Positions 1-64,000 of a stretch of 64,000 nt of DNA are shown in pieces; the first letter of the stretch is position 1; the number at the start of each line of letters is the position of its first letter. Where the stretch lies: the NCBI GenBank assembly GCA_910575705.1, contig CAJTFG010000001.1, positions 248,001 through 312,000 on the forward strand. Reading direction: 5' to 3'. The translations under genes and the position numbers were made by a program. The notes beneath the pieces were generated by a model, which worked only from the letters and a program-made list of their open reading frames with translations, did not search any database and was not told the origin of the DNA. The DNA is from Erysipelotrichales bacterium (lineage in GTDB: Bacteria; Bacillota_I; Bacilli_A; Erysipelotrichales; Erysipelotrichaceae).

Positions 1-1841
1 CCTTATCGGTCATCGTCGCTTTCATATTAGGATTTCTGATCTTATATGCCAATAACTTTCTCATCCGCAGAAGAAAAAAAGAACTCGGCCTGTATACGCT
101 CTTAGGTATGCCACGCCGCAATATATCCGCAATACTCATATATGAAACGCTGATCATCGGTATCATCTCCTTGCTTACCGGTCTGGTTCTCGGTATTTTC
201 ATGTCCCAGATGATTACCGTCTTAACAGCCAGCCTGTTTGAAGCGGAACTGAACTATCACTTTATCTTTTCCATGGATGCGACGATCTTTACCATCTTGT
301 CGTTTGCGATCATCTTCTTTATCATTATGGTCTTCAACACATTCATTTTAAACCGCTATAAGCTGATCGATCTGATCAATGCGGATAAACAAAGCGAAAA
401 CCTGAAAATAAAAAACGTGTATATTTCCATAATTCTGTTTCTGCTTTCCATGGTGCTATTAGGCGGCGATTATTGGTTTGCATGGCACTATCCTCTGGAC
501 GCCTTTGGCCTCTTCCTGATGCCGGTCACTCTCGTAGGCTGCACCGGAACCCTGCTGTTCTTCATGTCCTTATCCGGCTTCTTACTGAAATTCATCCAGA
601 CGAGCAAAACGCTTTACTACCGTAAGCTCAATATGTTCGTCCTGCGTCAGATCAACGCCAATATCAACAGCAACTTCGTATCCATGAGCGTTGTGTGCGT
701 CATGCTGCTGCTGAGCATCGGCGCTTTGGCAACCGGTATGAACCTGAATAAGACATTGAACAACTCCGTCCGCATGTCTACCCCATACGACTGGAGCTAT
801 TCCCCTACCCGTAACGAACATTACGAAATCATCATTCCGAATTTTGAAGAAAAGGTAAAAGCATTACCGATCGACCGTTCTCAAGTTGAAGAAGAAATAT
901 TTCTCCATCAATATGCGACGCAGCACAATCTTGCGGATGTTTTTGAGGAACTTCATATCAACGGTTCATTACTGGTATCTCATGAACTTTTGGAAGCCAC
1001 TCCTATCTCTGCTGTGAAGCTTTCGGAATACAACAAACTGCTTGAAAATTTCCATGAAGATCCAATACAGCTCGCAGATAATGAAGCATATGTGTTTTCC
1101 AACCTGAACCTCATAAGCGAGGACATAACCAAATTTCTGGAATCTAAAAAAAGTCTGGAGCTGTTCGGTCATGCCGTTACTCCTATCAATACCGAGTATG
1201 ATGAATATATGATGGCAACAACCGGTTTTGTCGGCAATGAACCTATGGTATTCGTCTTAAATGACGAACAGATCCCAGACGATGCCAAAATGGTAGGAAC
1301 CTATTGGAATGTCGATCTGAAAAAAGAAACAGACGCCGATACCTTCTCCGATAACGTATATAGAGCCATCGACGGATATAATGAAACGGTTCCCCCGGAA
1401 GAACAGATCATGGGCTCTACGGATACAAGACAAGGCATACGGGAAAATTCCAAGGGTATGGCAGTCATCTTTACCTATATCGGTATCTACCTCGGGATCG
1501 TCTTCCTGATCGCCAGCGCTGTCATATTGGCATTGCAGCAGCTTTCTCAGGCAAGCGATAACCGCAAGCGTTATCTGGTATTAGATAAAATCGGTGCTTC
1601 CCGCACGATGATGGATCACTCCATCTTGCAACAATTAGGGATCTACTTCTTCCTACCGCTGTTTCTGGCAATCGTTCACAGTGTTGTCGGCATCAAAGTA
1701 GTCAACTCCATCGTCGTATATATGGGAAAAGGCGATCTCTTTGGAGCATCGATCATTACCGGCGGTATCATCCTGCTCATTTACGGAACCTATTTCCTGG
1801 TCACATACTTCGGATATAAAAATATCCTGCATCAAAAATAA
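1..1841 (+). CDS. FtsX/BceB-like ABC transporter permease, 5' truncated by window edge
   Basis: The reading frame is open from base 3, so the first ATG at 108 is internal and the true start lies left of the window. The protein is a multi-pass membrane subunit of an ABC exporter of the MacB/FtsX type. The N-terminal part visible here (hydrophobic segment, then RRRKKELGLYTLLGM) is the typical FtsX cytoplasmic turn. Hydrophobic segments follow in the first 250 residues, then a hydrophilic extracellular domain of about 230 residues, then three more membrane segments near the C-terminus. This large extracellular loop resembles BceB-type permeases, which in Bacillota export or sense peptide antibiotics. 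The ATPase partner would be expected upstream, outside the window. The substrate cannot be told from sequence. Confidence 0.8.
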   Translation, partial: LSVIVAFILGFLILYANNFLIRRRKKELGLYTLLGMPRRNISAILIYETLIIGIISLLTGLVLGIFMSQMITVLTASLFEAELNYHFIFSMDATIFTILSFAIIFFIIMVFNTFILNRYKLIDLINADKQSENLKIKNVYISIILFLLSMVLLGGDYWFAWHYPLDAFGLFLMPVTLVGCTGTLLFFMSLSGFLLKFIQTSKTLYYRKLNMFVLRQINANINSNFVSMSVVCVMLLLSIGALATGMNLNKTLNNSVRMSTPYDWSYSPTRNEHYEIIIPNFEEKVKALPIDRSQVEEEIFLHQYATQHNLADVFEELHINGSLLVSHELLEATPISAVKLSEYNKLLENFHEDPIQLADNEAYVFSNLNLISEDITKFLESKKSLELFGHAVTPINTEYDEYMMATTGFVGNEPMVFVLNDEQIPDDAKMVGTYWNVDLKKETDADTFSDNVYRAIDGYNETVPPEEQIMGSTDTRQGIRENSKGMAVIFTYIGIYLGIVFLIASAVILALQQLSQASDNRKRYLVLDKIGASRTMMDHSILQQLGIYFFLPLFLAIVHSVVGIKVVNSIVVYMGKGDLFGASIITGGIILLIYGTYFLVTYFGYKNILHQK

Positions 1842-1845
1842 ATAT

Positions 1846-1869
1846 CCACCAGCTTAGCTGGTGGTTTTT
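1846..1869. terminator. Hairpin CCACCAGC/GCTGGTGG plus T-run
   Basis: A perfect 8-bp stem with a 3-nt loop is followed by TTTTT just after the permease stop, so it can end that transcript. It also sits just beyond the 3' side of the IS200 tnpA remnant, where such elements often carry a similar hairpin, so it may be the surviving end of that element. Confidence 0.7.
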
Positions 1870-1935
1870 CATATGCGCCTGTAAGGCTTTTCTACTAGCT
1901 GCACTTTACAGCACTTGTCAGTCCGTCTCTCACTT

Positions 1936-2314
1936 CTACTTTCTGCTGCCTGTAAACGGGTCTATGTTTTCCAATGTCAACTGTTCTGCTATTTGATCTT
2001 CCCTGTCATATCTACAAAATATTCTCGACGCCAAAATTGCCTGTTTCTATACTTATACTTCATGTTTCCCTATCGCTCATAAATCATTAAACTACTTTTC
2101 TCTTTCAAAAACCCCGTGATGGATGATACACTGTATTTAGGTGGTATCTCTATCGATATGTGTATATGATCCGGACATGCCTCTGCTTCCAACAATATGA
2201 TTCCTTTCCATCGACATAATTCTCTTAGTGTCGTGCCTATTTCTAGTCTTTTTTCTCCATAAAATACTTTTCTTCTATATTTCGGCACAAATACGACACT
2301 ATTCTCAATCACAC
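1936..2314 (-). pseudogene. tnpA: IS200/IS605-family TnpA (Y1 HUH transposase) remnant
   Basis: The minus strand encodes VVFVPKYRRKVFYGEKR, then CPDHIHISIEIPPKYSVSS with the HUH motif His-Ile-His, then FLKEKSSLMIYER. These are hallmarks of IS200 TnpA. An in-frame TAG follows MIYER, the frame continues with KYKYRNRQFWRREYFVDM, and after a second disruption the IDPFTG ending is found in another frame. The N-terminus is also missing. The gene is therefore inactive. It marks the left edge of the acquired island. IS200 TnpA cuts and joins single-stranded DNA at hairpins. Confidence 0.9.
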
Positions 2315-2342
2315 AGACTTATATGAATACAGGCACGGGAAA

Positions 2343-2804
2343 ATGTTAATGCATTTACACTTTTGCTTTAAAGGTTTTCCTACAGAACAAACTCCTGCGG
2401 CAATGCTAAAATACTACTGGCAGCGAAAGGGTCTAACCACACGGCAGTTAGCCGAAAGTATAGGAGTAGTTGTACCCTCAACAGTGTTAATGTATGAGCG
2501 TGGACACTTCCCGATACCATATCAAACAGCTGTTGCTATGGCTGAAGTCATTGAAATTGATAGAAGTCTACTCTTCGATGAATTTGCTCAATTTATGGAT
2601 TATCCTTACAGTGATAGACTTCGTGAAGTCAGGAAAGCACACAAATTAAATCAAGCAACTTTTGCCGAAAAAGCAGGTATTAGTTTGAGTATCTATTCTA
2701 AGTGGGAGAGCGGTTCACGACAGCCGTCAAGAAAAATGTATCGGCAATTGGTAAATACATATCCCGAAATAAATATACGAAAACACAGCGTATCTGTGAT
2801 ATAG
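2343..2804 (+). CDS. Double XRE-type helix-turn-helix protein
   Basis: The protein has two Cro/C1-like DNA-binding segments. The first is around residues 22-60 (LTTRQLAESIGVVVPSTVLMYERG). The second is around residues 95-140 (LNQATFAEKAGISLSIYSKWESG). No good ribosome binding site precedes the first ATG, and the N-terminus looks shorter than in other two-HTH regulators, so it may have lost its beginning when the flanking IS200 remnant arrived. It lies in the mobile island next to TnpV. Its targets are unknown. Confidence 0.65.
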   Translation: MLMHLHFCFKGFPTEQTPAAMLKYYWQRKGLTTRQLAESIGVVVPSTVLMYERGHFPIPYQTAVAMAEVIEIDRSLLFDEFAQFMDYPYSDRLREVRKAHKLNQATFAEKAGISLSIYSKWESGSRQPSRKMYRQLVNTYPEINIRKHSVSVI

Positions 2805-2824
2805 CAGGTACGCTGTATTTTTTT
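2785..2824 (+). terminator. Terminator after the double-HTH gene
   Basis: ACAGCGTA pairs with TACGCTGT across a 16-nt loop and is followed by a run of T. It overlaps the last codons of the upstream gene. Confidence 0.7.
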
Positions 2825-2895
2825 ATCGGCACATTGGTGTTTACGCCTTTTCTTCTGTAAAATAAAAGTACAATAAAACACAGGAGGAAAATACT

Positions 2896-3270
2896 ATGGA
2901 AAAGTCATTATTTGAACAAATGGGCGGTACTTATACGCAAGTTGAAGATTATCTGCTGCCAAATCTCATTTTGCTCGAACAACAAGATCAATCGATCGGA
3001 GTATGGGGACAGCGACACGCAAGATATTTAAAACAGCACCATAAAATTATTTATATGAACCTGTTGGCAAGCGGGAAACTAAACGACTATCTTGTCGATA
3101 TTGAAAACCAAGCTGAAAATTTGTTTCTTCAACTCGTAAAGCAACTGACAGAAAGCGAAAACATAACAGAAGAACTTAAAGCAAAAGATCAGATGGAATG
3201 GGTTGCGCAAATGAACAATGTTTACAACAGAGCAAGAGAAATTGTAAATTCTAAATTGATTTTTATATAG
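2896..3270 (+). CDS. tnpV: TnpV-like transposon-encoded protein
   Basis: The 124-residue soluble protein begins MEKSLFEQMGGTYTQVEDY, goes on to LPNLILLEQ, and has a middle segment HARYLKQHHKIIYMNLLASGKL. This pattern is typical of the small TnpV family found in Bacillota transposons and conjugative elements. TnpV is annotated as transposon-encoded but its biochemical role is not known. A clear AGGAGGAAAA ribosome binding site lies just before the ATG at 2896. Its presence, with the IS200 remnant, supports acquisition of the neighbouring restriction-modification operon by transfer. Confidence 0.8.
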   Translation: MEKSLFEQMGGTYTQVEDYLLPNLILLEQQDQSIGVWGQRHARYLKQHHKIIYMNLLASGKLNDYLVDIENQAENLFLQLVKQLTESENITEELKAKDQMEWVAQMNNVYNRAREIVNSKLIFI

Positions 3271-3272
3271 TT

Positions 3273-3311
3273 AAATCCGCTACCAGTTAAAATCTGGTAG
3301 CGGATTTTGTG
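3273..3311. terminator. Bidirectional terminator between tnpV and hsdR
   Basis: A 14-bp stem (AAATCCGCTACCAG with its complement) with a 7-nt loop and T-rich flanks separates the convergent tnpV and hsdR genes. Confidence 0.85.
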
Positions 3312-6300
3312 TTATACTAAGCCGAAATATTTTTCAAAAAAGTCTTTTAGCTTATCAATGACAGTTTGTTTTTTCAAAGCCCTATTTGAACCACCTGAAA
3401 ATCTTGAAATTGGCGGTAATATTTTATCAAGATCTGTTCCAGTGGTTTTTATTCCACCATCTCTGAAAGAGTTTTCTATAAATTTTTGAGCTTCATCGTG
3501 TTTTAGTTTTTCATCTTTGATGATTGCTTCTAAGTCCTGTTCTTTTTGCTTCTTAACAAAGTCTTTCCAGTCCTTTTCAACATCTGTTTTTACTGTCATT
3601 TGGGCAACAAACCCCTCAATTAAAGCTTTTTTGCTGCGCAGCTCAACACTTGCATCTATTGATTTATTAATATTAGCAAGAATCGTTTTATCCTCGCAGT
3701 TTGATTCGTGATATTTGGCAACGAGCATCAAGATATAATCTATATTGACCTCGACCTGCTTAATAAGTTCAATTTCAAAGACAATGTCATCATTGATTCG
3801 TTCTTTTTCAATGTCGCTTTTTTTAGCATAATCTTGATATAAGTCAATATAAATGCTTTGATAATCCTGTAAATCTCTAACGGATACAGAACTGTCGCTT
3901 TCAAAATCATCGAAACACCTTAAAATATTTCTCAATTTCAAAATGCGACCAAACAGTTTGATGAATTCTTTTTCGTTATCCTCGCCAATGATTTGACTGC
4001 TTATCGGAAATTCATTTACCAGTCTGGCTACAAGCTCGTTATAACCTTCAATATGTTTTCCGTGCTCATCTTCATAGCCATTCATATACTCATTGTAAGT
4101 TTTTAGAATAACCATACCTCTTGCGTTTTTATCCCCAAAAAGTGCTAAGGCATTATTAGTGGCTGTTTCAAGGTTCCTAAAACAAACAATGTTTCCAAAT
4201 GTTTTAACTGAGTTCAAAATACGATTGGTACGGGAAAACGCTTGTATCAAACCATGATCTTTTAAATTCTTATCTACCCATAAGGTGTTGAGAGTAGTAG
4301 CGTCAAATCCCGTTAGAAACATATTGACCGCGATCAACAAATCAATCTCACGATTTTTCATTCTCAATGATACATCTTTATAATAGTTGGGAAATTTATC
4401 GGCGGATGTATCATAGCTAACATTAAACAGCTTATTATAATCATCAATCGCACTGTCAAGAAAATCCCGTGAAGTCTGATCAAGACCGCTTGTGTCAAAA
4501 TTCTCATCTTGCAAGATATCATCCGGATCTTCTTCGTTTGGATTAAAACTGAATATCGTAGCAATATTTAATTTATAACCTGTTTCCTCCATTTGTCTTT
4601 TAAATTCATTGTAGTATGCAATCGCTGCCGGAATAGATGCGACTGCAAAAATCGAATTAAAACCATTTACTTTTGCAGTTGTTTTTTGCTCTGATACAGT
4701 ATTATTCTTGGACTTCGCCATTTTTTCTACATTCGTAATCACTTTATGGTCATAATAGGAACGTCTTTGATTGCGATAAGTTTTCTGCTCAAAATGTTCA
4801 AGAATGTATTGTGTAATCTCAGATACTCTTTTAGGGTCAAGCAAAGCTTTTTCACGGTCAATTGCCTTTACTTGCTTATCGTATAAAAGCTCAGGGTTTT
4901 TGATCGTGTTGATATAATCAATTCTAAAAGGCAATACATTACCATCATGGATAGCATCAACAATGGTGTATGCGTGCAGTGGTCTTACTTTGTTTCCGTT
5001 TTCATCCAGTTCACCGCCGAAAACCTGTGCTGTGGTACGCATATTCGGAGCGTTAGAACTGTTCGAGTTTATTGCAAAAATCGGCGTGCCCGTAAAACCG
5101 AAAATATGATAATTCTTAAAGTGCTTTGTAATCGACTTGTGCATATCTCCGAACTGAGAACGGTGGCATTCATCGAAAATCATAACAATATGTTTTTTAT
5201 AAACTTCATGTTCTTTGTTCTTGGATATGAATTTATCTAACTTTTGAATGGTTGTGATGATGATTCTTGCATTATCGTCTTCCATTTGTTTTTGCAGAAT
5301 TTTAGTAGAGGTGTTGCTGTTGGCAGCACCTTTTTCAAATCTGTCATATTCTTTCATTGTCTGATAGTCAAGATCTTTTCTATCCACAACAAACAATACT
5401 TTATCAATGAAATTCAATCCTTGAGCAAGCTGTGCAGTTTTAAAACTGGTTAAAGTCTTGCCGCTTCCGGTGGTATGCCAAATGTAACCGCCCGCCTCTT
5501 TTCTGCCGGTTTTTTTGAGATTGGTAGAAAGGATAATGCGGTTTAGAATTTTTTCAGTTGCCGCAATTTGATAAGGACGCATTACCAATAATAAATCCTC
5601 TGAAGTAAACACACAGTAACGAGTCAAAATATTAAGCAGCGTATGTTTTGCAAAAAAGGTTTTTGTAAAATCCACAAGGTCCGGGATGGTGCGGTTTTTC
5701 TCATCCGCCCAATAACTTGTAAATTCAAAGCTATTAGAAGTCTTTTTCTTTTTTGCTGCGTTTTTCTCTGCATTATCTTTGATATGCTGAAATCTTGTTG
5801 TATTAGAATAATACTTTGTATGCGTCCCATTGGAGATTACAAACAGCTGTACATACTGATACAATCCGCTGCCTGCCCAAAAGCTGTCACGCTGATATCG
5901 ATTGATTTGGTTAAACGCTTCTCGAATTGCGTTCCCTCGTTTTTTAAGCTCAATATGCACCAATGGCAATCCGTTTACCAAAATCGTCACATCATAACGA
6001 GTATCATGCTTCCCGCCGTCTTCTTCATACTGGTTTATTACCTGCAAATGATTGTTATGAATGTTGGTTTTGTCGATCAGCTTGATGTTTTTTACATAAC
6101 CGTTATCGAGGGTAAGATTTTGCAGATAATCTTCCTGTATTTTGCGGGTTTTTTCTACAATGCCATCATTTCCGTTAGAAATAACGCTGTTGTAAAAGTC
6201 GTTCCACTCTTTATCGAAAAAGGTATAGTTATTCAGTTTTTCAAGCTGTGTACGGAGGTTGTCAATTAAGTCCTGTTCGCTTTTTATAGTAATGTATTCG

Positions 6301-6443
6301 TAGCCCTGACTGACAAGGCGATTTATAAAATCTTGTTCAAGCGCCGCTTCGCTTTGATAGTCGGTGCTTTTTCTTTTTTCGGGTGTGTACTCAGCCACTA
6401 CCGTACTTTCAGTAGAGCTTGCAACAATTTCAAAGCTATTCAT
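3312..6443 (-). CDS. hsdR: Type I restriction endonuclease subunit R (HsdR)
   Basis: This is the motor and nuclease subunit of a type I restriction-modification complex, which cuts unmodified DNA after ATP-driven translocation. About 1043 residues are encoded from ATG 6443, chosen because AAAGGAGG lies 10 nt upstream. The N-terminal nuclease carries Asp151 and Glu165-X-Lys167 in VHIELKKRG. The helicase Walker A is HTTGSGKT near 326-330, and the Walker B box is DECH near 424-427, followed by GFTGTP. Motif VI-like QAFSRTNR is present. The subunit is the last gene of the operon and overlaps the preceding gene by 8 bp. The EcoR124-like (IC) family is the closest recognisable type. Confidence 0.95.
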   Translation of the reverse strand: MNSFEIVASSTESTVVAEYTPEKRKSTDYQSEAALEQDFINRLVSQGYEYITIKSEQDLIDNLRTQLEKLNNYTFFDKEWNDFYNSVISNGNDGIVEKTRKIQEDYLQNLTLDNGYVKNIKLIDKTNIHNNHLQVINQYEEDGGKHDTRYDVTILVNGLPLVHIELKKRGNAIREAFNQINRYQRDSFWAGSGLYQYVQLFVISNGTHTKYYSNTTRFQHIKDNAEKNAAKKKKTSNSFEFTSYWADEKNRTIPDLVDFTKTFFAKHTLLNILTRYCVFTSEDLLLVMRPYQIAATEKILNRIILSTNLKKTGRKEAGGYIWHTTGSGKTLTSFKTAQLAQGLNFIDKVLFVVDRKDLDYQTMKEYDRFEKGAANSNTSTKILQKQMEDDNARIIITTIQKLDKFISKNKEHEVYKKHIVMIFDECHRSQFGDMHKSITKHFKNYHIFGFTGTPIFAINSNSSNAPNMRTTAQVFGGELDENGNKVRPLHAYTIVDAIHDGNVLPFRIDYINTIKNPELLYDKQVKAIDREKALLDPKRVSEITQYILEHFEQKTYRNQRRSYYDHKVITNVEKMAKSKNNTVSEQKTTAKVNGFNSIFAVASIPAAIAYYNEFKRQMEETGYKLNIATIFSFNPNEEDPDDILQDENFDTSGLDQTSRDFLDSAIDDYNKLFNVSYDTSADKFPNYYKDVSLRMKNREIDLLIAVNMFLTGFDATTLNTLWVDKNLKDHGLIQAFSRTNRILNSVKTFGNIVCFRNLETATNNALALFGDKNARGMVILKTYNEYMNGYEDEHGKHIEGYNELVARLVNEFPISSQIIGEDNEKEFIKLFGRILKLRNILRCFDDFESDSSVSVRDLQDYQSIYIDLYQDYAKKSDIEKERINDDIVFEIELIKQVEVNIDYILMLVAKYHESNCEDKTILANINKSIDASVELRSKKALIEGFVAQMTVKTDVEKDWKDFVKKQKEQDLEAIIKDEKLKHDEAQKFIENSFRDGGIKTTGTDLDKILPPISRFSGGSNRALKKQTVIDKLKDFFEKYFGLV

Positions 6444-7101
6444 TTTCCGACGCCTCCTTTTCAATATATTTAAAATATAAGCTTGAATCGAACCACTCAC
6501 CGGGACCCATAAAAGAAAAATAAAATCCCCAATTTACCAAACGTAATTTTTTTGATTGGAAGTTTGGCATAATGTTATTTTGCTTTTCTGTTTTATCAAC
6601 AACAAAATTTTTAGCCGCCCAATATTGAATTAAAACATATAGTGCACATAAAGCTTCAATAACATTTTTTTGATTGGCATATTCGTAAATATTTTTATTG
6701 TTTTTTATAGTATCCCTATGGTGTTTAATATCATTGTAAACATTCCACCAATTAGGAATATGCTCTTTATCAATGCCTTTCCAAGGTTGTACGATTCGAT
6801 ATTTGTATCCACTCAAATTCACTGTCTCTTTTGAAAATGTGCCATATGATGAACTAAGTATTTTAATATATTCACTAATACCGCATTCCGATAAGTTTAA
6901 ACTACTTTTTATTCTTTTGCATAAACTCTTACAAATAGTATCTATTTCACTACAAATAGATAGATGCAACTGTAAGTATTTTATAGAAAAGGAGTTGTTA
7001 TTACTTTCAGCAATATTGCAATATGGAACAGTATCAAAAAAATCTTTTTCAATTTGAATATAATAATTCCAATAAGTGTTTTTAAAATCTAAAACATCCA
7101 T
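6436..7101 (-). CDS. Accessory protein of unknown function in the type I R-M operon
   Basis: A 221-residue soluble protein lies between hsdS and hsdR, one base after hsdS and overlapping hsdR by 8 bp, so it is translationally linked to the system. I do not recognise its family. It is rich in Asn, Ser, Trp and Tyr. A central segment WWNVYNDIKHHRD resembles the helical His-containing signature of HEPN-like or abortive-infection proteins, but the canonical R-X4-6-H is not clear. The codons are AT-rich like the rest of the island. A defence-related accessory role is plausible but unproven. Confidence 0.7.
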   Translation of the reverse strand: MDVLDFKNTYWNYYIQIEKDFFDTVPYCNIAESNNNSFSIKYLQLHLSICSEIDTICKSLCKRIKSSLNLSECGISEYIKILSSSYGTFSKETVNLSGYKYRIVQPWKGIDKEHIPNWWNVYNDIKHHRDTIKNNKNIYEYANQKNVIEALCALYVLIQYWAAKNFVVDKTEKQNNIMPNFQSKKLRLVNWGFYFSFMGPGEWFDSSLYFKYIEKEASENE

Positions 7102-7102
7102 A

Positions 7103-8305
7103 TCATTTATCCTTTTTCTTAAAAGTTAAGAGCTTATCTCGGTAATATTCATATTGCTTTTGTCTTGCTTCAATTTCGGCAGGCAATCCCTCGCTGATAT
7201 CGTTGCAAAGCTTATTAAATCGATCAAGAATATCAACTATGCGTTGTTGCCCTGCAAGTGATTTTGCAATATCTTTGGGGAATGGAATCGGTATTTTAAT
7301 TTCCTTTATTGCCGGAATATTTGAATGAACAACTTTGCTTTTTATGCGCCCTTTGCTCTTTTGCTTTTGAGCCATAGTAGTTGAAAGTGCATAAGCCATA
7401 TATTTGGGATTTTGCTCATGTTTCATAACTACAATATCTCCACCAACAAAGCATTTTTCATTACCCACATAAGCGCAAGATTTAGCTATCTCTTCAACAC
7501 TTTCGCCTGTAATTGCAAATAATATATCTCCATATTCAAAAGTTTTTGAACCAGACATTGTTTTCGAAACACATTTATCAAACCAGACATTATATGTTGT
7601 GTAAATTTCTCCATATCGAACGCAAGGGATTCCTTCGCTTGAAACTTCATCACGCTTGATCCCTGCGCCTCTATACATATCTGTGGAAAGTCTTCCCAAT
7701 TCAACTAATGGCATATCATTTCTAAAAGAAATTAATTGATCTCTATAATACTCATACTGCTGTTTTCTTGCAGTGAGTTCCGCAGTGAGTTCCGCAGTGA
7801 GTTCCGCAGTGAGTTCCGTAAATTTATCCAGTATACGAACAATCTCTTCTTGTAACGGGAAAGGCGGAAGAGGAATTTTAAACTTTGAATATTTTTCAAT
7901 CCACTGACGAGTATGGTCTACAGGAGTGTATTGTATGTTTTTCATCACATGATATATGTATCTAAAATCTGCATCGTGAGACCTATCCTTTTTTAATCTT
8001 AACATCTTCATTGCGGAAGATTTAACCTTAAAATTAAAGTCTACCCAATGAAAAGAAGTAGTAAAATCATCAAAAATTATAACTGGATTATCCGTTGACG
8101 CCTCAAATATACCTGTACTCTCATTAGTATAGCCCAAAATAAAAGATTGACCCGCCGTCAATACAGGTGTTTCAAATTCGTCATCGTATTTAGTATCTTT
8201 TACAATATATTTGGTAGGTTGCTCATAATCCATAACTGTGTATAAAAAATCGTATTCTACACCCTCTGGGCAAAGTTCATTGATAAGTTGTTCTAATTTA
8301 CTCAT
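7103..8305 (-). CDS. hsdS: Type I R-M specificity subunit (HsdS)
   Basis: HsdS recognises the two halves of the target site and holds two HsdM subunits. About 400 residues start at ATG 8305, chosen because GGAGGTG lies 6 nt upstream; a GTG at 8314 would sit inside that site. The order is target-recognition domain 1 (about 15-140), a conserved helix ([14 protein letters not shown]), a run of four ELTA units, [10 protein letters not shown], target-recognition domain 2 (about 200-340), and the C-terminal conserved helix ([14 protein letters not shown]) ending [15 protein letters not shown]. The ELTA/TAEL run is the same tetrapeptide repeat that sets the spacer length in EcoR124-type enzymes. It is placed after the accessory gene 8298-9101 with an 8-bp overlap. 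Confidence 0.95.
7771..7818 (-). repeat. Four 12-bp tandem repeats inside hsdS (TAEL spacer)
   Basis: The 12-bp unit CAGTGAGTTCCG (plus strand) occurs four times without change at 7771-7782, 7783-7794, 7795-7806 and 7807-7818. Each unit adds four residues (TAEL) to the helix between the two recognition domains. In EcoR124I and EcoR124/3I a change from two to three such repeats lengthens the spacer of the recognised DNA site by one base. Slippage here would keep the frame and could switch specificity. Confidence 0.95.
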
Positions 8306-9101
8306 TTTCTTCACCTCCGGTATGCCAACCTAAGGTACCTATCGCATCCATTAGTTCTCTGTTAGTTTTTATTTTTTCCAATACACCTGTAACTAATCGA
8401 TTAAAAGCATCAAATTTTTGTAATGCCTCATCTTCGTCATAATCTCCATGAACTACATCACTAAGCTCACCAAATAGTTTATAACCATCTTCAGCAAATT
8501 CCGAAGGAATGATATTACACTGATCTTTTACCGGTGTAAGAATCTGAATAAACGGTTTAAGATTGCCGTTTGCTTTCCTCGTTTCAATGGGCGGATTTGC
8601 AGCCTCTGCTGTTTGGGTAATAATTCTTTCAAAAACCTTTCTCAAATAAACAATAGACCCTGCTCCAAATCCTTCTCTGGCTGCCTTTCTGGCTTTTTCC
8701 AAAGCATCTGTGAAATCACCGTAAGTTTCAGTATTGAATGAAACTGCTTCAGAAAATTTTTCGCTTCTTTTTGCAATACGTACATAAGGATATTGACTAT
8801 GTATATTATCTTCCTCTCTACATTCAAGCAAGAACCACATTTGCACAGACGCTCCGCAACGAGGACATTCAAGAACACAGTCAATGCTGACAGTCTTTTC
8901 GTTTACACCAATACAGAACAAGTCTTCCCCGGAATAAAATGTTCGCTGATCACCGCAATTATTACAATAATAATTTAATGCAACTTTGCCGACCGCAATT
9001 TTTTTGGAATTTCCGGTTTTAAGCTTTCTACTGCCTAAAAAACCTTCTATTTGTACATAATCTGTTGTTATCGGTTTGGATAGCACATCTGATAATCTCA
9101 T
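8298..9101 (-). CDS. Zinc-ribbon plus DUF4145-like accessory protein in R-M operon
   Basis: The 267-residue soluble protein has a possible zinc ribbon made of two Cys pairs (CNNC near residue 47 and CPRC near residue 80). A C-terminal helical part carries [14 protein letters not shown] and [12 protein letters not shown]. This second half is like DUF4145, a family commonly found beside or fused to type I restriction subunits, whose function is not settled. It is encoded between hsdM (3-bp gap) and hsdS (8-bp overlap), so it is co-expressed with them. The role may be regulation of the nuclease or an added defence effector. Confidence 0.75.
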
Positions 9102-9104
9102 ACA

Positions 9105-10769
9105 TTACGCCTCCTCAATCTCAGCTATAATCGTATCAATTTCGGCACGCAATGTATTTTCACGCTGAACAATTTCAGATATTTGCTTGTTAAGGACAGC
9201 TATATCAATAACTTCTCTTGTATCCTCACTTTCTACATAAGTTGACACAGAAAGATTGTAATCTGCTTTTTCAATATCTTCCTGTTTAACAAGAGCAGTA
9301 AAATGCTTTTCCGTCTTTCGGTTGATATAAGCGTTTAATATATTCTGAATGTTATTAGGCTCGTTGCTTGCAGTTCCGTCACCCAATTTATTGCTGTTGG
9401 TAGACTTGACAAATTCTTTTGAAGCATCAATAAACAGAGTTTGGTTGTCAACTTTTGATTTTTTGAGAACCATAATGCAAGTTGCAATGCTTGTTCCGTA
9501 AAAAAGATTATCGGGCAGCTGAATGATACATTCGATATAATTATTATCAATCAGATATTTTCTGATTTTCTGTTCTGCGCCTCCACGATACATAATACCG
9601 GGGAAACAAACAATAGCCGCTGTTCCGTCCGTAGCAAGCCAATGCAGACAATGCATAATAAAAGCAAAGTCTGCTTTTGATTTAGGAGCCAATACACCGG
9701 CAGGAGAAAAACGAGGATCGTTTATCAGTGTTCCGTTGTCAGAGCCTTCCCATTTAATAGAATAAGGCGGATTTGAAACGATGGCTTCAAACGGTTCCTC
9801 ATCCCAATGCTTAGGATCAGTCAAAGTGTCGCCGTGTTCAATGCTGAATTTATCGTAACCTATGTCGTGCAGGAACATATTGATACGGCAAAGGTTATAA
9901 GTTGTAATATTGATTTCCTGACCAAAGAATCCATTGCGAACATTATCTTTACCGAGAATTTTTGCAAACTTCAAAAGTAATGAACCGCTCCCCACAGCAG
10001 GGTCGTATACTTTATTTACTTCTGTTTTCATTTTACCGTTATTATCAAGAAGCGAAATTTTTGTCAGAAGCTCAGATACCTCTTGTGGGGTGAAAAATTC
10101 GCCGCCGCTTTTGCCGGCATTAGAAGCATACATTCCCATCAGATACTCATAAGTGTCCCCAAAAGCATCGATTGAATTATCTTGATAATTACCAAGATCC
10201 ATATCCCCGATAACAGTAATTAATCTTTTAAGTCTTTTGTTTCTCTTAATAACTGTTGGTCCGAGCTTATTGCTGTTCACATCTATATCGTCAAACAAAC
10301 CTTTGAAGTTTTCTTCGCTTGGACTACCTATAGCAGAGGCTTCAATGTTTTTAAAGTTCGTTTGCAATATTTCGTTCAAATCCTCATCCAAATCAGCAAT
10401 TTCTACTTCTTTGCCGTCTTTTTCCGCTTGATCCTTTGCGTCTTTATCAGCTTTTTTAATTCTGTTTAATAAATTCCCAAACAATTCGCTGGGCAAAATA
10501 AAGAAGCCTTTTTCTTGTACCATATCATCTTTAACGCTTAAAGCTTCTTCATCACTGATTTTCGCATAATCAAAATCAGTATTTCCTGCATCCCATTCGC
10601 CTTTGTTAAGATAAGTTGTAAGGTTTTCAGATATATATCTATAGAACAGCATACCTAAAACATATTGTTTAAAATCCCAACCATCGACACTTCCTCTAAG
10701 TTCATTTGCAAGCGCCCATATTGTACGGTAAAGTTCTGTTCTCTCTTGTTCTCTTTTATTATCGCTCAT
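9105..10769 (-). CDS. hsdM: Type I R-M DNA methyltransferase subunit (HsdM)
   Basis: HsdM adds a methyl group to adenine in the target, using S-adenosylmethionine. The 554-residue protein has an N-terminal helical domain (WALANELRGSVDGWDFKQYV), then GGEFFTPQEV, the SAM-binding motif DPAVGSGSL at 256-264, and the catalytic NPPY at 333-336. It ends in a C-terminal helix (QISEIVQRENTLRAEID) that contacts HsdS. It is the first enzyme gene of the operon and overlaps the upstream regulator by 11 bp, which suggests translational coupling. Confidence 0.95.
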   Translation of the reverse strand: MSDNKREQERTELYRTIWALANELRGSVDGWDFKQYVLGMLFYRYISENLTTYLNKGEWDAGNTDFDYAKISDEEALSVKDDMVQEKGFFILPSELFGNLLNRIKKADKDAKDQAEKDGKEVEIADLDEDLNEILQTNFKNIEASAIGSPSEENFKGLFDDIDVNSNKLGPTVIKRNKRLKRLITVIGDMDLGNYQDNSIDAFGDTYEYLMGMYASNAGKSGGEFFTPQEVSELLTKISLLDNNGKMKTEVNKVYDPAVGSGSLLLKFAKILGKDNVRNGFFGQEINITTYNLCRINMFLHDIGYDKFSIEHGDTLTDPKHWDEEPFEAIVSNPPYSIKWEGSDNGTLINDPRFSPAGVLAPKSKADFAFIMHCLHWLATDGTAAIVCFPGIMYRGGAEQKIRKYLIDNNYIECIIQLPDNLFYGTSIATCIMVLKKSKVDNQTLFIDASKEFVKSTNSNKLGDGTASNEPNNIQNILNAYINRKTEKHFTALVKQEDIEKADYNLSVSTYVESEDTREVIDIAVLNKQISEIVQRENTLRAEIDTIIAEIEEA

Positions 10770-11115
10770 TTTTGTATTCTCCGTTCTTTAATAATTTTTC
10801 GTAATCTATACCATTTCTCAATTCTCTGCACAAATCTTTATTTTCTAAGGTTTTTGCGATATCAGCAGGTACTTCATTTCGTTCTTGTGCAGCTAAATCA
10901 AAAAACAACGCTATTTGTTTAGGCTTTGGATTCAATAACCGAAGCATTGCAATTTGTCTATCAGGAGGAGGTGGATTAACTTTACCGCTTAAAATATCAT
11001 AAAAGTAAGGTTTCTTTATGCCAAGTGCGGTGTAAAACTTGACATTTGATAAATTTGCCTCTTTTATCATTTGCGCAAGCAAATTACAGAATTTCATAGA
11101 ATCATCAACAATCAA
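10759..11115 (-). CDS. XRE-like regulator at the head of the R-M operon
   Basis: A 118-residue protein has a helix-turn-helix around residues 18-45 (LSNVKFYTALGIKKPYFYDILSGK). I chose TTG 11115 because GGTGGTG lies 6 nt upstream; ATG 11097 is an alternative. The gene overlaps hsdM by 11 bp and is the first gene of the operon. A perfect inverted repeat (11138-11159) lies 23 nt before the start. This is the usual design of an autoregulated controller that delays restriction until the host is modified, though that timing role is inferred. Confidence 0.75.
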   Translation of the reverse strand: MIVDDSMKFCNLLAQMIKEANLSNVKFYTALGIKKPYFYDILSGKVNPPPPDRQIAMLRLLNPKPKQIALFFDLAAQERNEVPADIAKTLENKDLCRELRNGIDYEKLLKNGEYKNER

Positions 11116-11137
11116 GCAATCACCACCGTTTCAAAAT

Positions 11138-11159
11138 TAGTATGTAAGTTTACATACTA
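11138..11159. promoter_or_regulatory. Probable operator, 10-bp inverted repeat
   Basis: TAGTATGTAA and TTACATACTA form perfect 10-bp arms around GT. A half-site copy (ACATACTA) follows at once. The site lies between the divergent R-M operon regulator and the sigma-like gene and is the best candidate target of the XRE-like regulator. Confidence 0.7.
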
Positions 11160-11228
11160 ACATACTATCATGTTTTAAAGCAAATATCAATTTAAAGACC
11201 TATTAATATAGCTTTTGCTCCAACTTTA

Positions 11229-11258
11229 TTGAGTTTCTTTGCAAAAAAAGATTATAAT
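11229..11258 (+). promoter_or_regulatory. Sigma-A-type promoter for the sigma-like gene
   Basis: TTGAGT (11229-11234) and TATAAT (11253-11258) are separated by 18 bp and lie 84 bp before the sigma-like ATG. Confidence 0.5.
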
Positions 11259-11341
11259 ATTTTTATAATTTAGGAACAAAACAAGATTTATGTATCGTTT
11301 AATAAAAAGAGAACATACTCTCTGGAAAGGAGGTACAAAAT

Positions 11342-12226
11342 ATGCCGATATTACTAAAAAGAAAAAACGGCGAAATCACGCCGTTTCGCAATGCGGAATA
11401 TATTTCTGCATTCTACTTCATCCCCAAAAGCATTTTGGATAAGTGCGGAGAAGAAATAAACAGTATTCCAAGAAATCCAAGAAAATTGCTTCAAGATCTT
11501 CGTGCCATAGAAATAATAGAAAGTAATTTATTTAAGCTTGTAATAATTGATGCTTACGCCTTTATGGTGTGGCCTTTTATGGGGCTTGGCGCAAAAAGGG
11601 AAATTTATTCAGGATATGAGCCGTCTTGGAGATATGCGCACGCAGCTTCTATTTGGATTAAAGGAATGGAAGACGAAGGGGTTATCCCTAAGTCACAGGA
11701 GATATTAAAAAGTAGCAATGTAGACGAAGACCTCGGATATATATCCGAAGAAGAAATCTCAGAAACATTCACTTGGCTCGTTCCTAAAATAATGGCAAAA
11801 CACAATATGAATGAGATCATTGCTGTAGCAGCAGAATATCGCTGCTTTGAAGATTTTGATTATCGAAAGAGCCGACAAAAAATTGATTTTTACCGCAAGT
11901 GGTATCACACCCGTGCAAAAATATCCATTGAATCTCTTGATGAATTAAAAGAAAAGTATGCAGAGAATACAGACGGCATGGAGTGGGATATTCCCGATGA
12001 CAGTGTTAATGTTGAGAGTACCGTATTAGAGCCGATTGTAGTCAACGAATTTTTAGACACGCTTTCTGAAACAGACAGGAAAATACTCACAATGCGAATG
12101 GATGATGTTACACTCGAAAAAATCGCAGAAGAATTAGGTTTCAAAACTCACAGTGCTATTCACAAAAGAATCCGAAAGATTGGCTTGGCTTACGAAAAGT
12201 TCAGCGTCCGGCTCTGTATATGTTAA
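11342..12226 (+). CDS. Sigma-70 region-4-like protein, C-terminus overwritten by a cassette end
   Basis: The gene has a strong ribosome binding site (GGAAAGGAGG) before ATG 11342. The N-terminal two thirds of the 294 residues are not recognised beyond similarity to proteins of Bacillota mobile elements. Residues 235-285 (LSETDRKILTMRMDDVTLEKIAEELGF, then IHKRIRKIG) form a sigma-70 region 4 helix-turn-helix. The last residues SVRLCIC come from the cassette block CAGCGTCCGGCTCTGTA read in a foreign frame, so the original C-terminus has been lost or replaced at about 12195-12202. It could regulate island genes. It may still be functional because the HTH is complete. Confidence 0.7.
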   Translation: MPILLKRKNGEITPFRNAEYISAFYFIPKSILDKCGEEINSIPRNPRKLLQDLRAIEIIESNLFKLVIIDAYAFMVWPFMGLGAKREIYSGYEPSWRYAHAASIWIKGMEDEGVIPKSQEILKSSNVDEDLGYISEEEISETFTWLVPKIMAKHNMNEIIAVAAEYRCFEDFDYRKSRQKIDFYRKWYHTRAKISIESLDELKEKYAENTDGMEWDIPDDSVNVESTVLEPIVVNEFLDTLSETDRKILTMRMDDVTLEKIAEELGFKTHSAIHKRIRKIGLAYEKFSVRLCIC

Positions 12227-12267
12227 GAGATCATAATAAGTATTATGATTCGATATAAGATACAAAG
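12202..12267 (+). repeat. Cassette A, 3' end only (fused to the sigma-like gene)
   Basis: The constant block CAGCGTCCGGCTCTGTA is followed 27 nt after its first base by the 7-8-7 hairpin (GATCATA, loop ATAAGTAT, TATGATT, with one G-T pair). The outer arm is TACAAAG, one change from TACAGAG. The site from CTCTGTA to that arm is exactly 56 nt. In the cassette frame the sequence reads QRPALYMLRDHNKYYDSI then stop. The variable part and leader are absent and replaced by the sigma-like gene. Confidence 0.8.
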
Positions 12268-12341
12268 GAAAAAGGTAAAGAAAAATGAGGGCAGAGATTC
12301 GTTTAAAGCGGTAAGGTTAGGGTACTTGTTTCAATGAGGGC

Positions 12342-12611
12342 ACGATTTCTTACGGTCATAAAATGATTGTAAGACCACACACAGACCTTGCAGGCAGCAG
12401 TGATGCGTCTTTTCGTTTTTCTTCTTACAGTTCTTATGATAGGTATAGTCTTCAGTCCTCTCCACGAACAGACAGCAGAATCGGATCTTACGCAATAAGC
12501 TATCAAGGAAACATTTCGCTTGCCGAAGGCCTACATATCCATACCCAGCGTCCGGCTCTGTAGATATTCCAAAATTATAGTAAGAATTATAATATTATAT
12601 TACATACAGAG
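12342..12611 (+). other. Variable cassette B (silent C-terminal domain)
   Basis: The cassette starts at GCACGATTTCT (frame TIS) and reads 73 codons to QRPAL and TAG at 12561-12563. It has no start codon with an RBS. The protein segment is rich in Ser, Tyr and Arg and includes FRFSSYSSYDRYSLQSSPR. The inner hairpin at 12573-12594 is AATTATA/TATAATA around GTAAGAAT, and the outer arms CTCTGTA (12556) and TACAGAG (12605) span 56 nt. It follows cassette A in tandem and ends 7 bp before the stop of the antiporter gene. Confidence 0.75.
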
Positions 12612-12617
12612 GAATCT

Positions 12618-13544
12618 TTACCATAGCATCATAAAATAGCATATATAACCAAACAGCATTATCCAGCCACATCCACGATTTAGCTTCTTTCTCTTCCAAC
12701 AAAAAAGAAGAAGAAACAAAGTTGATACAGCCGCTACTATCACATCCAAGATAAACGATGACGCAAACGGAACCGGTACGATCAAAGCAGAAAGTCCGAT
12801 GACAAACAATATATTAAAAATATTGCTTCCGACGATATTTCCTATCGCAATATCTGCATTCCCTTTCCTAGCAGCTATCAGTGAAGTACACAGCTCCGGC
12901 AAGGAAGTACCGAATGCAACGATCGTCAATCCTATGAAACGCTCACTCACTCCTATATCGTTCGCGATCGCAACAGCCGCATCTACCGACAGATCACTTC
13001 CCCATATGATAAAGACCAATCCAACAACCGTAAGCATCAATAACTGCCATAGCGGACGACAAGAGATTATTTCTTCCTTTTTCTCTTTTTGCCTTCTTAC
13101 CAACATCAATAAATACCCGATGTATACAACAAAACAACCAAGCTGAACGATGCCGTCCGTAAATCCGATACTTCCATCCAATCCCTGAATAAAAAGAAGG
13201 ATGGTGATCCCTAATAAAAACGGCATTTCATAACGAACGGTACTTCTTGCTACCGGAAGCGATGCTATAAGCGCAGAAGCTCCGAGAATAACCAAGATAT
13301 TCAAAATATTGCTTCCGAGAATATTACCGATCGTAATATCCGCATTCCCTTTTAAAGCAGAAGAAATACTGACTGCGGCCTCCGGCGCACTGGTACCCAT
13401 CGCCACTACCGTCAGTCCGATTACCAGCTGTGAGATATTGCATCGCTTCGCTATCTGAGATGTCCCCTCAACAAACCGATCCGCTCCTTTTATAAGCAAG
13501 AAAAAACCAAAACAAAGCAATCCCGCCTGCAAACATATTTCCAT
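12618..13544 (-). CDS. CaCA-family calcium/sodium antiporter (YrbG-like)
   Basis: A 308-residue inner-membrane cation exchanger has ten or so hydrophobic segments and the two inverted alpha repeats of the family: GTSAPEAAVSISSALKGNAD with GNILGSNILN near residue 40-85, and GTSLPELCTSLIAARKGNAD with GNIVGSNIFN near residue 205-250. The acidic residues in these repeats bind the cation. The start at 13544 is preferred over 13625 because AAAAGGAGG lies a few bases upstream. The mRNA leader carries a yybP-ykoY riboswitch, so manganese or calcium export is the likely job. Confidence 0.92.
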   Translation of the reverse strand: MEICLQAGLLCFGFFLLIKGADRFVEGTSQIAKRCNISQLVIGLTVVAMGTSAPEAAVSISSALKGNADITIGNILGSNILNILVILGASALIASLPVARSTVRYEMPFLLGITILLFIQGLDGSIGFTDGIVQLGCFVVYIGYLLMLVRRQKEKKEEIISCRPLWQLLMLTVVGLVFIIWGSDLSVDAAVAIANDIGVSERFIGLTIVAFGTSLPELCTSLIAARKGNADIAIGNIVGSNIFNILFVIGLSALIVPVPFASSFILDVIVAAVSTLFLLLFCWKRKKLNRGCGWIMLFGYICYFMMLW

Positions 13545-13559
13545 ATAAGATCCTCCTTT

Positions 13560-13700
13560 TAAACGGCAAACAAAAAATGGCGCAGACATTGCCGTTTTTA
13601 TGACAAAGTCTCGCCATTTCATCACAAAGCCGGATCTTATGATCGTGCTGACGACTTTATAAACATAGAATCTTCTCTATGCAGGCTACTCCCTTTACGG
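13560..13700 (-). ncRNA. yybP-ykoY (Mn2+-sensing) riboswitch with expression platform
   Basis: On the minus strand the leader contains AAAGGGAGTAGCCTGC, then GTCGTCAGCAC, then CCGGCTTTGTGATGAAATGG followed by CGAGACTTTG. This is the order of conserved boxes in the yybP-ykoY family. Downstream, AAATGGCG can pair with CGCCATTTTTT to form a terminator. AAACGGCAA can pair with TTGCCGTTT just before the ribosome binding site. The family is known to activate export genes when Mn2+ is high. Confidence 0.8.
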
Positions 13701-13768
13701 TTCTAAACATACTATATTCCATATGCCTTGTCAATATGCCCTCTTTTTAAAAGCATTCCCGTAAGGAC

Positions 13769-14626
13769 TTATACACCCTTTACCTTTTTCACATACTGAA
13801 TGCCGACACAGCCTATGCCGGTATGACAAGATATGGTAGCACCGATCCACCCGAAATAAATATCATTATTCGGAAATCTTTCCTTCATGAGATCCTGTAC
13901 TTTCTCAGCCGTATCCTGTGCATCCGTATGCAGTACGGAAAGCATATAGTCTTCGGTAATCCCTTCTGCCGCAAATGTATCCACAGCGCTCTGGTATGCT
14001 TTCGACATCGTTCTTACCTTATCCGCTACATCGATCTTCCCTTCCGTAGAAGTATTCAGCTTTAAGATCGGTTTGATCTTCAGCAGCCCACCCAAAGCCG
14101 CTGCCAGAGGCGTAAGTCTTCCTCCTCTTTTCAGATGCTGCAAATCATCGGGGATGATCAAGGTATTGCTGGAAGTAATGCTGTCGTTCAATCGCTGAAC
14201 GATCTCTTTTGCTTCCAAGCCTTGATCGGCAAGCTGCTTCGCACTCAATGCCAGATATCGCTGGATGTTGCATGTCGTATACGGTTCCACAATATGCAGC
14301 AAAAAATCCTGTTCCTTGGATACCGCATACAAGACCTGCGCAGTAGAAGACAAACCGCCGCTGAGCGTAACGGCGATCGCTTCCTCATATCCGTCTTCTT
14401 TGAGCTGTTGTATAAGACGCTCCATAGATCCCATGGTAGGCATGGAAGTCGTCGGCATATCCCCTTTATGAAGAAGCGCAAACACTTCTTCTGTCGTTAT
14501 CGTTTCCTGATCTCTATATTCCTCTTCATTATTAATGATCTGCAGCGGGAGAAAATAAATTCCCGCAGTGGCCGCTTCTTTTTTGCTTAACCCGCTTCCG
14601 CTGTCCGTAATGATAGCTAATTTCAT
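13769..14626 (-). CDS. DegV family fatty-acid-binding protein
   Basis: The 285-residue protein is a typical one-domain DegV/FakB. It has ITDSGSGLS at the N-terminus and TTSMPTMGSM near residue 55, where the bound fatty acid headgroup is held. In Bacillota, FakB proteins present fatty acids to the kinase FakA. No fakA is in the window. An AAAGGAG site precedes the ATG. It is transcribed divergently from the yigZ-like gene. Confidence 0.9.
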   Translation of the reverse strand: MKLAIITDSGSGLSKKEAATAGIYFLPLQIINNEEEYRDQETITTEEVFALLHKGDMPTTSMPTMGSMERLIQQLKEDGYEEAIAVTLSGGLSSTAQVLYAVSKEQDFLLHIVEPYTTCNIQRYLALSAKQLADQGLEAKEIVQRLNDSITSSNTLIIPDDLQHLKRGGRLTPLAAALGGLLKIKPILKLNTSTEGKIDVADKVRTMSKAYQSAVDTFAAEGITEDYMLSVLHTDAQDTAEKVQDLMKERFPNNDIYFGWIGATISCHTGIGCVGIQYVKKVKGV

Positions 14627-14745
14627 ATCGCATCTCCTTTCATAATGAAAATCCGCTTTATTAGGATACCACTTTTTTCCTTTTCAGGCAAATAGGCAAA
14701 CACAGAGAAATACGATATAATAAAACTACATGTTAGGAGAAGATT

Positions 14746-15360
14746 ATGTACCGATTAAAAGAAGATCATGAACATACGATAGAAATACAAAAAAGCCGGT
14801 TTATCTGTTATCTGCATAAAACACTTGATGAAGAAGCAGCTAAGGAATTCATAACTTCCATTCAAAAACTTCATCCCAATGCCACACATCACTGCTATGC
14901 ATTTATCATCGGCGAACATAATGAAATTCAAAGGAGCAACGATGACGGAGAACCGGGCGGTACCGCCGGGATGCCAATGCTGGATTGTCTTATGAAACAG
15001 CATATGCAGGATATCACCGCGGTCGTCGTCCGCTACTTCGGCGGTATCAAACTAGGGGCAGGCGGCTTAGTTCGCGCTTATTCCAAAAGTGTATCTGAAG
15101 CATTAAAAGAAGCTTCCCTAACACAAAAAAAGCAAATGAAACAATATCGTCTGTCATTTTCCTATGAACTTACCGGAAAATTAGACCACTATTTCCGAAC
15201 ACATGATATCCGTCTTTTACAAAAAACATATGAAGACTGCATCACTTATGAATTTCTAAGTGAAACTCCCATCGACGAAGATATTCAAGAGCTGACCAGC
15301 GGCCGCTTCTTTCCCGAATTCCTTCAGGATATCATCATCGATGCGGATATAAAAAGATAG
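14746..15360 (+). CDS. YigZ/IMPACT family protein
   Basis: A 204-residue cytoplasmic protein has the conserved IMPACT segment NDDGEPGGTAGMPML near residue 65 and VRYFGGIKLGAGGLVRAYS near residue 95, followed by a DUF1949-like C-terminal ferredoxin-like domain. The biochemical role of bacterial YigZ proteins is unclear, with translation-related roles proposed. A GATATAATA promoter -10 at 14714-14721 and an AGGAG ribosome binding site precede ATG 14746. Confidence 0.9.
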   Translation: MYRLKEDHEHTIEIQKSRFICYLHKTLDEEAAKEFITSIQKLHPNATHHCYAFIIGEHNEIQRSNDDGEPGGTAGMPMLDCLMKQHMQDITAVVVRYFGGIKLGAGGLVRAYSKSVSEALKEASLTQKKQMKQYRLSFSYELTGKLDHYFRTHDIRLLQKTYEDCITYEFLSETPIDEDIQELTSGRFFPEFLQDIIIDADIKR

Positions 15361-15366
15361 AAACTT

Positions 15367-15876
15367 CTAGGACACCGAATCGGTGTTCTTTTTTGTATGT
15401 AAATACGCCTCCAAAAACCGTTTCGCAAGACTGTTCGGTTTCACGACGCGCAATATCTCCTCCTCAGAAAACCACTGTGCTTTGTCAACTTCCCAATCAC
15501 TGACACCGCGAAGATCCTCTGATTCTGCCGTACATATAAAATTGCAGATCAATGTATTGGCTTTCGGAAAATACTCGCTTTTATTATATGAGAGCTCCGT
15601 TACCGAAAGTCCGATCTCCTCTTTTACTTCCCGGATGACCGCTTCTTCTAACTGCTCTTTTTTATCCACATAACCGGCAACCAGAATATTATGAGGGCTG
15701 CCGTACTGCTGGATCAATAAAATCTTCGTATGATCCGGATTGCGTACGATCATGGATACCGCCGTATAAAAAACAGGAAAACGGTATGCTTGACAATGCA
15801 TACAATACGAATGAGCTCCCTCGTGTTCCTTTTCCTTCATTACCAGTTTTGTTCCGCACTCACTGCAGTAATTCAT
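15367..15876 (-). CDS. Zinc-ribbon NUDIX hydrolase (NudC-like)
   Basis: About 169 residues start at ATG 15876 with GAAGGTGG upstream; a longer start at 15912 has no site. The N-terminus has a zinc ribbon, CSECG and CMHCQ. The NUDIX box is complete: G-x5-E-x7-REV-x-EE-x-GL in GYVDKKEQLEEAVIREVKEE. The combination is like the NAD-capped RNA or NADH pyrophosphatase NudC, but without its long N-terminal domain. The natural substrate is unknown. The 3' arm of cassette C lies 60 bp upstream of its start. Confidence 0.9.
   Translation of the reverse strand: MNYCSECGTKLVMKEKEHEGAHSYCMHCQAYRFPVFYTAVSMIVRNPDHTKILLIQQYGSPHNILVAGYVDKKEQLEEAVIREVKEEIGLSVTELSYNKSEYFPKANTLICNFICTAESEDLRGVSDWEVDKAQWFSEEEILRVVKPNSLAKRFLEAYLHTKKNTDSVS
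15369..15395. terminator. Shared terminator of the yigZ-like and NUDIX genes
   Basis: GGACACCGA and its near-complement TCGGTGTTC form a compact hairpin with TTTTTT on the plus side, between two convergent genes. It overlaps the NUDIX stop. Confidence 0.75.
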
Positions 15877-15936
15877 ATAGCCACCTTCATTTCTCTTGTT
15901 ACTATACCACAAAACAACACGTTCATGTATGGCAGC

Positions 15937-16209
15937 CTCTGTATTTCATATACAGCCATGATACGCACCATGGTTATCAAATGTATACAGAGCCGGACGC
16001 TGTGGATAAGACTGCGACCATAATCCTCCATGATACATAGCAGAACCTTTATAACTGATACCGAATAATTTTCCTTTTGATAACACGGAAGAAGAATACA
16101 AATACCAAGACAACTTATCTTCATTTGCATGAAAGCACAAAGCACTTACTTGTGTACCTGTTAGATCTGACCCTACAACAGGAACAACATTATTTTTAAC
16201 AGAAATCGT
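15937..16209 (-). other. Variable cassette C (silent C-terminal domain)
   Basis: Read on the minus strand from 16209, the frame is TISVKNNVVPVVG through LSWYLYSSS and GLWSQSYPQRPALY, ending TGA at 15946 after FDNHGAYHGCI, 87 residues in all. There is no start codon with an RBS, and a stop lies upstream in the same frame. The folded site spans 15937-15992 (56 nt): outer arms CTCTGTA and TACAGAG, inner arms AGCCATG/CATGGTT with an 8-nt loop. First of three tandem minus-strand cassettes. Confidence 0.8.
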
Positions 16210-16368
16210 GCTGTCTTAGAAACGAACTCACCTTATAATGGAACCCCAGTCCGAGTTTTAAACACAGTTCCCCTTATGCATAAAAATTTATCCACTATTT
16301 CATTCTAACCTACCTATAAAATAACGATAACAGAATTTATAAAAATATGCAGGTAAAAAAGAAAGATC

Positions 16369-16672
16369 CTCTGTATGCTATGTGAAATTATAATGCTTAC
16401 TATAATTATTTATTATGCCTACTATAGAATATATACAGAGCCGGACGCTGAACTTTATCGACATTGCCAGCAGGTAAATCTATTGTCAGTTTGAAATTTG
16501 TTGAGCCTTGTTGATTCCCTGTAATACTCTGTCGACTAGAGAAAATTGTAGAAAACCATTTATCCTCGTATTGTGCAGCAGAACTGATTTTCCAACGAAA
16601 AGCATGGTCTTCTGATGGTATAGGGCCACTACCGGATGGGATTGCTTTTATCTTATGTCCTATAGAAATCGT
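16369..16672 (-). other. Variable cassette D (silent C-terminal domain, long site)
   Basis: From 16672 the minus strand reads TISIGHKIKAIPSGSG through FRWKISSAAQYEDKW and GNVDKVQRPALYIFYSRHNK to TAA at 16406, 88 residues. The folded site is 72 nt instead of 56 because of a 16-nt insertion between the QRPAL block and the hairpin. The outer arms (16369-16375, 16434-16440) are intact and the inner hairpin (AATTATA/TATAATT, 16386-16407) is perfect. Confidence 0.8.
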
Positions 16673-16805
16673 GCCCTCATTACAATGGAACCCCTAACCT
16701 GCCATTGTAAACGAACCTCTCACCTCTTTCTTCTTTAATCTACCTATGAAATAAGGATAACAGATAATTTACAAGGATTATTAGTAAATATTAGAAATGA
16801 CAAAC

Positions 16806-17105
16806 CTCTGTATGTTATATAGAACTATGCTTCCTACCATAGTTATCCTATTTCATCAGAGCCGGACGCTGCGTAATTATGGCATTGTGATGCGTTTCAT
16901 AAATATGATAACTATATACGTGACTAACAGATCCATTGCGCACTAAAATTACCGTTTGATTTGGAAAGCGAATATCGGAAGATGAGAGCCATGTCCACTG
17001 ATATTTGGCGGAAGATGTACTTGCCCACTTTAAGGGAGTAAAGTAATTTTCCTCCTACTGATCATCATTTATCTGTGCAAGAATTTCATTGCTCACAGAA
17101 ATCGT
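16806..17105 (-). other. Variable cassette E (with in-frame stop)
   Basis: From 17105 the frame reads TISVSNEILAQINDDQ, then an in-frame TAG at 17055-17057, then EENYFTPLKW through YQWTWLSSSDIRF and VYSYHIYETHH to QRPALMK and stop at 16848. The variable part is clearly related to cassette J. The internal stop shows it cannot be expressed whole as it stands. The 56-nt site is 16806-16861 with perfect inner arms AACTATG/CATAGTT. Confidence 0.8.
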
Positions 17106-17257
17106 GCCCCCCTTATAATGGAACCCCGCTCCTCATTATCTTCTTCCTACCTTTGGGACTTGGGACTGAATCCCAGACCAATCACCCCTTATACATAAAA
17201 TTTCATCCTTTTTATCCTACCTTATATGAAAATCTTAACAGATGCAAAAGAAAAAGC
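17106..17257 (-). repeat. Cassette E leader, near-identical to cassette F leader
   Basis: About 150 bp upstream of the coding entry of cassette E match the leader of cassette F (24062-24205) almost base for base, including GGAACCCCGCTCCTC, ATCCCAGACCAATC and CCTACCTTATATGAAAATC. The only clear differences are a tandem 7-bp insertion in E, one T and a few substitutions. The variable regions of E and F are unrelated. Confidence 0.85.
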
Positions 17258-17283
17258 ACAACTTCTACTATGAGAAAATGTGC
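17251..17283 (-). terminator. Terminator of the gene at 17346-17969
   Basis: On the minus strand AGCACA pairs with TGTGCT and is followed by TTTTTCTTTT. The cassette E leader begins at the end of this T-run. Confidence 0.5.
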
Positions 17284-17345
17284 TGTATATACTTTTTCTT
17301 TTATCAATATTCCTGTTCTCTATAAGGCGCTTATACACAGACCGT

Positions 17346-17969
17346 CTAAGGGTTTCCACTCAAATGCCGCTCAGCCAATTCCCTATATTCTCTTTCTTTC
17401 TCCGTATTTTTTAAATTACCGTAAATTGCCGAAATCAACAATTCATTGGAACTCTTATATCTTTCATCTAAAGCTGCTGTTTCCTCGATCAATTCATCCA
17501 AGTATTTCGATCCTTTTTCAACATAAATATCATACAGTCTGTGGACCTCTTTTTTCATTTTATTGCTAGAAGAATCCTTAATATTTTTATAATACTTATG
17601 AACCTTTGCTACATTGCCTTCCGACAGATAATAATTAAATGCCTTTAAATCGATATCATCTCTTTGCAGTGCCGTCAGTTTTACTTGATCGAATCTTGAA
17701 AAGGCATTATCGATTGCTTTTTTATCTTGTTTATAAATACAGCCATTTAATTTAATGTAATCTACATTGAAAGGATCAAACACCAATTTCACAAGTCTGC
17801 TATCCATAAGCCTGTCAAATTCATCAAAGTTTTTTTCATTCAACAAAGCGACCATTTCATTTAACTTCTTATTTTGAATTATTTTCGCAGTACCCGCAAT
17901 GATCAGCCATACAACGAAAGATCCCGTAATCAATAAAAACAGTATATCCGATTGAAAATTATCAAACAT
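17346..17969 (-). CDS. Membrane-anchored protein of unknown function
   Basis: The 207-residue protein begins with a single hydrophobic helix (ILFLLITGSFVVWLIIAGT, residues 9-27). The rest is a charged, mostly helical region that may form degenerate TPR-like repeats (FDEFDRLMDSR, AIDNAFSRFDQV, NYYLSEGNVAKVHKYYKNI). No enzyme motif is visible. It is the last gene of the minus-strand PTS operon, 10 bp after the M20 hydrolase, but a link to sugar use is not evident. Confidence 0.7.
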   Translation of the reverse strand: MFDNFQSDILFLLITGSFVVWLIIAGTAKIIQNKKLNEMVALLNEKNFDEFDRLMDSRLVKLVFDPFNVDYIKLNGCIYKQDKKAIDNAFSRFDQVKLTALQRDDIDLKAFNYYLSEGNVAKVHKYYKNIKDSSSNKMKKEVHRLYDIYVEKGSKYLDELIEETAALDERYKSSNELLISAIYGNLKNTEKEREYRELAERHLSGNP

Positions 17970-17979
17970 AGATCACCTA

Positions 17980-19209
17980 CTACATATTTTCCTTTTCCAA
18001 CTCTTCTTCCATCTCTTTACGTGCTTTTTCTATGATTCCCGGGTCTAACAGTAAATCCACTACGGTATCGGCCATCACTTTACTTCCCAATCCTACCACA
18101 TATTTTGCTCTGGGAGATGTTACCAATTTTAAATAATCCACAGTATGAAGCGCTACTCGTTTTTCGGTAATTAAACTCGGATACGGCATAATACCCGGGA
18201 CCTTTCTCATCAAATTACCGAAATCCTCTCCTCCGTTATCATCAACCATTCCTTCTTTTAAAGGTTCTCCCAATAATTCAAAATTAGCTCGTAAATACTT
18301 TTCAAACGTATAATTATAAATTCTGCCTAAATACCCTATCTTTTCTTCCATATCTACTTCACATCCGGAAGCCAAAGCGCCGGCCTTTATACAGTTTTTA
18401 ACCTTAGACGTCATCATATGCACAGAATTCGGATTAAAGCTTTTAATTTGTATTTGCAGCTTAGCTATACTCGGGATGACGCCGCTTTCCTTTCCCACAT
18501 CAACAAAGCGTACGAACAGCTGTACATCGTCTGTTGTCTGATAGCGCAGCAATCCGATACCGGTATAACAAATAACTGCGGCATCATGGGCATTCACGCC
18601 TTTTTCTCTGTGATTCCCCGCATGAGCGGGAATTCCATGATAGGTTACATCATACGATACGCTGGTTTTACACCTTCCCGCAATCTTGCTTTTCCCCGAA
18701 GTCGGGTGCAGCAAGATCATAGCGTCTGTATCATCAAATACACCGTTATCTTGCATGATGATCTTACCGCCGCCGCCTTCTTCCGCAGGTGTACCGACGA
18801 TTCTGATCTCTCCCGGCAATTCATACTTCTCTAAGACATATTTTAAAGCAAGCCCAGCTCCGACACCTGTTGCGGCAATAATATTATGTCCACAGGCATG
18901 CGCAACCCTTGTTTCCGTTGGCATCGCTTCCCCTAAATCAAGAGCATCATACTCACAGAGAATATCGATTCTCGGCTTTTTTACCTTGCCGATGGAAAAT
19001 GACGCAACAAAGGCTGTATCTAATCCGCCGCTTTTGCCTTCCACGCAAAATCCTTCATCCGTTAATACATCCATCAGCTTTTTAGATGTATCATATTCTT
19101 TGAACCCTACTTCCGGATGATGATATATGTAATCAGATAACTCCCACAAGTCCTCTAATCGAGTATCGACATATTTTGATATTTCTTTTTTTATTTCCAT
19201 ATGATCCAT
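17980..19209 (-). CDS. M20-family amidohydrolase (AbgB/HipO-like)
   Basis: This 409-residue cytosolic metallohydrolase probably removes an acyl or aminoacyl group from an amide. It has HHPEVGF at the N-terminus, the metal motif ACGHN near residue 108, the Glu pair in TPAEEGGGGK, a lid domain with YHGIPAHAG, and a late His region near the C-terminus. GGAGGG precedes ATG 19209. It follows the PTS IID gene after 60 bp and probably shares its transcript, so the imported sugar may be N-acylated or attached to an amino acid, but this is inference. Confidence 0.85.
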   Translation of the reverse strand: MDHMEIKKEISKYVDTRLEDLWELSDYIYHHPEVGFKEYDTSKKLMDVLTDEGFCVEGKSGGLDTAFVASFSIGKVKKPRIDILCEYDALDLGEAMPTETRVAHACGHNIIAATGVGAGLALKYVLEKYELPGEIRIVGTPAEEGGGGKIIMQDNGVFDDTDAMILLHPTSGKSKIAGRCKTSVSYDVTYHGIPAHAGNHREKGVNAHDAAVICYTGIGLLRYQTTDDVQLFVRFVDVGKESGVIPSIAKLQIQIKSFNPNSVHMMTSKVKNCIKAGALASGCEVDMEEKIGYLGRIYNYTFEKYLRANFELLGEPLKEGMVDDNGGEDFGNLMRKVPGIMPYPSLITEKRVALHTVDYLKLVTSPRAKYVVGLGSKVMADTVVDLLLDPGIIEKARKEMEEELEKENM

Positions 19210-19270
19210 GATATCCCTCCGTTAAAACATAGCAGGTCAACATACACTTTGACCTGCTTTCTGTTATTTC

Positions 19271-20089
19271 TTAAAATATTCCGACCAAAGAACCTAACAT
19301 GCCGATTATCATAATAGATATTACTAACAACAAATAATTCTGCTTTTTGTTTTTAAAATACCACACGATTCCGAATATACACAATAACGGCAGTAACCCC
19401 GGTAATAAAGAATCCAAAACTTCCTGGACCGCAATGGACTTTCCAGAAGAACCGATGGTAAATTCTAAAGGCGTTGATAACTTAACATAAGATCCGGATA
19501 AAGCACCCATCATAAAGATCCCCAATATCGATGCTACATTGATAATATTCGTCATCAAACCAGAACCGATTAATTTATTAACGGCTTCCGTACCTAAGTT
19601 ATATCCCAAGATCGCTAAATATCTGCCGACAAAATATACGGTTAACGGAAATAGAAACGGAAGCAATCCGCCGATAATATTTCCTTGTAAACCAAATGAA
19701 GCGGCAAGGGAAAGAATGATCGATTTAATCGTTCCTTGTATTAAGGAATCACCGATACCGGCAATAGGTCCCATAAGACCTAATTTCAGGTTCGTGATCA
19801 CTTCCGGATCAACATCCCCTTCCAGTTTCTTTTTTTCTTCTAATGCTAATACAACACCGACAATTAAACTTCCGATCGTCCCCTCTGTATTAAAGAATTC
19901 CAAATGACGCTTTAAAGCATCTTTTAACCCTTCTTTATCATCTTTATAAAGCTTTTGAAGTGCCGCACTGATGGTATATGTAAATGATACAGCCTGTAAA
20001 CGCTCAAATGAATTAGGAAGCTCAAGAGTTATAAACCAGCGGAAACGAGATTTCGTAATATCCTTTTTCGTCAATACTCGCTCACTCAT
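19271..20089 (-). CDS. PTS mannose-family EIID component
   Basis: EIID forms the membrane channel of a mannose-type phosphotransferase with EIIC. The 272 residues begin with the family pattern RFRWFITLELPNSFERLQ and contain GPIAGIGDSLIQGTIKSI near residue 110, and the C-terminus has two or three hydrophobic helices. The start overlaps the end of the EIIC gene by 8 bp, so the two are coupled. Complete IIA-IIB-IIC-IID order is present in this operon. Confidence 0.93.
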   Translation of the reverse strand: MSERVLTKKDITKSRFRWFITLELPNSFERLQAVSFTYTISAALQKLYKDDKEGLKDALKRHLEFFNTEGTIGSLIVGVVLALEEKKKLEGDVDPEVITNLKLGLMGPIAGIGDSLIQGTIKSIILSLAASFGLQGNIIGGLLPFLFPLTVYFVGRYLAILGYNLGTEAVNKLIGSGLMTNIINVASILGIFMMGALSGSYVKLSTPLEFTIGSSGKSIAVQEVLDSLLPGLLPLLCIFGIVWYFKNKKQNYLLLVISIMIIGMLGSLVGIF

Positions 20090-20837
20090 GTACTTCTCCT
20101 CCTTTCTTTTGACTGCCGTTAAAGAACAAAATCAAAGCCAAACATACGCCGAATACTGAAATGGCCATAGTGTTTAATCCCATATATTGCACCATGAAAT
20201 AAGCAATGAAGAAATAAGGCAGTATCTCTTTTCTTCCGATCTGCGTAATCATCAAAGCAAATCCAATAGCCGGTAATACACCGCCCGCAACGGATAATCC
20301 CCCGGTTACCCAGCTAGGCAAATAATCGATCAAAAACTGAGCAGCTGTCGGCCCCAAGTAGCTTATAATGAAAATCGGTATGATCTGCAATGCTGACATA
20401 AACAGCCATGGGTATAAAACCGCACAACGATTTATCTCTTTTACATTTCCCTCTTCTGCTTTTCTATCTGCATAATGCAAAAACCAAATATTGATACTTC
20501 TTTTCATATTATTGAAAAAGGTTCCTAAAATCCCGAAAGGAACTGCAATCGTAACCGCCATTTGCGCATCTAATCCTTGCGATAAAGCGATAGGAATCGC
20601 TATGATTCCAGCCATAGCCTGATCAGAAGGCATATTGTTGCCTGTCGCCACGACACCTAAATACAATAATTGAATACTACAGCCGATGATCAATCCTTGC
20701 GTAATGTCTCCAAAAATAATTCCATAGATCAATCCCAATGTCGCAGGCGACTTATATGCAGATGATAAGCCATAACCCGGAATAGCCACCGCATATAGGA
20801 TTGCAGAAAACAATGCTAAACCAAAATTTCCAGTCAT
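20082..20837 (-). CDS. PTS mannose-family EIIC component
   Basis: EIIC carries the sugar across the membrane. The 251-residue protein is strongly hydrophobic with about seven helices, and has the sorbose/mannose-IIC pattern GLIYGIIFGDITQGLIIGCS near residue 30 and NMPSDQAMAGIIAIP near residue 68. It is flanked by EIIB (19-bp gap) and EIID (8-bp overlap). Confidence 0.93.
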   Translation of the reverse strand: MTGNFGLALFSAILYAVAIPGYGLSSAYKSPATLGLIYGIIFGDITQGLIIGCSIQLLYLGVVATGNNMPSDQAMAGIIAIPIALSQGLDAQMAVTIAVPFGILGTFFNNMKRSINIWFLHYADRKAEEGNVKEINRCAVLYPWLFMSALQIIPIFIISYLGPTAAQFLIDYLPSWVTGGLSVAGGVLPAIGFALMITQIGRKEILPYFFIAYFMVQYMGLNTMAISVFGVCLALILFFNGSQKKGGEVHE

Positions 20838-20855
20838 ACTCTTTCTCCTTTTATA

Positions 20856-21347
20856 TTAATCAAAATGAATACCCTTCATCACAGAATTAAATTCAGCAGA
20901 GCCATCCTCCGGCACCTGATGAAAATACACTCGCTGTCCGCTGTCATTTATTTCCTGTAAGCGATCAGCATCTGTTTTATCCAATGTAATCGGCCCGAAA
21001 ACCGCTTTTCTGCTAGCTGAACCTCCCAAACCGCCGATCTGAATCGCATCAAACGATACACCTCCTTTATATATGCGATATACGTCATCGACATTTTTTA
21101 TTAAGATCATACAATTCGTCTCATCGTACTTCGTTTCATGCCAATGCTTAATGAAATCATCAACCGCCACTACATTTACCTTGGTACCTAATGGCGCCGA
21201 CATTTGATAAACACTCAACATAAAAGGATCATTTGCCAACTTATCGTTAACTACCAAAATCGTATCTGCTTTAATGGTATGTATCCATTTTGTAACGATC
21301 TGTCCATGCACCAGTCTGAAATCAACTCTTACCAATTTAATTGCCAT
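20856..21347 (-). CDS. PTS mannose-family EIIB component
   Basis: A 163-residue cytosolic phosphocarrier accepts phosphate on His14 in VRVDFRLVHGQIVTKW and passes it to the sugar during import. QIGGLGGS and the C-terminal helix fit the sorbose-EIIB family. It overlaps the EIIA gene by 11 bp. Together with the adjacent dehydrogenase it would yield a phosphorylated sugar acid or sugar for direct oxidation. Confidence 0.93.
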   Translation of the reverse strand: MAIKLVRVDFRLVHGQIVTKWIHTIKADTILVVNDKLANDPFMLSVYQMSAPLGTKVNVVAVDDFIKHWHETKYDETNCMILIKNVDDVYRIYKGGVSFDAIQIGGLGGSASRKAVFGPITLDKTDADRLQEINDSGQRVYFHQVPEDGSAEFNSVMKGIHFD

Positions 21348-21744
21348 ACGTATTTCCTTTCATTTTTTCTAATACATCAAATCCATTCATTGCATATACT
21401 TCCATCAAATGCTTTTTCAAATCTTCAACAGTTCCAAAGCCGCAAGATGAAGATGCTTCTAACAGCATAGGTAAATTTACACCGCAAAGTATCTCTATAT
21501 TATAATCACGAGACAAATTCAACAATGTATTACATGGAGTTCCGCCAAATAGATCCGTCAAACATAAGTACACAGACCGCTCATCCAGCTCTTCTTTCAC
21601 CGCTACATAATAATCATCCATCGACATATCTTCCAAAAGCGAAACGGCAGTTATATTTTTTAACTTACCTCCGATCATTTCCGTTGATCTTATCAGTTCC
21701 TCTCCAAACCTTCCATGCGTACATACTAAAATCTTCATTTCCAT
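21337..21744 (-). CDS. PTS mannose-family EIIA component
   Basis: EIIA accepts phosphate from HPr on His10 (CTHGRFGEEL). The 135-residue protein has the family's DLFGGTPCNTLLNL segment near residue 64 and GVNLPMLLEA. It is the first PTS gene of the operon, 17 bp after the dehydrogenase gene. Confidence 0.92.
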   Translation of the reverse strand: MEMKILVCTHGRFGEELIRSTEMIGGKLKNITAVSLLEDMSMDDYYVAVKEELDERSVYLCLTDLFGGTPCNTLLNLSRDYNIEILCGVNLPMLLEASSSCGFGTVEDLKKHLMEVYAMNGFDVLEKMKGNTYGN

Positions 21745-21761
21745 CGTGGATCCTCCTGACG

Positions 21762-22658
21762 CTATTTCTTCTTAACGCTATGACCGCCAAATCCGTTCCT
21801 CATAGCCGCAACCATTTTACAGGAAAATTTCTCATGATCCTTCGAAGCATTTCTGATCATCAATGATAAGGCGATGACAGGCACCGAAACATTTTTTTCC
21901 AAACTTGTTTCCACTGCCCATTTCGCTTCTCCGTTCGCATCTACTTCTCCGATAATATTTTCTAAATCATGATCCTTTTGTAATTGGTCATAAACAATTT
22001 CCATGAGCCAACTTCTTATAACCGAACCGTGATTCCAATTATCTGCGACGCTTGCCAGATCATATTCAAAGCCGCTTTCTTTCAATAACTGGAAACCTTC
22101 ACCGATAGCTTCCATCATGCCGTATTCGATACCGTTGTGAACCATTTTCATAAAATGACCGCTGCCCGCTTTTCCGGTATACATTAATCCGCCTTCTATT
22201 GCCACATCCGTAAAGACTTCTTCTAAATATTCAAAAGCCTGCTTATCGCCTCCTATCATCATGCATGCACCATATCTTGCACCGGAAATACCACCCGATG
22301 TTCCGCAATCAAGAAATTTTATGTTTTTTTTGCGCAGCATACTGTCATGCTTCATAGATTCCGTATATCGGGAATTTCCCGCATCAATCACAATATCATT
22401 TTCATCCAATTTCTCTGATAATTCCTTTATCGTGTTTTCCGTCGGAGTACCGCAGGGAAGCATCAACCATATAATTCGCGGTTTATCTAATTTTTCAATC
22501 AGATCGCTAAGACTAGATGCTACTCTAATACCGCTCTTTTCAATAAAAGAACAAGCCTCAAAAGATAAATCATATCCGATCACTTCCCTATGATGATCTT
22601 TTAAATTCAAAGCAAGATTAGCTCCCATCTTTCCTAAGCCAACAAGCCCAATTTTCAT
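21762..22658 (-). CDS. 6-phosphogluconate dehydrogenase-like (NAD-type, GntZ/YqeC-like)
   Basis: The 298-residue oxidoreductase has the Rossmann motif GLVGLGKMGANLALNL at the N-terminus and the catalytic region GSGHFMKMVHNGIEYGMMEA near residue 165. The length matches the short (about 300 residue) bacterial form rather than the 470-residue one. The second beta strand ends YDLS, with an acidic residue instead of the NRT that binds the NADP phosphate, so NAD is the probable cofactor. It heads a mannose-family PTS operon. A gluconate PTS that makes 6-phosphogluconate with a dehydrogenase beside it is known in enterococci, so gluconate is the leading guess. Confidence 0.8.
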   Translation of the reverse strand: MKIGLVGLGKMGANLALNLKDHHREVIGYDLSFEACSFIEKSGIRVASSLSDLIEKLDKPRIIWLMLPCGTPTENTIKELSEKLDENDIVIDAGNSRYTESMKHDSMLRKKNIKFLDCGTSGGISGARYGACMMIGGDKQAFEYLEEVFTDVAIEGGLMYTGKAGSGHFMKMVHNGIEYGMMEAIGEGFQLLKESGFEYDLASVADNWNHGSVIRSWLMEIVYDQLQKDHDLENIIGEVDANGEAKWAVETSLEKNVSVPVIALSLMIRNASKDHEKFSCKMVAAMRNGFGGHSVKKK

Positions 22659-22696
22659 AATATTCCTCCCTATTTATCTAAACAAAGTATAAAACA

Positions 22697-22725
22697 TTAT
22701 TTTATTTTTATCAATAATAAAATAA
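22697..22725. promoter_or_regulatory. Candidate RpiR operator (9-bp inverted repeat)
   Basis: TTATTTTAT (22697-22705) and ATAAAATAA (22717-22725) form perfect arms in the very AT-rich gap between the PTS operon and the divergent RpiR-type gene. Low complexity makes chance matches possible. Confidence 0.4.
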
Positions 22726-22839
22726 AATATTTTTTTATTTTGTATTATTTATAGAATTTATAGAGACTTTTCCGGTTAGTATGCTATTATTAGATTAAAG
22801 ACCGATACTTACTTATATTAGGAATGAAAGGAACGTATT

Positions 22840-23694
22840 ATGAAAAAAGAACCAATTAAAATCAAGATAAAAACAAACAAAAGAAATCTGACAAAAAAAG
22901 AAAGCATAATCGCTGACTTTATCCTCTCCAATCCCAAAGAAGTATCAAAGATGACAATCAATGAAGTTGCATCTCGTCTGGGATTTGCCGATTCTACAAT
23001 TTTTCAATTTACCCGCAAATTAGGATATAAAAGTTTCCGCGATTTTCGCAGCGATCTATTATTTGAAGAATATGATCCAGAGATATCTGTTCATGAGAAT
23101 ATCAAACCGACAGATACTTGCATCGAAATGACAAAAAAAGTATTTGAATCATCTATCAAATCTTTAAATGATACGATATGTCTGCTTACGGATAATGCAT
23201 TAAAGAAGGCAAGCGACATTTTGTTAAATTCCGATCTGATCACCTTTTTTGGTGTTGGCGGCAGCAATGTTGTTTCTTTGGATGCCTATCATAAATTTTT
23301 AAGATCCCCTCTAAAAGTACAATATGCAACAGATTACCATATACAATTGATGCAGGCTTCTCTGTTAACAGAAAAAGATTGTGCAGTTATCATCACTCAT
23401 ACCGGTCTAACAAAAGAAACGATCGAAATTGCCAAAACAGTTAAGAAAAACAAAGCACGGATCATCACGATCACAAGCTACCCATCCAACGAGTTAAAAA
23501 AAGTATCCGATGTTATCTTTACCTCTGTATCGGAAGAAACCGGATACCGCTCAGAATCACTATCCAGCAGAATATCTCAGTTAGCCATCATCGATTCACT
23601 TTTTATCATCACTATGTTCAATGATGAAAACAAAGCCAACAAAACATTATATAAAATCAGAAATATTATAAACACCACAAAAAATGATGCATGA
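22840..23694 (+). CDS. RpiR-family transcription regulator of the PTS operon
   Basis: The 284-residue protein has an N-terminal HTH_6 domain (MTINEVASRLGFADSTIFQF, about residues 38-57) and a C-terminal SIS sugar-phosphate-binding domain (ITFFGVGGSNVV near 135 and CAVIITHTGLTKETIEIA near 180). A GAAAGGAA site precedes ATG 22840. It is divergent from the dehydrogenase-PTS-M20 operon, so it most likely senses that pathway's phosphorylated intermediate. Confidence 0.9.
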   Translation: MKKEPIKIKIKTNKRNLTKKESIIADFILSNPKEVSKMTINEVASRLGFADSTIFQFTRKLGYKSFRDFRSDLLFEEYDPEISVHENIKPTDTCIEMTKKVFESSIKSLNDTICLLTDNALKKASDILLNSDLITFFGVGGSNVVSLDAYHKFLRSPLKVQYATDYHIQLMQASLLTEKDCAVIITHTGLTKETIEIAKTVKKNKARIITITSYPSNELKKVSDVIFTSVSEETGYRSESLSSRISQLAIIDSLFIITMFNDENKANKTLYKIRNIINTTKNDA

Positions 23695-23713
23695 AATATT
23701 ATAAATTAAAAAG

Positions 23714-23747
23714 CGGAACTATGCAGATCGACATAGTTCTTTTTTAT
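23714..23747 (+). terminator. Terminator of the RpiR-type gene
   Basis: GAACTATG and CATAGTTC form an 8-bp stem with an 8-nt loop (CAGATCGA), followed by TTTTTTATT. The inner 7 bp of the arms and the loop length equal those of the folded site in cassettes E, H and J. Confidence 0.85.
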
Positions 23748-23785
23748 TGATCACAAAATGATAACCCGCTTATCCATCGTGATTC

Positions 23786-24061
23786 CTCTGTATATCATAT
23801 AGAATTATAATCCTTATTATAATTTCCGAATATAAACAGAGCCGGACGCTGACGGACTACACCGTTGCTGTTAGCAGCATCAATAGTTGATTGTATTACT
23901 CCGGAAATAGAAAAGAGCAGAGGGAATTTAAAATCACGAAACGTAGATGACCAATAGCCGCAATCAATGCCGGGAGTGCATGTTCCATTTGCTGCATATG
24001 TAATGGAATCAAAATTGGATGAACCAATAATAACAGGAGTATAGTGCGCAACAGAAATCGT
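23786..24061 (-). other. Variable cassette F (silent C-terminal domain)
   Basis: From 24061 the minus strand reads TISVAHYTPVIIGSSN through CTPGIDCGYWSSTFRDFKF and NSNGVVRQRPALF to TGA at 23795, 88 residues with no start codon. CGYWSST followed about 35 residues later by RQRPAL is the clearest resemblance to C-type-lectin-like domains such as DUF1566/FISUMP, where YWSS(T/S) precedes a final VR motif. The folded site is 23786-23841 (56 nt) with perfect inner arms AATTATA/TATAATT. Confidence 0.8.
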
Positions 24062-24205
24062 GCCCCCCTTATAATGGAACCCCGCTCCTCATTATCTTCT
24101 TCCTACCTTTGGGACTGAATCCCAGACCAATCACCCCTTATACATAAAATTTCATCCTTTTATCCTACCTTATATGAAAATCTTAACAGACGCAAAAGAA
24201 AAAGC
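24062..24205 (-). repeat. Cassette F leader (copy of the cassette E leader)
   Basis: This upstream module is nearly identical to 17106-17257. It includes the consensus GGTTCCATTATAA and the ATAAGGTAGG motif seen in weaker form before other cassettes. It starts at the T-run of the terminator of the neighbouring gene, as in cassette E. Confidence 0.85.
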
Positions 24206-24222
24206 ATAGCTACTGCTATGCT
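24194..24222 (-). terminator. Terminator of the gene at 24228-25061
   Basis: On the minus strand AGCATAGC pairs with GCTATGCT around a 3-nt loop and is followed by TTTTTCTTTT. Confidence 0.8.
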
Positions 24223-24227
24223 TCCTA

Positions 24228-25061
24228 TCAAATATGATGCTCCTTCACAAGCTTCCAAAGCTCACTGTACGACACAAAGCTGATGGAATCACATTTCTCC
24301 TTTGCCTTCTGCCTCTGCTTCTTCACATTGCCGTCATGCTGCTTATACAATGCATTCTTATCCATCATATATTGCACATAACTGAATTTTTTCATCAAAA
24401 ACCATACAGCGATGATACGATTGATCGTATCCTGCACATCCGATGCACTCTGTAAGATCTCTTTTAAATCGATCATCTGACGAGAAGCGATCGCTTTGGC
24501 ACATTCATACATCTCATCATAGCTCGTAAAAATGTGCATATCCAACCAGCGCTGTACGATCCCTGCCTTTTCTTTCTGAAAAAAGAAACGGCGAATCGCT
24601 TCCTGCAGAAATTCCTCCTGCTTTTCATTCGCACACATCGATATGATCTCGTTGCGCGTTCCTTCATATTCGTTTTCCGGTTCACTCATAATGAAATAAA
24701 GAGCTTTTGCCATCACATATGCTTCCTGTTCGCCAAACGACAAGATCATCGCACGTTCCTGTTCCCGTATCTGATCGTAGATCACATGCGGACAGCGGAT
24801 CTGTCCCTGCGGCAATTTAAAAGAATCGCGATAGCTGATGATCTGATTGGCGATCGCATCTTTGTTGATATTCAGCCGCAGCTCACTGCAGATCTTCATT
24901 TTCGGACTTATCGTCAGAAGATGCTGAAATATCACTTTCTGCTCTTCGTTTAAACGTTCCTCATACATCGCCAGATAATCTTCCAGATATCCGTTAAACA
25001 AGCACGTACTTTCCTGCTGTCGGCTATCGCTGAGTGAACTCAAAATTTCATAAATCGGCAT
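24228..25061 (-). CDS. Conserved-looking soluble protein of unknown function
   Basis: I do not recognise this 277-residue protein. It is predicted mostly alpha-helical and soluble, with many Glu, Met, Ile and Arg residues and no signal peptide or membrane helix. It ends in a basic stretch (KKQRQKAKEKC) followed by a short SYSELWKLVKEHH tail. It stands alone between cassette F and an inositol-phosphatase-like gene on the same strand, 64 bp apart. Confidence 0.65.
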   Translation of the reverse strand: MPIYEILSSLSDSRQQESTCLFNGYLEDYLAMYEERLNEEQKVIFQHLLTISPKMKICSELRLNINKDAIANQIISYRDSFKLPQGQIRCPHVIYDQIREQERAMILSFGEQEAYVMAKALYFIMSEPENEYEGTRNEIISMCANEKQEEFLQEAIRRFFFQKEKAGIVQRWLDMHIFTSYDEMYECAKAIASRQMIDLKEILQSASDVQDTINRIIAVWFLMKKFSYVQYMMDKNALYKQHDGNVKKQRQKAKEKCDSISFVSYSELWKLVKEHHI

Positions 25062-25125
25062 GTTCCATCCTCTTTCCTGTCACTGCTTCCCCAATCTATC
25101 GTATGCTGTTTCAAAAAATATGCTA

Positions 25126-26025
25126 TTATTCCTCATCTTCCTGCTCTTGTGCCATATCGTTCAACATGGACTCCAATGCGGCATCCAGATCGCTTGCGGA
25201 TACCGTTTGCGCTTTTTTTTGCACCTGCGCAATTCCCGCTTGTAAAATATGCTCCGGCTTTCTTCCCGCAACAGCAGCCAGATCTTCTACATTCGCCGCA
25301 TTGCCCGCAATCAATCCGATCCGTTTCGCATACTGCATATCTCCATCCAATGTTACGATCTTCCCGCCAGCTTCCAAAATAAGCAAAACTCCGGCTGCAT
25401 AATCCCACGGAGAAAGACGCTGTTCGTAAAAACCATCGACACGCCCGCATGCCACATAACACAGATCCAAAACAGCACTGCCGCTTCGGCGGATATCTTT
25501 TCCTGCCAAAAACATACGGCGCATGATATCAAAAGTTTCCTGTGCAAATTCTTTTTCATATGGCGTCGTTCCGCACATGATCAAAGAGGAAGCGAGTTCC
25601 CGCTGCGATACATGTATCCTTTCATCATTGCGATATGCTCCTTGTCCCTTTGCGGCGATGAACATCTCATCCAGATAAGGATCATACACCGCCCCAAACA
25701 CCGCTTCATGGTGTTCTAGTAAAGCGACAGAAATAGCAGAATGCCGATAGTCATATATATAGTTCGTCGTACCGTCAATCGGATCAATGACCCATAAAAA
25801 GCCATCCGTTTCTTCATGCACGTCATCCTCTTCCGCCAGAAAACCACTGCCGGGAAGAATCTCCGACAGTTTTTCGATTAAAAACTTCTGTACCGTTACA
25901 TCCATATCGGTGACCAGGTTTGTCTGATCTCCCTTCTCCCGGACATCCGAAAACATATGGTTTCGTATCATATCCCCTGCCTGACGCAGAATCGCACTTA
26001 CCTGTGCCGCATACGCTATATTCAT
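25126..26025 (-). CDS. Inositol-monophosphatase family phosphatase
   Basis: A 299-residue Mg2+-dependent phosphatase of the IMPase/SuhB family. It has the first metal motif GSGFLAEED near residue 63, the second WVIDPIDGTTNY near 80-92, and the third SPWDYAAG near residue 210. Substrates in this family include inositol phosphates, PAP and NADP, so the real substrate is not fixed. The last 45 residues form an extra helical tail (ILQAGIAQVQKKAQTVSASD) beyond the usual length. Confidence 0.9.
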   Translation of the reverse strand: MNIAYAAQVSAILRQAGDMIRNHMFSDVREKGDQTNLVTDMDVTVQKFLIEKLSEILPGSGFLAEEDDVHEETDGFLWVIDPIDGTTNYIYDYRHSAISVALLEHHEAVFGAVYDPYLDEMFIAAKGQGAYRNDERIHVSQRELASSLIMCGTTPYEKEFAQETFDIMRRMFLAGKDIRRSGSAVLDLCYVACGRVDGFYEQRLSPWDYAAGVLLILEAGGKIVTLDGDMQYAKRIGLIAGNAANVEDLAAVAGRKPEHILQAGIAQVQKKAQTVSASDLDAALESMLNDMAQEQEDEE

Positions 26026-26198
26026 AAGAGTGCCTTCCTTCTATGGCTACAGTATATCACGGATAAGCGGGAAGTGAAATAAATCTGCCCTTTTTCCACC
26101 ATCGTTTATATACTGTTTACACATAGGAAATATACATATTTTTATTTACACGCATAAAGAATATGATTACAATAGATTCATAAAGAAAAGGTGACAAT

Positions 26199-26687
26199 AT
26201 GAATCAAGAACAACTTCTTTCTCTATTAGAGAAAAATTCCCGCTATGATACAAAAGATCTGGCGGATGTACTCAACGAAACAGAGGAGCATATACTGGAA
26301 GCCATGAGCGAAATGGAACGCCAAAAAATCATATGCGGCTACCATACGGTAATCAACTGGGATAAGACAAATACCGATAAGGTCATGGCGCTTATCGAGA
26401 TCGGCGCAACACCGGAAAGAGAATACGGCTATGATCGTATCGCCAGAAACATCTATCGCTATCCGGAAGTGGATTCGATGTACCTGATGAGCGGAACGAG
26501 CGAATTCATGGTAATCATATACGGAAAAACGATGCAGGAGATCTCCGAATTTGTCGCAATGAAGCTGGCATGCGTGGAATACGTAAAATCCACGGCAACC
26601 TTCTTTGTCTTAAAACAATACAAAGCAGACGGTGAAATACTGGAAGAAGCAGAAGTGAAAGAAGAAAGGCTGATCGTGACACCATGA
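26199..26687 (+). CDS. Lrp/AsnC-family regulator
   Basis: The 162-residue protein has an N-terminal winged HTH (about residues 3-50) and a C-terminal RAM ligand-binding domain (MALIEIGATPEREYGYDRIA, then YLMSGTSEFMVIIYG). It overlaps the following aminotransferase start by 4 bp (ATGA), so the two form one unit. Lrp-type proteins sense amino acids, which suits the partner gene. Confidence 0.9.
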   Translation: MNQEQLLSLLEKNSRYDTKDLADVLNETEEHILEAMSEMERQKIICGYHTVINWDKTNTDKVMALIEIGATPEREYGYDRIARNIYRYPEVDSMYLMSGTSEFMVIIYGKTMQEISEFVAMKLACVEYVKSTATFFVLKQYKADGEILEEAEVKEERLIVTP

Positions 26688-27853
26688 TGTACGATACACT
26701 ATTAAGCCGAAAAGTCAAAGAGATCAAACCAAGCGGTATTCGTAAATTCTTTGATCTCGCTTCACAGATGGAAGGTGTCATTTCCCTCGGTGTGGGAGAA
26801 CCGGACTTTCACACGCCATGGCTCATCTGCGAGTCGGCTATCTATTCCATTGAAAACGGTCAAACCCACTATACGGCAAACCAAGGTCTTTTCGAACTGC
26901 GCAAACAGATCTGTGCTTATATGGAACGACGCTTTCATCTGACATATGATCCGCAAAAAAATGTCATTGTTACCGTTGGCGGCAGCGAGGCCATTGATAT
27001 TTCCCTTCGCAGCATCGTCGATCCGGGCGATGAAGTTATTTTGCTACAGCCGGGATATGTGGCATATACGCCATGTGTAGAACTCGCGGGAGCAACGCCG
27101 AAATTCATCGAACTGACGGAGGAAAATCAATTTAAGCTGACACCGGAATTGCTGGAAGCAGCGATCAGCGATAAAACGAAAGCGATACTGATCAATTTCC
27201 CAAGTAATCCTACCGGCGGTGTCATGACAAAAGAAGACTATGCCAAAATCGTTCCTATTATAAAAAAGCATCAGCTGATCGTTATCAGTGATGAAATATA
27301 TGCGGAGTTATCTTACAGCGAAGAACACTGTTCCTTAGCTAATTTCGATGAAATCAAAGATCAAGTCATCATCATCAGCGGTTTTTCCAAAGCCTTTGCG
27401 ATGACCGGGTGGCGCTTGGGATTTACACTGGCAAATGAAACCTTCACGAGTGCGATGAATAAGATCCATCAATACATTATCATGTCTGCACCGACAGCTG
27501 CGCAATACGGAGCGATAGAAGCCCTTCGCCATGGTGAAAAAGAAGTACAGAAAATGAAAGAGTCCTATGAACAAAGAAGAAATTTTGTTGTCAATGGATG
27601 CAACCGCATCGGCTTAAAGACACATCTTCCACAAGGTGCTTTTTACATTTTCCCTTCCATTCAAAACACCGGTATGACAAGTGAACAATTTTGCGAAGAA
27701 TTGCTGAAAGAACAAAAAGTAGCATGTGTACCGGGAACTGCTTTCGGTGAAGCCGGCGAAGGATTCATAAGAATTTCTTATGCTTACAGCATTGAACACC
27801 TCAAAGAGGCGATCGCAAGAATCGATATCTTTCTTAAAAATCGAAAATTCTGA
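26684..27853 (+). CDS. Class I/II pyridoxal-phosphate aminotransferase
   Basis: This 389-residue cytosolic enzyme moves amino groups between an amino acid and a keto acid. It shows LGVGEPDFHTP near residue 37, the substrate-loop NFPSNPTGGVM near 170, VISDEIYAEL near 202, the PLP lysine in GFSKAFAMTGWRLGF near 235, and the C-terminal substrate Arg in GFIRISYA. The length and sequence fit the PatA/aspartate-type aminotransferases common in Bacillota. Control by the upstream Lrp-type gene is likely. Confidence 0.92.
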   Translation: MMYDTLLSRKVKEIKPSGIRKFFDLASQMEGVISLGVGEPDFHTPWLICESAIYSIENGQTHYTANQGLFELRKQICAYMERRFHLTYDPQKNVIVTVGGSEAIDISLRSIVDPGDEVILLQPGYVAYTPCVELAGATPKFIELTEENQFKLTPELLEAAISDKTKAILINFPSNPTGGVMTKEDYAKIVPIIKKHQLIVISDEIYAELSYSEEHCSLANFDEIKDQVIIISGFSKAFAMTGWRLGFTLANETFTSAMNKIHQYIIMSAPTAAQYGAIEALRHGEKEVQKMKESYEQRRNFVVNGCNRIGLKTHLPQGAFYIFPSIQNTGMTSEQFCEELLKEQKVACVPGTAFGEAGEGFIRISYAYSIEHLKEAIARIDIFLKNRKF

Positions 27854-27858
27854 TGACA

Positions 27859-27890
27859 AAAACCCATGTCAACGACATGGGTTTCTTTAT
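27859..27890. terminator. Bidirectional terminator
   Basis: AAACCCATGTC pairs with GACATGGGTTT around AAC, between the aminotransferase and the convergent SpoIIM-like gene. Confidence 0.85.
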
Positions 27891-27909
27891 GCTCTATTTG
27901 TGATACAGA

Positions 27910-28527
27910 TCAAAACATTTCTATGACCAGCGGTGTTATATAGGCTTCTATAACAGCAGCTGTTATGATCAAAGGAAGGATGATAAGCGCCAAAAAGCGG
28001 CCAGCATCCGCAAGATCTTCCCGAAGACTTCCCTCTCTTTTCTTGAGGATGCGCATCGTTATTTCCTTGCATACATATATCCCTAAAGAAATCGCCATGA
28101 TCAATGCGGGAATTTCAAAAATGCCATGGGGCAAAATACCTGCGATCATCGTACCGATCGGCAACCCTAATTCCATGCTCAATCCAAACAATGTACCGAT
28201 AATAGCACTGTTAGTCACCAAAGCAATCACAGGCAAAAACAAAAACGGAATGATGCCCAAGCCGATAGCTGCCATACAGGCACGAACATTATTAAGCAAT
28301 AAACCGACAACGGAAAGATTTCCGGCATCATCGAAAACTTCGGTAAAAGACATAGATGCTATAAAGTTTCTCATCCACTCCCATCCCACATCGGGATTGT
28401 TTTTTACATATAAAGTGGAGACAAGCGTCAAGATAACAGCCGCAAATGCTGCCATCAATATAATTCTTTTCAGTTCATCGACAAAAAACGCAAAGCAGAT
28501 ACTATATTGTTTTTTTAAAATATCCAT
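27910..28527 (-). CDS. SpoIIM/DUF95-family membrane protein
   Basis: The 205-residue protein has about five membrane helices and the family pattern NNVRACMAAIGLGIIPF near residue 80 and LPHGIFEIPALIMA near 132. The family includes the sporulation protein SpoIIM, but also many stage-independent transport-linked relatives, so its presence does not prove sporulation. It is a single gene with AAAGGGGA before the ATG. Confidence 0.85.
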   Translation of the reverse strand: MDILKKQYSICFAFFVDELKRIILMAAFAAVILTLVSTLYVKNNPDVGWEWMRNFIASMSFTEVFDDAGNLSVVGLLLNNVRACMAAIGLGIIPFLFLPVIALVTNSAIIGTLFGLSMELGLPIGTMIAGILPHGIFEIPALIMAISLGIYVCKEITMRILKKREGSLREDLADAGRFLALIILPLIITAAVIEAYITPLVIEMF

Positions 28528-28578
28528 ACATATTTCCCCTTTGTTTTATTTTACCATAATTGCCGTAATAATAAAGTA

Positions 28579-28602
28579 TGAAAAAAGGTCATCACTGACC
28601 TT
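28579..28602 (-). terminator. Terminator of the CofE-like gene
   Basis: AAAAGGTCA and TGACCTTTTTT pair around a 4-nt loop immediately after the stop at 28603. Confidence 0.8.
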
Positions 28603-29793
28603 TTAATTGGTAAAGTTATCGAAGTATCCTTGTACAAGAACGACCGGAGTTCCTTTATCGCCGGAACCGCTCGTTAAATCACATAAGGAACCGATCAGAT
28701 CGGTAAGCTTTCGCGGTGTCGTTCCCTGCGAAGCCATATTTCCTACCAGATCATTTTCCTTTTGACGGATCTTTTCGGAAATTGCCTGCTTCAACGCTTC
28801 TCCGCTCAGATCCGCAAAATCATTATCCGCTAAATACTTCAGTTTCAGTTCATTCGGCGTACCTTCAAGTCCTTCCGTATAAGCAGGCGATACGCATGGA
28901 TCTGCAAGCTCCCATATCTTCCCTGCCGGATCTTTGAAAGCACCGTCACCATATACCATAACTTCTACATACTTTCCTGTTTTATCCAAAATCTGCTTCT
29001 GTACATCATAAACAAAATCACGGCATTCCTTCGGAAACAGCTTTACCTTATCTTCCGTAGATTTGTTAGAGCCTAAAAGTCCGAACTTTTCGTTATATCC
29101 GCTGCCGTTTACAGAAGAAGTAAGAATATCATCCAAACCGCATACGGTTTCTGCACCATTTGCCAGCAAGATTCTCTTCGTGCGAGCCCTTGTATGAATA
29201 TCACACGTTAATACCTTCTTGGCATACGGCAATATCGCTTTCGGATCATTCGCAAAAATGATCTCCACATCAGCTCCGGCGCTGCGAATCAGATCACCGT
29301 AATAAGCAACATAATCAATACCGGTAAACGGATGTTTATTTTCACCGAATAATTCTCTATATCGTGCAAGAGTAAGTACATCACTGTAAGGATTTACGCC
29401 TGCTTCATCAAGCTTATCCAAAGAAACCAGTTCATTTCCTACTTCATCGCTTGGATAGCTCAGCATCAAAACGACTTTTTTGACACCGGAAGCAATACCT
29501 TTTAAACAGATCGCAAACCGATTTCGAGATAAGATCGGAAAGATCACACCGATCGTATCTTCGCCTAGTTTCTTCTTCACATCTTCCGCGATCGCATCCA
29601 CAGAAGCATAATTGCCTTGCGCTCTTGCGACAATGGATTCCGTAACTGAGATCACATCTCGATCCCGCAGTTCAAAATGTTCGCTTTCCGCTGCTTCCAA
29701 TACGCTGTTTACAACAATATCCGCAAGATCGTCTCCCTCACGGATGATCGGACAACGCACACCTCTTGAAACAGTTCCTACTTTTCTTTCCAT
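28603..29793 (-). CDS. CofE-like (F420-0:gamma-glutamyl ligase family) protein
   Basis: About 396 residues start at ATG 29793 (AGAAAGGTG upstream). The N-terminal region (DVISVTESIVARAQGNYA) and VMVYGDGAFKDPAGKIWELAD are characteristic of the CofE/FbiB ligase family, which links glutamate to the F420 precursor through GTP. No other F420 gene is in the window, and this organism type usually lacks F420. Two-domain homologues in Bacillota are of unknown substrate. It is divergent from a LysR gene, which probably regulates it. Confidence 0.75.
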   Translation of the reverse strand: MERKVGTVSRGVRCPIIREGDDLADIVVNSVLEAAESEHFELRDRDVISVTESIVARAQGNYASVDAIAEDVKKKLGEDTIGVIFPILSRNRFAICLKGIASGVKKVVLMLSYPSDEVGNELVSLDKLDEAGVNPYSDVLTLARYRELFGENKHPFTGIDYVAYYGDLIRSAGADVEIIFANDPKAILPYAKKVLTCDIHTRARTKRILLANGAETVCGLDDILTSSVNGSGYNEKFGLLGSNKSTEDKVKLFPKECRDFVYDVQKQILDKTGKYVEVMVYGDGAFKDPAGKIWELADPCVSPAYTEGLEGTPNELKLKYLADNDFADLSGEALKQAISEKIRQKENDLVGNMASQGTTPRKLTDLIGSLCDLTSGSGDKGTPVVLVQGYFDNFTN

Positions 29794-29846
29794 AGTTAAC
29801 ACCTTTCTCATATCATCCAATATTGACTTTTCCGTCATGCATATTA

Positions 29847-29896
29847 TAATACATGTATTACCATAAGTAAAATTAATAAATAGCGCATTTGCTATT
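29847..29896. promoter_or_regulatory. Candidate LysR operator region
   Basis: The gap between two divergent genes holds the palindrome TAATACATGTATTA (29847-29860) and a second dyad AATAGC-GCATTT-GCTATT (29879-29896). LysR-type regulators usually bind such sites next to the divergent promoter. Confidence 0.5.
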
Positions 29897-29908
29897 AGAG
29901 GTGCTAAT

Positions 29909-30790
29909 ATGTCGATCAAGCTCGAACAATACAAAATATTTCACGAAGCCGCTACTACCTTGTCGTTTTCCTTAGCTAGCAGAAACCTGTTTATCACACA
30001 GTCAGCCGTTTCTCAGGCAATCAAAGCCATGGAAAAAGAAATGCATACCAAGCTTTTCAACCGCAATGCCAAAGGTGTTACCTTGACGAAAGAAGGGGAA
30101 ATCCTACATACGTATATCACGCATGCATTGGAACTCATTCAAACTGCCGAACATAAAATATCCAACATGCAGGAACTGAAGGACGGCAATCTGATCATCG
30201 GCGCCGGAGATACGATCTCCGCTAATTATCTGATGCCGTATTTGGAAACATTTCATCGAACATACCCGAAAGTGAAGATCACTGTTATCAATCGAACATC
30301 CTTGGAAATGCTGCCGCTCATTGAGACAAATGCTATCGATCTCGGATTTCTGAACTTACCGATCGAACGAGAGGAAATTGAAGTGGTTCCATGTCTGGAA
30401 GTACATGACATCTTTGTAGCAAGCAAACATTTTCCGATATCGCCGACACCGTATCAAAAGGCCGATATCGCCGAGATGCCGCTGATTCTTTTAGAAAAAA
30501 ATTCCAATTCCCGTCATTTCATTGAGGAGGCTTTCGCCAAAGATCACATACGCTTACATCCACAGCTTGAGATCGGCGCGCATCATCTGCTTCTGGAGTT
30601 TGCGAAAATCGATCTCGGGGTATCCTGCGTCATTAAGGAATTTTCACAAGAATATTTGCAAAGAAACGATATTCAGGAGCTTATTTTGCAAGATCCGCTT
30701 CCGGCGCGTTCCATCGGATATGCTTATCTGAAAAAGAGCACGTTGTCCGCACCGGCAGTTAAATTCATCGAAATTCTCACGCATTCATAA
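29909..30790 (+). CDS. LysR-family transcription regulator
   Basis: The 293-residue protein has the N-terminal HTH (FSLASRNLFITQSAVSQAIKAME, about residues 19-41) and a periplasmic-binding-like effector domain from about residue 90. It is transcribed away from the CofE-like gene with overlapping control sites between them, so it may respond to a substrate or product of that enzyme. Confidence 0.9.
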   Translation: MSIKLEQYKIFHEAATTLSFSLASRNLFITQSAVSQAIKAMEKEMHTKLFNRNAKGVTLTKEGEILHTYITHALELIQTAEHKISNMQELKDGNLIIGAGDTISANYLMPYLETFHRTYPKVKITVINRTSLEMLPLIETNAIDLGFLNLPIEREEIEVVPCLEVHDIFVASKHFPISPTPYQKADIAEMPLILLEKNSNSRHFIEEAFAKDHIRLHPQLEIGAHHLLLEFAKIDLGVSCVIKEFSQEYLQRNDIQELILQDPLPARSIGYAYLKKSTLSAPAVKFIEILTHS

Positions 30791-30792
30791 AA

Positions 30793-30818
30793 AAAGAATC
30801 TCAGGATTCTTTTTTTAT
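30793..30818 (+). terminator. Terminator after the LysR gene
   Basis: AGAATC-TCA-GGATTCT with a long T-run, immediately after the LysR stop. It lies 3 bp before the convergent small ORF. Confidence 0.8.
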
Positions 30819-30820
30819 CG

Positions 30821-31000
30821 TCAGTCATCCTCTTCAATAGAAAATATTTTTCTATGAAAATGCTCTTCTAAAAAATCTTGCGCCTCTTCCAGCGTAAATA
30901 CCTCATCGTCATCAGCATCTTGCTGGGCCTTGCGGAGACTTTCTTCTATAGAAAGATCATTCATAAATGGTGCTGCGGCTTGCTCATCTTGTCTTTTCAT
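30821..31000 (-). CDS. Small acidic protein (59 aa)
   Basis: The frame starts at ATG 31000 with a GGGGGAG ribosome binding site and ends TGA at 30821. It reads MKRQDEQAAAPFMNDLSIEE to the end KIFSIEEDD. It is strongly acidic (many Asp and Glu) and helical, with EEAQDFLEEHF. It might be an antitoxin-like or regulatory peptide, but no partner gene is adjacent, so no function is given. Confidence 0.6.
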   Translation of the reverse strand: MKRQDEQAAAPFMNDLSIEESLRKAQQDADDDEVFTLEEAQDFLEEHFHRKIFSIEEDD

Positions 31001-31313
31001 CTCACTCCCCCATCTATTATTAGTATAGCGAGTAATAATTTCTTATTCAAACAATTAATTTAAATAGAGTTGAAAAATAAATAAAAATATTAAAATATAA
31101 CAATTTATTTTTAATTTTTGTAATTATTATGCATTTTTAATAATTATTTATAAATATTTACATGATCGGGTACGATCTATTAACCGCTATATGACTATCT
31201 TCTTAAAACAGGTGTATGAAAAAATGAAGGAAATCCGTATTTTTTTACATATAAATGATAGCAATGTATCATTTAAAAGATGTATTCTCCCTATAGATTC
31301 ACAACACCCTATA
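31001..31313. other. AT-rich intergenic, no gene seen
   Basis: About 310 bases of very A/T-rich sequence between the small acidic gene and the phosphatase, with only short dyads and no coding-like frame. Confidence 0.6.
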
Positions 31314-32012
31314 TTAAACATAAAATTCTTTCATCGTATCTAAGCACAGACATGCCAAACGTCCTGTAGGAAGATGAGCTCCGCAGTCAATGACAATATG
31401 CTGATGCGCATGGACAATCGTTGCCTTTCCCGTAATATACAGCGTCGGCGTGTGTCCGGAAATAACATAAGTATACAGATCGGAAAAATAGGCTTTCGTA
31501 TAATCCGGTCGTTCCCATATGAATTCATCCAATGTATATGTGCTCAATTCTTTGGCTGGATCAAAATTTCCTAATCCCCCATGAACGAGAATATAGCGTT
31601 TTTCGTTTACCGAAACTTCCTCATATAAAGAAAATTCCAGCAGATATGCTAAAACATCATCCTGTTCCTCTTTGGTCATCGTTTTAAATTCACGAATCGT
31701 CGTCATTCCTCCGACGTCCATCCATTCGCTTAATCCCTGCAATCGATCATGATCGATTGTAGGAAGATTTTCCTCGGTAATTTCTCTTTTTAACCAAGTT
31801 AAACAGTTGGCAGCCATAAATTCATGATTGCCTAATATAGGGATCACATTGGAACGCAGCATCATATCCCGCAGTATTTTCAATCCATATTCTCCTCTGT
31901 CTACCACATCCCCCAATACATACAGTGTATCTTCTTTCGTAAATGCGATCTGTTCAAGCATCTGTATATATTTTTGATATTCCCCGTGAATATCACTCAT
32001 CACATAGATCAA
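31314..32012 (-). CDS. Metallophosphatase (PrpE/ApaH-like serine/threonine phosphatase)
   Basis: The soluble protein of about 232 residues has the calcineurin-like metal motifs MSDIHGEYQKY, YVLGDVVDRGEYG and ILGNHEFMAANC, with later His residues (LVHGGLGNF, VISGHTPT). These fit PrpE/ApaH-type phosphatases acting on phosphoproteins or dinucleoside tetraphosphates. The TTG at 32012 with GGAGG upstream is a likelier start than the upstream codon at 32048. Confidence 0.85.
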   Translation of the reverse strand: MIYVMSDIHGEYQKYIQMLEQIAFTKEDTLYVLGDVVDRGEYGLKILRDMMLRSNVIPILGNHEFMAANCLTWLKREITEENLPTIDHDRLQGLSEWMDVGGMTTIREFKTMTKEEQDDVLAYLLEFSLYEEVSVNEKRYILVHGGLGNFDPAKELSTYTLDEFIWERPDYTKAYFSDLYTYVISGHTPTLYITGKATIVHAHQHIVIDCGAHLPTGRLACLCLDTMKEFYV

Positions 32013-32048
32013 AACGATACCTCCTGCCTTACTGATTAACGAATGCAA

Positions 32049-32679
32049 AATTTTATAATATTTTAGTTGATATTTTTTAAATTTTTACACCAATAATATT
32101 GTAAACGACACTCGGTAAAGTACTATTATTCATAGTATTCCCTCTTTCATGATACAACTATTATAATTAATTTAACATCGAATACCAATATGAATTCATA
32201 TATTTTTTAAATAGGTAATTTAAAATTACATTTTTGTTTAAATGTTCCTAAATTTGAGATTTAAAGAATTTAAAAAGGCTGCCGATAACAAAACTATTGT
32301 TGCTTCATCATCGAAATCTCGTACCATTGCATCCACTTTATCAAACCCTAAATAATTTAATGCAAACTTTCTACGATGCCTGGACACCGTTCTCTTTATT
32401 TGAACGAACAAGAACTGGCATCAAGATACTATATTTCTTTATACTATCAATTCACTTGTTCATATTCTCATCCAATGGACCCGTATCAATACTTGATAAT
32501 TTGGTTTTCATAATTTTTCTTGACTCCTATTCACCATTCAACTAATCCTTTGAGATTAGCTATACAACAAAAAGGAATCACTATTAAAAGCCAGCAATTC
32601 CTTAATTTATGTTTATTTTAAAATTGGTGTATCAAGAACCCCTTTGATAGTCAAGAACCCCTTTATTTATCACTTTTTC
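32049..32679. other. AT-rich gap with parB remnant and a short direct repeat
   Basis: Besides the ParB-like fragment there is no credible gene. TCAAGAACCCCTTT occurs twice, at 32632-32645 and 32651-32664, 19 bp apart, just before the lysS end. Confidence 0.5.
32240..32480 (-). pseudogene. Decayed ParB-like fragment
   Basis: The minus strand reads IKKYSILMPVLVRSNKENG in one frame. After a frame change it continues SRHRRKFALNYLGFDKVDAM and VRDFDDEATIVLLSA. This matches the ParB/Noc N-terminal pattern in which a box like S-G-H-R-R-K follows a stretch such as LV-x-SIKKYG-x-LxPVLVR. The middle Gly of the box is Arg here, the frame is broken, and the fragment is short. It is a remnant of a mobile-element partition gene. 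Confidence 0.65.
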
Positions 32680-34176
<1,497 letters not shown>

Positions 34177-34186
34177 TTATTTCATA

Positions 34187-34440
34187 TAAAAAGCTCTCTT
34201 CCGATAGGGACGAGAGCTTCATCGTGGTACCACCCTACTTCATCACTCCGTTTCCGAAATGACCTCAGCAACTTTACAAGTTTCTTTCGTAACGTGAAAG
34301 CGACGTCTTAACGAAGGCTCCGAGTCTTTATTTCTTATAAAATTCCACGATCCCTTTCCACCATCCGGGATCTCTCTGAAAGCTTCCTTTTATAATACTT
34401 TCTCTTCATCGCCATATTTCAGTTAGATTATATATAGGTT
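34187..34440 (-). ncRNA. T-box leader of lysS
   Basis: The minus strand contains AGGGTGGTACCACG (34223-34236), the T-box that binds the tRNA acceptor end. It is followed by the terminator AAGCTCTC...GAGAGCTTTTT (34187-34220). Upstream is a Stem I-like region with GGATGGTGGAAAGG. Uncharged tRNA, most likely tRNA(Lys), prevents termination. I could not place the specifier codon with confidence. Confidence 0.9.
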
Positions 34441-34470
34441 GCCTGTATTTGTCAATTTTAATCAAAAAAC

Positions 34471-34986
34471 TTATGATGCATCCGCTTTTTCTCTTTTTTG
34501 CCGGATGATCTCCGGCACGTATTGTACAATACCGGCACAGATGATACCGATAAACGTATCGATCACACGATTGATTACATAGGAGGCAGCACCACTGACC
34601 GTACGATCCATATGTAAAACGACATTGATAAATACGATACAGCAAATAGAAGCCGAACCGCGTATATGCAATACCACGCATAAATAGATCAACAGGCAGA
34701 CACCCGCCGGTATAACAAGCAGACGGATGGTCTCATAGTGTTCTATATTCGACAGCCACAGCATCACAAAAAATCCGATCAATCCTCCGATGCATGTACC
34801 GATCCACCGATGTACTCCTGCATTCCATGTTTTTTCACTCGTCTGCTGTAAACAGATCACCGCAGCAATACAGCCGAAAAAAGGATCTTCTCTCTGCAAT
34901 ACATATGACAGCAAAAGCGTTAAAAAAACACTGCATCCCGTTTTGATATTCCGCATGCCTATTTTCGGAAGCTTCCATTTCTCCAT
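34471..34986 (-). CDS. Aromatic-acid exporter / FUSC-like membrane protein
   Basis: About 171 residues from ATG 34986 (AGGTGAG upstream) with four or five membrane helices and the family features GMRNIKTGCSVFLTLLL, HRWIGTCIGGLIGF and VINRVIDTFIGIICAG. These fit the DUF939/FUSC_2 membrane domain. The usual cytoplasmic C-terminal part is short here. Function is probably export of small organic acids, unproven. Confidence 0.8.
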   Translation of the reverse strand: MEKWKLPKIGMRNIKTGCSVFLTLLLSYVLQREDPFFGCIAAVICLQQTSEKTWNAGVHRWIGTCIGGLIGFFVMLWLSNIEHYETIRLLVIPAGVCLLIYLCVVLHIRGSASICCIVFINVVLHMDRTVSGAASYVINRVIDTFIGIICAGIVQYVPEIIRQKREKADAS

Positions 34987-35079
34987 TCTGCTCACCTGTC
35001 CATTTACTCTTAAAAACATCTATATTATTATACATCAGAAAGAAAGATCCGTCATAAGAAATGACAGATCTTTCCGTTA

Positions 35080-35205
35080 CTAATGACGGCAGTTACCACA
35101 ACTGCCACAAGAACCGTGACATCCATGCTTTCGACTCTTCCGTATAGAACAAACAGCAAGCACAACTGCTGTTCCCAGTGCGATAAAGATAACACATGTA
35201 CCCAT
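35080..35205 (-). CDS. FeoB-associated Cys-rich membrane peptide
   Basis: A 41-residue ORF just downstream of feoB (14-bp gap). It has a single membrane helix (VIFIALGTAVVLAVCSI), then basic residues and a Cys-rich tail (GCHGSCGSCGNCRH). This arrangement is the FeoB_associated family seen after feoB in many Bacillota. It probably helps iron handling by the Feo system. A weak AAAGGAAAA site precedes ATG 35205. Confidence 0.85.
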   Translation of the reverse strand: MGTCVIFIALGTAVVLAVCSIRKSRKHGCHGSCGSCGNCRH

Positions 35206-35219
35206 GATCCATTTTCCTT

Positions 35220-37361
35220 TTATGCTTTCGCATATTCCTTTTGTTGCTGTTTTTCCTTACTTTTCGGTTTTCTAAAAAGAAGATATACAAAGAGTACAAA
35301 GACAGCTACAGCCAAAGCGCTCATCATAGTAAACCCATATACACTAATCATCGCAAATTGATAAATCACAAACGACGCCAAGTATGCAAAGAGACATTGA
35401 TATCCAATGGCAAAAACTGTCCATTTTGTATGATTCATCTCTCTTCGAATAGCTCCCATCGCCGCAAAGCACGGTGCGCAAAGCAGATTAAACACTAAAA
35501 ATGAGAAAGCAGAAGCAGCGGTAAAACTCAATGCCATGGCATTCCAAATCTCAACGCCATCTTCAGCAACTTCACCGAATCCGAATAAAATACCAAATGT
35601 CGCAACAACATTCTCTTTCGCTACAAGGCCGGTGATCGCTGCAACCGCAGCTTGCCAGTTGCCCCATCCCAGTGGCGCAAACAACGGAGCCATCCCAGAA
35701 CCGAGTACTGCCAGAAAGCTTTTTGATAATTCCTCTTCTTCCAACATAACAATTGCCCCATCATCGATACCAAAACGGGAAGCAAACCAAATAACGATCG
35801 TAGAAAGTAAAATGATCGTTCCTGCTTTTTTGATAAAACTGGATCCTCGTTCCCACATGCTTAACAAGACATTCTTTAGCTGCGGCATATGATAAGCAGG
35901 CAATTCCATGATGAAAGGAGACGGATCTCCTGCAAACAGCCTTGTTTTCTTTAAGATGATCCCGGAACACACAATTGCCGCAATGCCGATGAAATAAGCA
36001 CTCGGCGCCACCCAGGAAGCACCATCGAACAGAGCTCCGGCAATCAACGCGATAATAGGAAGCTTCGCGCTGCATGGAATAAACGTCGTTGTCATAATCG
36101 TCATCCTTCTATCTTTTTCATTTTCAATCGTGCGGCTGGCCATAATACCCGGAACACCACAACCGGTCCCGATCAGCATCGGAATAAAAGATTTTCCAGA
36201 TAACCCGAATTTGCGAAATATGCGATCCATAATGAAAGCAATGCGCGCCATATAACCGCAATCTTCCAGCAATGCTAAGAAAAAGAACAACACAAACATC
36301 TGCGGTACAAATCCCAGCACAGCCCCAATCCCGGCAATGATACCATCTAAAATCAAAGAAGACAGCCATGCGGCGCAATCCAACGAAATCAAAAATTCTT
36401 CCACAAAAGGAGGTATGATTTCCGTGAAGAGCACATCATTTGTCCAATCTGTCACAAAGCCGCCGATCGTTGTAACAGAAACATAATATACGATATACAT
36501 CACAGCAGCAAAGATCGGCAATGCCAACACACGATTCGTTACAATGCTGTCAATACGATCGGACAAACACATTCCGTTTCTCGTTTTTGTATATGTCTTT
36601 GCCACTAAATCGGAAATATATACATAGCGGGCATCCGCTATGATACTTTGTATATCATCATCAAATTCCGCCTTCATTTCTTCCCGCATGCTATCGATCT
36701 GCTGCATATCCGCATTTATCATCGCTATATGCTCCATCGTCTTTTCATCCTTCTCCAAAAGTTTTATCGCATACCATTCTTTCTTTGCCGCATCGCAGAA
36801 TGAACACACGCCTTCAACCCTTCGTAAATACTTTTGAATATTTTCACTATAAATGGAAAAATGCAGCCGATCTCCTCTACCGATATCTTTTACAAACGTA
36901 TCCGCTAATGTATCCAATCCCTCATTTTTCAAACCCGATACCGGTATAACGGGACAATGCAATTGAACAGCAAGTTCTTCTATATGAATACGATCTCCAT
37001 GATTTTTTACCAGATCCATCATATTCAGTGCCACTACTACCGGAATACCCGTTTCTAACAATTGAGTAGTCAAATACAAATTTCTTTCCAAATTTGTCGC
37101 ATCAACGACATTAACGATCAAATCGACATTCTCATTAAGCAAAAAATTTCTTGCGATAACTTCATCCAGACTATAGGGCGATAATGAATAAATACCGGGC
37201 AAATCAATCAGTTTTATATCGCTGTCACCCTTCCATCGCCCTTCCTTTTTCTCCACTGTCACTCCCGGCCAATTACCTATATACTGACTACTGCCCGTCA
37301 TCGCATTAAAAATGGTCGTTTTCCCGCAATTGGGATTTCCTGCCAACGCAATTGTTTTCAT
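35220..37361 (-). CDS. feoB: Ferrous iron transporter FeoB
   Basis: FeoB takes up Fe2+ using a GTPase domain. The 713-residue protein has the G1 loop GNPNCGKT (8-15), the G3 DLPGIYSL, the G4 NMMD, then a helical spacer and about ten membrane helices containing GTGCGVPGIMASR near residue 395 and FIPCSAKLPI near 430. It is followed by the Cys-rich peptide gene and preceded by two feoA genes. Confidence 0.97.
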   Translation of the reverse strand: MKTIALAGNPNCGKTTIFNAMTGSSQYIGNWPGVTVEKKEGRWKGDSDIKLIDLPGIYSLSPYSLDEVIARNFLLNENVDLIVNVVDATNLERNLYLTTQLLETGIPVVVALNMMDLVKNHGDRIHIEELAVQLHCPVIPVSGLKNEGLDTLADTFVKDIGRGDRLHFSIYSENIQKYLRRVEGVCSFCDAAKKEWYAIKLLEKDEKTMEHIAMINADMQQIDSMREEMKAEFDDDIQSIIADARYVYISDLVAKTYTKTRNGMCLSDRIDSIVTNRVLALPIFAAVMYIVYYVSVTTIGGFVTDWTNDVLFTEIIPPFVEEFLISLDCAAWLSSLILDGIIAGIGAVLGFVPQMFVLFFFLALLEDCGYMARIAFIMDRIFRKFGLSGKSFIPMLIGTGCGVPGIMASRTIENEKDRRMTIMTTTFIPCSAKLPIIALIAGALFDGASWVAPSAYFIGIAAIVCSGIILKKTRLFAGDPSPFIMELPAYHMPQLKNVLLSMWERGSSFIKKAGTIILLSTIVIWFASRFGIDDGAIVMLEEEELSKSFLAVLGSGMAPLFAPLGWGNWQAAVAAITGLVAKENVVATFGILFGFGEVAEDGVEIWNAMALSFTAASAFSFLVFNLLCAPCFAAMGAIRREMNHTKWTVFAIGYQCLFAYLASFVIYQFAMISVYGFTMMSALAVAVFVLFVYLLFRKPKSKEKQQQKEYAKA

Positions 37362-37377
37362 ACATTTCCTCTCTTTC

Positions 37378-37611
37378 TCATACCGTCGTTCTTTCTATTT
37401 CGATACATGCTGCATCTTCCTTGCGAATGCTTAATTCATATCCACGCACCTTAATTTCTACTGGATCGCCCAAAGGCGCTGCTTTTCGTACATATATGTA
37501 CGTATTTTTTGTAATCCCCATATCCATCAACTTTTTCTTGCAAGCACTTTCTCCGTGAAGTTTTTTCACTATCACTTCATTACCCGGCTGTATTTCATTC
37601 AATGTCTTCAT
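37378..37611 (-). CDS. feoA: FeoA-like protein 2
   Basis: The 77-residue SH3-like protein with GNEVIVKKLHGESACKKKLMDMG and LSIRKEDAACIEIE supports FeoB. Two adjacent FeoA copies of equal length overlap by 4 bp (37608-37611). Confidence 0.92.
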   Translation of the reverse strand: MKTLNEIQPGNEVIVKKLHGESACKKKLMDMGITKNTYIYVRKAAPLGDPVEIKVRGYELSIRKEDAACIEIERTTV

Positions 37612-37841
37612 TCAATTTCTCCTTTTCCTTCACATACCATAATACGGTTCGCCCATGTCTTATCTAAAGCGATTCTTGCATCTCTTATACAAACAATAAC
37701 ATTCCCTTTCCACTCATTTATTATCTGTACACAAGAGCCTTCCGTAAATCCCATATCTGATAAACGACTACGCACATCATCTTTACCGATAATTTTATAA
37801 ATTCGCAATTCTTTTCCTGCCGGGGCAGTTGTCAGCAACAT
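37608..37841 (-). CDS. feoA: FeoA-like protein 1
   Basis: A second 77-residue FeoA, first gene of the locus, with ELRIYKIIGKDDVRSRLSDM and RIALDKTWANRIMV. FeoA proteins bind near the FeoB GTPase and aid transport. A metal-responsive promoter lies upstream. Confidence 0.92.
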   Translation of the reverse strand: MLLTTAPAGKELRIYKIIGKDDVRSRLSDMGFTEGSCVQIINEWKGNVIVCIRDARIALDKTWANRIMVCEGKGEIE

Positions 37842-37854
37842 AGCATCATCTCCT

Positions 37855-37912
37855 AAGTTAGTTAAATATAACTTTATAGTAAAATGTTAGCATTGACTAA
37901 CTTAATTGTCAA
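37855..37912 (-). promoter_or_regulatory. feo promoter with two operator-like dyads
   Basis: On the minus strand TTGACA (37907-37912) and TAACAT (37884-37889) are 17 bp apart. Inside and over the -10 lies the dyad GTTAG-cattga-CTAAC (37886-37901). Downstream lies a second, AAGTTA-GTTAAATA-TAACTT (37855-37874). This is the place and shape of DtxR/MntR-type or Fur-type metal repressor sites. Which repressor acts is unknown; an MntR-like gene is at 41729. Confidence 0.6.
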
Positions 37913-38062
37913 GAGGTTTTTACAACATCTTCCATATCACAATAAAAAGATTAAAATAACATATTCTTACAAATGATATTTTTTTGTTATTCTTTTCCTG
38001 TAGGTAGGCTGAAAAAAGAGGATAGAAGTTCGTTTAACATGGTGGTTCGGTCACTTTGGGGC

Positions 38063-38356
38063 ACGATTTCTGTTCATCATCAAATATTGCCGATATTCAC
38101 AACTACCTGTAGCGGACCGGCAATATCGCAATGTGACGGCTCTTATGATGTATTCTTTTCTTATTATGTCAGTGACGGTAGTGATCTTGATCATCGAATT
38201 TTATTATCCACGGCTCCTCTTGCATTGCAGTCAGCAGCAGTATACAGTTGCGGCGGCCTCAATACAGGAATAACCCGTGCTCGTTTCTATCAGCGTCCGG
38301 CACTGTCGATGTAAGGAGATCATGATAAGCATTATGATCGTATATAAAATACAGAG
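38063..38356 (+). other. Variable cassette G (silent C-terminal domain)
   Basis: The frame TISVHHQILPIFTTTC through FFSYYVSDGSDLDHRILLS and GGLNTGITRARFYQRPALSM ends in TAA at 38312-38314, 83 residues. There is no start codon with an RBS; an upstream ATG at 38039 lacks one. The folded site is 38301-38356 (56 nt) with a one-pair wobble in the inner arms (GATCATG/TATGATC) and substitutions in the left outer arm (CACTGTC). Confidence 0.8.
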
Positions 38357-38462
38357 GTTTTCATTTCCAGTATTTACTAACAATTATTTGAACATTATCT
38401 GGTATTCTTTCTATAAAGGTAGGCTTTTTATTCTTCTCTTCCCTTCTTGGATCAGCTATAGC

Positions 38463-38723
38463 ACGATTTCTAATTATCATGGTGTTGTTTTAGTTATAAA
38501 TAAGGAACCCGACATTATCCTCAGCTGGAAAAAGTTGACACAACAACAATGGGAAACTACCTTTTTGGCAACGCACTATGACCTAACAAGAACCGGGGGT
38601 TTACATTCCGATGGTTCTTGGGCAATGCCTCATGCCGCTATAACGCACGAAGCAATTCAGCGTCCGGCTCTGTACAGATTGGATAACTATGGTAAGTATC
38701 ATAGTTGTATATAAGATACAGAG
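38463..38723 (+). other. Variable cassette H (silent C-terminal domain)
   Basis: The frame TISNYHGVVLVINKEPD through LSWKKLTQQQWETTF and LHSDGSWAMPHAAITHEA to QRPALYRLDNYGKYHSCI ends TAA at 38712-38714, 83 residues. The 56-nt site 38668-38723 is the best example: outer CTCTGTA/TACAGAG, inner AACTATG-GTAAGTAT-CATAGTT, all perfect and concentric. It follows cassette G in tandem. Confidence 0.85.
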
Positions 38724-38737
38724 GAAAAAAAGATAAT

Positions 38738-38762
38738 AAAAAAAACGCTTATCAAAGCGTAA
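38738..38762 (-). terminator. Terminator of the XRE gene
   Basis: On the minus strand ACGCTT pairs with AAGCGT and is followed by seven or more T, just after the XRE stop at 38771. Confidence 0.7.
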
Positions 38763-38770
38763 AGGAATCC

Positions 38771-39019
38771 TTATTTGATCTCAGGCTCCGCTTCATCAAA
38801 GTCCTTGGTATCAAAGAAAATAGATAAAGGGATCTCCAAACCATCACAGATCTTCTTAACGGTAGAGATGGTAGGGTTTCTGCTGACACCGGAAGTGATG
38901 TTATTCAAAGTAGATTGTGTAATATCACACATGATGCTGAGTTTATTAAGAGAAATGTTATGTTCTTTGCATAAGTCTAAGATACGTTTACTGCAGGCTT
39001 CGCCAAGAGTCACAGACAT
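38771..39019 (-). CDS. Small XRE-family regulator
   Basis: An 82-residue protein that is almost entirely one HTH_XRE domain (ISLNKLSIMCDITQSTLNNI, residues 22-41). The gene has GGAGGGATG before its start. It stands between cassette H and metK. Targets are unknown. Confidence 0.85.
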   Translation of the reverse strand: MSVTLGEACSKRILDLCKEHNISLNKLSIMCDITQSTLNNITSGVSRNPTISTVKKICDGLEIPLSIFFDTKDFDEAEPEIK

Positions 39020-39175
39020 CCCTCCTTTGCGAAAATGATACGACTTTTAACTATAGAAAGTTTACCTTAGTATAGTTAATTTTCGTTTATTTTATTCAAG
39101 GGAGGATTTAAAAGAAAAAAGATTCAGAAAACAGGCATTTCAGCTGCTGTATATGGAATATTGGTTGAATGGGAT

Positions 39176-39205
39176 ATAAAAAAACGGGCGATATAACCGC
39201 CCTCT
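39176..39205 (-). terminator. Terminator of metK
   Basis: GGGCG-GTTATAT-CGCCC followed by GTTTTTTT on the minus strand, just after metK. Confidence 0.8.
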
Positions 39206-39209
39206 TTTT

Positions 39210-40304
39210 CTACTTCAATTCTTTGATTTTTTCCCAGCTGAATTGCGGATCACCGAAGTGACCGTAACAAGACGTCTTTGCGTAAATCGGTTTTCTTAGA
39301 TCCAGTTCTTTCAAGATATTGCTGACTTCAAAATTAAAGTTACGGCGAATGATGTCCAAAATCTCCTCATCGGATCTCGTTCCCGTTCCAAATGTTTCTA
39401 CCATCAGCGATACGGGTTCACTCTTACCGATCGCATAAGCTACCTGAATCTCACATCTGCGTGCCAGTTTATGCGCAACTACATTTTTTGCTACATATCG
39501 GCAATAATATGCTGCGCTGCGATCTACTTTTGTCGGATCTTTACTGGAGAAACAGCCGCCGCCAATGCGTCCCATTCCTCCATATGTATCACATACGATC
39601 TTTCTTCCGGTCGTTCCCGAATCGCCGAAACTTCCGCCTAAAACAAAGCTGCCGCTTGGATTGATCAAATATTTCGTATTTTCATCTACCAAAGAAGCCT
39701 CCACACAAGGCCGGATAACCTCATTCATAATGATCTCGCGAATCTGTTCCTGAGTCGCTTCTGCCGCATGCTGCGTTGATACGACGATCGTATCGATACG
39801 CTTTACTTTGTCGTTTTCATATTCCACGGAGACCTGCGTTTTACCATCCGGTTTCAACAGAGGATTCCCACGGCGTACACGGGTTAGCTGCAATGCCAGC
39901 TTATGCGCATAGTAAATCGGTGCCGGCATATACTCATCGCTTTCATCACAAGCATATCCAAACATGATCCCCTGATCACCAGCTCCCAGATTCCCATCTT
40001 CGTGCATTACCGCCTGATGAATCTCATTAGATTGTTTATTCACTTTTACACAAACCGTATAATCTTCTTCGTAACCGATCTTTTTGATGACCTCTTTCGC
40101 AATTTTTTCATAATCCAGCTTTGCTGTCGTATTCGCTTCTCCGTATATCAAAACAAAATCATCTTTGATCGTCGCCTCAACAGCCATTTTGGAATTCGCA
40201 TCTTCGCAAAGCGCCGCATCCAAGATCGTGTCGGCGATCTGATCGCAAATTTTATCCGGATGTCCTTCCGTGATGCTTTCGGATGTAAATAAATAATTTT
40301 TCAT
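39210..40304 (-). CDS. metK: S-adenosylmethionine synthetase
   Basis: MetK makes SAM from methionine and ATP. The 364-residue protein is shorter than the usual 380-395 but has all main motifs: FTSESITEGHPDKICDQIAD, NLGAGDQGIMFGYA, GSFVLGGSFGDSGTTGRK, KDPTKVDRSAAY and YGHFGDPQFSWE. The common GGGAFSGKDP box reads GGGCFSSKDP here, which is unusual. A SAM-I leader controls it. Confidence 0.95.
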   Translation of the reverse strand: MKNYLFTSESITEGHPDKICDQIADTILDAALCEDANSKMAVEATIKDDFVLIYGEANTTAKLDYEKIAKEVIKKIGYEEDYTVCVKVNKQSNEIHQAVMHEDGNLGAGDQGIMFGYACDESDEYMPAPIYYAHKLALQLTRVRRGNPLLKPDGKTQVSVEYENDKVKRIDTIVVSTQHAAEATQEQIREIIMNEVIRPCVEASLVDENTKYLINPSGSFVLGGSFGDSGTTGRKIVCDTYGGMGRIGGGCFSSKDPTKVDRSAAYYCRYVAKNVVAHKLARRCEIQVAYAIGKSEPVSLMVETFGTGTRSDEEILDIIRRNFNFEVSNILKELDLRKPIYAKTSCYGHFGDPQFSWEKIKELK

Positions 40305-40321
40305 ATCGTTCTCCTCCTATA

Positions 40322-40460
40322 AAAAAGCCTTCTCGATAAAGAGAAGACATAAAGATTTCATCTATTGTTCTCTTATCGCTGTCAGCATTACCACCTTGTA
40401 GCTTAACAGGTTGGCGTGGGATCAAGCGAGCTGACTCTCTACCCCATCTCTTGATAAAAA
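40322..40460 (-). ncRNA. SAM-I (S-box) riboswitch with terminator
   Basis: The minus strand has TATCAAGAGATGGGG, then TTGATCCCACGCCAACCTG, then AAGGTGGTAATGC, then CGATAAGAGA. This is the order of S-box conserved boxes, with P1 formed by TATC and GATA. It is followed by the terminator CTTCTC-TTTATC-GAGAAGGCTTTTTT (about 40322-40350) before the metK ribosome binding site. High SAM would stop metK transcription. Confidence 0.85.
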
Positions 40461-40575
40461 GCATATATATTAAAACATACATCACATAGAATGGCAAGCA
40501 TAAATATGCAGTATTTCTTACTAAAATGATATATACTGAAGAAAAGGTAGATATGGCATATCTTTTCTTACCTGC

Positions 40576-40881
40576 ACGATTTCTGTTCATCATCAGATTA
40601 AAGTCATTGCAGGCGGTATGTGTACGATAACAGATGGCTCTTGTCAAAATGGTGCTAGCAGAGACACTTCTTTTCATTACTCTTTGCAGAATCTTCCAAA
40701 TCAGAAACCTCACTTTACACCAGGATCTACTGCTTCAAACGCTCATACGGTATATGGGCACTCTTTCACCGGTTATAGTGTTCTTGACCACCAATCTTGT
40801 TTCATATATCACTGGCAGCGTCCGGCTCTGTATAGATTCGATAACTATAGTACGTATTCTAGTTGTATATAAGATACAGAG
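40576..40881 (+). other. Variable cassette I (silent C-terminal domain)
   Basis: The frame TISVHHQIKVIAGGMC through SFHYSLQNLPNQKPHF and SVLDHQSCFIYHW to QRPALYRFDNYSTYSSCI ends TAA at 40872, 98 residues, the longest of the set. The 56-nt site is 40826-40881 with inner arms AACTATA/TCTAGTT (one mismatch) and perfect outer arms. It lies upstream of the metK leader, in the opposite orientation. Confidence 0.8.
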
Positions 40882-40988
40882 GTTTTCATATCCAGTATTT
40901 TCTAGCAAATATTCATGAGTATCTGTTATCCTTTCTATAAAGGCAGGTAAAAATGATAATGAGGTTAGGGTGTTCCTTTCTATGGTGC

Positions 40989-41285
40989 ACGATTTCTGTA
41001 TATAATAAGAAACCTGCATCAATATATGATGCTTGGGAAGGACCATATTTTGCACCGATGAATTGGAATATCCAAAGTGGGAAAGAACATGAATGGACTT
41101 GGTTATCATCACCAGACATGCAAAGAAAAAAAGAAGCAGCATATCTTGCTGAATATGGTAATCTTGATCAGGCCTATTCATATCATTCACCAATTACATA
41201 TCCTTCCGTTATTGTTGCTCAGCGTCCGGCTCTGTAAAAACTAGATAACTATGATAAGCACCATAGTTCCATATAACATACAGAG
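40989..41285 (+). other. Variable cassette J (silent C-terminal domain)
   Basis: The frame TISVYNKKPASIYDAWEG through YFAPMNW, WTWLSSPDM and AYSYHSPITY to QRPAL ends TAA at 41235-41237, 82 residues. The variable part is clearly related to cassette E. The 56-nt site is 41230-41285, with perfect inner arms AACTATG/CATAGTT around ATAAGCAC. It follows cassette I in tandem. Confidence 0.82.
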
Positions 41286-41366
41286 GAAACCTTATTTATT
41301 CTCGATAGCGCAGATGCTTGCATATTCTGCAAAATATATTAAAATATAACCAAGTGAGGGCAAGCT

Positions 41367-41732
41367 ATGAAACCATTATTTATTGAATATCCCAAATGCA
41401 CAACATGTCAAAAAGCAAAGAAATGTTTAAAAGAGATGGGCATTGCTATGGAAGAACGGCATATCGTAGAAGATACGCCAACTTATGACGAACTAAAAGA
41501 ATGGATCGCAAGAAGTGATCTTCCGATACGGCGATTCTTTAATACAAGCGGAAATTTATACAAAGATATGAAACTGAAAGATAAACTGGATGATATGAAA
41601 GATGATGAAAAAATCAAACTCCTCAGTGAGCACGGCATGCTGATCAAGCGTCCGTTGTTCATCAGTGATCATCATGTCTTCGCCGGTTTCCGAGAAGAAA
41701 CATACCGTCAGCTTGATAAGGAGCACTTATGA
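41367..41732 (+). CDS. ArsC/Spx-family thioredoxin-fold protein
   Basis: The 121-residue protein has the redox pair Cys11-x2-Cys14 (YPKCTTCQKAKK) and ends with the ArsC-like SDHHVFAGFREETY. It resembles the YffB/Spx-like ArsC family of reductases or RNA polymerase-binding regulators. The next gene, an MntR-like regulator, overlaps by 4 bp. Confidence 0.85.
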   Translation: MKPLFIEYPKCTTCQKAKKCLKEMGIAMEERHIVEDTPTYDELKEWIARSDLPIRRFFNTSGNLYKDMKLKDKLDDMKDDEKIKLLSEHGMLIKRPLFISDHHVFAGFREETYRQLDKEHL

Positions 41733-42106
41733 AACTGGGAGAATCACTGGAAGATTACTTGGAAACGATGCTGATCTTAGAAGAATCGGGAAAAATTCGC
41801 TCTGTCGATGTAGCCAAGCATCTCAATGTATCTAAACCAAGCGTCAATAACGCTTTATGCATCCTGAAAGAAAAAGGATATGTAACACAGGAAAACTACA
41901 AAGACATCCATCTGACAGAGGCGGGACGCAAGGAAGCACAGCTCGTCTTTGAACGGCATATCATGCTGCGCACTTTTCTGATTGATATTCTAAAAGTAGA
42001 TGATAAACAAGCGGATATCGATGCATGTAAGATCGAACATATCATATCGGAAGAAACCTTTCAAAAATTTAAACAGTATTATCATGAACAAAAGAAAGAA
42101 TCCTGA
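41729..42106 (+). CDS. MntR/DtxR-like metal-dependent regulator (short form)
   Basis: The 125-residue protein has a winged HTH at residues 20-55 (SVDVAKHLNVSKPSVNNALC) followed by the dimerisation and metal-binding region (CKIEHIISEETFQKF). It lacks the C-terminal SH3-like domain of full DtxR and so resembles the MntR type, which responds to manganese or iron. It overlaps the ArsC-like gene. It is a candidate for control of feo or of other metal genes here. Confidence 0.88.
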   Translation: MKLGESLEDYLETMLILEESGKIRSVDVAKHLNVSKPSVNNALCILKEKGYVTQENYKDIHLTEAGRKEAQLVFERHIMLRTFLIDILKVDDKQADIDACKIEHIISEETFQKFKQYYHEQKKES

Positions 42107-42128
42107 ACTTTCAGGTTTCTTTTTATTT
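42100..42128 (+). terminator. Terminator after the MntR-like gene
   Basis: CCTGAA-CT-TTCAGG then TTTCTTTTTATTTTT, overlapping the stop codon. Confidence 0.75.
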
Positions 42129-42247
42129 TTACAATTTGCCGGTTTCTTTCCATGTATATAGCTTTTCCATAGGACGCAATACGTAACGATGAGCAGACTT
42201 GCATATATATTGAAACATGATAAAATTTAACATGCGAGGTGATGAAT

Positions 42248-43030
42248 ATGAGCAAGGCGAAAAGAGCGATCGGCATTTTCGATTCCGGGATCGGCGGTAT
42301 CAGCGTACTAAAAGAAATGCACCGCTTGTTTCCCCATGAGGATCTTATCTATTTCGGAGATTCTAAATTTGCCCCTTATGGAGAAAAACTTCGCAGCGAG
42401 ATCATGGCACGATGCACGGAAATATGCGAATTTCTGATCTCTAAAGGAGTCAAAGCCATCGTCATCGCATGCAACACCGCTACCTCCGCCGCGGTCGATA
42501 TGCTTCGAGAACGATATCCGAATCTCCCGATCATCGGTATGGAACCGGCCTTAAAACCCGCTATCCAGCAATCCCGAAGCCATTATGTAGCAGTTATGGC
42601 AACGCCGTTTACACTAAGCGAAAAAAAGTTCAGCGATTTGATGAAAAAGCATCAGGAAAATAATACGATCATAAAAATACCGTGTCCTCAGCTCGTACAG
42701 ATCGCAGAACATAATGAACTGGACGATATCGCCAAGATCCACGACCAGCTGCATCAGTATTTTGATGAAGTGGATCAGGATAAACTGGATGCTGTCGTAT
42801 TAGGATGTACGCATTTCATCTTTTTCAAGAAACATATACAAGGCATATTAAAGGATTCTGTTCGCATCATAGACGGCAACGAAGGGACGTGCCGCCATCT
42901 GATGGATATTTTACGAGAAAGAAATGAGATAAACGATGCCGAAACAAAAGGAAGCGTTATGATCTATAACTCTTCCAAAGAAGACGATATTTTGGAGCTA
43001 TCCTACGAACTGTTCCAAAAAGAGCTTTAA
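42248..43030 (+). CDS. murI: Glutamate racemase
   Basis: MurI makes D-glutamate for peptidoglycan. About 260 residues start at ATG 42248 (GAGGTG upstream, spacing 6). It has IGIFDSGIGGISVLKE at the start, the first catalytic Cys in ACNTATSAA near residue 73, and the second in LGCTHFIF near 182. Confidence 0.95.
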   Translation: MSKAKRAIGIFDSGIGGISVLKEMHRLFPHEDLIYFGDSKFAPYGEKLRSEIMARCTEICEFLISKGVKAIVIACNTATSAAVDMLRERYPNLPIIGMEPALKPAIQQSRSHYVAVMATPFTLSEKKFSDLMKKHQENNTIIKIPCPQLVQIAEHNELDDIAKIHDQLHQYFDEVDQDKLDAVVLGCTHFIFFKKHIQGILKDSVRIIDGNEGTCRHLMDILRERNEINDAETKGSVMIYNSSKEDDILELSYELFQKEL

Positions 43031-43046
43031 CGTACGGCATCATCAT

Positions 43047-43077
43047 AAAAGACGTTCCAATGAACGTCTTTTTTTAT
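43047..43077. terminator. Bidirectional terminator between murI and glyA
   Basis: AAGACGTTC-CAAT-GAACGTCTT with T-rich flanks between two convergent genes. Confidence 0.85.
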
Positions 43078-44294
43078 TGTGGGATCGGATATTGTTCCGT
43101 TGTCTTTCTGACTTCCTCTCTTATGCGAAAGATCGTTTCTTCCGATGGATCTTTTAACACGCAGGATATCCATTTTCCGACCTGACGGAACTCTTCTTCC
43201 TGAAAACCGCGTGTAGTCATAGCCGCGCTTCCCAAGCGGATACCGCTTGTCACAAACGGCTTCTCGCTGTCAAAAGGAATCGTGTTCTTATTACATGTGA
43301 TGCAGGCGGCATCCAGCAAGCGCTCTGCCTCTTTGCCGCTCATACCGATAGAACCTTTGACATCCACCAAACAAAGATGGTTGTCGGTACCTCCGCTGAC
43401 GATACGGAAGCCCTCTTCTTTCAACGTATCGCTTAATACTGCGCAATTCTTGACGATCTGCTGTTGATACTGTTTAAATTCCGGCTGCAGCGCTTCATAA
43501 AAACAAACCGCCTTTGCCGCGATCACATGCATCAAAGGGCCTCCCTGCATACCGGGGAATACCTTCTTATCCAACAGCGGTGCATACGCTTCCTTGCACA
43601 AGATCACGCCGCCGCGAGGTCCACGCAGCGTTTTATGGGTCGTACTCGTCACAAAATCCGCATACGGCACGGGATTAGGATGCAGTCCCGCCGCTACCAG
43701 ACCGGCGATATGCGCCATATCTACCATCACATATGCGCCGATCTCATCCGCGATCTCACGAAACTTCTTAAAATCGATGATACGAGGATAAGCACTGGCT
43801 CCAGCAACGATCAGTTTCGGTTTTTCACGCAGTGCCGTTGCACGAAGTTCTTCATAGTCGATCGTCTCATCATCTTTTTTTACACCGTAGCTGACAAAAT
43901 TATATAACGTTCCACTGAAATTCAGAGGATGCCCGTGCGTCAAATGTCCACCGGCTGCCAAATCCATGCCCAATACCGTATCTCCCGGCTGTAAGACCGC
44001 CATATAGACCCCCATATTGGCCTGAGATCCGGAATGCGGCTGCACATTCGCATGTTCAGCACCGAACAGCTTCTTTAAACGCTCTCTGGCGACATCTTCG
44101 GCTTCATCGATATGAACACAGCCTCCATAATAGCGCTTTTGCGGATACCCTTCCGCATATTTATTCGTCAAAATGCTACCGGTAACTTCCATGATCTCCT
44201 TAGAAACATAGTTTTCCGAAGCAATCAGCTCGATATTGTACAACTGTCGCTTTGCTTCTTTTTGAATGATCTGTTCTATTTCCTTATCAACCAT
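43074..44294 (-). CDS. glyA: Serine hydroxymethyltransferase
   Basis: GlyA interconverts serine and glycine with tetrahydrofolate and PLP. From ATG 44294 (GAAAGAGGTG upstream) there are about 406 residues, a normal length. It shows [33 protein letters not shown], the PLP lysine box [14 protein letters not shown] near residue 220, and [10 protein letters not shown] near the end. Confidence 0.95.
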
Positions 44295-44341
44295 ATACAC
44301 ACCTCTTTCTGTCATAAAGATATTCTATCATAAAAACAGTA

Positions 44342-45073
44342 TTAAAATAACAAATGCTCACGTTTATAATTGATCCCCGCCTTTTTTGCCTGTCTATGCT
44401 GTTCCTTACGCGCAATACGGTAGATTTTCCCATCTTTTTTCAAAAAGGAACCCGTCTGTTTAAAGAAAAAAGGAACGTCTTTTTCCATCGCCTGCCGTCG
44501 AAGATCTAAAATCCATTCATAGTCGCAGGTCCTTGCCTTTGTACCGGATTCGCCTCCTGCCAACAACAGTTCGATGCTGTCATCCAAATATTCGGAAAGG
44601 TCGATCTTCCCAAGCAGCGGTTCACAGACGATCTGTTTATGACGAATAGGCGCCTTTTTATAAATCGGAAGGCGATGATCGGCCCGATCCTGATTTTCTA
44701 CCGTACAGCAAATCTGCACATTTTCATATCCTTCTCCCCAATCTTCCGGTATGCAATCCATAAAACGGTCAATACGCTTCGTAATCATAAAAAAGAACAC
44801 ATCGCTTCTTTCTCGTATCATATCCCACGCTTCCTTACGCCATTCATCCGCATCCTCTACAAAGAAATCCGATGTAAAACACGTATACAGCACTTCTCCT
44901 GCTTTGATCTTATAATTCCCATGGCGATCTTTTCTTATCGGCAGATCGAAATTTTTCGTTTTACGTACCTGACTGCTGTCGCGGTCATAATAGCTGTCCA
45001 TGCGATATACATAACAGTTCTGACAGCCTGCGCTCAGCTTATGACATCCATGCCATAAATTCCATTCCGCCAT
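44342..45073 (-). CDS. DUF5131 / phage Gp37-Gp68-like Cys-motif protein
   Basis: A 243-residue protein begins with a Cys cluster Cys10-x6-Cys17-x2-Cys20 (WHGCHKLSAGCQNCYVYRM), then CFTSDFF, FFMITKRIDRF, LLAGGESGTKARTC and PFFFKQTGSF. This is the DUF5131/Gp37 family, thought to have an iron-sulfur radical-SAM-like arrangement, of uncertain function and often phage linked. Confidence 0.85.
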   Translation of the reverse strand: MAEWNLWHGCHKLSAGCQNCYVYRMDSYYDRDSSQVRKTKNFDLPIRKDRHGNYKIKAGEVLYTCFTSDFFVEDADEWRKEAWDMIRERSDVFFFMITKRIDRFMDCIPEDWGEGYENVQICCTVENQDRADHRLPIYKKAPIRHKQIVCEPLLGKIDLSEYLDDSIELLLAGGESGTKARTCDYEWILDLRRQAMEKDVPFFFKQTGSFLKKDGKIYRIARKEQHRQAKKAGINYKREHLLF

Positions 45074-45314
45074 TTCATCACCTCTTTTCCTATGTTATAT
45101 CGTTCTGTTTATTATCAGTGTATAAACGAAAAAACAAAAAGTCAACGAAAATATCGTTCTTATCTTTCATGTGTTCTCCTTGCATAAGAGGCAGACGAAA
45201 GATTATAAAAAACATTATTTTCTTTTGCTTCAAAGTATGGTATTATAAATATGAAAAAATACACCATAATTTCTATAATTATAGGAGTAAATACTCCGTT
45301 ATACGAGGTGAACG

Positions 45315-45926
45315 ATGAAAACGATCCATTTTTATTATGTACGTCACGGTGAGACGATCTTCAATGTCACCAACCGCGCCCAAGGCGCCTGCGATAGTCC
45401 TCTGACATCACAGGGGATCCGACAGGCCATGCAATGTGCAGAAAAGCTGAAAGACATCTCTTTTGATAAAGCTTTCTGTTCTTCATCCGAAAGAGCTGTC
45501 GATACTGCGGAGATCATATTACAAAATAGGAATATAAATCTCATGCGGCGAAAAGGGTTGAAAGAGATGGCATTCGGGATGCTGGAGGGCGAAAAAAATG
45601 ATGACGCAAGCCTGCCGATGAACCAATGCTGGCGAAATAAAGATTTTACGGAATACGGCGGCGAGAACAGGAAACAGTTTGAAAAAAGGATCCGCGATAC
45701 CTTTTATGAGATCGTCGACGACTGTGAAGACAACGATACATGCTTGATCGTAAGCCACCGCGGGTATTTCTATTATATGTTGGAAGCGCTGTTTCAAAAA
45801 AACCTGGATCTTCTGGAAAAAGAAGATCCGAATATCTTAGGTACGCTTATCCCCAATGCATCAATCGCCGAATTTCAGTTTAAAGACGGTGTATGGACAT
45901 TATTAAAGCTGCCGAAAGCAGAATAA
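45315..45926 (+). CDS. Histidine phosphatase superfamily protein
   Basis: The 203-residue protein has the catalytic RHGE motif (YVRHGETIFN, residues 9-18) and the second histidine in LIVSHRGYFYY near 145. These enzymes use a phosphohistidine to act on sugar phosphates or other phosphate esters. The gene ends 17 bp before the EIIA-like gene and may be co-transcribed. Confidence 0.9.
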   Translation: MKTIHFYYVRHGETIFNVTNRAQGACDSPLTSQGIRQAMQCAEKLKDISFDKAFCSSSERAVDTAEIILQNRNINLMRRKGLKEMAFGMLEGEKNDDASLPMNQCWRNKDFTEYGGENRKQFEKRIRDTFYEIVDDCEDNDTCLIVSHRGYFYYMLEALFQKNLDLLEKEDPNILGTLIPNASIAEFQFKDGVWTLLKLPKAE

Positions 45927-45943
45927 CAAGGGAGGAACATACA

Positions 45944-46432
45944 ATGGGATTTTTCGCAAAATTCAAAAAAGAAGAAAAAACATATAACGATACAGATATC
46001 ATCGCGATTGCCGATGCAACGATCGTTCCGGTAACGGAAATCAAAGACCCGGTATTTTCAAAGGAGATCCTAGGACAGACGATCGCCTTTGCATTACAAA
46101 GCAATACGATCGCAGCGCCATGCAACGGTACTTTGGAAGTCATGTATCCGACAGGCCATGCATTTGCGGTACGCGGAAACAACGGCATAGGGATACTCGT
46201 TCATGTCGGTATCAACACGGTCAATCTAAAAGGAAAAGGATTTAAAGTACACGCAAAACAAGGTGCGAGCGTAAAGGCAGGTCAAAAGCTGCTCACGATC
46301 CAAACGGATCAAATTAAAGAAGCAGGATATGATCTTACGACCATGCTGATCATTACCGAACAGGTAAAAGAAGGCGAACGCATACAGTTTACCTGTCAGG
46401 ACAGCGTGGAAAAAGGACAGATCATCAATTAA
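45944..46432 (+). CDS. PTS EIIA (glucose type, Crr-like)
   Basis: A 162-residue soluble phosphocarrier. It has the glucose-EIIA pattern APCNGTLEVMYPTGHAFAVR and the active His87 in GIGILVHVGINTV. The EIIBC gene at 49417-50865 has no IIA domain, so this protein is a likely partner. The ATG at 45944 has GGGAGG upstream and is preferred over the upstream frame start at 45893. Confidence 0.93.
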   Translation: MGFFAKFKKEEKTYNDTDIIAIADATIVPVTEIKDPVFSKEILGQTIAFALQSNTIAAPCNGTLEVMYPTGHAFAVRGNNGIGILVHVGINTVNLKGKGFKVHAKQGASVKAGQKLLTIQTDQIKEAGYDLTTMLIITEQVKEGERIQFTCQDSVEKGQIIN

Positions 46433-46460
46433 CACCAATAACTCTTCTCACTCCCATATA

Positions 46461-46505
46461 AAAAAAGAAGATGCCGCGATCCATATACGCACATCTTCTT
46501 TTTTC
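46461..46505 (-). terminator. Terminator at the end of the EIIBC operon
   Basis: AAAAAAGAAGATG pairs with CATCTTCTTTTTT around an 18-nt loop, between two convergent genes. Confidence 0.7.
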
Positions 46506-46512
46506 ATTATAA

Positions 46513-47583
46513 CTATAAATTCTTCAAGATTTCGGCCATATCCAGCAGCACTTCTTCTGCCTGAGGAAGAACACCGACCTTTTCCATAAAGCCATGATCA
46601 CAGCCGAGATAGCGCAAAGAACGAACCTGAATGCCCGCTTCTATCGCACGCTTGACAAACGCATCGGAGCATAAGCGCAAAAAGTCGTATTCTCCGCAAA
46701 CCACTGTCATAGACGGCAGCCATGATATATCATCGCATGCCATGATCGATACGAGCGGATCGTCTTTCGATACTTTTCCATGCAAGTAAAGATCTCCGGT
46801 ATTTCCGCTGAAGCGGATACGATCGATACGGTTCCGTGCATATACTTCATGTTCTTTGATGACCGGGAACAGATCATCGGAATAAACGGCCTCATACTTT
46901 TCAAAGTTCGTATCAAAGGCTGCATAATACTCATATGCATAATGAATATGATGAAGTTCTTTATCCAATACCAGACAGGAATTCGTCATACCACCGCCGG
47001 CACTGTCACCGCCGACCATGATCTTATGACGGTCGACTTCTAATTCATCAGCATGCTCATATACCCATTCCACGATCGCATGACAATCCTGGATACCTGC
47101 CGGATACGGGTTTTCCGGTGACAGACGATATTCCGGGAAAATCACCTTACAACCGGATTGCTCGCATACAAAGCGCATCGCCATCCGAAATTCCGCAACA
47201 TCACCGGACATATAACCGCCGCCGTGCAAATACACGAGTACCGGACGCCCCGCCTTATAATTCTTTGGCGTAAACGTATATACATCGATGAAGTGATCAC
47301 CGTTTACCTCCACGAGATCCTCATCCTCACGGATATTTGTTTCCGTGATATCATAACTTACCTTATCGGGACGAACACGCGTTCCATAAAGCGAAAATTT
47401 TGCATTACGATCTAAAGATTTCACATTCATCTTAATTTTTGTCGTCTCCACAACACGCGGATCCACGACATGCGGACGATCATCATCCGGAACCGGCTTC
47501 ATGATAATATCGACACCGTCAATGCGTTCCGTATATGTTTTCTCCTGAATCACCGCTACAAGTTTCTGATCATATTCTCGCAT
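46513..47583 (-). CDS. Alpha/beta hydrolase, HSL/acetyl-esterase type
   Basis: The 356-residue cytosolic enzyme has the oxyanion motif YLHGGGYMSGD near residue 143, the nucleophile elbow GGDSAGGGMTN near 214, and a late Asp/His pair (GCDHGFME). This is the hormone-sensitive-lipase family, acting on short-chain esters. It is the last gene of the EIIBC-RpiR-hydrolase operon, suggesting an acylated or ester-linked sugar substrate, but that is inferred. Confidence 0.9.
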   Translation of the reverse strand: MREYDQKLVAVIQEKTYTERIDGVDIIMKPVPDDDRPHVVDPRVVETTKIKMNVKSLDRNAKFSLYGTRVRPDKVSYDITETNIREDEDLVEVNGDHFIDVYTFTPKNYKAGRPVLVYLHGGGYMSGDVAEFRMAMRFVCEQSGCKVIFPEYRLSPENPYPAGIQDCHAIVEWVYEHADELEVDRHKIMVGGDSAGGGMTNSCLVLDKELHHIHYAYEYYAAFDTNFEKYEAVYSDDLFPVIKEHEVYARNRIDRIRFSGNTGDLYLHGKVSKDDPLVSIMACDDISWLPSMTVVCGEYDFLRLCSDAFVKRAIEAGIQVRSLRYLGCDHGFMEKVGVLPQAEEVLLDMAEILKNL

Positions 47584-47605
47584 GCAATCCCTCCTTTATC
47601 TAATT

Positions 47606-48388
47606 TTATAAATTCTCTTTCAGCCACGGTACGACATTGCCTAAAAGCTCATGCATTTTGGTAAGATCGCCCGTCTTCGCATTAAAGGTATGATTCGCTT
47701 CTTCAATGACGATCATATCTACGTTTTTCATTCCGCATGTTTCTACGAAAGTATAACTGACCTGCGGATCCAATGTCGGATCATCGGCACCGACGCAAAC
47801 CAAGATCGGATTCGTATACCGATAAATAGCATCGGAATGAATTTGCTGACCTTCCACAAATTTAGGAAACAGCAATTCAGCACGTCCGTCACTCGTTTGA
47901 TAAATCGAATAACCCTGCGTTTTGATCTCCTCTTCCTTCATATCCTTCAGCTTCAATTCACCCGGCTTCGTCACATTTACAGCACCGTTGAACGTAATCA
48001 GACATTTGGATGGAAGCTCAGAACTTAAAAAGGTGATCCTGCCGCCCATGCTGTGACCTAAGATCCCGATGCGGTCATGAGCGATATGCTCATCGGTCAA
48101 AAGATATTCAAAAGCCGTCTTTGCTTCTTTCACACAGATCTCAGTACCGTAATGCACACGGGAATAACGGTTTTCTCCCATGCTGCAAAAATCGATCCGC
48201 GCACTGGCGATCCCCGCATCCGCAAATGCTTTTGCCGTTTCCCGAAACATATATCCGTCGCCTTCCTTATAAGACATAAACCCATGCAGCAGCAACATGC
48301 AAGGAAATACTCCCTCCGTATCCGGATAAGCCAAAACCATGGGAATATCGTGATCCTCACAAGGAATAAAAATACGTTTTTCAAACAC
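47606..48388 (-). CDS. Alpha/beta hydrolase family esterase or peptidase
   Basis: About 260 residues from GTG 48388 (GAGGTG upstream, spacing 6). It has LLLHGFMSYKEG, the nucleophile elbow GILGHSMGGRIT, and the C-terminal His in EANHTFNAKTG. The family acts on esters, thioesters or peptides, so the substrate is open. It is co-transcribed with the second hydrolase. Confidence 0.88.
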   Translation of the reverse strand: MFEKRIFIPCEDHDIPMVLAYPDTEGVFPCMLLLHGFMSYKEGDGYMFRETAKAFADAGIASARIDFCSMGENRYSRVHYGTEICVKEAKTAFEYLLTDEHIAHDRIGILGHSMGGRITFLSSELPSKCLITFNGAVNVTKPGELKLKDMKEEEIKTQGYSIYQTSDGRAELLFPKFVEGQQIHSDAIYRYTNPILVCVGADDPTLDPQVSYTFVETCGMKNVDMIVIEEANHTFNAKTGDLTKMHELLGNVVPWLKENL

Positions 48389-48419
48389 ACATATCACCTC
48401 TTTCCTGCTTATATATACA

Positions 48420-49277
48420 TCATTTATTAAACTTTCCTTTAAAAGCTTCATGATACAGATCTGTCGCAACGGTCGTCACTCGCTGTATCTCATCGATGGT
48501 CTCCTCATGTTCCTGCGAATATGCTTTAAAAATGATCTCCAACAAAAACTCTTGGATCATGATTCCTAACGTTCCGCCGTAATAACTCTTATCACTGAGC
48601 GATATCGGCGCATGAAACAGATTTATATCACCATAACCGGTCAAAAGGCTGAGTGTACGCCCGGTAATCGTCACTACCGGACAATGATTCTTCTTCACAC
48701 GCTTAACCGCATGAATGATATCGGAGTTATCTCCGCTTTGAGAAATGGCGATCACGAGCTCATCTTCTTTTACTAACGCTGATTTCATCGCCATCATATG
48801 AACATCGGTTACCGCTTCACAGGAAACACCGGCTCGGAAAAAGCGATAAAAAGCTACCGCTGCCGCATATCCGGACGTACCATTTCCGAAAAAATATATA
48901 TGGGATGCCTGATCGATCAGCTTTATAACTTCTTTGATATATTCTTTTTTATTGACCTGAATCGTATCATTCATCAGCTTATAAACTCTTTTTGCATAAG
49001 CTTCTGCCGATTCCTCATCGTCATTGCCTTGGCTGTTGATGATATTCTCTCGGACAACCGCAACTTTAAACTGAGCAAGATTTTCATAACCTAATTTATA
49101 AACAAAGCGCATGATGGTAGCTTCTCCGACACGTGCTTTTTTTGACATATGCGCTAATGTCATGGAACTGATAATATCCACATGTTTCAAAATATAATCC
49201 GCTACTTTTTTTTCCGACTTTGTCAAATTAGGATAAATGGCCTGAATTTGACTGTCTAAACTCATTGCTGCTGCCAT
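48420..49277 (-). CDS. RpiR/MurR-type transcription regulator
   Basis: The 285-residue protein has an N-terminal HTH_6 domain (MTLAHMSKKARVGEATIMRF, about residues 39-58) and a SIS domain (IYFFGNGTSGYAAAVAFYRF near 130 and LVIAISQSGDNSDIIHAV near 175). It is placed between the EIIBC gene and two hydrolases, so it probably controls them in response to a sugar phosphate. Confidence 0.9.
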   Translation of the reverse strand: MAAAMSLDSQIQAIYPNLTKSEKKVADYILKHVDIISSMTLAHMSKKARVGEATIMRFVYKLGYENLAQFKVAVVRENIINSQGNDDEESAEAYAKRVYKLMNDTIQVNKKEYIKEVIKLIDQASHIYFFGNGTSGYAAAVAFYRFFRAGVSCEAVTDVHMMAMKSALVKEDELVIAISQSGDNSDIIHAVKRVKKNHCPVVTITGRTLSLLTGYGDINLFHAPISLSDKSYYGGTLGIMIQEFLLEIIFKAYSQEHEETIDEIQRVTTVATDLYHEAFKGKFNK

Positions 49278-49416
49278 AAAAAACCTCCATATAATATATG
49301 AGTAAGTATATCACAATTTTTGGAGTAAAATAAATAAACGAAAGCGATTACACTCCTTATATCCCACTTATGAAACAATGAGAGCCTGAAGCTCCCTTCA
49401 AGCCCTCAATGATCGT

Positions 49417-50865
49417 TTATTTCTTTTTGAATAAACTCATTGTCGGAGGCGCAGATGTTTCATCATCTTCAGAATATTCCCATTTTGTAAACATAACGCC
49501 CACAAAGGTAACGACTGCTACAATCGCAACACCGATCAATGCTTTATACAAGTTACCCGGATCTGCTTCTGAATAAAATAACGGCAAATTCGTCAGATAA
49601 TATGCACCGTAAGCGTATGCCTTGGTTCCTACGATACCGTTATAAACAGCCAGTATCGTACCGGCAATCGTATTTACGATATACAGAAGCGGAACCTTAT
49701 ACAAAATACCGTACATCGTCGGTTCTGAAATCCCGCCGAATAATGCGGAAATCGCTGCCGGAATTCCGACGTTTCTTCCTTTGACGCTCTTTGTTTTGAT
49801 AGAAAACCACAATGCGGTGAATCCGGGAACCGTCGTACCGGAGAAAAACCACATGTTGATGACATCATCATAACCCAGCGTTGCGAAGTTTGTCGTTGCA
49901 ATCGGGATCAAAGCTAAGTGGAAGCCCGGGCAGAATACACCGAACGTGCATGAGAACAAGTAAATAGCAGGTACAGTCAGCCAAGGTGCGTTCTCACGGA
50001 CGAAGTTAATTCCCGCTGCGATATAATCCGTGATCAAATAACCCAAAGGTCCTGTCAATGACAATGTGATAACGGACATGATCAAAATCAAGCAAACCGG
50101 TTTCAAGAAATAACGGATCGTATTCGGAATCACCTTTTTCAGGAAACCATCGACCTTGCTCATGATCCAAACAGACAATACGATCGGCAATGTGGAAGAG
50201 TTATACGCACACAGATACACAGGAATACCGAAATAAGAAGTAAATCCCGTCGCACTGCCTGCATTTACAAGTTCCGTCCAGCCCGGATACAACAAGATAC
50301 CGGCCAACAGCATTGCCATCGGCGGCTCTACATTGAACTTTTTAGCAGATGTGTAGGCACACATGATCGGCAAAAAGTAAAATGGAGCTTGTGAGATATT
50401 CGTTAAGATCGCATACGTAGAAGTCGTCGTATCCAATCCGAAGAAGCTCGTTCCCAGCGTAAGGATCAAAGAGAAGAAACCTGCAATGATCAATGTCGGG
50501 ATAACCGGTGACATGATACCGGCCATCAGCTGCAAAAAGCTTAAGAACAACGCAAATGGAGTCTTTTTACCAAGATCGGGATCCAGATTCTCATCAACGA
50601 CCCCACCCTTTACACCGGATTCCTCTTCAAAGGCAAAGAATAAATCCTCGATGATCTGACCGACGATGATCTGTGTTTCTTCCCCCGCTACTTCAACACC
50701 TAATACACCATCGATCTTCTTCAATTCCGCCTTATTGGCTTTATCCGGATCTTTCAGCTTTAAGCGAAGGCGTGTCGCACAGTGATTTACATTCGCTAAG
50801 TTTTCAGATCCGCCAACATTGGCGAGGATGTCTTTCGACATTGCCTTGTAATCTAATTTTGCCAT
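49417..50865 (-). CDS. PTS EIIBC sugar permease (glucose/sucrose superfamily)
   Basis: The 482-residue membrane protein joins an N-terminal IIB domain with the phosphocysteine Cys29 (NHCATRLRL) to a IIC domain of about ten helices with FGGISEPTMYGI near residue 382, a marker of sugar EIIC. There is no IIA domain, so IIA must come from another protein such as the Crr-like one at 45944. Sugar specificity is unknown. Confidence 0.92.
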   Translation of the reverse strand: MAKLDYKAMSKDILANVGGSENLANVNHCATRLRLKLKDPDKANKAELKKIDGVLGVEVAGEETQIIVGQIIEDLFFAFEEESGVKGGVVDENLDPDLGKKTPFALFLSFLQLMAGIMSPVIPTLIIAGFFSLILTLGTSFFGLDTTTSTYAILTNISQAPFYFLPIMCAYTSAKKFNVEPPMAMLLAGILLYPGWTELVNAGSATGFTSYFGIPVYLCAYNSSTLPIVLSVWIMSKVDGFLKKVIPNTIRYFLKPVCLILIMSVITLSLTGPLGYLITDYIAAGINFVRENAPWLTVPAIYLFSCTFGVFCPGFHLALIPIATTNFATLGYDDVINMWFFSGTTVPGFTALWFSIKTKSVKGRNVGIPAAISALFGGISEPTMYGILYKVPLLYIVNTIAGTILAVYNGIVGTKAYAYGAYYLTNLPLFYSEADPGNLYKALIGVAIVAVVTFVGVMFTKWEYSEDDETSAPPTMSLFKKK

Positions 50866-50951
50866 ACTTTAATCTCCTTTCAGCTATTAGATCTATCTAA
50901 ATTTGTATTGGCAATCCCTAACAGTCAATACAAATTTTAGCCAAACAAACA

Positions 50952-51245
50952 TTACTTTTTCTTCTTAGAAGACTTTGTTTTTTTATTTGCGTTCTTCTTT
51001 CCCTGACGATCGATATAAGACTGATAATAACCATCTACAAAGTGACCGTAGGATTTTGTTCCTATCATCATCAAGACAAATACCAAGGCAAAGCCGAAAG
51101 TTTCTGCCAATAAGGACGTATCCATGCTTCTCTTCATGATAAAAAGATATGCGGCAAGGACTCCCGCAAAGCTAAGAGCAAACCACAAAGCAGCTTCCCT
51201 TGCTTTGATTTCTACCTTAAAGCTGTGAATCAGTTTTTGAAACAT
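50952..51245 (-). CDS. Small membrane protein with basic tail, unknown
   Basis: About 97 residues from ATG 51245 (AGGAGTGG upstream). It has two hydrophobic helices (ALWFALSFAGVLAAYLFIM and TFGFALVFVLMMIG) and a Lys-rich end (KKNANKKTKSSKKKK). It is the first gene of the EIIBC operon, 86 bp before EIIBC. No family recognised. Confidence 0.65.
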   Translation of the reverse strand: MFQKLIHSFKVEIKAREAALWFALSFAGVLAAYLFIMKRSMDTSLLAETFGFALVFVLMMIGTKSYGHFVDGYYQSYIDRQGKKNANKKTKSSKKKK

Positions 51246-51406
51246 ATCATCCACTCCTGTCTTTTGCATATATGCTCCAATTTATATTTTTATAATGGAG
51301 TATCACTTTATAGATACCATATCACACATCGGAGTAATTGTAAACCCTTTCACATATTTTTTGGAGTGTTTTACCACAAGATATTATTTCATACCTCTTT
51401 TAAAGA

Positions 51407-51437
51407 AAAAAGCACTCTTTTCTATACAAGAGTGCAT
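51407..51437 (-). terminator. Terminator after rpiB
   Basis: GCACTCTT-GTATAGAA-AAGAGTGC followed by TTTTTTC on the minus strand. Confidence 0.8.
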
Positions 51438-51452
51438 ATCCTTACATATTCA

Positions 51453-51893
51453 TCATCTTTCTAACTCTGCTATCTTATCGATCCTTCGCTTATGCCGCTC
51501 TCCATTGGAAAAATCGGTATACAGCCATGCATGAACGATGTCTTTCATCATCTCCACACCGATCATTCTCTGTCCCATTGCCAATACATTGGAATCGTTG
51601 TGTTCTCTTGTTAGACGTGCGGATGTCGGTTCACTGCACAACGCACAGCGGATCCCTTTGATCTTATTTGCCGATATGCTGGCACCGATACCTGTCCCGC
51701 ACATCACAATCCCCTTCTCGTTTTCTCCTAAAGCCACCGACCTTGCGACAGCAGAAGCCGTATCGGTATAATCCACTGCCTCGGCAGAGCAACAGCCGAA
51801 ATCCGTTACTTCGTGTCCTTCCTCTTTCAGCATCTCTTTTAAGATCTCTTTATATTCAAATGCTCCGTGATCACTCGACAATCCTATTTTCAT
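51453..51893 (-). CDS. rpiB: Ribose-5-phosphate isomerase B / RpiB-LacAB family
   Basis: The 146-residue enzyme interconverts ribose-5-phosphate and ribulose-5-phosphate. It begins KIGLSSDHGAFEYKE, has the active Cys in GIVMCGTGIGASISANK near residue 66, and LTREHNDSNVLAMGQR. LacA/LacB homologues are close, so the sugar may differ. It overlaps the Sua5-type gene by 4 bp. Confidence 0.93.
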   Translation of the reverse strand: MKIGLSSDHGAFEYKEILKEMLKEEGHEVTDFGCCSAEAVDYTDTASAVARSVALGENEKGIVMCGTGIGASISANKIKGIRCALCSEPTSARLTREHNDSNVLAMGQRMIGVEMMKDIVHAWLYTDFSNGERHKRRIDKIAELER

Positions 51894-52510
51894 AATGTTC
51901 CTCCTAGCAGTACGCGTTCAACTGCTTCTTTTTCAACGATTCCTTGACGCAATATACGATAGTCTTCCCCGCTGACATCAATGATCGTACTTGCTTGATG
52001 TCCGCCGGCCTCCCCTACTACGATTCCATCGATTCGTCCATCCAGCTGTGCCAATACTTCTTCAGCATCTGCCGCACTCGGATATCCTGATAAATTAGCG
52101 CTTGTCACCAACAACGGTTTCCCACAACGCTGTATCAGTGAAAGGATAAAATCATCGTTTGGCATACGTATCCCGATCGTTGAAAACCCATTCGTAATAT
52201 ACTCTGCGACATGCTCTCTCTTCGGCAGTATGAGCGTAATCGCACCGGGCATGAATGCATCGGCCAACCGCACCGCCCGCTCATTTACATAAGCGATGGC
52301 ATGCATCTGCCGCATATCGCCGATCATGACCGGTATCGGTTTATCCTCCGGTCTTCCCTTAGCCTTTTTTAAGCGGGAAAGCGCTCTTTCATCATCAAAC
52401 ACCACAGCCAGCCCATACACCGTATCCGTCGGAAAAGCGATCACCTTTCCCTTTTGCAGCTGCTTTGCGACAATATCGATATCCTCATATGTATAACGGC
52501 AAGTATCCAT
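51890..52510 (-). CDS. Threonylcarbamoyl-AMP synthase (Sua5/YwlC/TsaC family)
   Basis: About 206 residues from ATG 52510 (AGGAGG upstream). It makes threonylcarbamoyl-AMP for the t6A37 tRNA modification. It has GKVIAFPTDTVYGL near residue 22, SRLKKAKGRPEDKPIPVMI, GMPND-type substrate residues (IGIRMPNDD) and LLVTSANLSGYPSA. The length fits TsaC without the Sua5 extra domain. Confidence 0.92.
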   Translation of the reverse strand: MDTCRYTYEDIDIVAKQLQKGKVIAFPTDTVYGLAVVFDDERALSRLKKAKGRPEDKPIPVMIGDMRQMHAIAYVNERAVRLADAFMPGAITLILPKREHVAEYITNGFSTIGIRMPNDDFILSLIQRCGKPLLVTSANLSGYPSAADAEEVLAQLDGRIDGIVVGEAGGHQASTIIDVSGEDYRILRQGIVEKEAVERVLLGGTL

Positions 52511-52654
52511 AAAACCTCCTGCATATAACATACCCATGCATTCATTATCATCCATTATGAAAGGCATGTCAATCCATACCATGCAAATTCCCGCGATTCG
52601 GTATTCCTTGTTTAAATCATAAGGAAATGAGCAAACTAGAGCATAGGTGATTTT

Positions 52655-54514
52655 ATGAAAACATTCCTAAAGATAACCGGCATCATCGCTTTCATAGGAC
52701 TAACGGCACTTATACTCATATATACATACGCTTTCCTGCATCCGCTCAAGCTGGATGAACAGCGTTCCAATATCACGATCTACGACGTCAACGGCAATGT
52801 GATGTATGAAAGCAATTTTATGAAAAATATGACATGGACCGATATATCCGAAATCCCCCAAATTATTCAGGACAGCTTTGTAAGCGTTGAAGACAAGCGG
52901 TTTTATAACCATGTCGGCTTTGACCCGATCCGTATGGGAAAAGCGGTCTTATCCAACCTTCGCTCGAAAGATATCATCGAAGGAGGAAGTACCATCACGC
53001 AGCAATATGCCAAAAATCTCTTTTTGACGAACGAACAGACGTGGTCGAGAAAAATACAGGAATTCTTTTACGCTGCCAGATTGGAAATGCAGTATGGAAA
53101 AGACGAGATATTGGAGGGATATCTCAACACCATCTACTTCGGACACGGCGTATACGGCATTAAAAGCGCGGCGTCTTACTTCTTTGGCAAAGAAATGCAA
53201 GATCTGAGCATCGCACAGCTGGCGATGCTGATCGGTATTCCAAACGGGCCTTCCATCTATTCCCCATACATCTCCATGGAAAATGCCGTAGAACGGCAGC
53301 ATCTGATCCTTCAGGTATTAGAACACAACGGCATTATCACGGAAGAAGAAAAAAATAACGCCATGCAGGAAAAAATCACCCTAGTCAATCACGAAAACGA
53401 CCAGCAGGGGTATGATGAATACTATATCAATGCCGTTATACAAGACTTATCCAACCGCAGCGATATCGATATGTCCGGCACCTTGCACGTATATACGTAT
53501 TATGACAGCAACGTACAAAACAGCCTGCAAAAAGCGATCAGCGCAGCTATACCCGCAGAAGAAGAACTGGAAGTATCCGCAGTCGTATTGCAGCCGTTCA
53601 CCGGCAGCATCATGGCCATTGCTGGTGGTAAAGACTATACGATCTCCCAGTATAACCGCGCTTTAAACTCCCAAAGACAAGTAGCCAGCACCATCAAGCC
53701 GCTGTTATACTATACCGCCTTATTACAAGGATTTACCCCTTCTTCCACATTCATTTCTCAACCTACGACCTTCCGGTTGGAAGACAATACGGAATACGCA
53801 CCGGAAAACTATAATTCCAAATATCCCAACCGAGAGATCAGCATGATCAATGCGATTTCCATGAGTGATAATATCTATGCGGTAAAAACACATCTGTTCT
53901 TAGGAACCGCTACGCTACATCAGGCACTGCTCGATTTCGGTATCACCCAATCTCAACAAAATCCCAGTGAAGCGTTAGGAACTGTAAACATGTCGATCCT
54001 GGAGCTTTCCAAGATCTATAACACGTTTGCTTCCGAAGGGCTGTATATTGAACCTGCCTTCATATCCCGCATCACCGACGGAGAGGATGTTTTATATGAA
54101 CGCAAGATCAATCCCAAACGTCTCTTAGAAAGAAACGAAACGCTCATATTGAGCCAGATGCTCACCGCTACTTATGATTCAAAAAATATGACCTTCTCCT
54201 ATCCGACCATGGCAGGATATGCACCGGATATCAAGGTCGCCGTAAAATCCGGAACGAGCGACTGGGATGCTCTGGTCGTCGGATATACACCGGAATATAC
54301 CGTCGGCATATGGAACGGCTTCGATGACAATCGAGAATTGAGCAAAGAATATTATGATGTAGGCAAAGTGATCTTTAAATCCACGTTTAACTCTTTGTAT
54401 GAAAATAAAAGCGGAGTCTGGTATCAGCCTTCCGAGGATATCCTCGTAAAAATGGTCGATCCGATTTCCGGAGAAGAACGTGCGGATGGAAGTGAATATT
54501 GGTACCTAAAATAG
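52655..54514 (+). CDS. Class A penicillin-binding protein (PBP1A type)
   Basis: The 619-residue membrane-anchored enzyme builds and crosslinks peptidoglycan. There is one N-terminal helix (residues 6-27). The glycosyltransferase part has VEDKRFYNHVGFD and GGSTITQQYAKNLFL near residue 108. The transpeptidase part has the active Ser in QVASTIKPLLYY (S-x-x-K) near 344, SDN in SMSDNIYAVK near 403, and KSGTSDW near 522. Function is certain but specificity among PBPs is not. Confidence 0.93.
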   Translation: MKTFLKITGIIAFIGLTALILIYTYAFLHPLKLDEQRSNITIYDVNGNVMYESNFMKNMTWTDISEIPQIIQDSFVSVEDKRFYNHVGFDPIRMGKAVLSNLRSKDIIEGGSTITQQYAKNLFLTNEQTWSRKIQEFFYAARLEMQYGKDEILEGYLNTIYFGHGVYGIKSAASYFFGKEMQDLSIAQLAMLIGIPNGPSIYSPYISMENAVERQHLILQVLEHNGIITEEEKNNAMQEKITLVNHENDQQGYDEYYINAVIQDLSNRSDIDMSGTLHVYTYYDSNVQNSLQKAISAAIPAEEELEVSAVVLQPFTGSIMAIAGGKDYTISQYNRALNSQRQVASTIKPLLYYTALLQGFTPSSTFISQPTTFRLEDNTEYAPENYNSKYPNREISMINAISMSDNIYAVKTHLFLGTATLHQALLDFGITQSQQNPSEALGTVNMSILELSKIYNTFASEGLYIEPAFISRITDGEDVLYERKINPKRLLERNETLILSQMLTATYDSKNMTFSYPTMAGYAPDIKVAVKSGTSDWDALVVGYTPEYTVGIWNGFDDNRELSKEYYDVGKVIFKSTFNSLYENKSGVWYQPSEDILVKMVDPISGEERADGSEYWYLK

Positions 54515-54597
54515 AATTTTCAAAAAAATCCCTAACTCATCGGGGATGACTTCTCTTCTAATAGAAAACTGCTATAATACCTTTGAGGAGGAAAAAT

Positions 54598-54894
54598 ATG
54601 ATAGTAAAGGATAAAACCTATCAAATGCTGTATGATTTTATGCTGCAAGGTATCAAGGACAGTCAGCAAGAGCAGTATAAAGTCATCCTGGATCAATGGA
54701 TAACCGCAAGAAACTCTATCATTGACGTGTTTATCGAAACATTGGAAGCAAAGCATCAGGTCAATTATCTGAACCATCAGGAACAATCGATGATGGAAAT
54801 CTTCCGCTGTCTTGATCCAAAGACAAGGCAAAGGTATGTGCTCGATATGAAACATACCTATGAAATGGAGTGCAGCCGCCGGGCTGTAAAATGA
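54598..54894 (+). CDS. Small soluble protein, unknown function
   Basis: A 98-residue helical protein starting at ATG 54598 with GAGGAGG upstream. It has YDFMLQGIKDSQQEQYKVI and DPKTRQRYVLDM. No known domain could be recognised. It sits between the PBP gene and the dipeptidase and is followed by a hairpin. Confidence 0.6.
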   Translation: MIVKDKTYQMLYDFMLQGIKDSQQEQYKVILDQWITARNSIIDVFIETLEAKHQVNYLNHQEQSMMEIFRCLDPKTRQRYVLDMKHTYEMECSRRAVK

Positions 54895-55002
54895 TGCATA
54901 GAAAGGTAGGCCTTTTATTGCCGGATTCTTCCCCCATAAAAAATACCCTGCTGTTTCATAAAATCAGTACAGGTATACTGATTACGCAAAGTTGCAGGAC
55001 AA

Positions 55003-55066
55003 TATAAAAAAAGAATGCCGTCATATACATGGTATGAAACACATGGATATAAAGCATTCTTTTTAT
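55003..55066 (-). terminator. Terminator of the dipeptidase gene
   Basis: On the minus strand AAAAAGAATGC pairs with GCATTCTTTTTT with a large loop, just after the dipeptidase stop. Confidence 0.6.
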
Positions 55067-55073
55067 TTTATTC

Positions 55074-56468
55074 TTATTTCTCAAAACTGCCGCCCAGCAA
55101 ATACGCCAGCGCTTCCGCATAGATCGCACAGCCCTGCAGCAAAGTATCGATATCCATCCCCTCATTGCACTGATGCGCCTGTCCGATGTGCTTCATTGCC
55201 AAATGCTTCTGCGTAGTAGGACCGTATGCGACAAAATGATCGAATTTTCTGGCATACGTATCACCGGGTGAAACTTTCATCGGCGTCGTCTCATCTTGCG
55301 AATGCTCTCGATAGATCTCTTCCAATTTCCGGATCACATCGCTGTCAGGATCGCAATACGTTCCTTCCCGATCTTCCGATATCGTCAGTCTGCTTCCCAC
55401 AAACTCCCGTTCAAATAAAGTTTCCAGTTTATGAAGCAGAGAATCCTTATCCAGATGATACGGATAACGGATATCCAGCGTTATGACGATCTCTTGGGAT
55501 CGCACGTTTACCTGTGTAACACAGATGCTCAATTCTCCGTATTTCATATTGCGGCAGGCGATACCGAGCGCTTTCCCCTGCCAATCCGAAAGATATCCGC
55601 AAAGCTTGCGGCACGCTTCTATTTCATAGGCATTCCCTAAAAAATTAAAGAGCGCACAAGCGGCATTGTTCGCATTATACGGACGAGATGCATGAGCTTC
55701 CGTTCCATGGATCGTTATCACATCCCCGTCTAAACCGCTTTTCAATGAACCGGAAAGCCCCATCGTCTTCAGGAAAAAGGAAAACAGTTCTTCCTTACCT
55801 TCCTGATGAGAAACACATGCCTCGATATGCCCGCAGGCGATATGCGGATGCTCTCCTCCCTGCATGCGCATGATTCCATCCGGCAAAGGGATATGCAGCT
55901 GTAGCGCATAAAGACCATGCTCACCGTAATTCATCGGAAACGTACAATCCGGAACGATACCGAAAGACGGCAATGCATCACTATGCATGCGGTAATGATC
56001 CATACATTCCATATTCCCCTCTTCATCACAGCCGAAGATCATATGCAGTTTTCGTTTCGGGCGATACCCGTGATCCCGCAGCAGACGCAATGCATAATAT
56101 ACCGCCATCGTCGGTCCTTTATTATCATTGGCACCTCTGCCATAAATCACATTGTTTTCAACCGTACCGGAAAACGGCGGATACTTCCAGTCTTCTTTCT
56201 GTTCCGGAACGACATCGAGGTGACAGGCCACGCCGATGATCTCACTTCCTTCCCCATATTCCAATCGTCCGGCATAACCGTCATATTCTTTTACTTCATA
56301 GCCGTCATTCACCGCTTTTTCAAGCATCCAATCCAGCATGCGGCGCAATTCTTTCCCAAATGGTGCACCTGCTTCCGGAGCGCCTTTTTTAGAAGGAATA
56401 CCGATCATCTCTTGGATATCACGAATCATATCCTCACGATAGAGCTGTACTGCCTTTTGATAATCCAT
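55074..56468 (-). CDS. Sapep/PepV-type M20 metallodipeptidase
   Basis: About 464 residues from ATG 56468 (GGAGGTGG upstream). The cytosolic metallopeptidase cleaves dipeptides. It has GVACHLDVVPEQKEDWKYPP (metal His-x-Asp) near residue 83, GRGANDNKGPT near 110, IFGCDEEGNMEC near 150, a lid domain with TIHGTEAHASRPYNANNA, and a late His region (GQAHQCNEGMDID). Length and motifs match PepV. Confidence 0.9.
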   Translation of the reverse strand: MDYQKAVQLYREDMIRDIQEMIGIPSKKGAPEAGAPFGKELRRMLDWMLEKAVNDGYEVKEYDGYAGRLEYGEGSEIIGVACHLDVVPEQKEDWKYPPFSGTVENNVIYGRGANDNKGPTMAVYYALRLLRDHGYRPKRKLHMIFGCDEEGNMECMDHYRMHSDALPSFGIVPDCTFPMNYGEHGLYALQLHIPLPDGIMRMQGGEHPHIACGHIEACVSHQEGKEELFSFFLKTMGLSGSLKSGLDGDVITIHGTEAHASRPYNANNAACALFNFLGNAYEIEACRKLCGYLSDWQGKALGIACRNMKYGELSICVTQVNVRSQEIVITLDIRYPYHLDKDSLLHKLETLFEREFVGSRLTISEDREGTYCDPDSDVIRKLEEIYREHSQDETTPMKVSPGDTYARKFDHFVAYGPTTQKHLAMKHIGQAHQCNEGMDIDTLLQGCAIYAEALAYLLGGSFEK

Positions 56469-56502
56469 ATCATCCACCTCCGTTTTTTTAATTATATCGC
56501 TT

Positions 56503-56535
56503 TTTTAAAAAGAAAAACAGATGCATAAATTTATG
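56503..56535 (-). terminator. Terminator of the amino-sugar operon
   Basis: On the minus strand CAGGTGCATAAATTTATGCA with CTGTTTTTCTTTTT follows directly after the last gene of the operon. Confidence 0.7.
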
Positions 56536-56541
56536 CACCTG

Positions 56542-57897
56542 TCACCACCCGTAACGATTGCTTCCCCACTGTTTCACGATCGTTTCCTGTTTTAATAAAA
56601 CCAAAGAATTCGCTTCGATATCTTTTTCCACTACAACACCGGGCCCGATCGCACTGCGGCTTCCGACCTTTACCCCCGGAAGAAAGATATTCCCTACTCC
56701 CGTACGGCAGTAATCCCCGATGCATATACGGTTTGTATAAGGGGTGCTGTATCGTCTTCCTTGTACGTTTTGCGTTACATACGTATCATCAAAACGCAAG
56801 ATCGCCATCTGTACCCCGGCAGCGATATCCACCTTGTTACCGATGATCCCGAATACCTCACAGCCATGCACCGCACAAACACCGTCAAAGGTAACCCCGC
56901 ACATCTCCGCATGGTAACCGATCTTATTATTCGTACCGATCACCGTATCATCATGGATGCGGCATTGATACCCTATGACGGAACCGTCATTGATAATGCA
57001 GTTCTTACCGATGATAGCTCCCTTTTCGATACGCACATGATTACCGATATGGCAGTTCCCCTCAAAGATAACGCCATCCTGTATGACAACATCTTCCCCG
57101 GTCTTTAAAAAACCATAGCGGCGGACACTGTCGTCCAAAACGGTATCCTTGTTTATATGATCCTCTGTCATCATGGCGATCTGACGGCAGCACAGCTCAT
57201 TTACGAACGCAATATCCCACGGGAATTGTAATCGGGCATACGCTTCTTTGCAATATACGCTTTGAAAACATACTCCATGCTCGATCGCACACTGCATCGC
57301 TTCTTCCAAATAATACGCGTCATCCGGCATCTGCCCGCAGTTCACATGATGAAATCCACGTTGGCAATGCTTAGCAAATACGGACATCTGCTTATTCCAA
57401 ACATATGCCTTGCATAAGCAGGCATTGACATAATGCTCCCGAGGATGTCCGTAAATAGCTTCTATCGTATCTTTCGCACATACGCCGAAACCATCTCCCG
57501 AGTGATCATAGCGTTCATATTTACGAATCAAAGCGGCACATACGCCCTTATCCATAGCATCTTTCAGCTGCATGACATCCGCATGATCCACCCATGCATC
57601 TCCGTAAACGATTAACATCCGCTCACAGCTCTCCAGTTCCTCATGCAATAAGAAAGGAAGCTCTAAATGCCATTCACGCACATGCGCATGATAGTTTTCC
57701 GCCAGCTGTTCTATCCGCGCATCATAAGGCGCCAATACGATAACATCATCGAAAGAATATCGGGTCACTTCTTTTAATACCCGCTCTAAAAGAGGCATGT
57801 CGCCTGCCGGAAGCAGGCAGGAAAGCGTTTCTTGAAAAGGAAACATCGCATCGCTTGCCGGGGGGCAAAGGATAACACACTTATTTCCAGTAGCCAT
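56542..57897 (-). CDS. GlmU-like bifunctional nucleotidyltransferase/hexapeptide protein
   Basis: About 451 residues from ATG 57897. The N-terminal part resembles an NTP-transferase (LPAGDMPLLERVLKEV near residue 28 and MLIVYGDAWVDH near 93), and the second part is a left-handed beta-helix made of hexapeptide repeats such as IEKGAIIGKN, IINDGSVIGYQ and IHDDTVIGTN. This is the GlmU layout, but the glycine-rich pyrophosphorylase loop is weak and the substrate is uncertain. It starts 17 bp inside the SIS gene. It may make a nucleotide sugar from the pathway's product. Confidence 0.75.
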   Translation of the reverse strand: MATGNKCVILCPPASDAMFPFQETLSCLLPAGDMPLLERVLKEVTRYSFDDVIVLAPYDARIEQLAENYHAHVREWHLELPFLLHEELESCERMLIVYGDAWVDHADVMQLKDAMDKGVCAALIRKYERYDHSGDGFGVCAKDTIEAIYGHPREHYVNACLCKAYVWNKQMSVFAKHCQRGFHHVNCGQMPDDAYYLEEAMQCAIEHGVCFQSVYCKEAYARLQFPWDIAFVNELCCRQIAMMTEDHINKDTVLDDSVRRYGFLKTGEDVVIQDGVIFEGNCHIGNHVRIEKGAIIGKNCIINDGSVIGYQCRIHDDTVIGTNNKIGYHAEMCGVTFDGVCAVHGCEVFGIIGNKVDIAAGVQMAILRFDDTYVTQNVQGRRYSTPYTNRICIGDYCRTGVGNIFLPGVKVGSRSAIGPGVVVEKDIEANSLVLLKQETIVKQWGSNRYGW

Positions 57898-58615
57898 AAT
57901 AGGTATCGAACAACGCATCATTATAGTCGTCCGCCCCATCCACGTTAGAGCTCTTGAATACCGGCGGCTGCTGACCGTGACGAACGAGCTTATCGATAAC
58001 AGAGGCGATCAATGCCTGTGCCAGCGCAATACCGATCGCATCGCTTGTCGGTCCTGTCGGTGTATCCAATCCTTCGATCATAAAAGCGGCATCTCCTTTT
58101 TTAGCTCCGTTATCCAAGATCACATCGGCAAGCTCATAGAGTTTCTTCCCGCTCTTATGACGAGATGTCGTCTGTGTGGAATGCTGCATCGATGTCATAG
58201 CGATTACCTTCGCACCAAGTTTTTTCGCCGCAATCGCCATCTCTACTGGAACCGGGTTGCGTCCGGAATTGGAAATGATCATGATCGTATCCTTGGCATC
58301 TACTTTATACAATTTCAAGATCGCTTCCGCATAGCCGTCCAAGCGCTCCAACCATGTGCTTTTATTCGGCATTTCATGAAGCATCAATTCCGGCGGCAAA
58401 ATGGCTTTTACATAAGCAAGTCCTCCGGCACGAATATAGATCTCCTCTGCGATCATGTGCGAATGACCGGATCCGAAAACATAAAATCTTCCGCCGTCCT
58501 CACAAGACCGGCATACGAGTTCCGCCGCCTGATCCAGCGCTTCCTCCTGCGTATCCATCGTATTTTTCAGGATATCCGCAACATACTCCAAATACTGCTT
58601 TGCAACCGTTGTCAT
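57881..58615 (-). CDS. SIS-domain sugar isomerase (UPF0309 type)
   Basis: The 244-residue protein has YVFGSGHSHMIAEEIYIRAGG near residue 45 and TIMIISNSGRNPVPVEMAI near 109, the two SIS motifs that bind a phosphosugar. UPF0309/YfeU-like members have ill-defined sugar phosphate activity. It follows the ceramidase-like gene after 1 bp, so the two work together. A deaminase or isomerase step is likely. Confidence 0.85.
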   Translation of the reverse strand: MTTVAKQYLEYVADILKNTMDTQEEALDQAAELVCRSCEDGGRFYVFGSGHSHMIAEEIYIRAGGLAYVKAILPPELMLHEMPNKSTWLERLDGYAEAILKLYKVDAKDTIMIISNSGRNPVPVEMAIAAKKLGAKVIAMTSMQHSTQTTSRHKSGKKLYELADVILDNGAKKGDAAFMIEGLDTPTGPTSDAIGIALAQALIASVIDKLVRHGQQPPVFKSSNVDGADDYNDALFDTYYGYWK

Positions 58616-58616
58616 G

Positions 58617-59897
58617 TTAGTTCTCCTTTCCCAGCAACGTATTTATTTCCTGCGCAATAAACGCCATCATCATCTCACTTTGTCCCTTCTGAAAAGGACT
58701 GCTTAATGCTTCATAACAGAAATTATCGTATGCGTCTTCATCCGCAAAATACCCCATATAGCCATTTGCATAACCGATAAAGTGCACATGCTCGTTTTGT
58801 AAAGGATTGCTTAATTCAGAGAACAGCTCTCCCGGCACACAGACGATAATATGCTGATTGATTTTTATAAACATGATATTTACATCATAGCTCTTCATAG
58901 AAAAGGCACATTTCGCAAAACGAAGATTCGCATCCGCCCCTTCCTTATAAGACTCGATCAAACGCAGATCAGATCCGGTAACACCGTTTGCTCTCGCTTC
59001 TTCCAGACGCTGCTTGCAGGCATCCAATTCCTTTTGTGCATGTTCTACACTGTCCGCCTTTTTCAGATCTAATGTTTTTACGGCATGTACGCATCGCAGA
59101 TCTTCGATCGTAACAACAGATGCACGCTTGCGCATCTCCAGCAGCTTCTCTTCAAACATACGTCCATAGCGAAGCACTTCCTTCTCATCTGCTCCCTGAC
59201 GAGAGAAACGCGTAGAGATATCACCGCAGCTTCCATTTAAGAAAACATTCATATCATAGCCATGCTCCTGCATTACATGATGAATAGCACCCGGGAAATC
59301 AGCACTTGCTTTAACATTCGCACTGTTAAGAACCGTCGGATGACAAGCAAAATTTAAGAGGATCGCCTTCTTTCCTTCCTCTTGTTCGATAAACAATGCA
59401 GCGATATCATGATTGCCTTTAAGTTCACGGCTGTTTCGATTATCTCCAACATGAGCCAATGTATCCTGCGCATAATACAAGACAGCTTCCTTTTGATCGG
59501 CAATCGCTTCTTCCAAAGCCATTATGCTTCGTTTCACGATCTCATGAACAGATGCCAGATCCGTCTTCATAAAAAGGTCCTGTGCGGAATGCAATAAACC
59601 GTTTCTGGTTTCTACCGTACCACCGGGGCCGGAATGCGTATGCGTTGCCGCAAACAAAAAGTTTTCTTCTTTTAAACCATGATTTCTCACAGCATCCTTC
59701 ATCTCATCGATAATCAAATGATCAACGGCAAGCAGATCATAGCTGAAAACGCCAAAAAGCTCTCCGTCTTTTTCCGTAACGATCACCTTTGCATACAGAT
59801 CATCTAACTTGTCTCTGCTTTCACGCTTTGCGTCATAACCGGACAAATACACTGGAAAATCCGGTGTTATACACTGCTTTGCAAATCCTACTTTCAT
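58617..59897 (-). CDS. Neutral-ceramidase-like amidohydrolase
   Basis: The 426-residue protein lacks a signal peptide and resembles the N-terminal metal-dependent domain of neutral/alkaline ceramidases: TPDFPVYLSGYDAKRESR, THTHSGPGG (zinc His pair), NFACHPTVLNSANVKASADF and LNGSCGDISTR. Members of this superfamily cleave amides, including in sphingolipids, but bacterial intracellular versions are often sugar-related. It lies between PTS EIIA and the SIS gene in a NanE-type operon with no nagA. A role as deacylase of an N-acyl amino sugar phosphate is a reasoned guess. Confidence 0.8.
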   Translation of the reverse strand: MKVGFAKQCITPDFPVYLSGYDAKRESRDKLDDLYAKVIVTEKDGELFGVFSYDLLAVDHLIIDEMKDAVRNHGLKEENFLFAATHTHSGPGGTVETRNGLLHSAQDLFMKTDLASVHEIVKRSIMALEEAIADQKEAVLYYAQDTLAHVGDNRNSRELKGNHDIAALFIEQEEGKKAILLNFACHPTVLNSANVKASADFPGAIHHVMQEHGYDMNVFLNGSCGDISTRFSRQGADEKEVLRYGRMFEEKLLEMRKRASVVTIEDLRCVHAVKTLDLKKADSVEHAQKELDACKQRLEEARANGVTGSDLRLIESYKEGADANLRFAKCAFSMKSYDVNIMFIKINQHIIVCVPGELFSELSNPLQNEHVHFIGYANGYMGYFADEDAYDNFCYEALSSPFQKGQSEMMMAFIAQEINTLLGKEN

Positions 59898-59911
59898 CCT
59901 ACTACCACCTT

Positions 59912-60337
59912 TCAGTTCATCAGATCATCCAATTCATCTTCCGCTTCGTCCTGACGGATCAGCTTCATTTCCTGAATGCTGTTTTTTGATGATTGAACGG
60001 CAATTTCCGCCAGCTCATCAACCGATGCATATTCACAGCGGATCAGGCATTCCAAAAGCATCATCAAATTCATACCACTGACAACGCGCAGTTTTTTAAA
60101 CTCCGTAAGCAGATGCATACCCTGATTCGAAGGCGTACCTCCCGGTATATCCACAAGCAATAGAACCTCTTGATCAGGTTCTATTGCATTTTTCAACGTT
60201 TGCGCAAAGTCTTCGGTATTATCTTCCACATGTAAACATACCGCTTTTACATGCTCACTTTCTCCAAACAGCATCTGCGAGCTTTTTACCATCGCTTCTG
60301 CCATCGGCCCGTGACTTGCCAAAACGATCGTTACCAT
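59912..60337 (-). CDS. PTS mannose-family EIIA component (second system)
   Basis: A 141-residue EIIA with phosphohistidine His9 (IVLASHGPMAEAM) and DIPGGTPSNQGMHLL near residue 63. It overlaps the EIID gene by 7 bp and precedes the ceramidase-like gene by 14 bp. Confidence 0.92.
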   Translation of the reverse strand: MVTIVLASHGPMAEAMVKSSQMLFGESEHVKAVCLHVEDNTEDFAQTLKNAIEPDQEVLLLVDIPGGTPSNQGMHLLTEFKKLRVVSGMNLMMLLECLIRCEYASVDELAEIAVQSSKNSIQEMKLIRQDEAEDELDDLMN

Positions 60338-61149
60338 AAACCGATAAATGCTCCTAAGATGGCAATACCGATAACGATAAACAACACGGTTGTGGTAGAC
60401 ATGCCTTTTTTAATGACGCGATATACAGCCAGTGTCAGCAGCAGCGGCACCAGATTCGGCATAATACCGTCAAAGATAGACAGCAGCGTCATTGCCTGTT
60501 CACCTTCGCCGACGACAAAGTCCAAAGGAACACTTACCATCGTCGCTGTCATAACGCCGAGCACCATCAGACCGACCAATGTCGTACCTTCGCTCAAACG
60601 CTGCATAACAGAACCGCCGGAGATCTTCTCAATAAAAGAACTACCAAATTTATAACCGTATGTCAAGCCAAAATAACGCGTTCCGAAATTAAAGATATTA
60701 AATAATACCAGGAATACGAGAGGCCCTAACAAAGAGCCGCCCTGAGAAAGGGATACACCGATACCGGCACAAACCGGAAATAACGTAAACCAGAAAAAGC
60801 TGTCACCGATACCCGCAAACGGCCCCATCATCGCTACTTTGATAGAACTGATCGCATTGCCGTCCACTTCTCCGCCCTGTGCCATTTTCTCTTCCATCGC
60901 CAGGGAAGTTCCCATGATCGGCATCGCCATATATGGATGCGTATTGAAGAATTCCAAATTGCGAATGACCGCAGCTTTCAAAGCTTCCGGATCATCCTTG
61001 TATATCTTCTTAAGCGCCGGCAAAATAGACCAGCAGTAACCCAAGGCCTGCATACGTTCATAGTTCCAAGAGAACTGCATACCAAAGCCTCTTCTAAACA
61101 CTCGATTCAAATCTTTTTTTGTAATGATCGTATTTGTAGTTTCACTCAT
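60331..61149 (-). CDS. PTS mannose-family EIID component (second system)
   Basis: 272 residues with FSWNYERMQALGYCWSILPA and GPFAGIGDSFFWFTLF near residue 110 and hydrophobic C-terminal helices. It pairs with the EIIC gene 12 bp upstream to form the sugar channel. Confidence 0.93.
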   Translation of the reverse strand: MSETTNTIITKKDLNRVFRRGFGMQFSWNYERMQALGYCWSILPALKKIYKDDPEALKAAVIRNLEFFNTHPYMAMPIMGTSLAMEEKMAQGGEVDGNAISSIKVAMMGPFAGIGDSFFWFTLFPVCAGIGVSLSQGGSLLGPLVFLVLFNIFNFGTRYFGLTYGYKFGSSFIEKISGGSVMQRLSEGTTLVGLMVLGVMTATMVSVPLDFVVGEGEQAMTLLSIFDGIMPNLVPLLLTLAVYRVIKKGMSTTTVLFIVIGIAILGAFIGLW

Positions 61150-61161
61150 ATCCTTATCCTC

Positions 61162-61944
61162 CTAGTCTTCCATCAGAGCATCTAAATCATCTCTAGCCGT
61201 GCTGCTGTTATCGGATGATCCGCGGTTACGCTTATAATAATCGATAACTAACGCAACGCATACGGCTACCATCGTTACGCCAATCGTTGAGAAACCGCCG
61301 AATGTAGCCAAGGCAAACCCGATAAAATAGAATGGGAACAAGTAAGGAATATCCAGCATCGTCAGCAACATACCGAAACCGACAGCCGGCAGCATTCCTC
61401 CAGAAACTTCCAATCCTCTCAATACCGGTTGTGGCACCATCGCAATAAAGTTCTGCACAGCATCTACACCGAAGTAAATTGCCGGAAATACGATGACAGA
61501 TACACGTGCGAAATGTACGAGCAACCCCGCATAATGCGCCATTTCCAATTTGCGGTATTCACCCTTCTGTGCAAATTTATCCGCCATATGAATAAATACA
61601 GTACAGAATGTTCTACCGAAAATATCCAATGCCTGTGCCGCTACCGCAACAGGAATCGCCAACGTCAATGCGATCTCCGCACCTTCACCGCTTAAAATGG
61701 CAAATGCCGTCGCAATTACCGTACCGATCGTCTGATCCGGCGGCACCGCTGCACCGACACCATTGATCCCCATGAAAATCAGCTGCAAGGTAGCACCGAT
61801 CATGATCCCTTGTGTCATATCTCCCAAAACCAATCCGGTCAACATACCGGTCAATAAAGGTCTTGATAAACCGAAGTGTCCATTCATCCATTCAATGGAC
61901 AGTAAGCTCGCTAATATACTTAATAATAAAGCCTGTGTTAACAT
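61162..61944 (-). CDS. PTS mannose-family EIIC component (second system)
   Basis: 260 residues, about seven membrane helices, with LVLGDMTQGIMIGATLQLI near residue 40 and GAAVPPDQTIGTVIATAF near 65. It transports an amino-sugar-like substrate, as judged by the adjacent NanE-like gene. Confidence 0.93.
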   Translation of the reverse strand: MLTQALLLSILASLLSIEWMNGHFGLSRPLLTGMLTGLVLGDMTQGIMIGATLQLIFMGINGVGAAVPPDQTIGTVIATAFAILSGEGAEIALTLAIPVAVAAQALDIFGRTFCTVFIHMADKFAQKGEYRKLEMAHYAGLLVHFARVSVIVFPAIYFGVDAVQNFIAMVPQPVLRGLEVSGGMLPAVGFGMLLTMLDIPYLFPFYFIGFALATFGGFSTIGVTMVAVCVALVIDYYKRNRGSSDNSSTARDDLDALMED

Positions 61945-61955
61945 GTCTTTCCCTC

Positions 61956-62429
61956 CTATAATAACGTCATAACATCTATTTTGTTATCGGCTGTCAACTG
62001 TCTATGTTCTACTTCCACACCTAACTCGTGGATCCTGCGGATCGCTTTTTCCTCTTCTTCGCTTACCGATAACGCCTTGGTAATCTGTCTTCTGCCTTCT
62101 TTAAACCGCATACCGCCGAGATTCAAAGAAGTAATCGGAATTTTCTTTTCGATCAAAGCCAGTGGCGCAAATACATTTTCAAACACCAGCATCGTACGAT
62201 ATTTATCTAAAATTCCTTTATTATACTTTTCTACAAACTTATCCACAGAAAGTGCATAAATTTTAATCTCTGCCGGAGCAGATACCTTCAGGATAGAGAT
62301 CTGTGTCGGATTATTGGCGATCGCATCATCTACCACAACGACAACTTCAATATTCATTCCACGGATCCAGCTGGTCGCTACCTGACCGTGAATCAGCCGG
62401 TCATCTACTCTGCTTATGATTATTCCCAT
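61956..62429 (-). CDS. PTS mannose-family EIIB component (second system)
   Basis: About 157 residues from ATG 62429 with AAAGGAGAAA upstream. The phosphohistidine is His14 in SRVDDRLIHGQVATSW. The start overlaps the NanE-like gene by 10 bp, which explains why the longer upstream frame is not used. Confidence 0.92.
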   Translation of the reverse strand: MGIIISRVDDRLIHGQVATSWIRGMNIEVVVVVDDAIANNPTQISILKVSAPAEIKIYALSVDKFVEKYNKGILDKYRTMLVFENVFAPLALIEKKIPITSLNLGGMRFKEGRRQITKALSVSEEEEKAIRRIHELGVEVEHRQLTADNKIDVMTLL

Positions 62430-63124
62430 ATGTGTTTCTCCTTTAAATAGTCTACATACCGTTTGGTTATCAGTTTTGGATTGGTAATCGCAGTCCCTAC
62501 AACAATCGCATCCGCACCGCATTCATAGCATTTTTGTGCATCTTCCCTGCTCCAGATCCTACCTTCACAAATCACAAACGCAGATAGTTTGTCTTTACAT
62601 TCTCTAATTAAATCAAAATCAGGTCCCTTACATTTATCCTCCGTATACGCGGTATATCCGCTCATCGTCGTAGAAACGATATCCGCACCGGCTTCCGCGG
62701 CCTTTTTCGCTTCCTCAAAGGTAGAAATATCCGCCATAAGGATCAAGGAGGGGTCAATTTCTTTTGCTTTTTTAATCGTTTCCCATCCATAGTCCCCCAA
62801 ATAATTTTTCCGATCGGTCGCATCCAATGCGATGATATCCGCACCGGCTTCTTTTAAAGCAAAGATAGAATCCACATCTGGTGTTATATAAACATCGCTG
62901 CCCTCACTTTCTCTTTTCCAGATGCCGATAATGCAACGATCGGGGAAATGCTTACGAACAAGCGCTACATGTTCAGGAGAGTTCAATCGGAAACCGACGC
63001 AGCCTCCCAAATCGGCAGCATTCGCCATCAGCAGCATGTCCTCAGCCGTATGAAACGTCTTCTCATCATATCCCTGACAAGATACGATCAATCGGTGACG
63101 AATCAAATCAAGTACATTTTGCAT
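62420..63124 (-). CDS. nanE: N-acetylmannosamine-6-phosphate 2-epimerase (NanE-like)
   Basis: The 234-residue TIM-barrel enzyme converts ManNAc-6-P to GlcNAc-6-P in amino-sugar breakdown. ATG 63124 has AAAGGAGG upstream. It has LIVSCQGYDEKTFH, the SDVYITPDVD loop, IIALDATDR, LMADISTFEEAKKA, VSTTMSGYTAYT, VICEGRIWS and VVGTAITNPKLIT, a good match to the NanE signature. It is the first gene of the operon, so the PTS probably imports an amino sugar. Confidence 0.9.
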   Translation of the reverse strand: MQNVLDLIRHRLIVSCQGYDEKTFHTAEDMLLMANAADLGGCVGFRLNSPEHVALVRKHFPDRCIIGIWKRESEGSDVYITPDVDSIFALKEAGADIIALDATDRKNYLGDYGWETIKKAKEIDPSLILMADISTFEEAKKAAEAGADIVSTTMSGYTAYTEDKCKGPDFDLIRECKDKLSAFVICEGRIWSREDAQKCYECGADAIVVGTAITNPKLITKRYVDYLKEKHIWE

Positions 63125-63168
63125 ATATATGCCTCCTTTAAGGTACCTCATATGCATATCTTAACACA

Positions 63169-63214
63169 TGTATATATAAGTTGTCTATATAAATATGAAA
63201 AACTTGTATATATA
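63169..63214. promoter_or_regulatory. Candidate GntR operator direct repeats
   Basis: TGTATATATA occurs at 63169-63178 and 63205-63214, and between them TTGTCTATATA matches in part. The repeats lie between the divergent GntR gene and the nanE operon. Confidence 0.5.
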
Positions 63215-63262
63215 GGTCGAATTATGTATACTTATAGTAATTATATAGAGAGGAACATCGCC

Positions 63263-63988
63263 ATGAGAAAGCAGACAAGCAATAAAAATGAGAGCGTGCG
63301 CAACTATATTACCAGCAGGATCGAACAGCACATCTACAATGAAGGACAGGTCATCGAATCGGAAAGCAGGCTTTGCGAAATTCTGAATGTTTCGAGAATG
63401 ACCGTCCGAAAAGCGCTTGATGAGCTTGTAAGCGAAGGGGTCGTATACAAGGAAAAAGGAAGAGGCACCTTCGTTTCTAAAAAACCGAAATATGCGGAAT
63501 TCCGCTTCGGCGCCGGCGGTTTTACTCAGGAAGCTAAAAAAAGAGGAATGACACCGTTTACAAAGGATGCTACTTTAGATCTCATAGAAGCAGATGAACA
63601 AATTGCTAAAAGCATGAATATCCCTCTGCACGAAAAAGTATGGAAAGTCACTCGCATCCGCTGTACGGATGATACGCCGATCATCTATGTGGAAGAATAC
63701 TATCTATATTCACAGTGCCCGGATCTGACCATCGACATCGTTTCTCAATCTATCTATGAGCATCTGGAAAAAAAGGGCATCTCTTTTTCTTTTCTTGATC
63801 AAAAGCTGGAAGCAGTCAGCTGTACGTCGGATATCGCAAAAAAACTCGGCATAAAAAAAGGACATCCTCTAATAAAAATGTCTCTTATCATCTATATGAA
63901 AAACGGTACGGTATTCAACTGCGGAACGGAATATTACCGCACCGATAAATACACGCTCATTCAATCCGTCTACAGCGGCGATGTATAA
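63263..63988 (+). CDS. GntR-family regulator with UTRA domain (HutC/NagR type)
   Basis: The 241-residue protein starts at ATG 63263 (AGAGAGGAA upstream). The wHTH is residues 13-75 (SRLCEILNVSRMTVRKALDELVSEG) and the rest is the UTRA effector domain (RIRCTDDTPIIYVEEYYLY). It is divergent from the nanE-PTS operon and probably represses it until an amino-sugar phosphate is bound. The start codon upstream of this frame has no site. Confidence 0.92.
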   Translation: MRKQTSNKNESVRNYITSRIEQHIYNEGQVIESESRLCEILNVSRMTVRKALDELVSEGVVYKEKGRGTFVSKKPKYAEFRFGAGGFTQEAKKRGMTPFTKDATLDLIEADEQIAKSMNIPLHEKVWKVTRIRCTDDTPIIYVEEYYLYSQCPDLTIDIVSQSIYEHLEKKGISFSFLDQKLEAVSCTSDIAKKLGIKKGHPLIKMSLIIYMKNGTVFNCGTEYYRTDKYTLIQSVYSGDV

Positions 63989-64000
63989 ATCCAAAGCAGA

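Follow-up and report, generated by a model that had tools for sequence, protein, structure and literature searches.

What are the short open segments that recur without start codons in a 64,000-nt stretch of an Erysipelotrichales genome, and how do they come to differ from one another? The window (the whole of this stretch) holds nine such cores, in cassettes B to J, on both strands, together with one block-and-hairpin element at 12202 that has no core. In cassette F the core starts two bases into the 5' anchor GCACGATTTCT and ends with CAGCGTCCGGCTCTG, with a leader before it and a hairpin after it; its translation (24061 to 23837, minus strand) is TISVAHYTPVIIGSSNFDSITYAANGTCTPGIDCGYWSSTFRDFKFPLLFSISGVIQSTIDAANSNGVVRQRPAL. 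The units of the window are as follows.

12202–12272, plus strand: element A, block and hairpin without a core, a remnant or an insertion
12342–12616, plus strand: cassette B, core (12342–12560) and hairpin
15932–16209, minus strand: cassette C, core (15988–16209) and hairpin
16364–16672, minus strand: cassette D, core (16436–16672) and a longer hairpin
16801–17105, minus strand: cassette E, core (16857–17105, one in-frame stop, WTWLSSSD) and hairpin
17106–17272, minus strand: leader of cassette E, a near-copy of the leader of cassette F
23781–23851, minus strand: IMH-like block CAGCGTCCGGCTCTG and 3' hairpin of cassette F (R1 match of 83.7 bits, E = 3e-19)
23837–24061, minus strand: core of cassette F, an open segment without a start codon (TISV...CGYWSST...QRPAL)
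24062–24220, minus strand: leader of cassette F, with the promoter-like element TCTGTTAAGAT...GGTAGG inside
38063–38361, plus strand: cassette G, core (38063–38305) and hairpin
38463–38728, plus strand: cassette H, core (38463–38672) and hairpin
40576–40886, plus strand: cassette I, core (40576–40830) and hairpin
40989–41290, plus strand: cassette J, core (40989–41234, WTWLSSPD) and hairpin

All nine cores lie clear of the main ORFs. The core-less element alone touches one; it overlaps the 3' end of the ORF at 11342–12226, as if it had replaced that gene's end. Within the window CAGCGTCCGGCTCTG occurs 11 times with up to three mismatches, against 0.49 expected, and no Rfam family was found there. 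The motifs that the preliminary description had picked out are all present in the translations: CGYWSST in cassette F, with the QRPAL end 35 residues beyond it, and WTWLSSSD and WTWLSSPD in cassettes E and J, each of which also ends in QRPAL. The leaders of E and F share about 92.7% identity over 178 nt, and their cores are unlike. Elsewhere in the window, the ORF at 12618–13625 contains an internal 112-nt repeat (12763–12874 and 13249–13360, 77% identity), like the doubled halves of an antiporter.

The same units are found throughout the genome (1.85 Mb in 11 contigs), where the CAGCGTCCGGCTCTG anchor, allowing at most one mismatch, marks 134 sites and the reversed control pattern none. Collection from the genome stretches gave 137 units, one of them spurious, hence about 136; the 137 are grouped in 62 arrays or singletons, the median spacing being 415 nt, and are scattered over the chromosome, with arrays on both strands and no common first site. 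In every unit a leader comes first; the 5' anchor GCACGATTTCT then opens a variable, start-less core, which is closed by the 3' anchor CAGCGTCCGGCTCTG, coding for QRPAL, and followed by a hairpin. One reading phase is common to 133 of the 137 units and is open in 130 of these, compared with 1.7 in composition shuffles. The cores span 59–97 codons including the anchors, are mostly less than 50% identical and, when clustered at 50% amino-acid identity, make up 70 groups. When 40 diverse cores are aligned, TIS at the start and three residues of the terminal QRPAL (R, P and L) are invariant, and the stretch between them contains a WxSS-like motif and a Gly; by a simple regular expression, W-(x)-SS is common rather than universal (66 of 125 cassettes). 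Across 196 genomes of the family, in 60 genera, the same anchors gave only scattered one-mismatch chance matches elsewhere, and two exact CAGCGTCCGGCTCTGTA matches lie in viral contigs. No sequence relatives of the cassettes or of the expressed domain described below were found in the PDB.

In only one unit does the reading frame extend upstream into a long ORF that carries a signal peptide. This frame, on contig C3 (197065 to 176531), encodes a secreted protein of 6,844 residues with Ig-like repeats (MBG_2, Big_3_2, Big_13) and a C-terminal membrane segment, and residues 311–386 form its variable segment, which ends, like the cassettes, in the IMH-like GC-rich block CAGCGTCCGGCTCTG. Its core is identical to that of a silent cassette at C1:632819 over 230 of 230 nt, and the donor copy is still in place. 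The identity reaches about 15 nt beyond GCACGATTTCT on the upstream side and 2 nt past the 3' anchor, and the leaders and 3' hairpins of the two sites are unlike; since an identical core is set between unlike flanks, cores are evidently copied between the fixed ends GCACGATTTCT and CAGCGTCCGGCTCTG. With most cassettes the expressed site shares about 11–15 nt at the 5' end (a run of 2–4 nt beyond the anchor) and 15–18 nt at the 3' end. An R1 genome search found no hairpin at the expressed site at E = 0.01, the weak match there (E = 0.034) being carried by the anchor. These observations support the view that the segments are silent alternative versions of one segment of one expressed protein. 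Shortly before the variable segment, residues 262–274 of the same protein contain an EF-hand-like stretch, DKNGNGKIDADEL (E = 0.014). Six silent cassettes (C1:395967, C1:347305, C1:519084, C1:620293, C2:118932 and C3:112082) also contain 25–42 nt that in the expressed gene are coding sequence upstream of the segment, a pattern suggesting that silent sites have in turn received sequence from the expressed gene.

The silent sites themselves show how cores and contexts come apart. In 11 of the 12 pairs of cores that are at least 93% identical the hairpins are unlike, most of them about as unlike as those of random pairs. Where it is the hairpins that are near-identical, the cores differ in length or are of low identity in 18 of 20 pairs. 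Such independent shuffling of cores against hairpins and leaders at the 3' anchor, the E and F leaders included, shows that exchange takes place at the anchors, and the comparison of pairs implies that silent sites receive cores as well as donate them. Exchange apparently can also be segmental, as some cores are shared over part of their length: those at C1:289220 and C1:437445 have only their first 184 nt in common, at 95% identity.

The genome contains one reverse TRANSCRIPTASE (RT), a protein of 412 residues with a YMDD motif that is of the type found in diversity-generating retroelements (DGRs) and scores above the cut-off for RVT_1. It lies about 12 nt downstream of an ORF of 181 codons that matches bAvd (PF22296, 45.6 bits against a cut-off of 40); the NCBIfam model DivGenRetAVD also matches this ORF (E = 2e-10), below its own cut-off. 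The nearest RTs, at 42–46% identity, belong to classical DGRs of uncultured Clostridia and Tenericutes, and a quick tree groups the present enzyme with classical DGR RTs, its exact position in that tree being unsure. In those relatives the order is avd, template repeat, spacer and RT, followed 1.3 kb downstream by the variable repeat, and the differences between template and variable repeats in four of them fall at template adenines in 11 of 11, 11 of 11, 11 of 11 and 8 of 9 cases. No template repeat was found beside the present RT: the gap between avd and RT is only about 12 nt, and the sequence upstream of avd is not repeated anywhere else in the genome. Among the 196 genomes of the family this is the only one with this Avd and the only one with cassettes. 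In the order, Avd is confined to this genome and a weak match below cut-off in one contaminated assembly, and in the class six further genomes have it. As Avd and cassettes coincide in a single genome, the co-occurrence counts as one event only. The involvement of the RT in cassette copying is inferred from its presence, the anatomy of the sites and analogy. Upstream of avd (L080, 8750–8820, minus strand) there is also a palindrome, GTGTGAATC...GATTCACAC, around a purine-rich AGGTGAGGAAGAAAAGG, which resembles parts of the cassette leaders.

Does this RT still mutagenize adenines? Cores that are 90–97% identical differ at 91 positions, in which T is involved in 57, C in 52, G in 38 and A in 35, and 48 of which are third codon positions; these mismatches look like ordinary drift under selection on the protein, not like DGR mutagenesis. 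The RT has Q208 in AQGNLVSQ (motif QGNLVSQ), at a position that is I, L or V in 79 of 80 relatives and Pro in the remaining one, and which we take to be the equivalent of I181 in the BPP-1 RT, the adenine-infidelity site. Handa and colleagues reportedly found in 2021 that a change at I181 of the BPP-1 RT lowers adenine misincorporation. Among viral relatives with a readable motif, none has Gln at this position. The preliminary description had proposed that variation here comes from whole-cassette exchange rather than from adenine mutagenesis, and this holds: an expressed and a silent core are identical, like cores carry unlike hairpins, and an adenine bias is absent. As a separate observation, in a prophage-like DGR from a Clostridia MAG (L111, 1–3594) the RT has Pro at the I181-equivalent, yet a pair of template and variable repeats that differ at adenines is apparently kept.

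Several readings of the library can be weighed on these data. That this is a DGR which still mutagenizes, with the cassettes as its old variable repeats or templates and with diversity mainly at adenines, would agree with an RT and an Avd that are both of DGR type; we regard it as very improbable, because A takes part in 35 of the 91 substitutions, below T and C, because third codon positions are favoured, and because expressed and silent cores can be identical. Adenine-mutagenized cassettes were rejected on the missing bias. Movement of integron-like cassettes by a tyrosine recombinase acting on folded, attC-like hairpins would account for short cassettes in tandem arrays, each cassette ending in an imperfect hairpin. 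An attC travels with its cassette, however, whereas here identical cores bear unlike hairpins; the arrays are dispersed on both strands without a common first site, and the genome has only two XerC/D-like genes and one further integrase, with no integron integrase seen. As the hairpins do not move with the cores, integron movement was likewise rejected, and we give it hardly any credence. Poorest of all stands the suggestion that the units are a dispersed repeat family without any function in exchange, whose open frames are incidental: the copies are indeed mostly silent and, as the units of the window illustrate, intergenic, but chance openness predicts 1.7 open frames where 130 of 133 are found, and an identical expressed copy exists.

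In the cassette hairpin the end of the 3' anchor, GGCTCTGTA, pairs with TACAGAGG, and the stem encloses a palindrome with an AAG loop. In 44 ungapped sequences the two sides pair in 93.6% of the cells, and double changes are seen at 11 of the 15 pairs. The covariation score of 0.340 was reached by none of the shuffles (mean 0.195), slid versions scored at most 0.145, and, while the closing stem was partly used in choosing the sequences, the inner helix, which was not used apart from the consensus structure, has double changes in eight of eight pairs. G-U cells outnumber A-C cells by 52 to 5; the excess indicates a structure that acts, and is kept up by compensatory changes, on the coding-sense strand, as would be expected of a template RNA. 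A hairpin model built from the cassettes alone was run unfiltered on seven classical DGR loci, in which the spacer hairpin sits just after the template repeat; it ranked this hairpin first in six and second in the other (13.0–17.8 bits), and since the seven loci are related and unrelated sites within them reach 14.4 bits, the resemblance is supportive and not a proof. In 91 kb of more distant DGR loci, used as a control, nothing scored above 11.1 bits and no match lay at a spacer. The cassette hairpin bears a weak resemblance to the spacer RNA of the classical DGRs with the nearest RTs. Of the 137 leaders, 50 contain the motif TG[TG]TA...GG[TC]AG, like an extended -10 element, compared with 2.35 after shuffling and none on the other strand. 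Genome-wide, as in the window at 17106–17272 and 24062–24220, leaders also contain short modules in varying number, among them GAGGATTGGAGTTCGCTTAATATGGTG and GGGGTTCCATTATAAGG, that are common to cassettes with unrelated cores.

The segments had been likened to the C-terminal half of C-type-lectin or FGE-like folds, and this comparison stands in part. In the classical DGRs whose RTs are nearest, the variable repeats read YWTKS...GGARPAL, which puts them in register with WxSS...QRPAL; their IMH-like end, GGGGCTCGCCCAG, specifies ARPA(L) where the present anchor specifies QRPAL. Proteins of the DUF6273, Fib_succ_major and C-type-lectin-like groups likewise have W-x-S-S...G...RPAL in this register in their C-terminal half. 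A profile of the 40 cores aligned with the classical variable domain in the expected register with P = 0.0032 at a probability of 10%. Neither the cassettes nor the expressed domain matched DUF6273, FISUMP, FGE or any other Pfam family of this fold, and an NCBIfam search with the expressed domain gave no match. The classical DGR target proteins match fold families weakly (E = 0.007–0.08), and AlphaFold models of the half-domain and of a classical target domain are too low in confidence to be used (pLDDT of 47.7 and 50.4). A lectin-like fold is plausible on the strength of the motif register.

We think it probable that the RT-Avd complex copies cassette RNAs into cDNA, which then takes the place of the core in the expressed gene and in other cassettes. 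Cassettes would be transcribed from their promoter-like leaders; RT-Avd would recognize the cassette hairpin in the way that a DGR spacer RNA is recognized and copy the core into cDNA; and this cDNA would home between the two short anchors and displace the core already there. With Gln at the adenine-infidelity position copying would be faithful, so that diversity would come from the stored library, not from random adenine changes, and because silent sites would receive cores as well, the library would spread and recombine. On balance we also lean towards the broader proposition that a DGR has been rebuilt into faithful, RT-driven switching, in which an RT without adenine mutagenesis copies about 136 dispersed template RNAs, each with a hairpin like that of a DGR spacer, into one giant surface gene and into each other. 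For homing in BPP-1 it is enough to have a 3' IMH and 5' identity over at least 8 bp, with a hairpin needed downstream of the target (PMC3240598), and RecA is dispensable for homing in a reconstituted system (PMC12875486). The hairpin-less expressed site counts against a plain copy of the BPP-1 mechanism, and the strand asymmetry of the base pairs suggests that the hairpin here serves the template RNA. The limited 5' identity of most cassettes with the expressed site, only about 11–15 nt, also speaks against copying by RT-Avd.

The main and serious rival to copying by RT-Avd is segmental gene conversion of the RecA/RuvAB type through short flanking identity, as in Borrelia vlsE and Neisseria pilE, with the DGR-type RT unrelated; we judge it unlikely, without dismissing it. 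It would accommodate one expressed and many silent copies, an identical donor that is retained, exact ends and mosaic sharing such as that between C1:289220 and C1:437445, and the anchored type known from Borrelia vls, where silent cassettes serve one expression site (PMC11499132), works without an RT. It would leave unexplained a covarying sense-strand hairpin and promoter-like leaders, an RT-Avd pair without a template, and the restriction of Avd and cassettes to this genome of the family. The ends available to it are also very short (for most cassettes 2–4 nt beyond the anchor at the 5' side and 15–18 nt at the 3' side), and the cores are mostly less than 50% identical, against about 90% in vls.

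With BPP-1-type or classical avd-TR-RT-VR DGRs (L091–L107) the present system shares a DGR-type RT with YMDD, bAvd, a target segment closed by an IMH-like block that encodes RPAL, homology over a short 5' stretch, a structured element after the template and retention of the donor on copying. Unlike them, it has no template repeat (TR) beside the RT and draws on about 136 dispersed donors; whole divergent cores are replaced without adenine mutagenesis, Gln occupies the I181-equivalent, and the hairpin is found at the donors and is absent from the expressed site. Given that the adjacent template, adenine mutagenesis and the I/L/V-G-x-x-x-S-Q motif are all lacking, this is not a canonical DGR. 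Borrelia vls and Neisseria pil resemble it in one expressed surface gene, many silent segments and a retained donor, and differ from it in that the present units are dispersed over the chromosome, are mostly less than 50% identical, each carry a conserved hairpin and share their genome with a DGR RT. Integron arrays are similar in their short tandem units with a folded 3' element (attC), whereas here the hairpin stays when the core moves and exchange takes place inside a reading frame. The best explanation is that the system works like DGR homing combined with silent-cassette switching; a literature search found no paper on DGRs with silent cassettes.

If this is true, two known means of varying a surface protein, silent cassettes that are stored and moved by DNA recombination and the random adenine changes of a DGR, would be joined in one system, as a stored library that is moved through RNA. 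It would also mean that a DGR is able to lose its mutagenic step and yet keep homing, and it would provide a naturally non-mutagenic RT of DGR type to set beside the mutagenic ones, and perhaps a natural route to RNA-templated replacement of segments. With about 136 donors in some 70 families, this may, by our own estimate, be among the larger libraries of segments for one bacterial gene.
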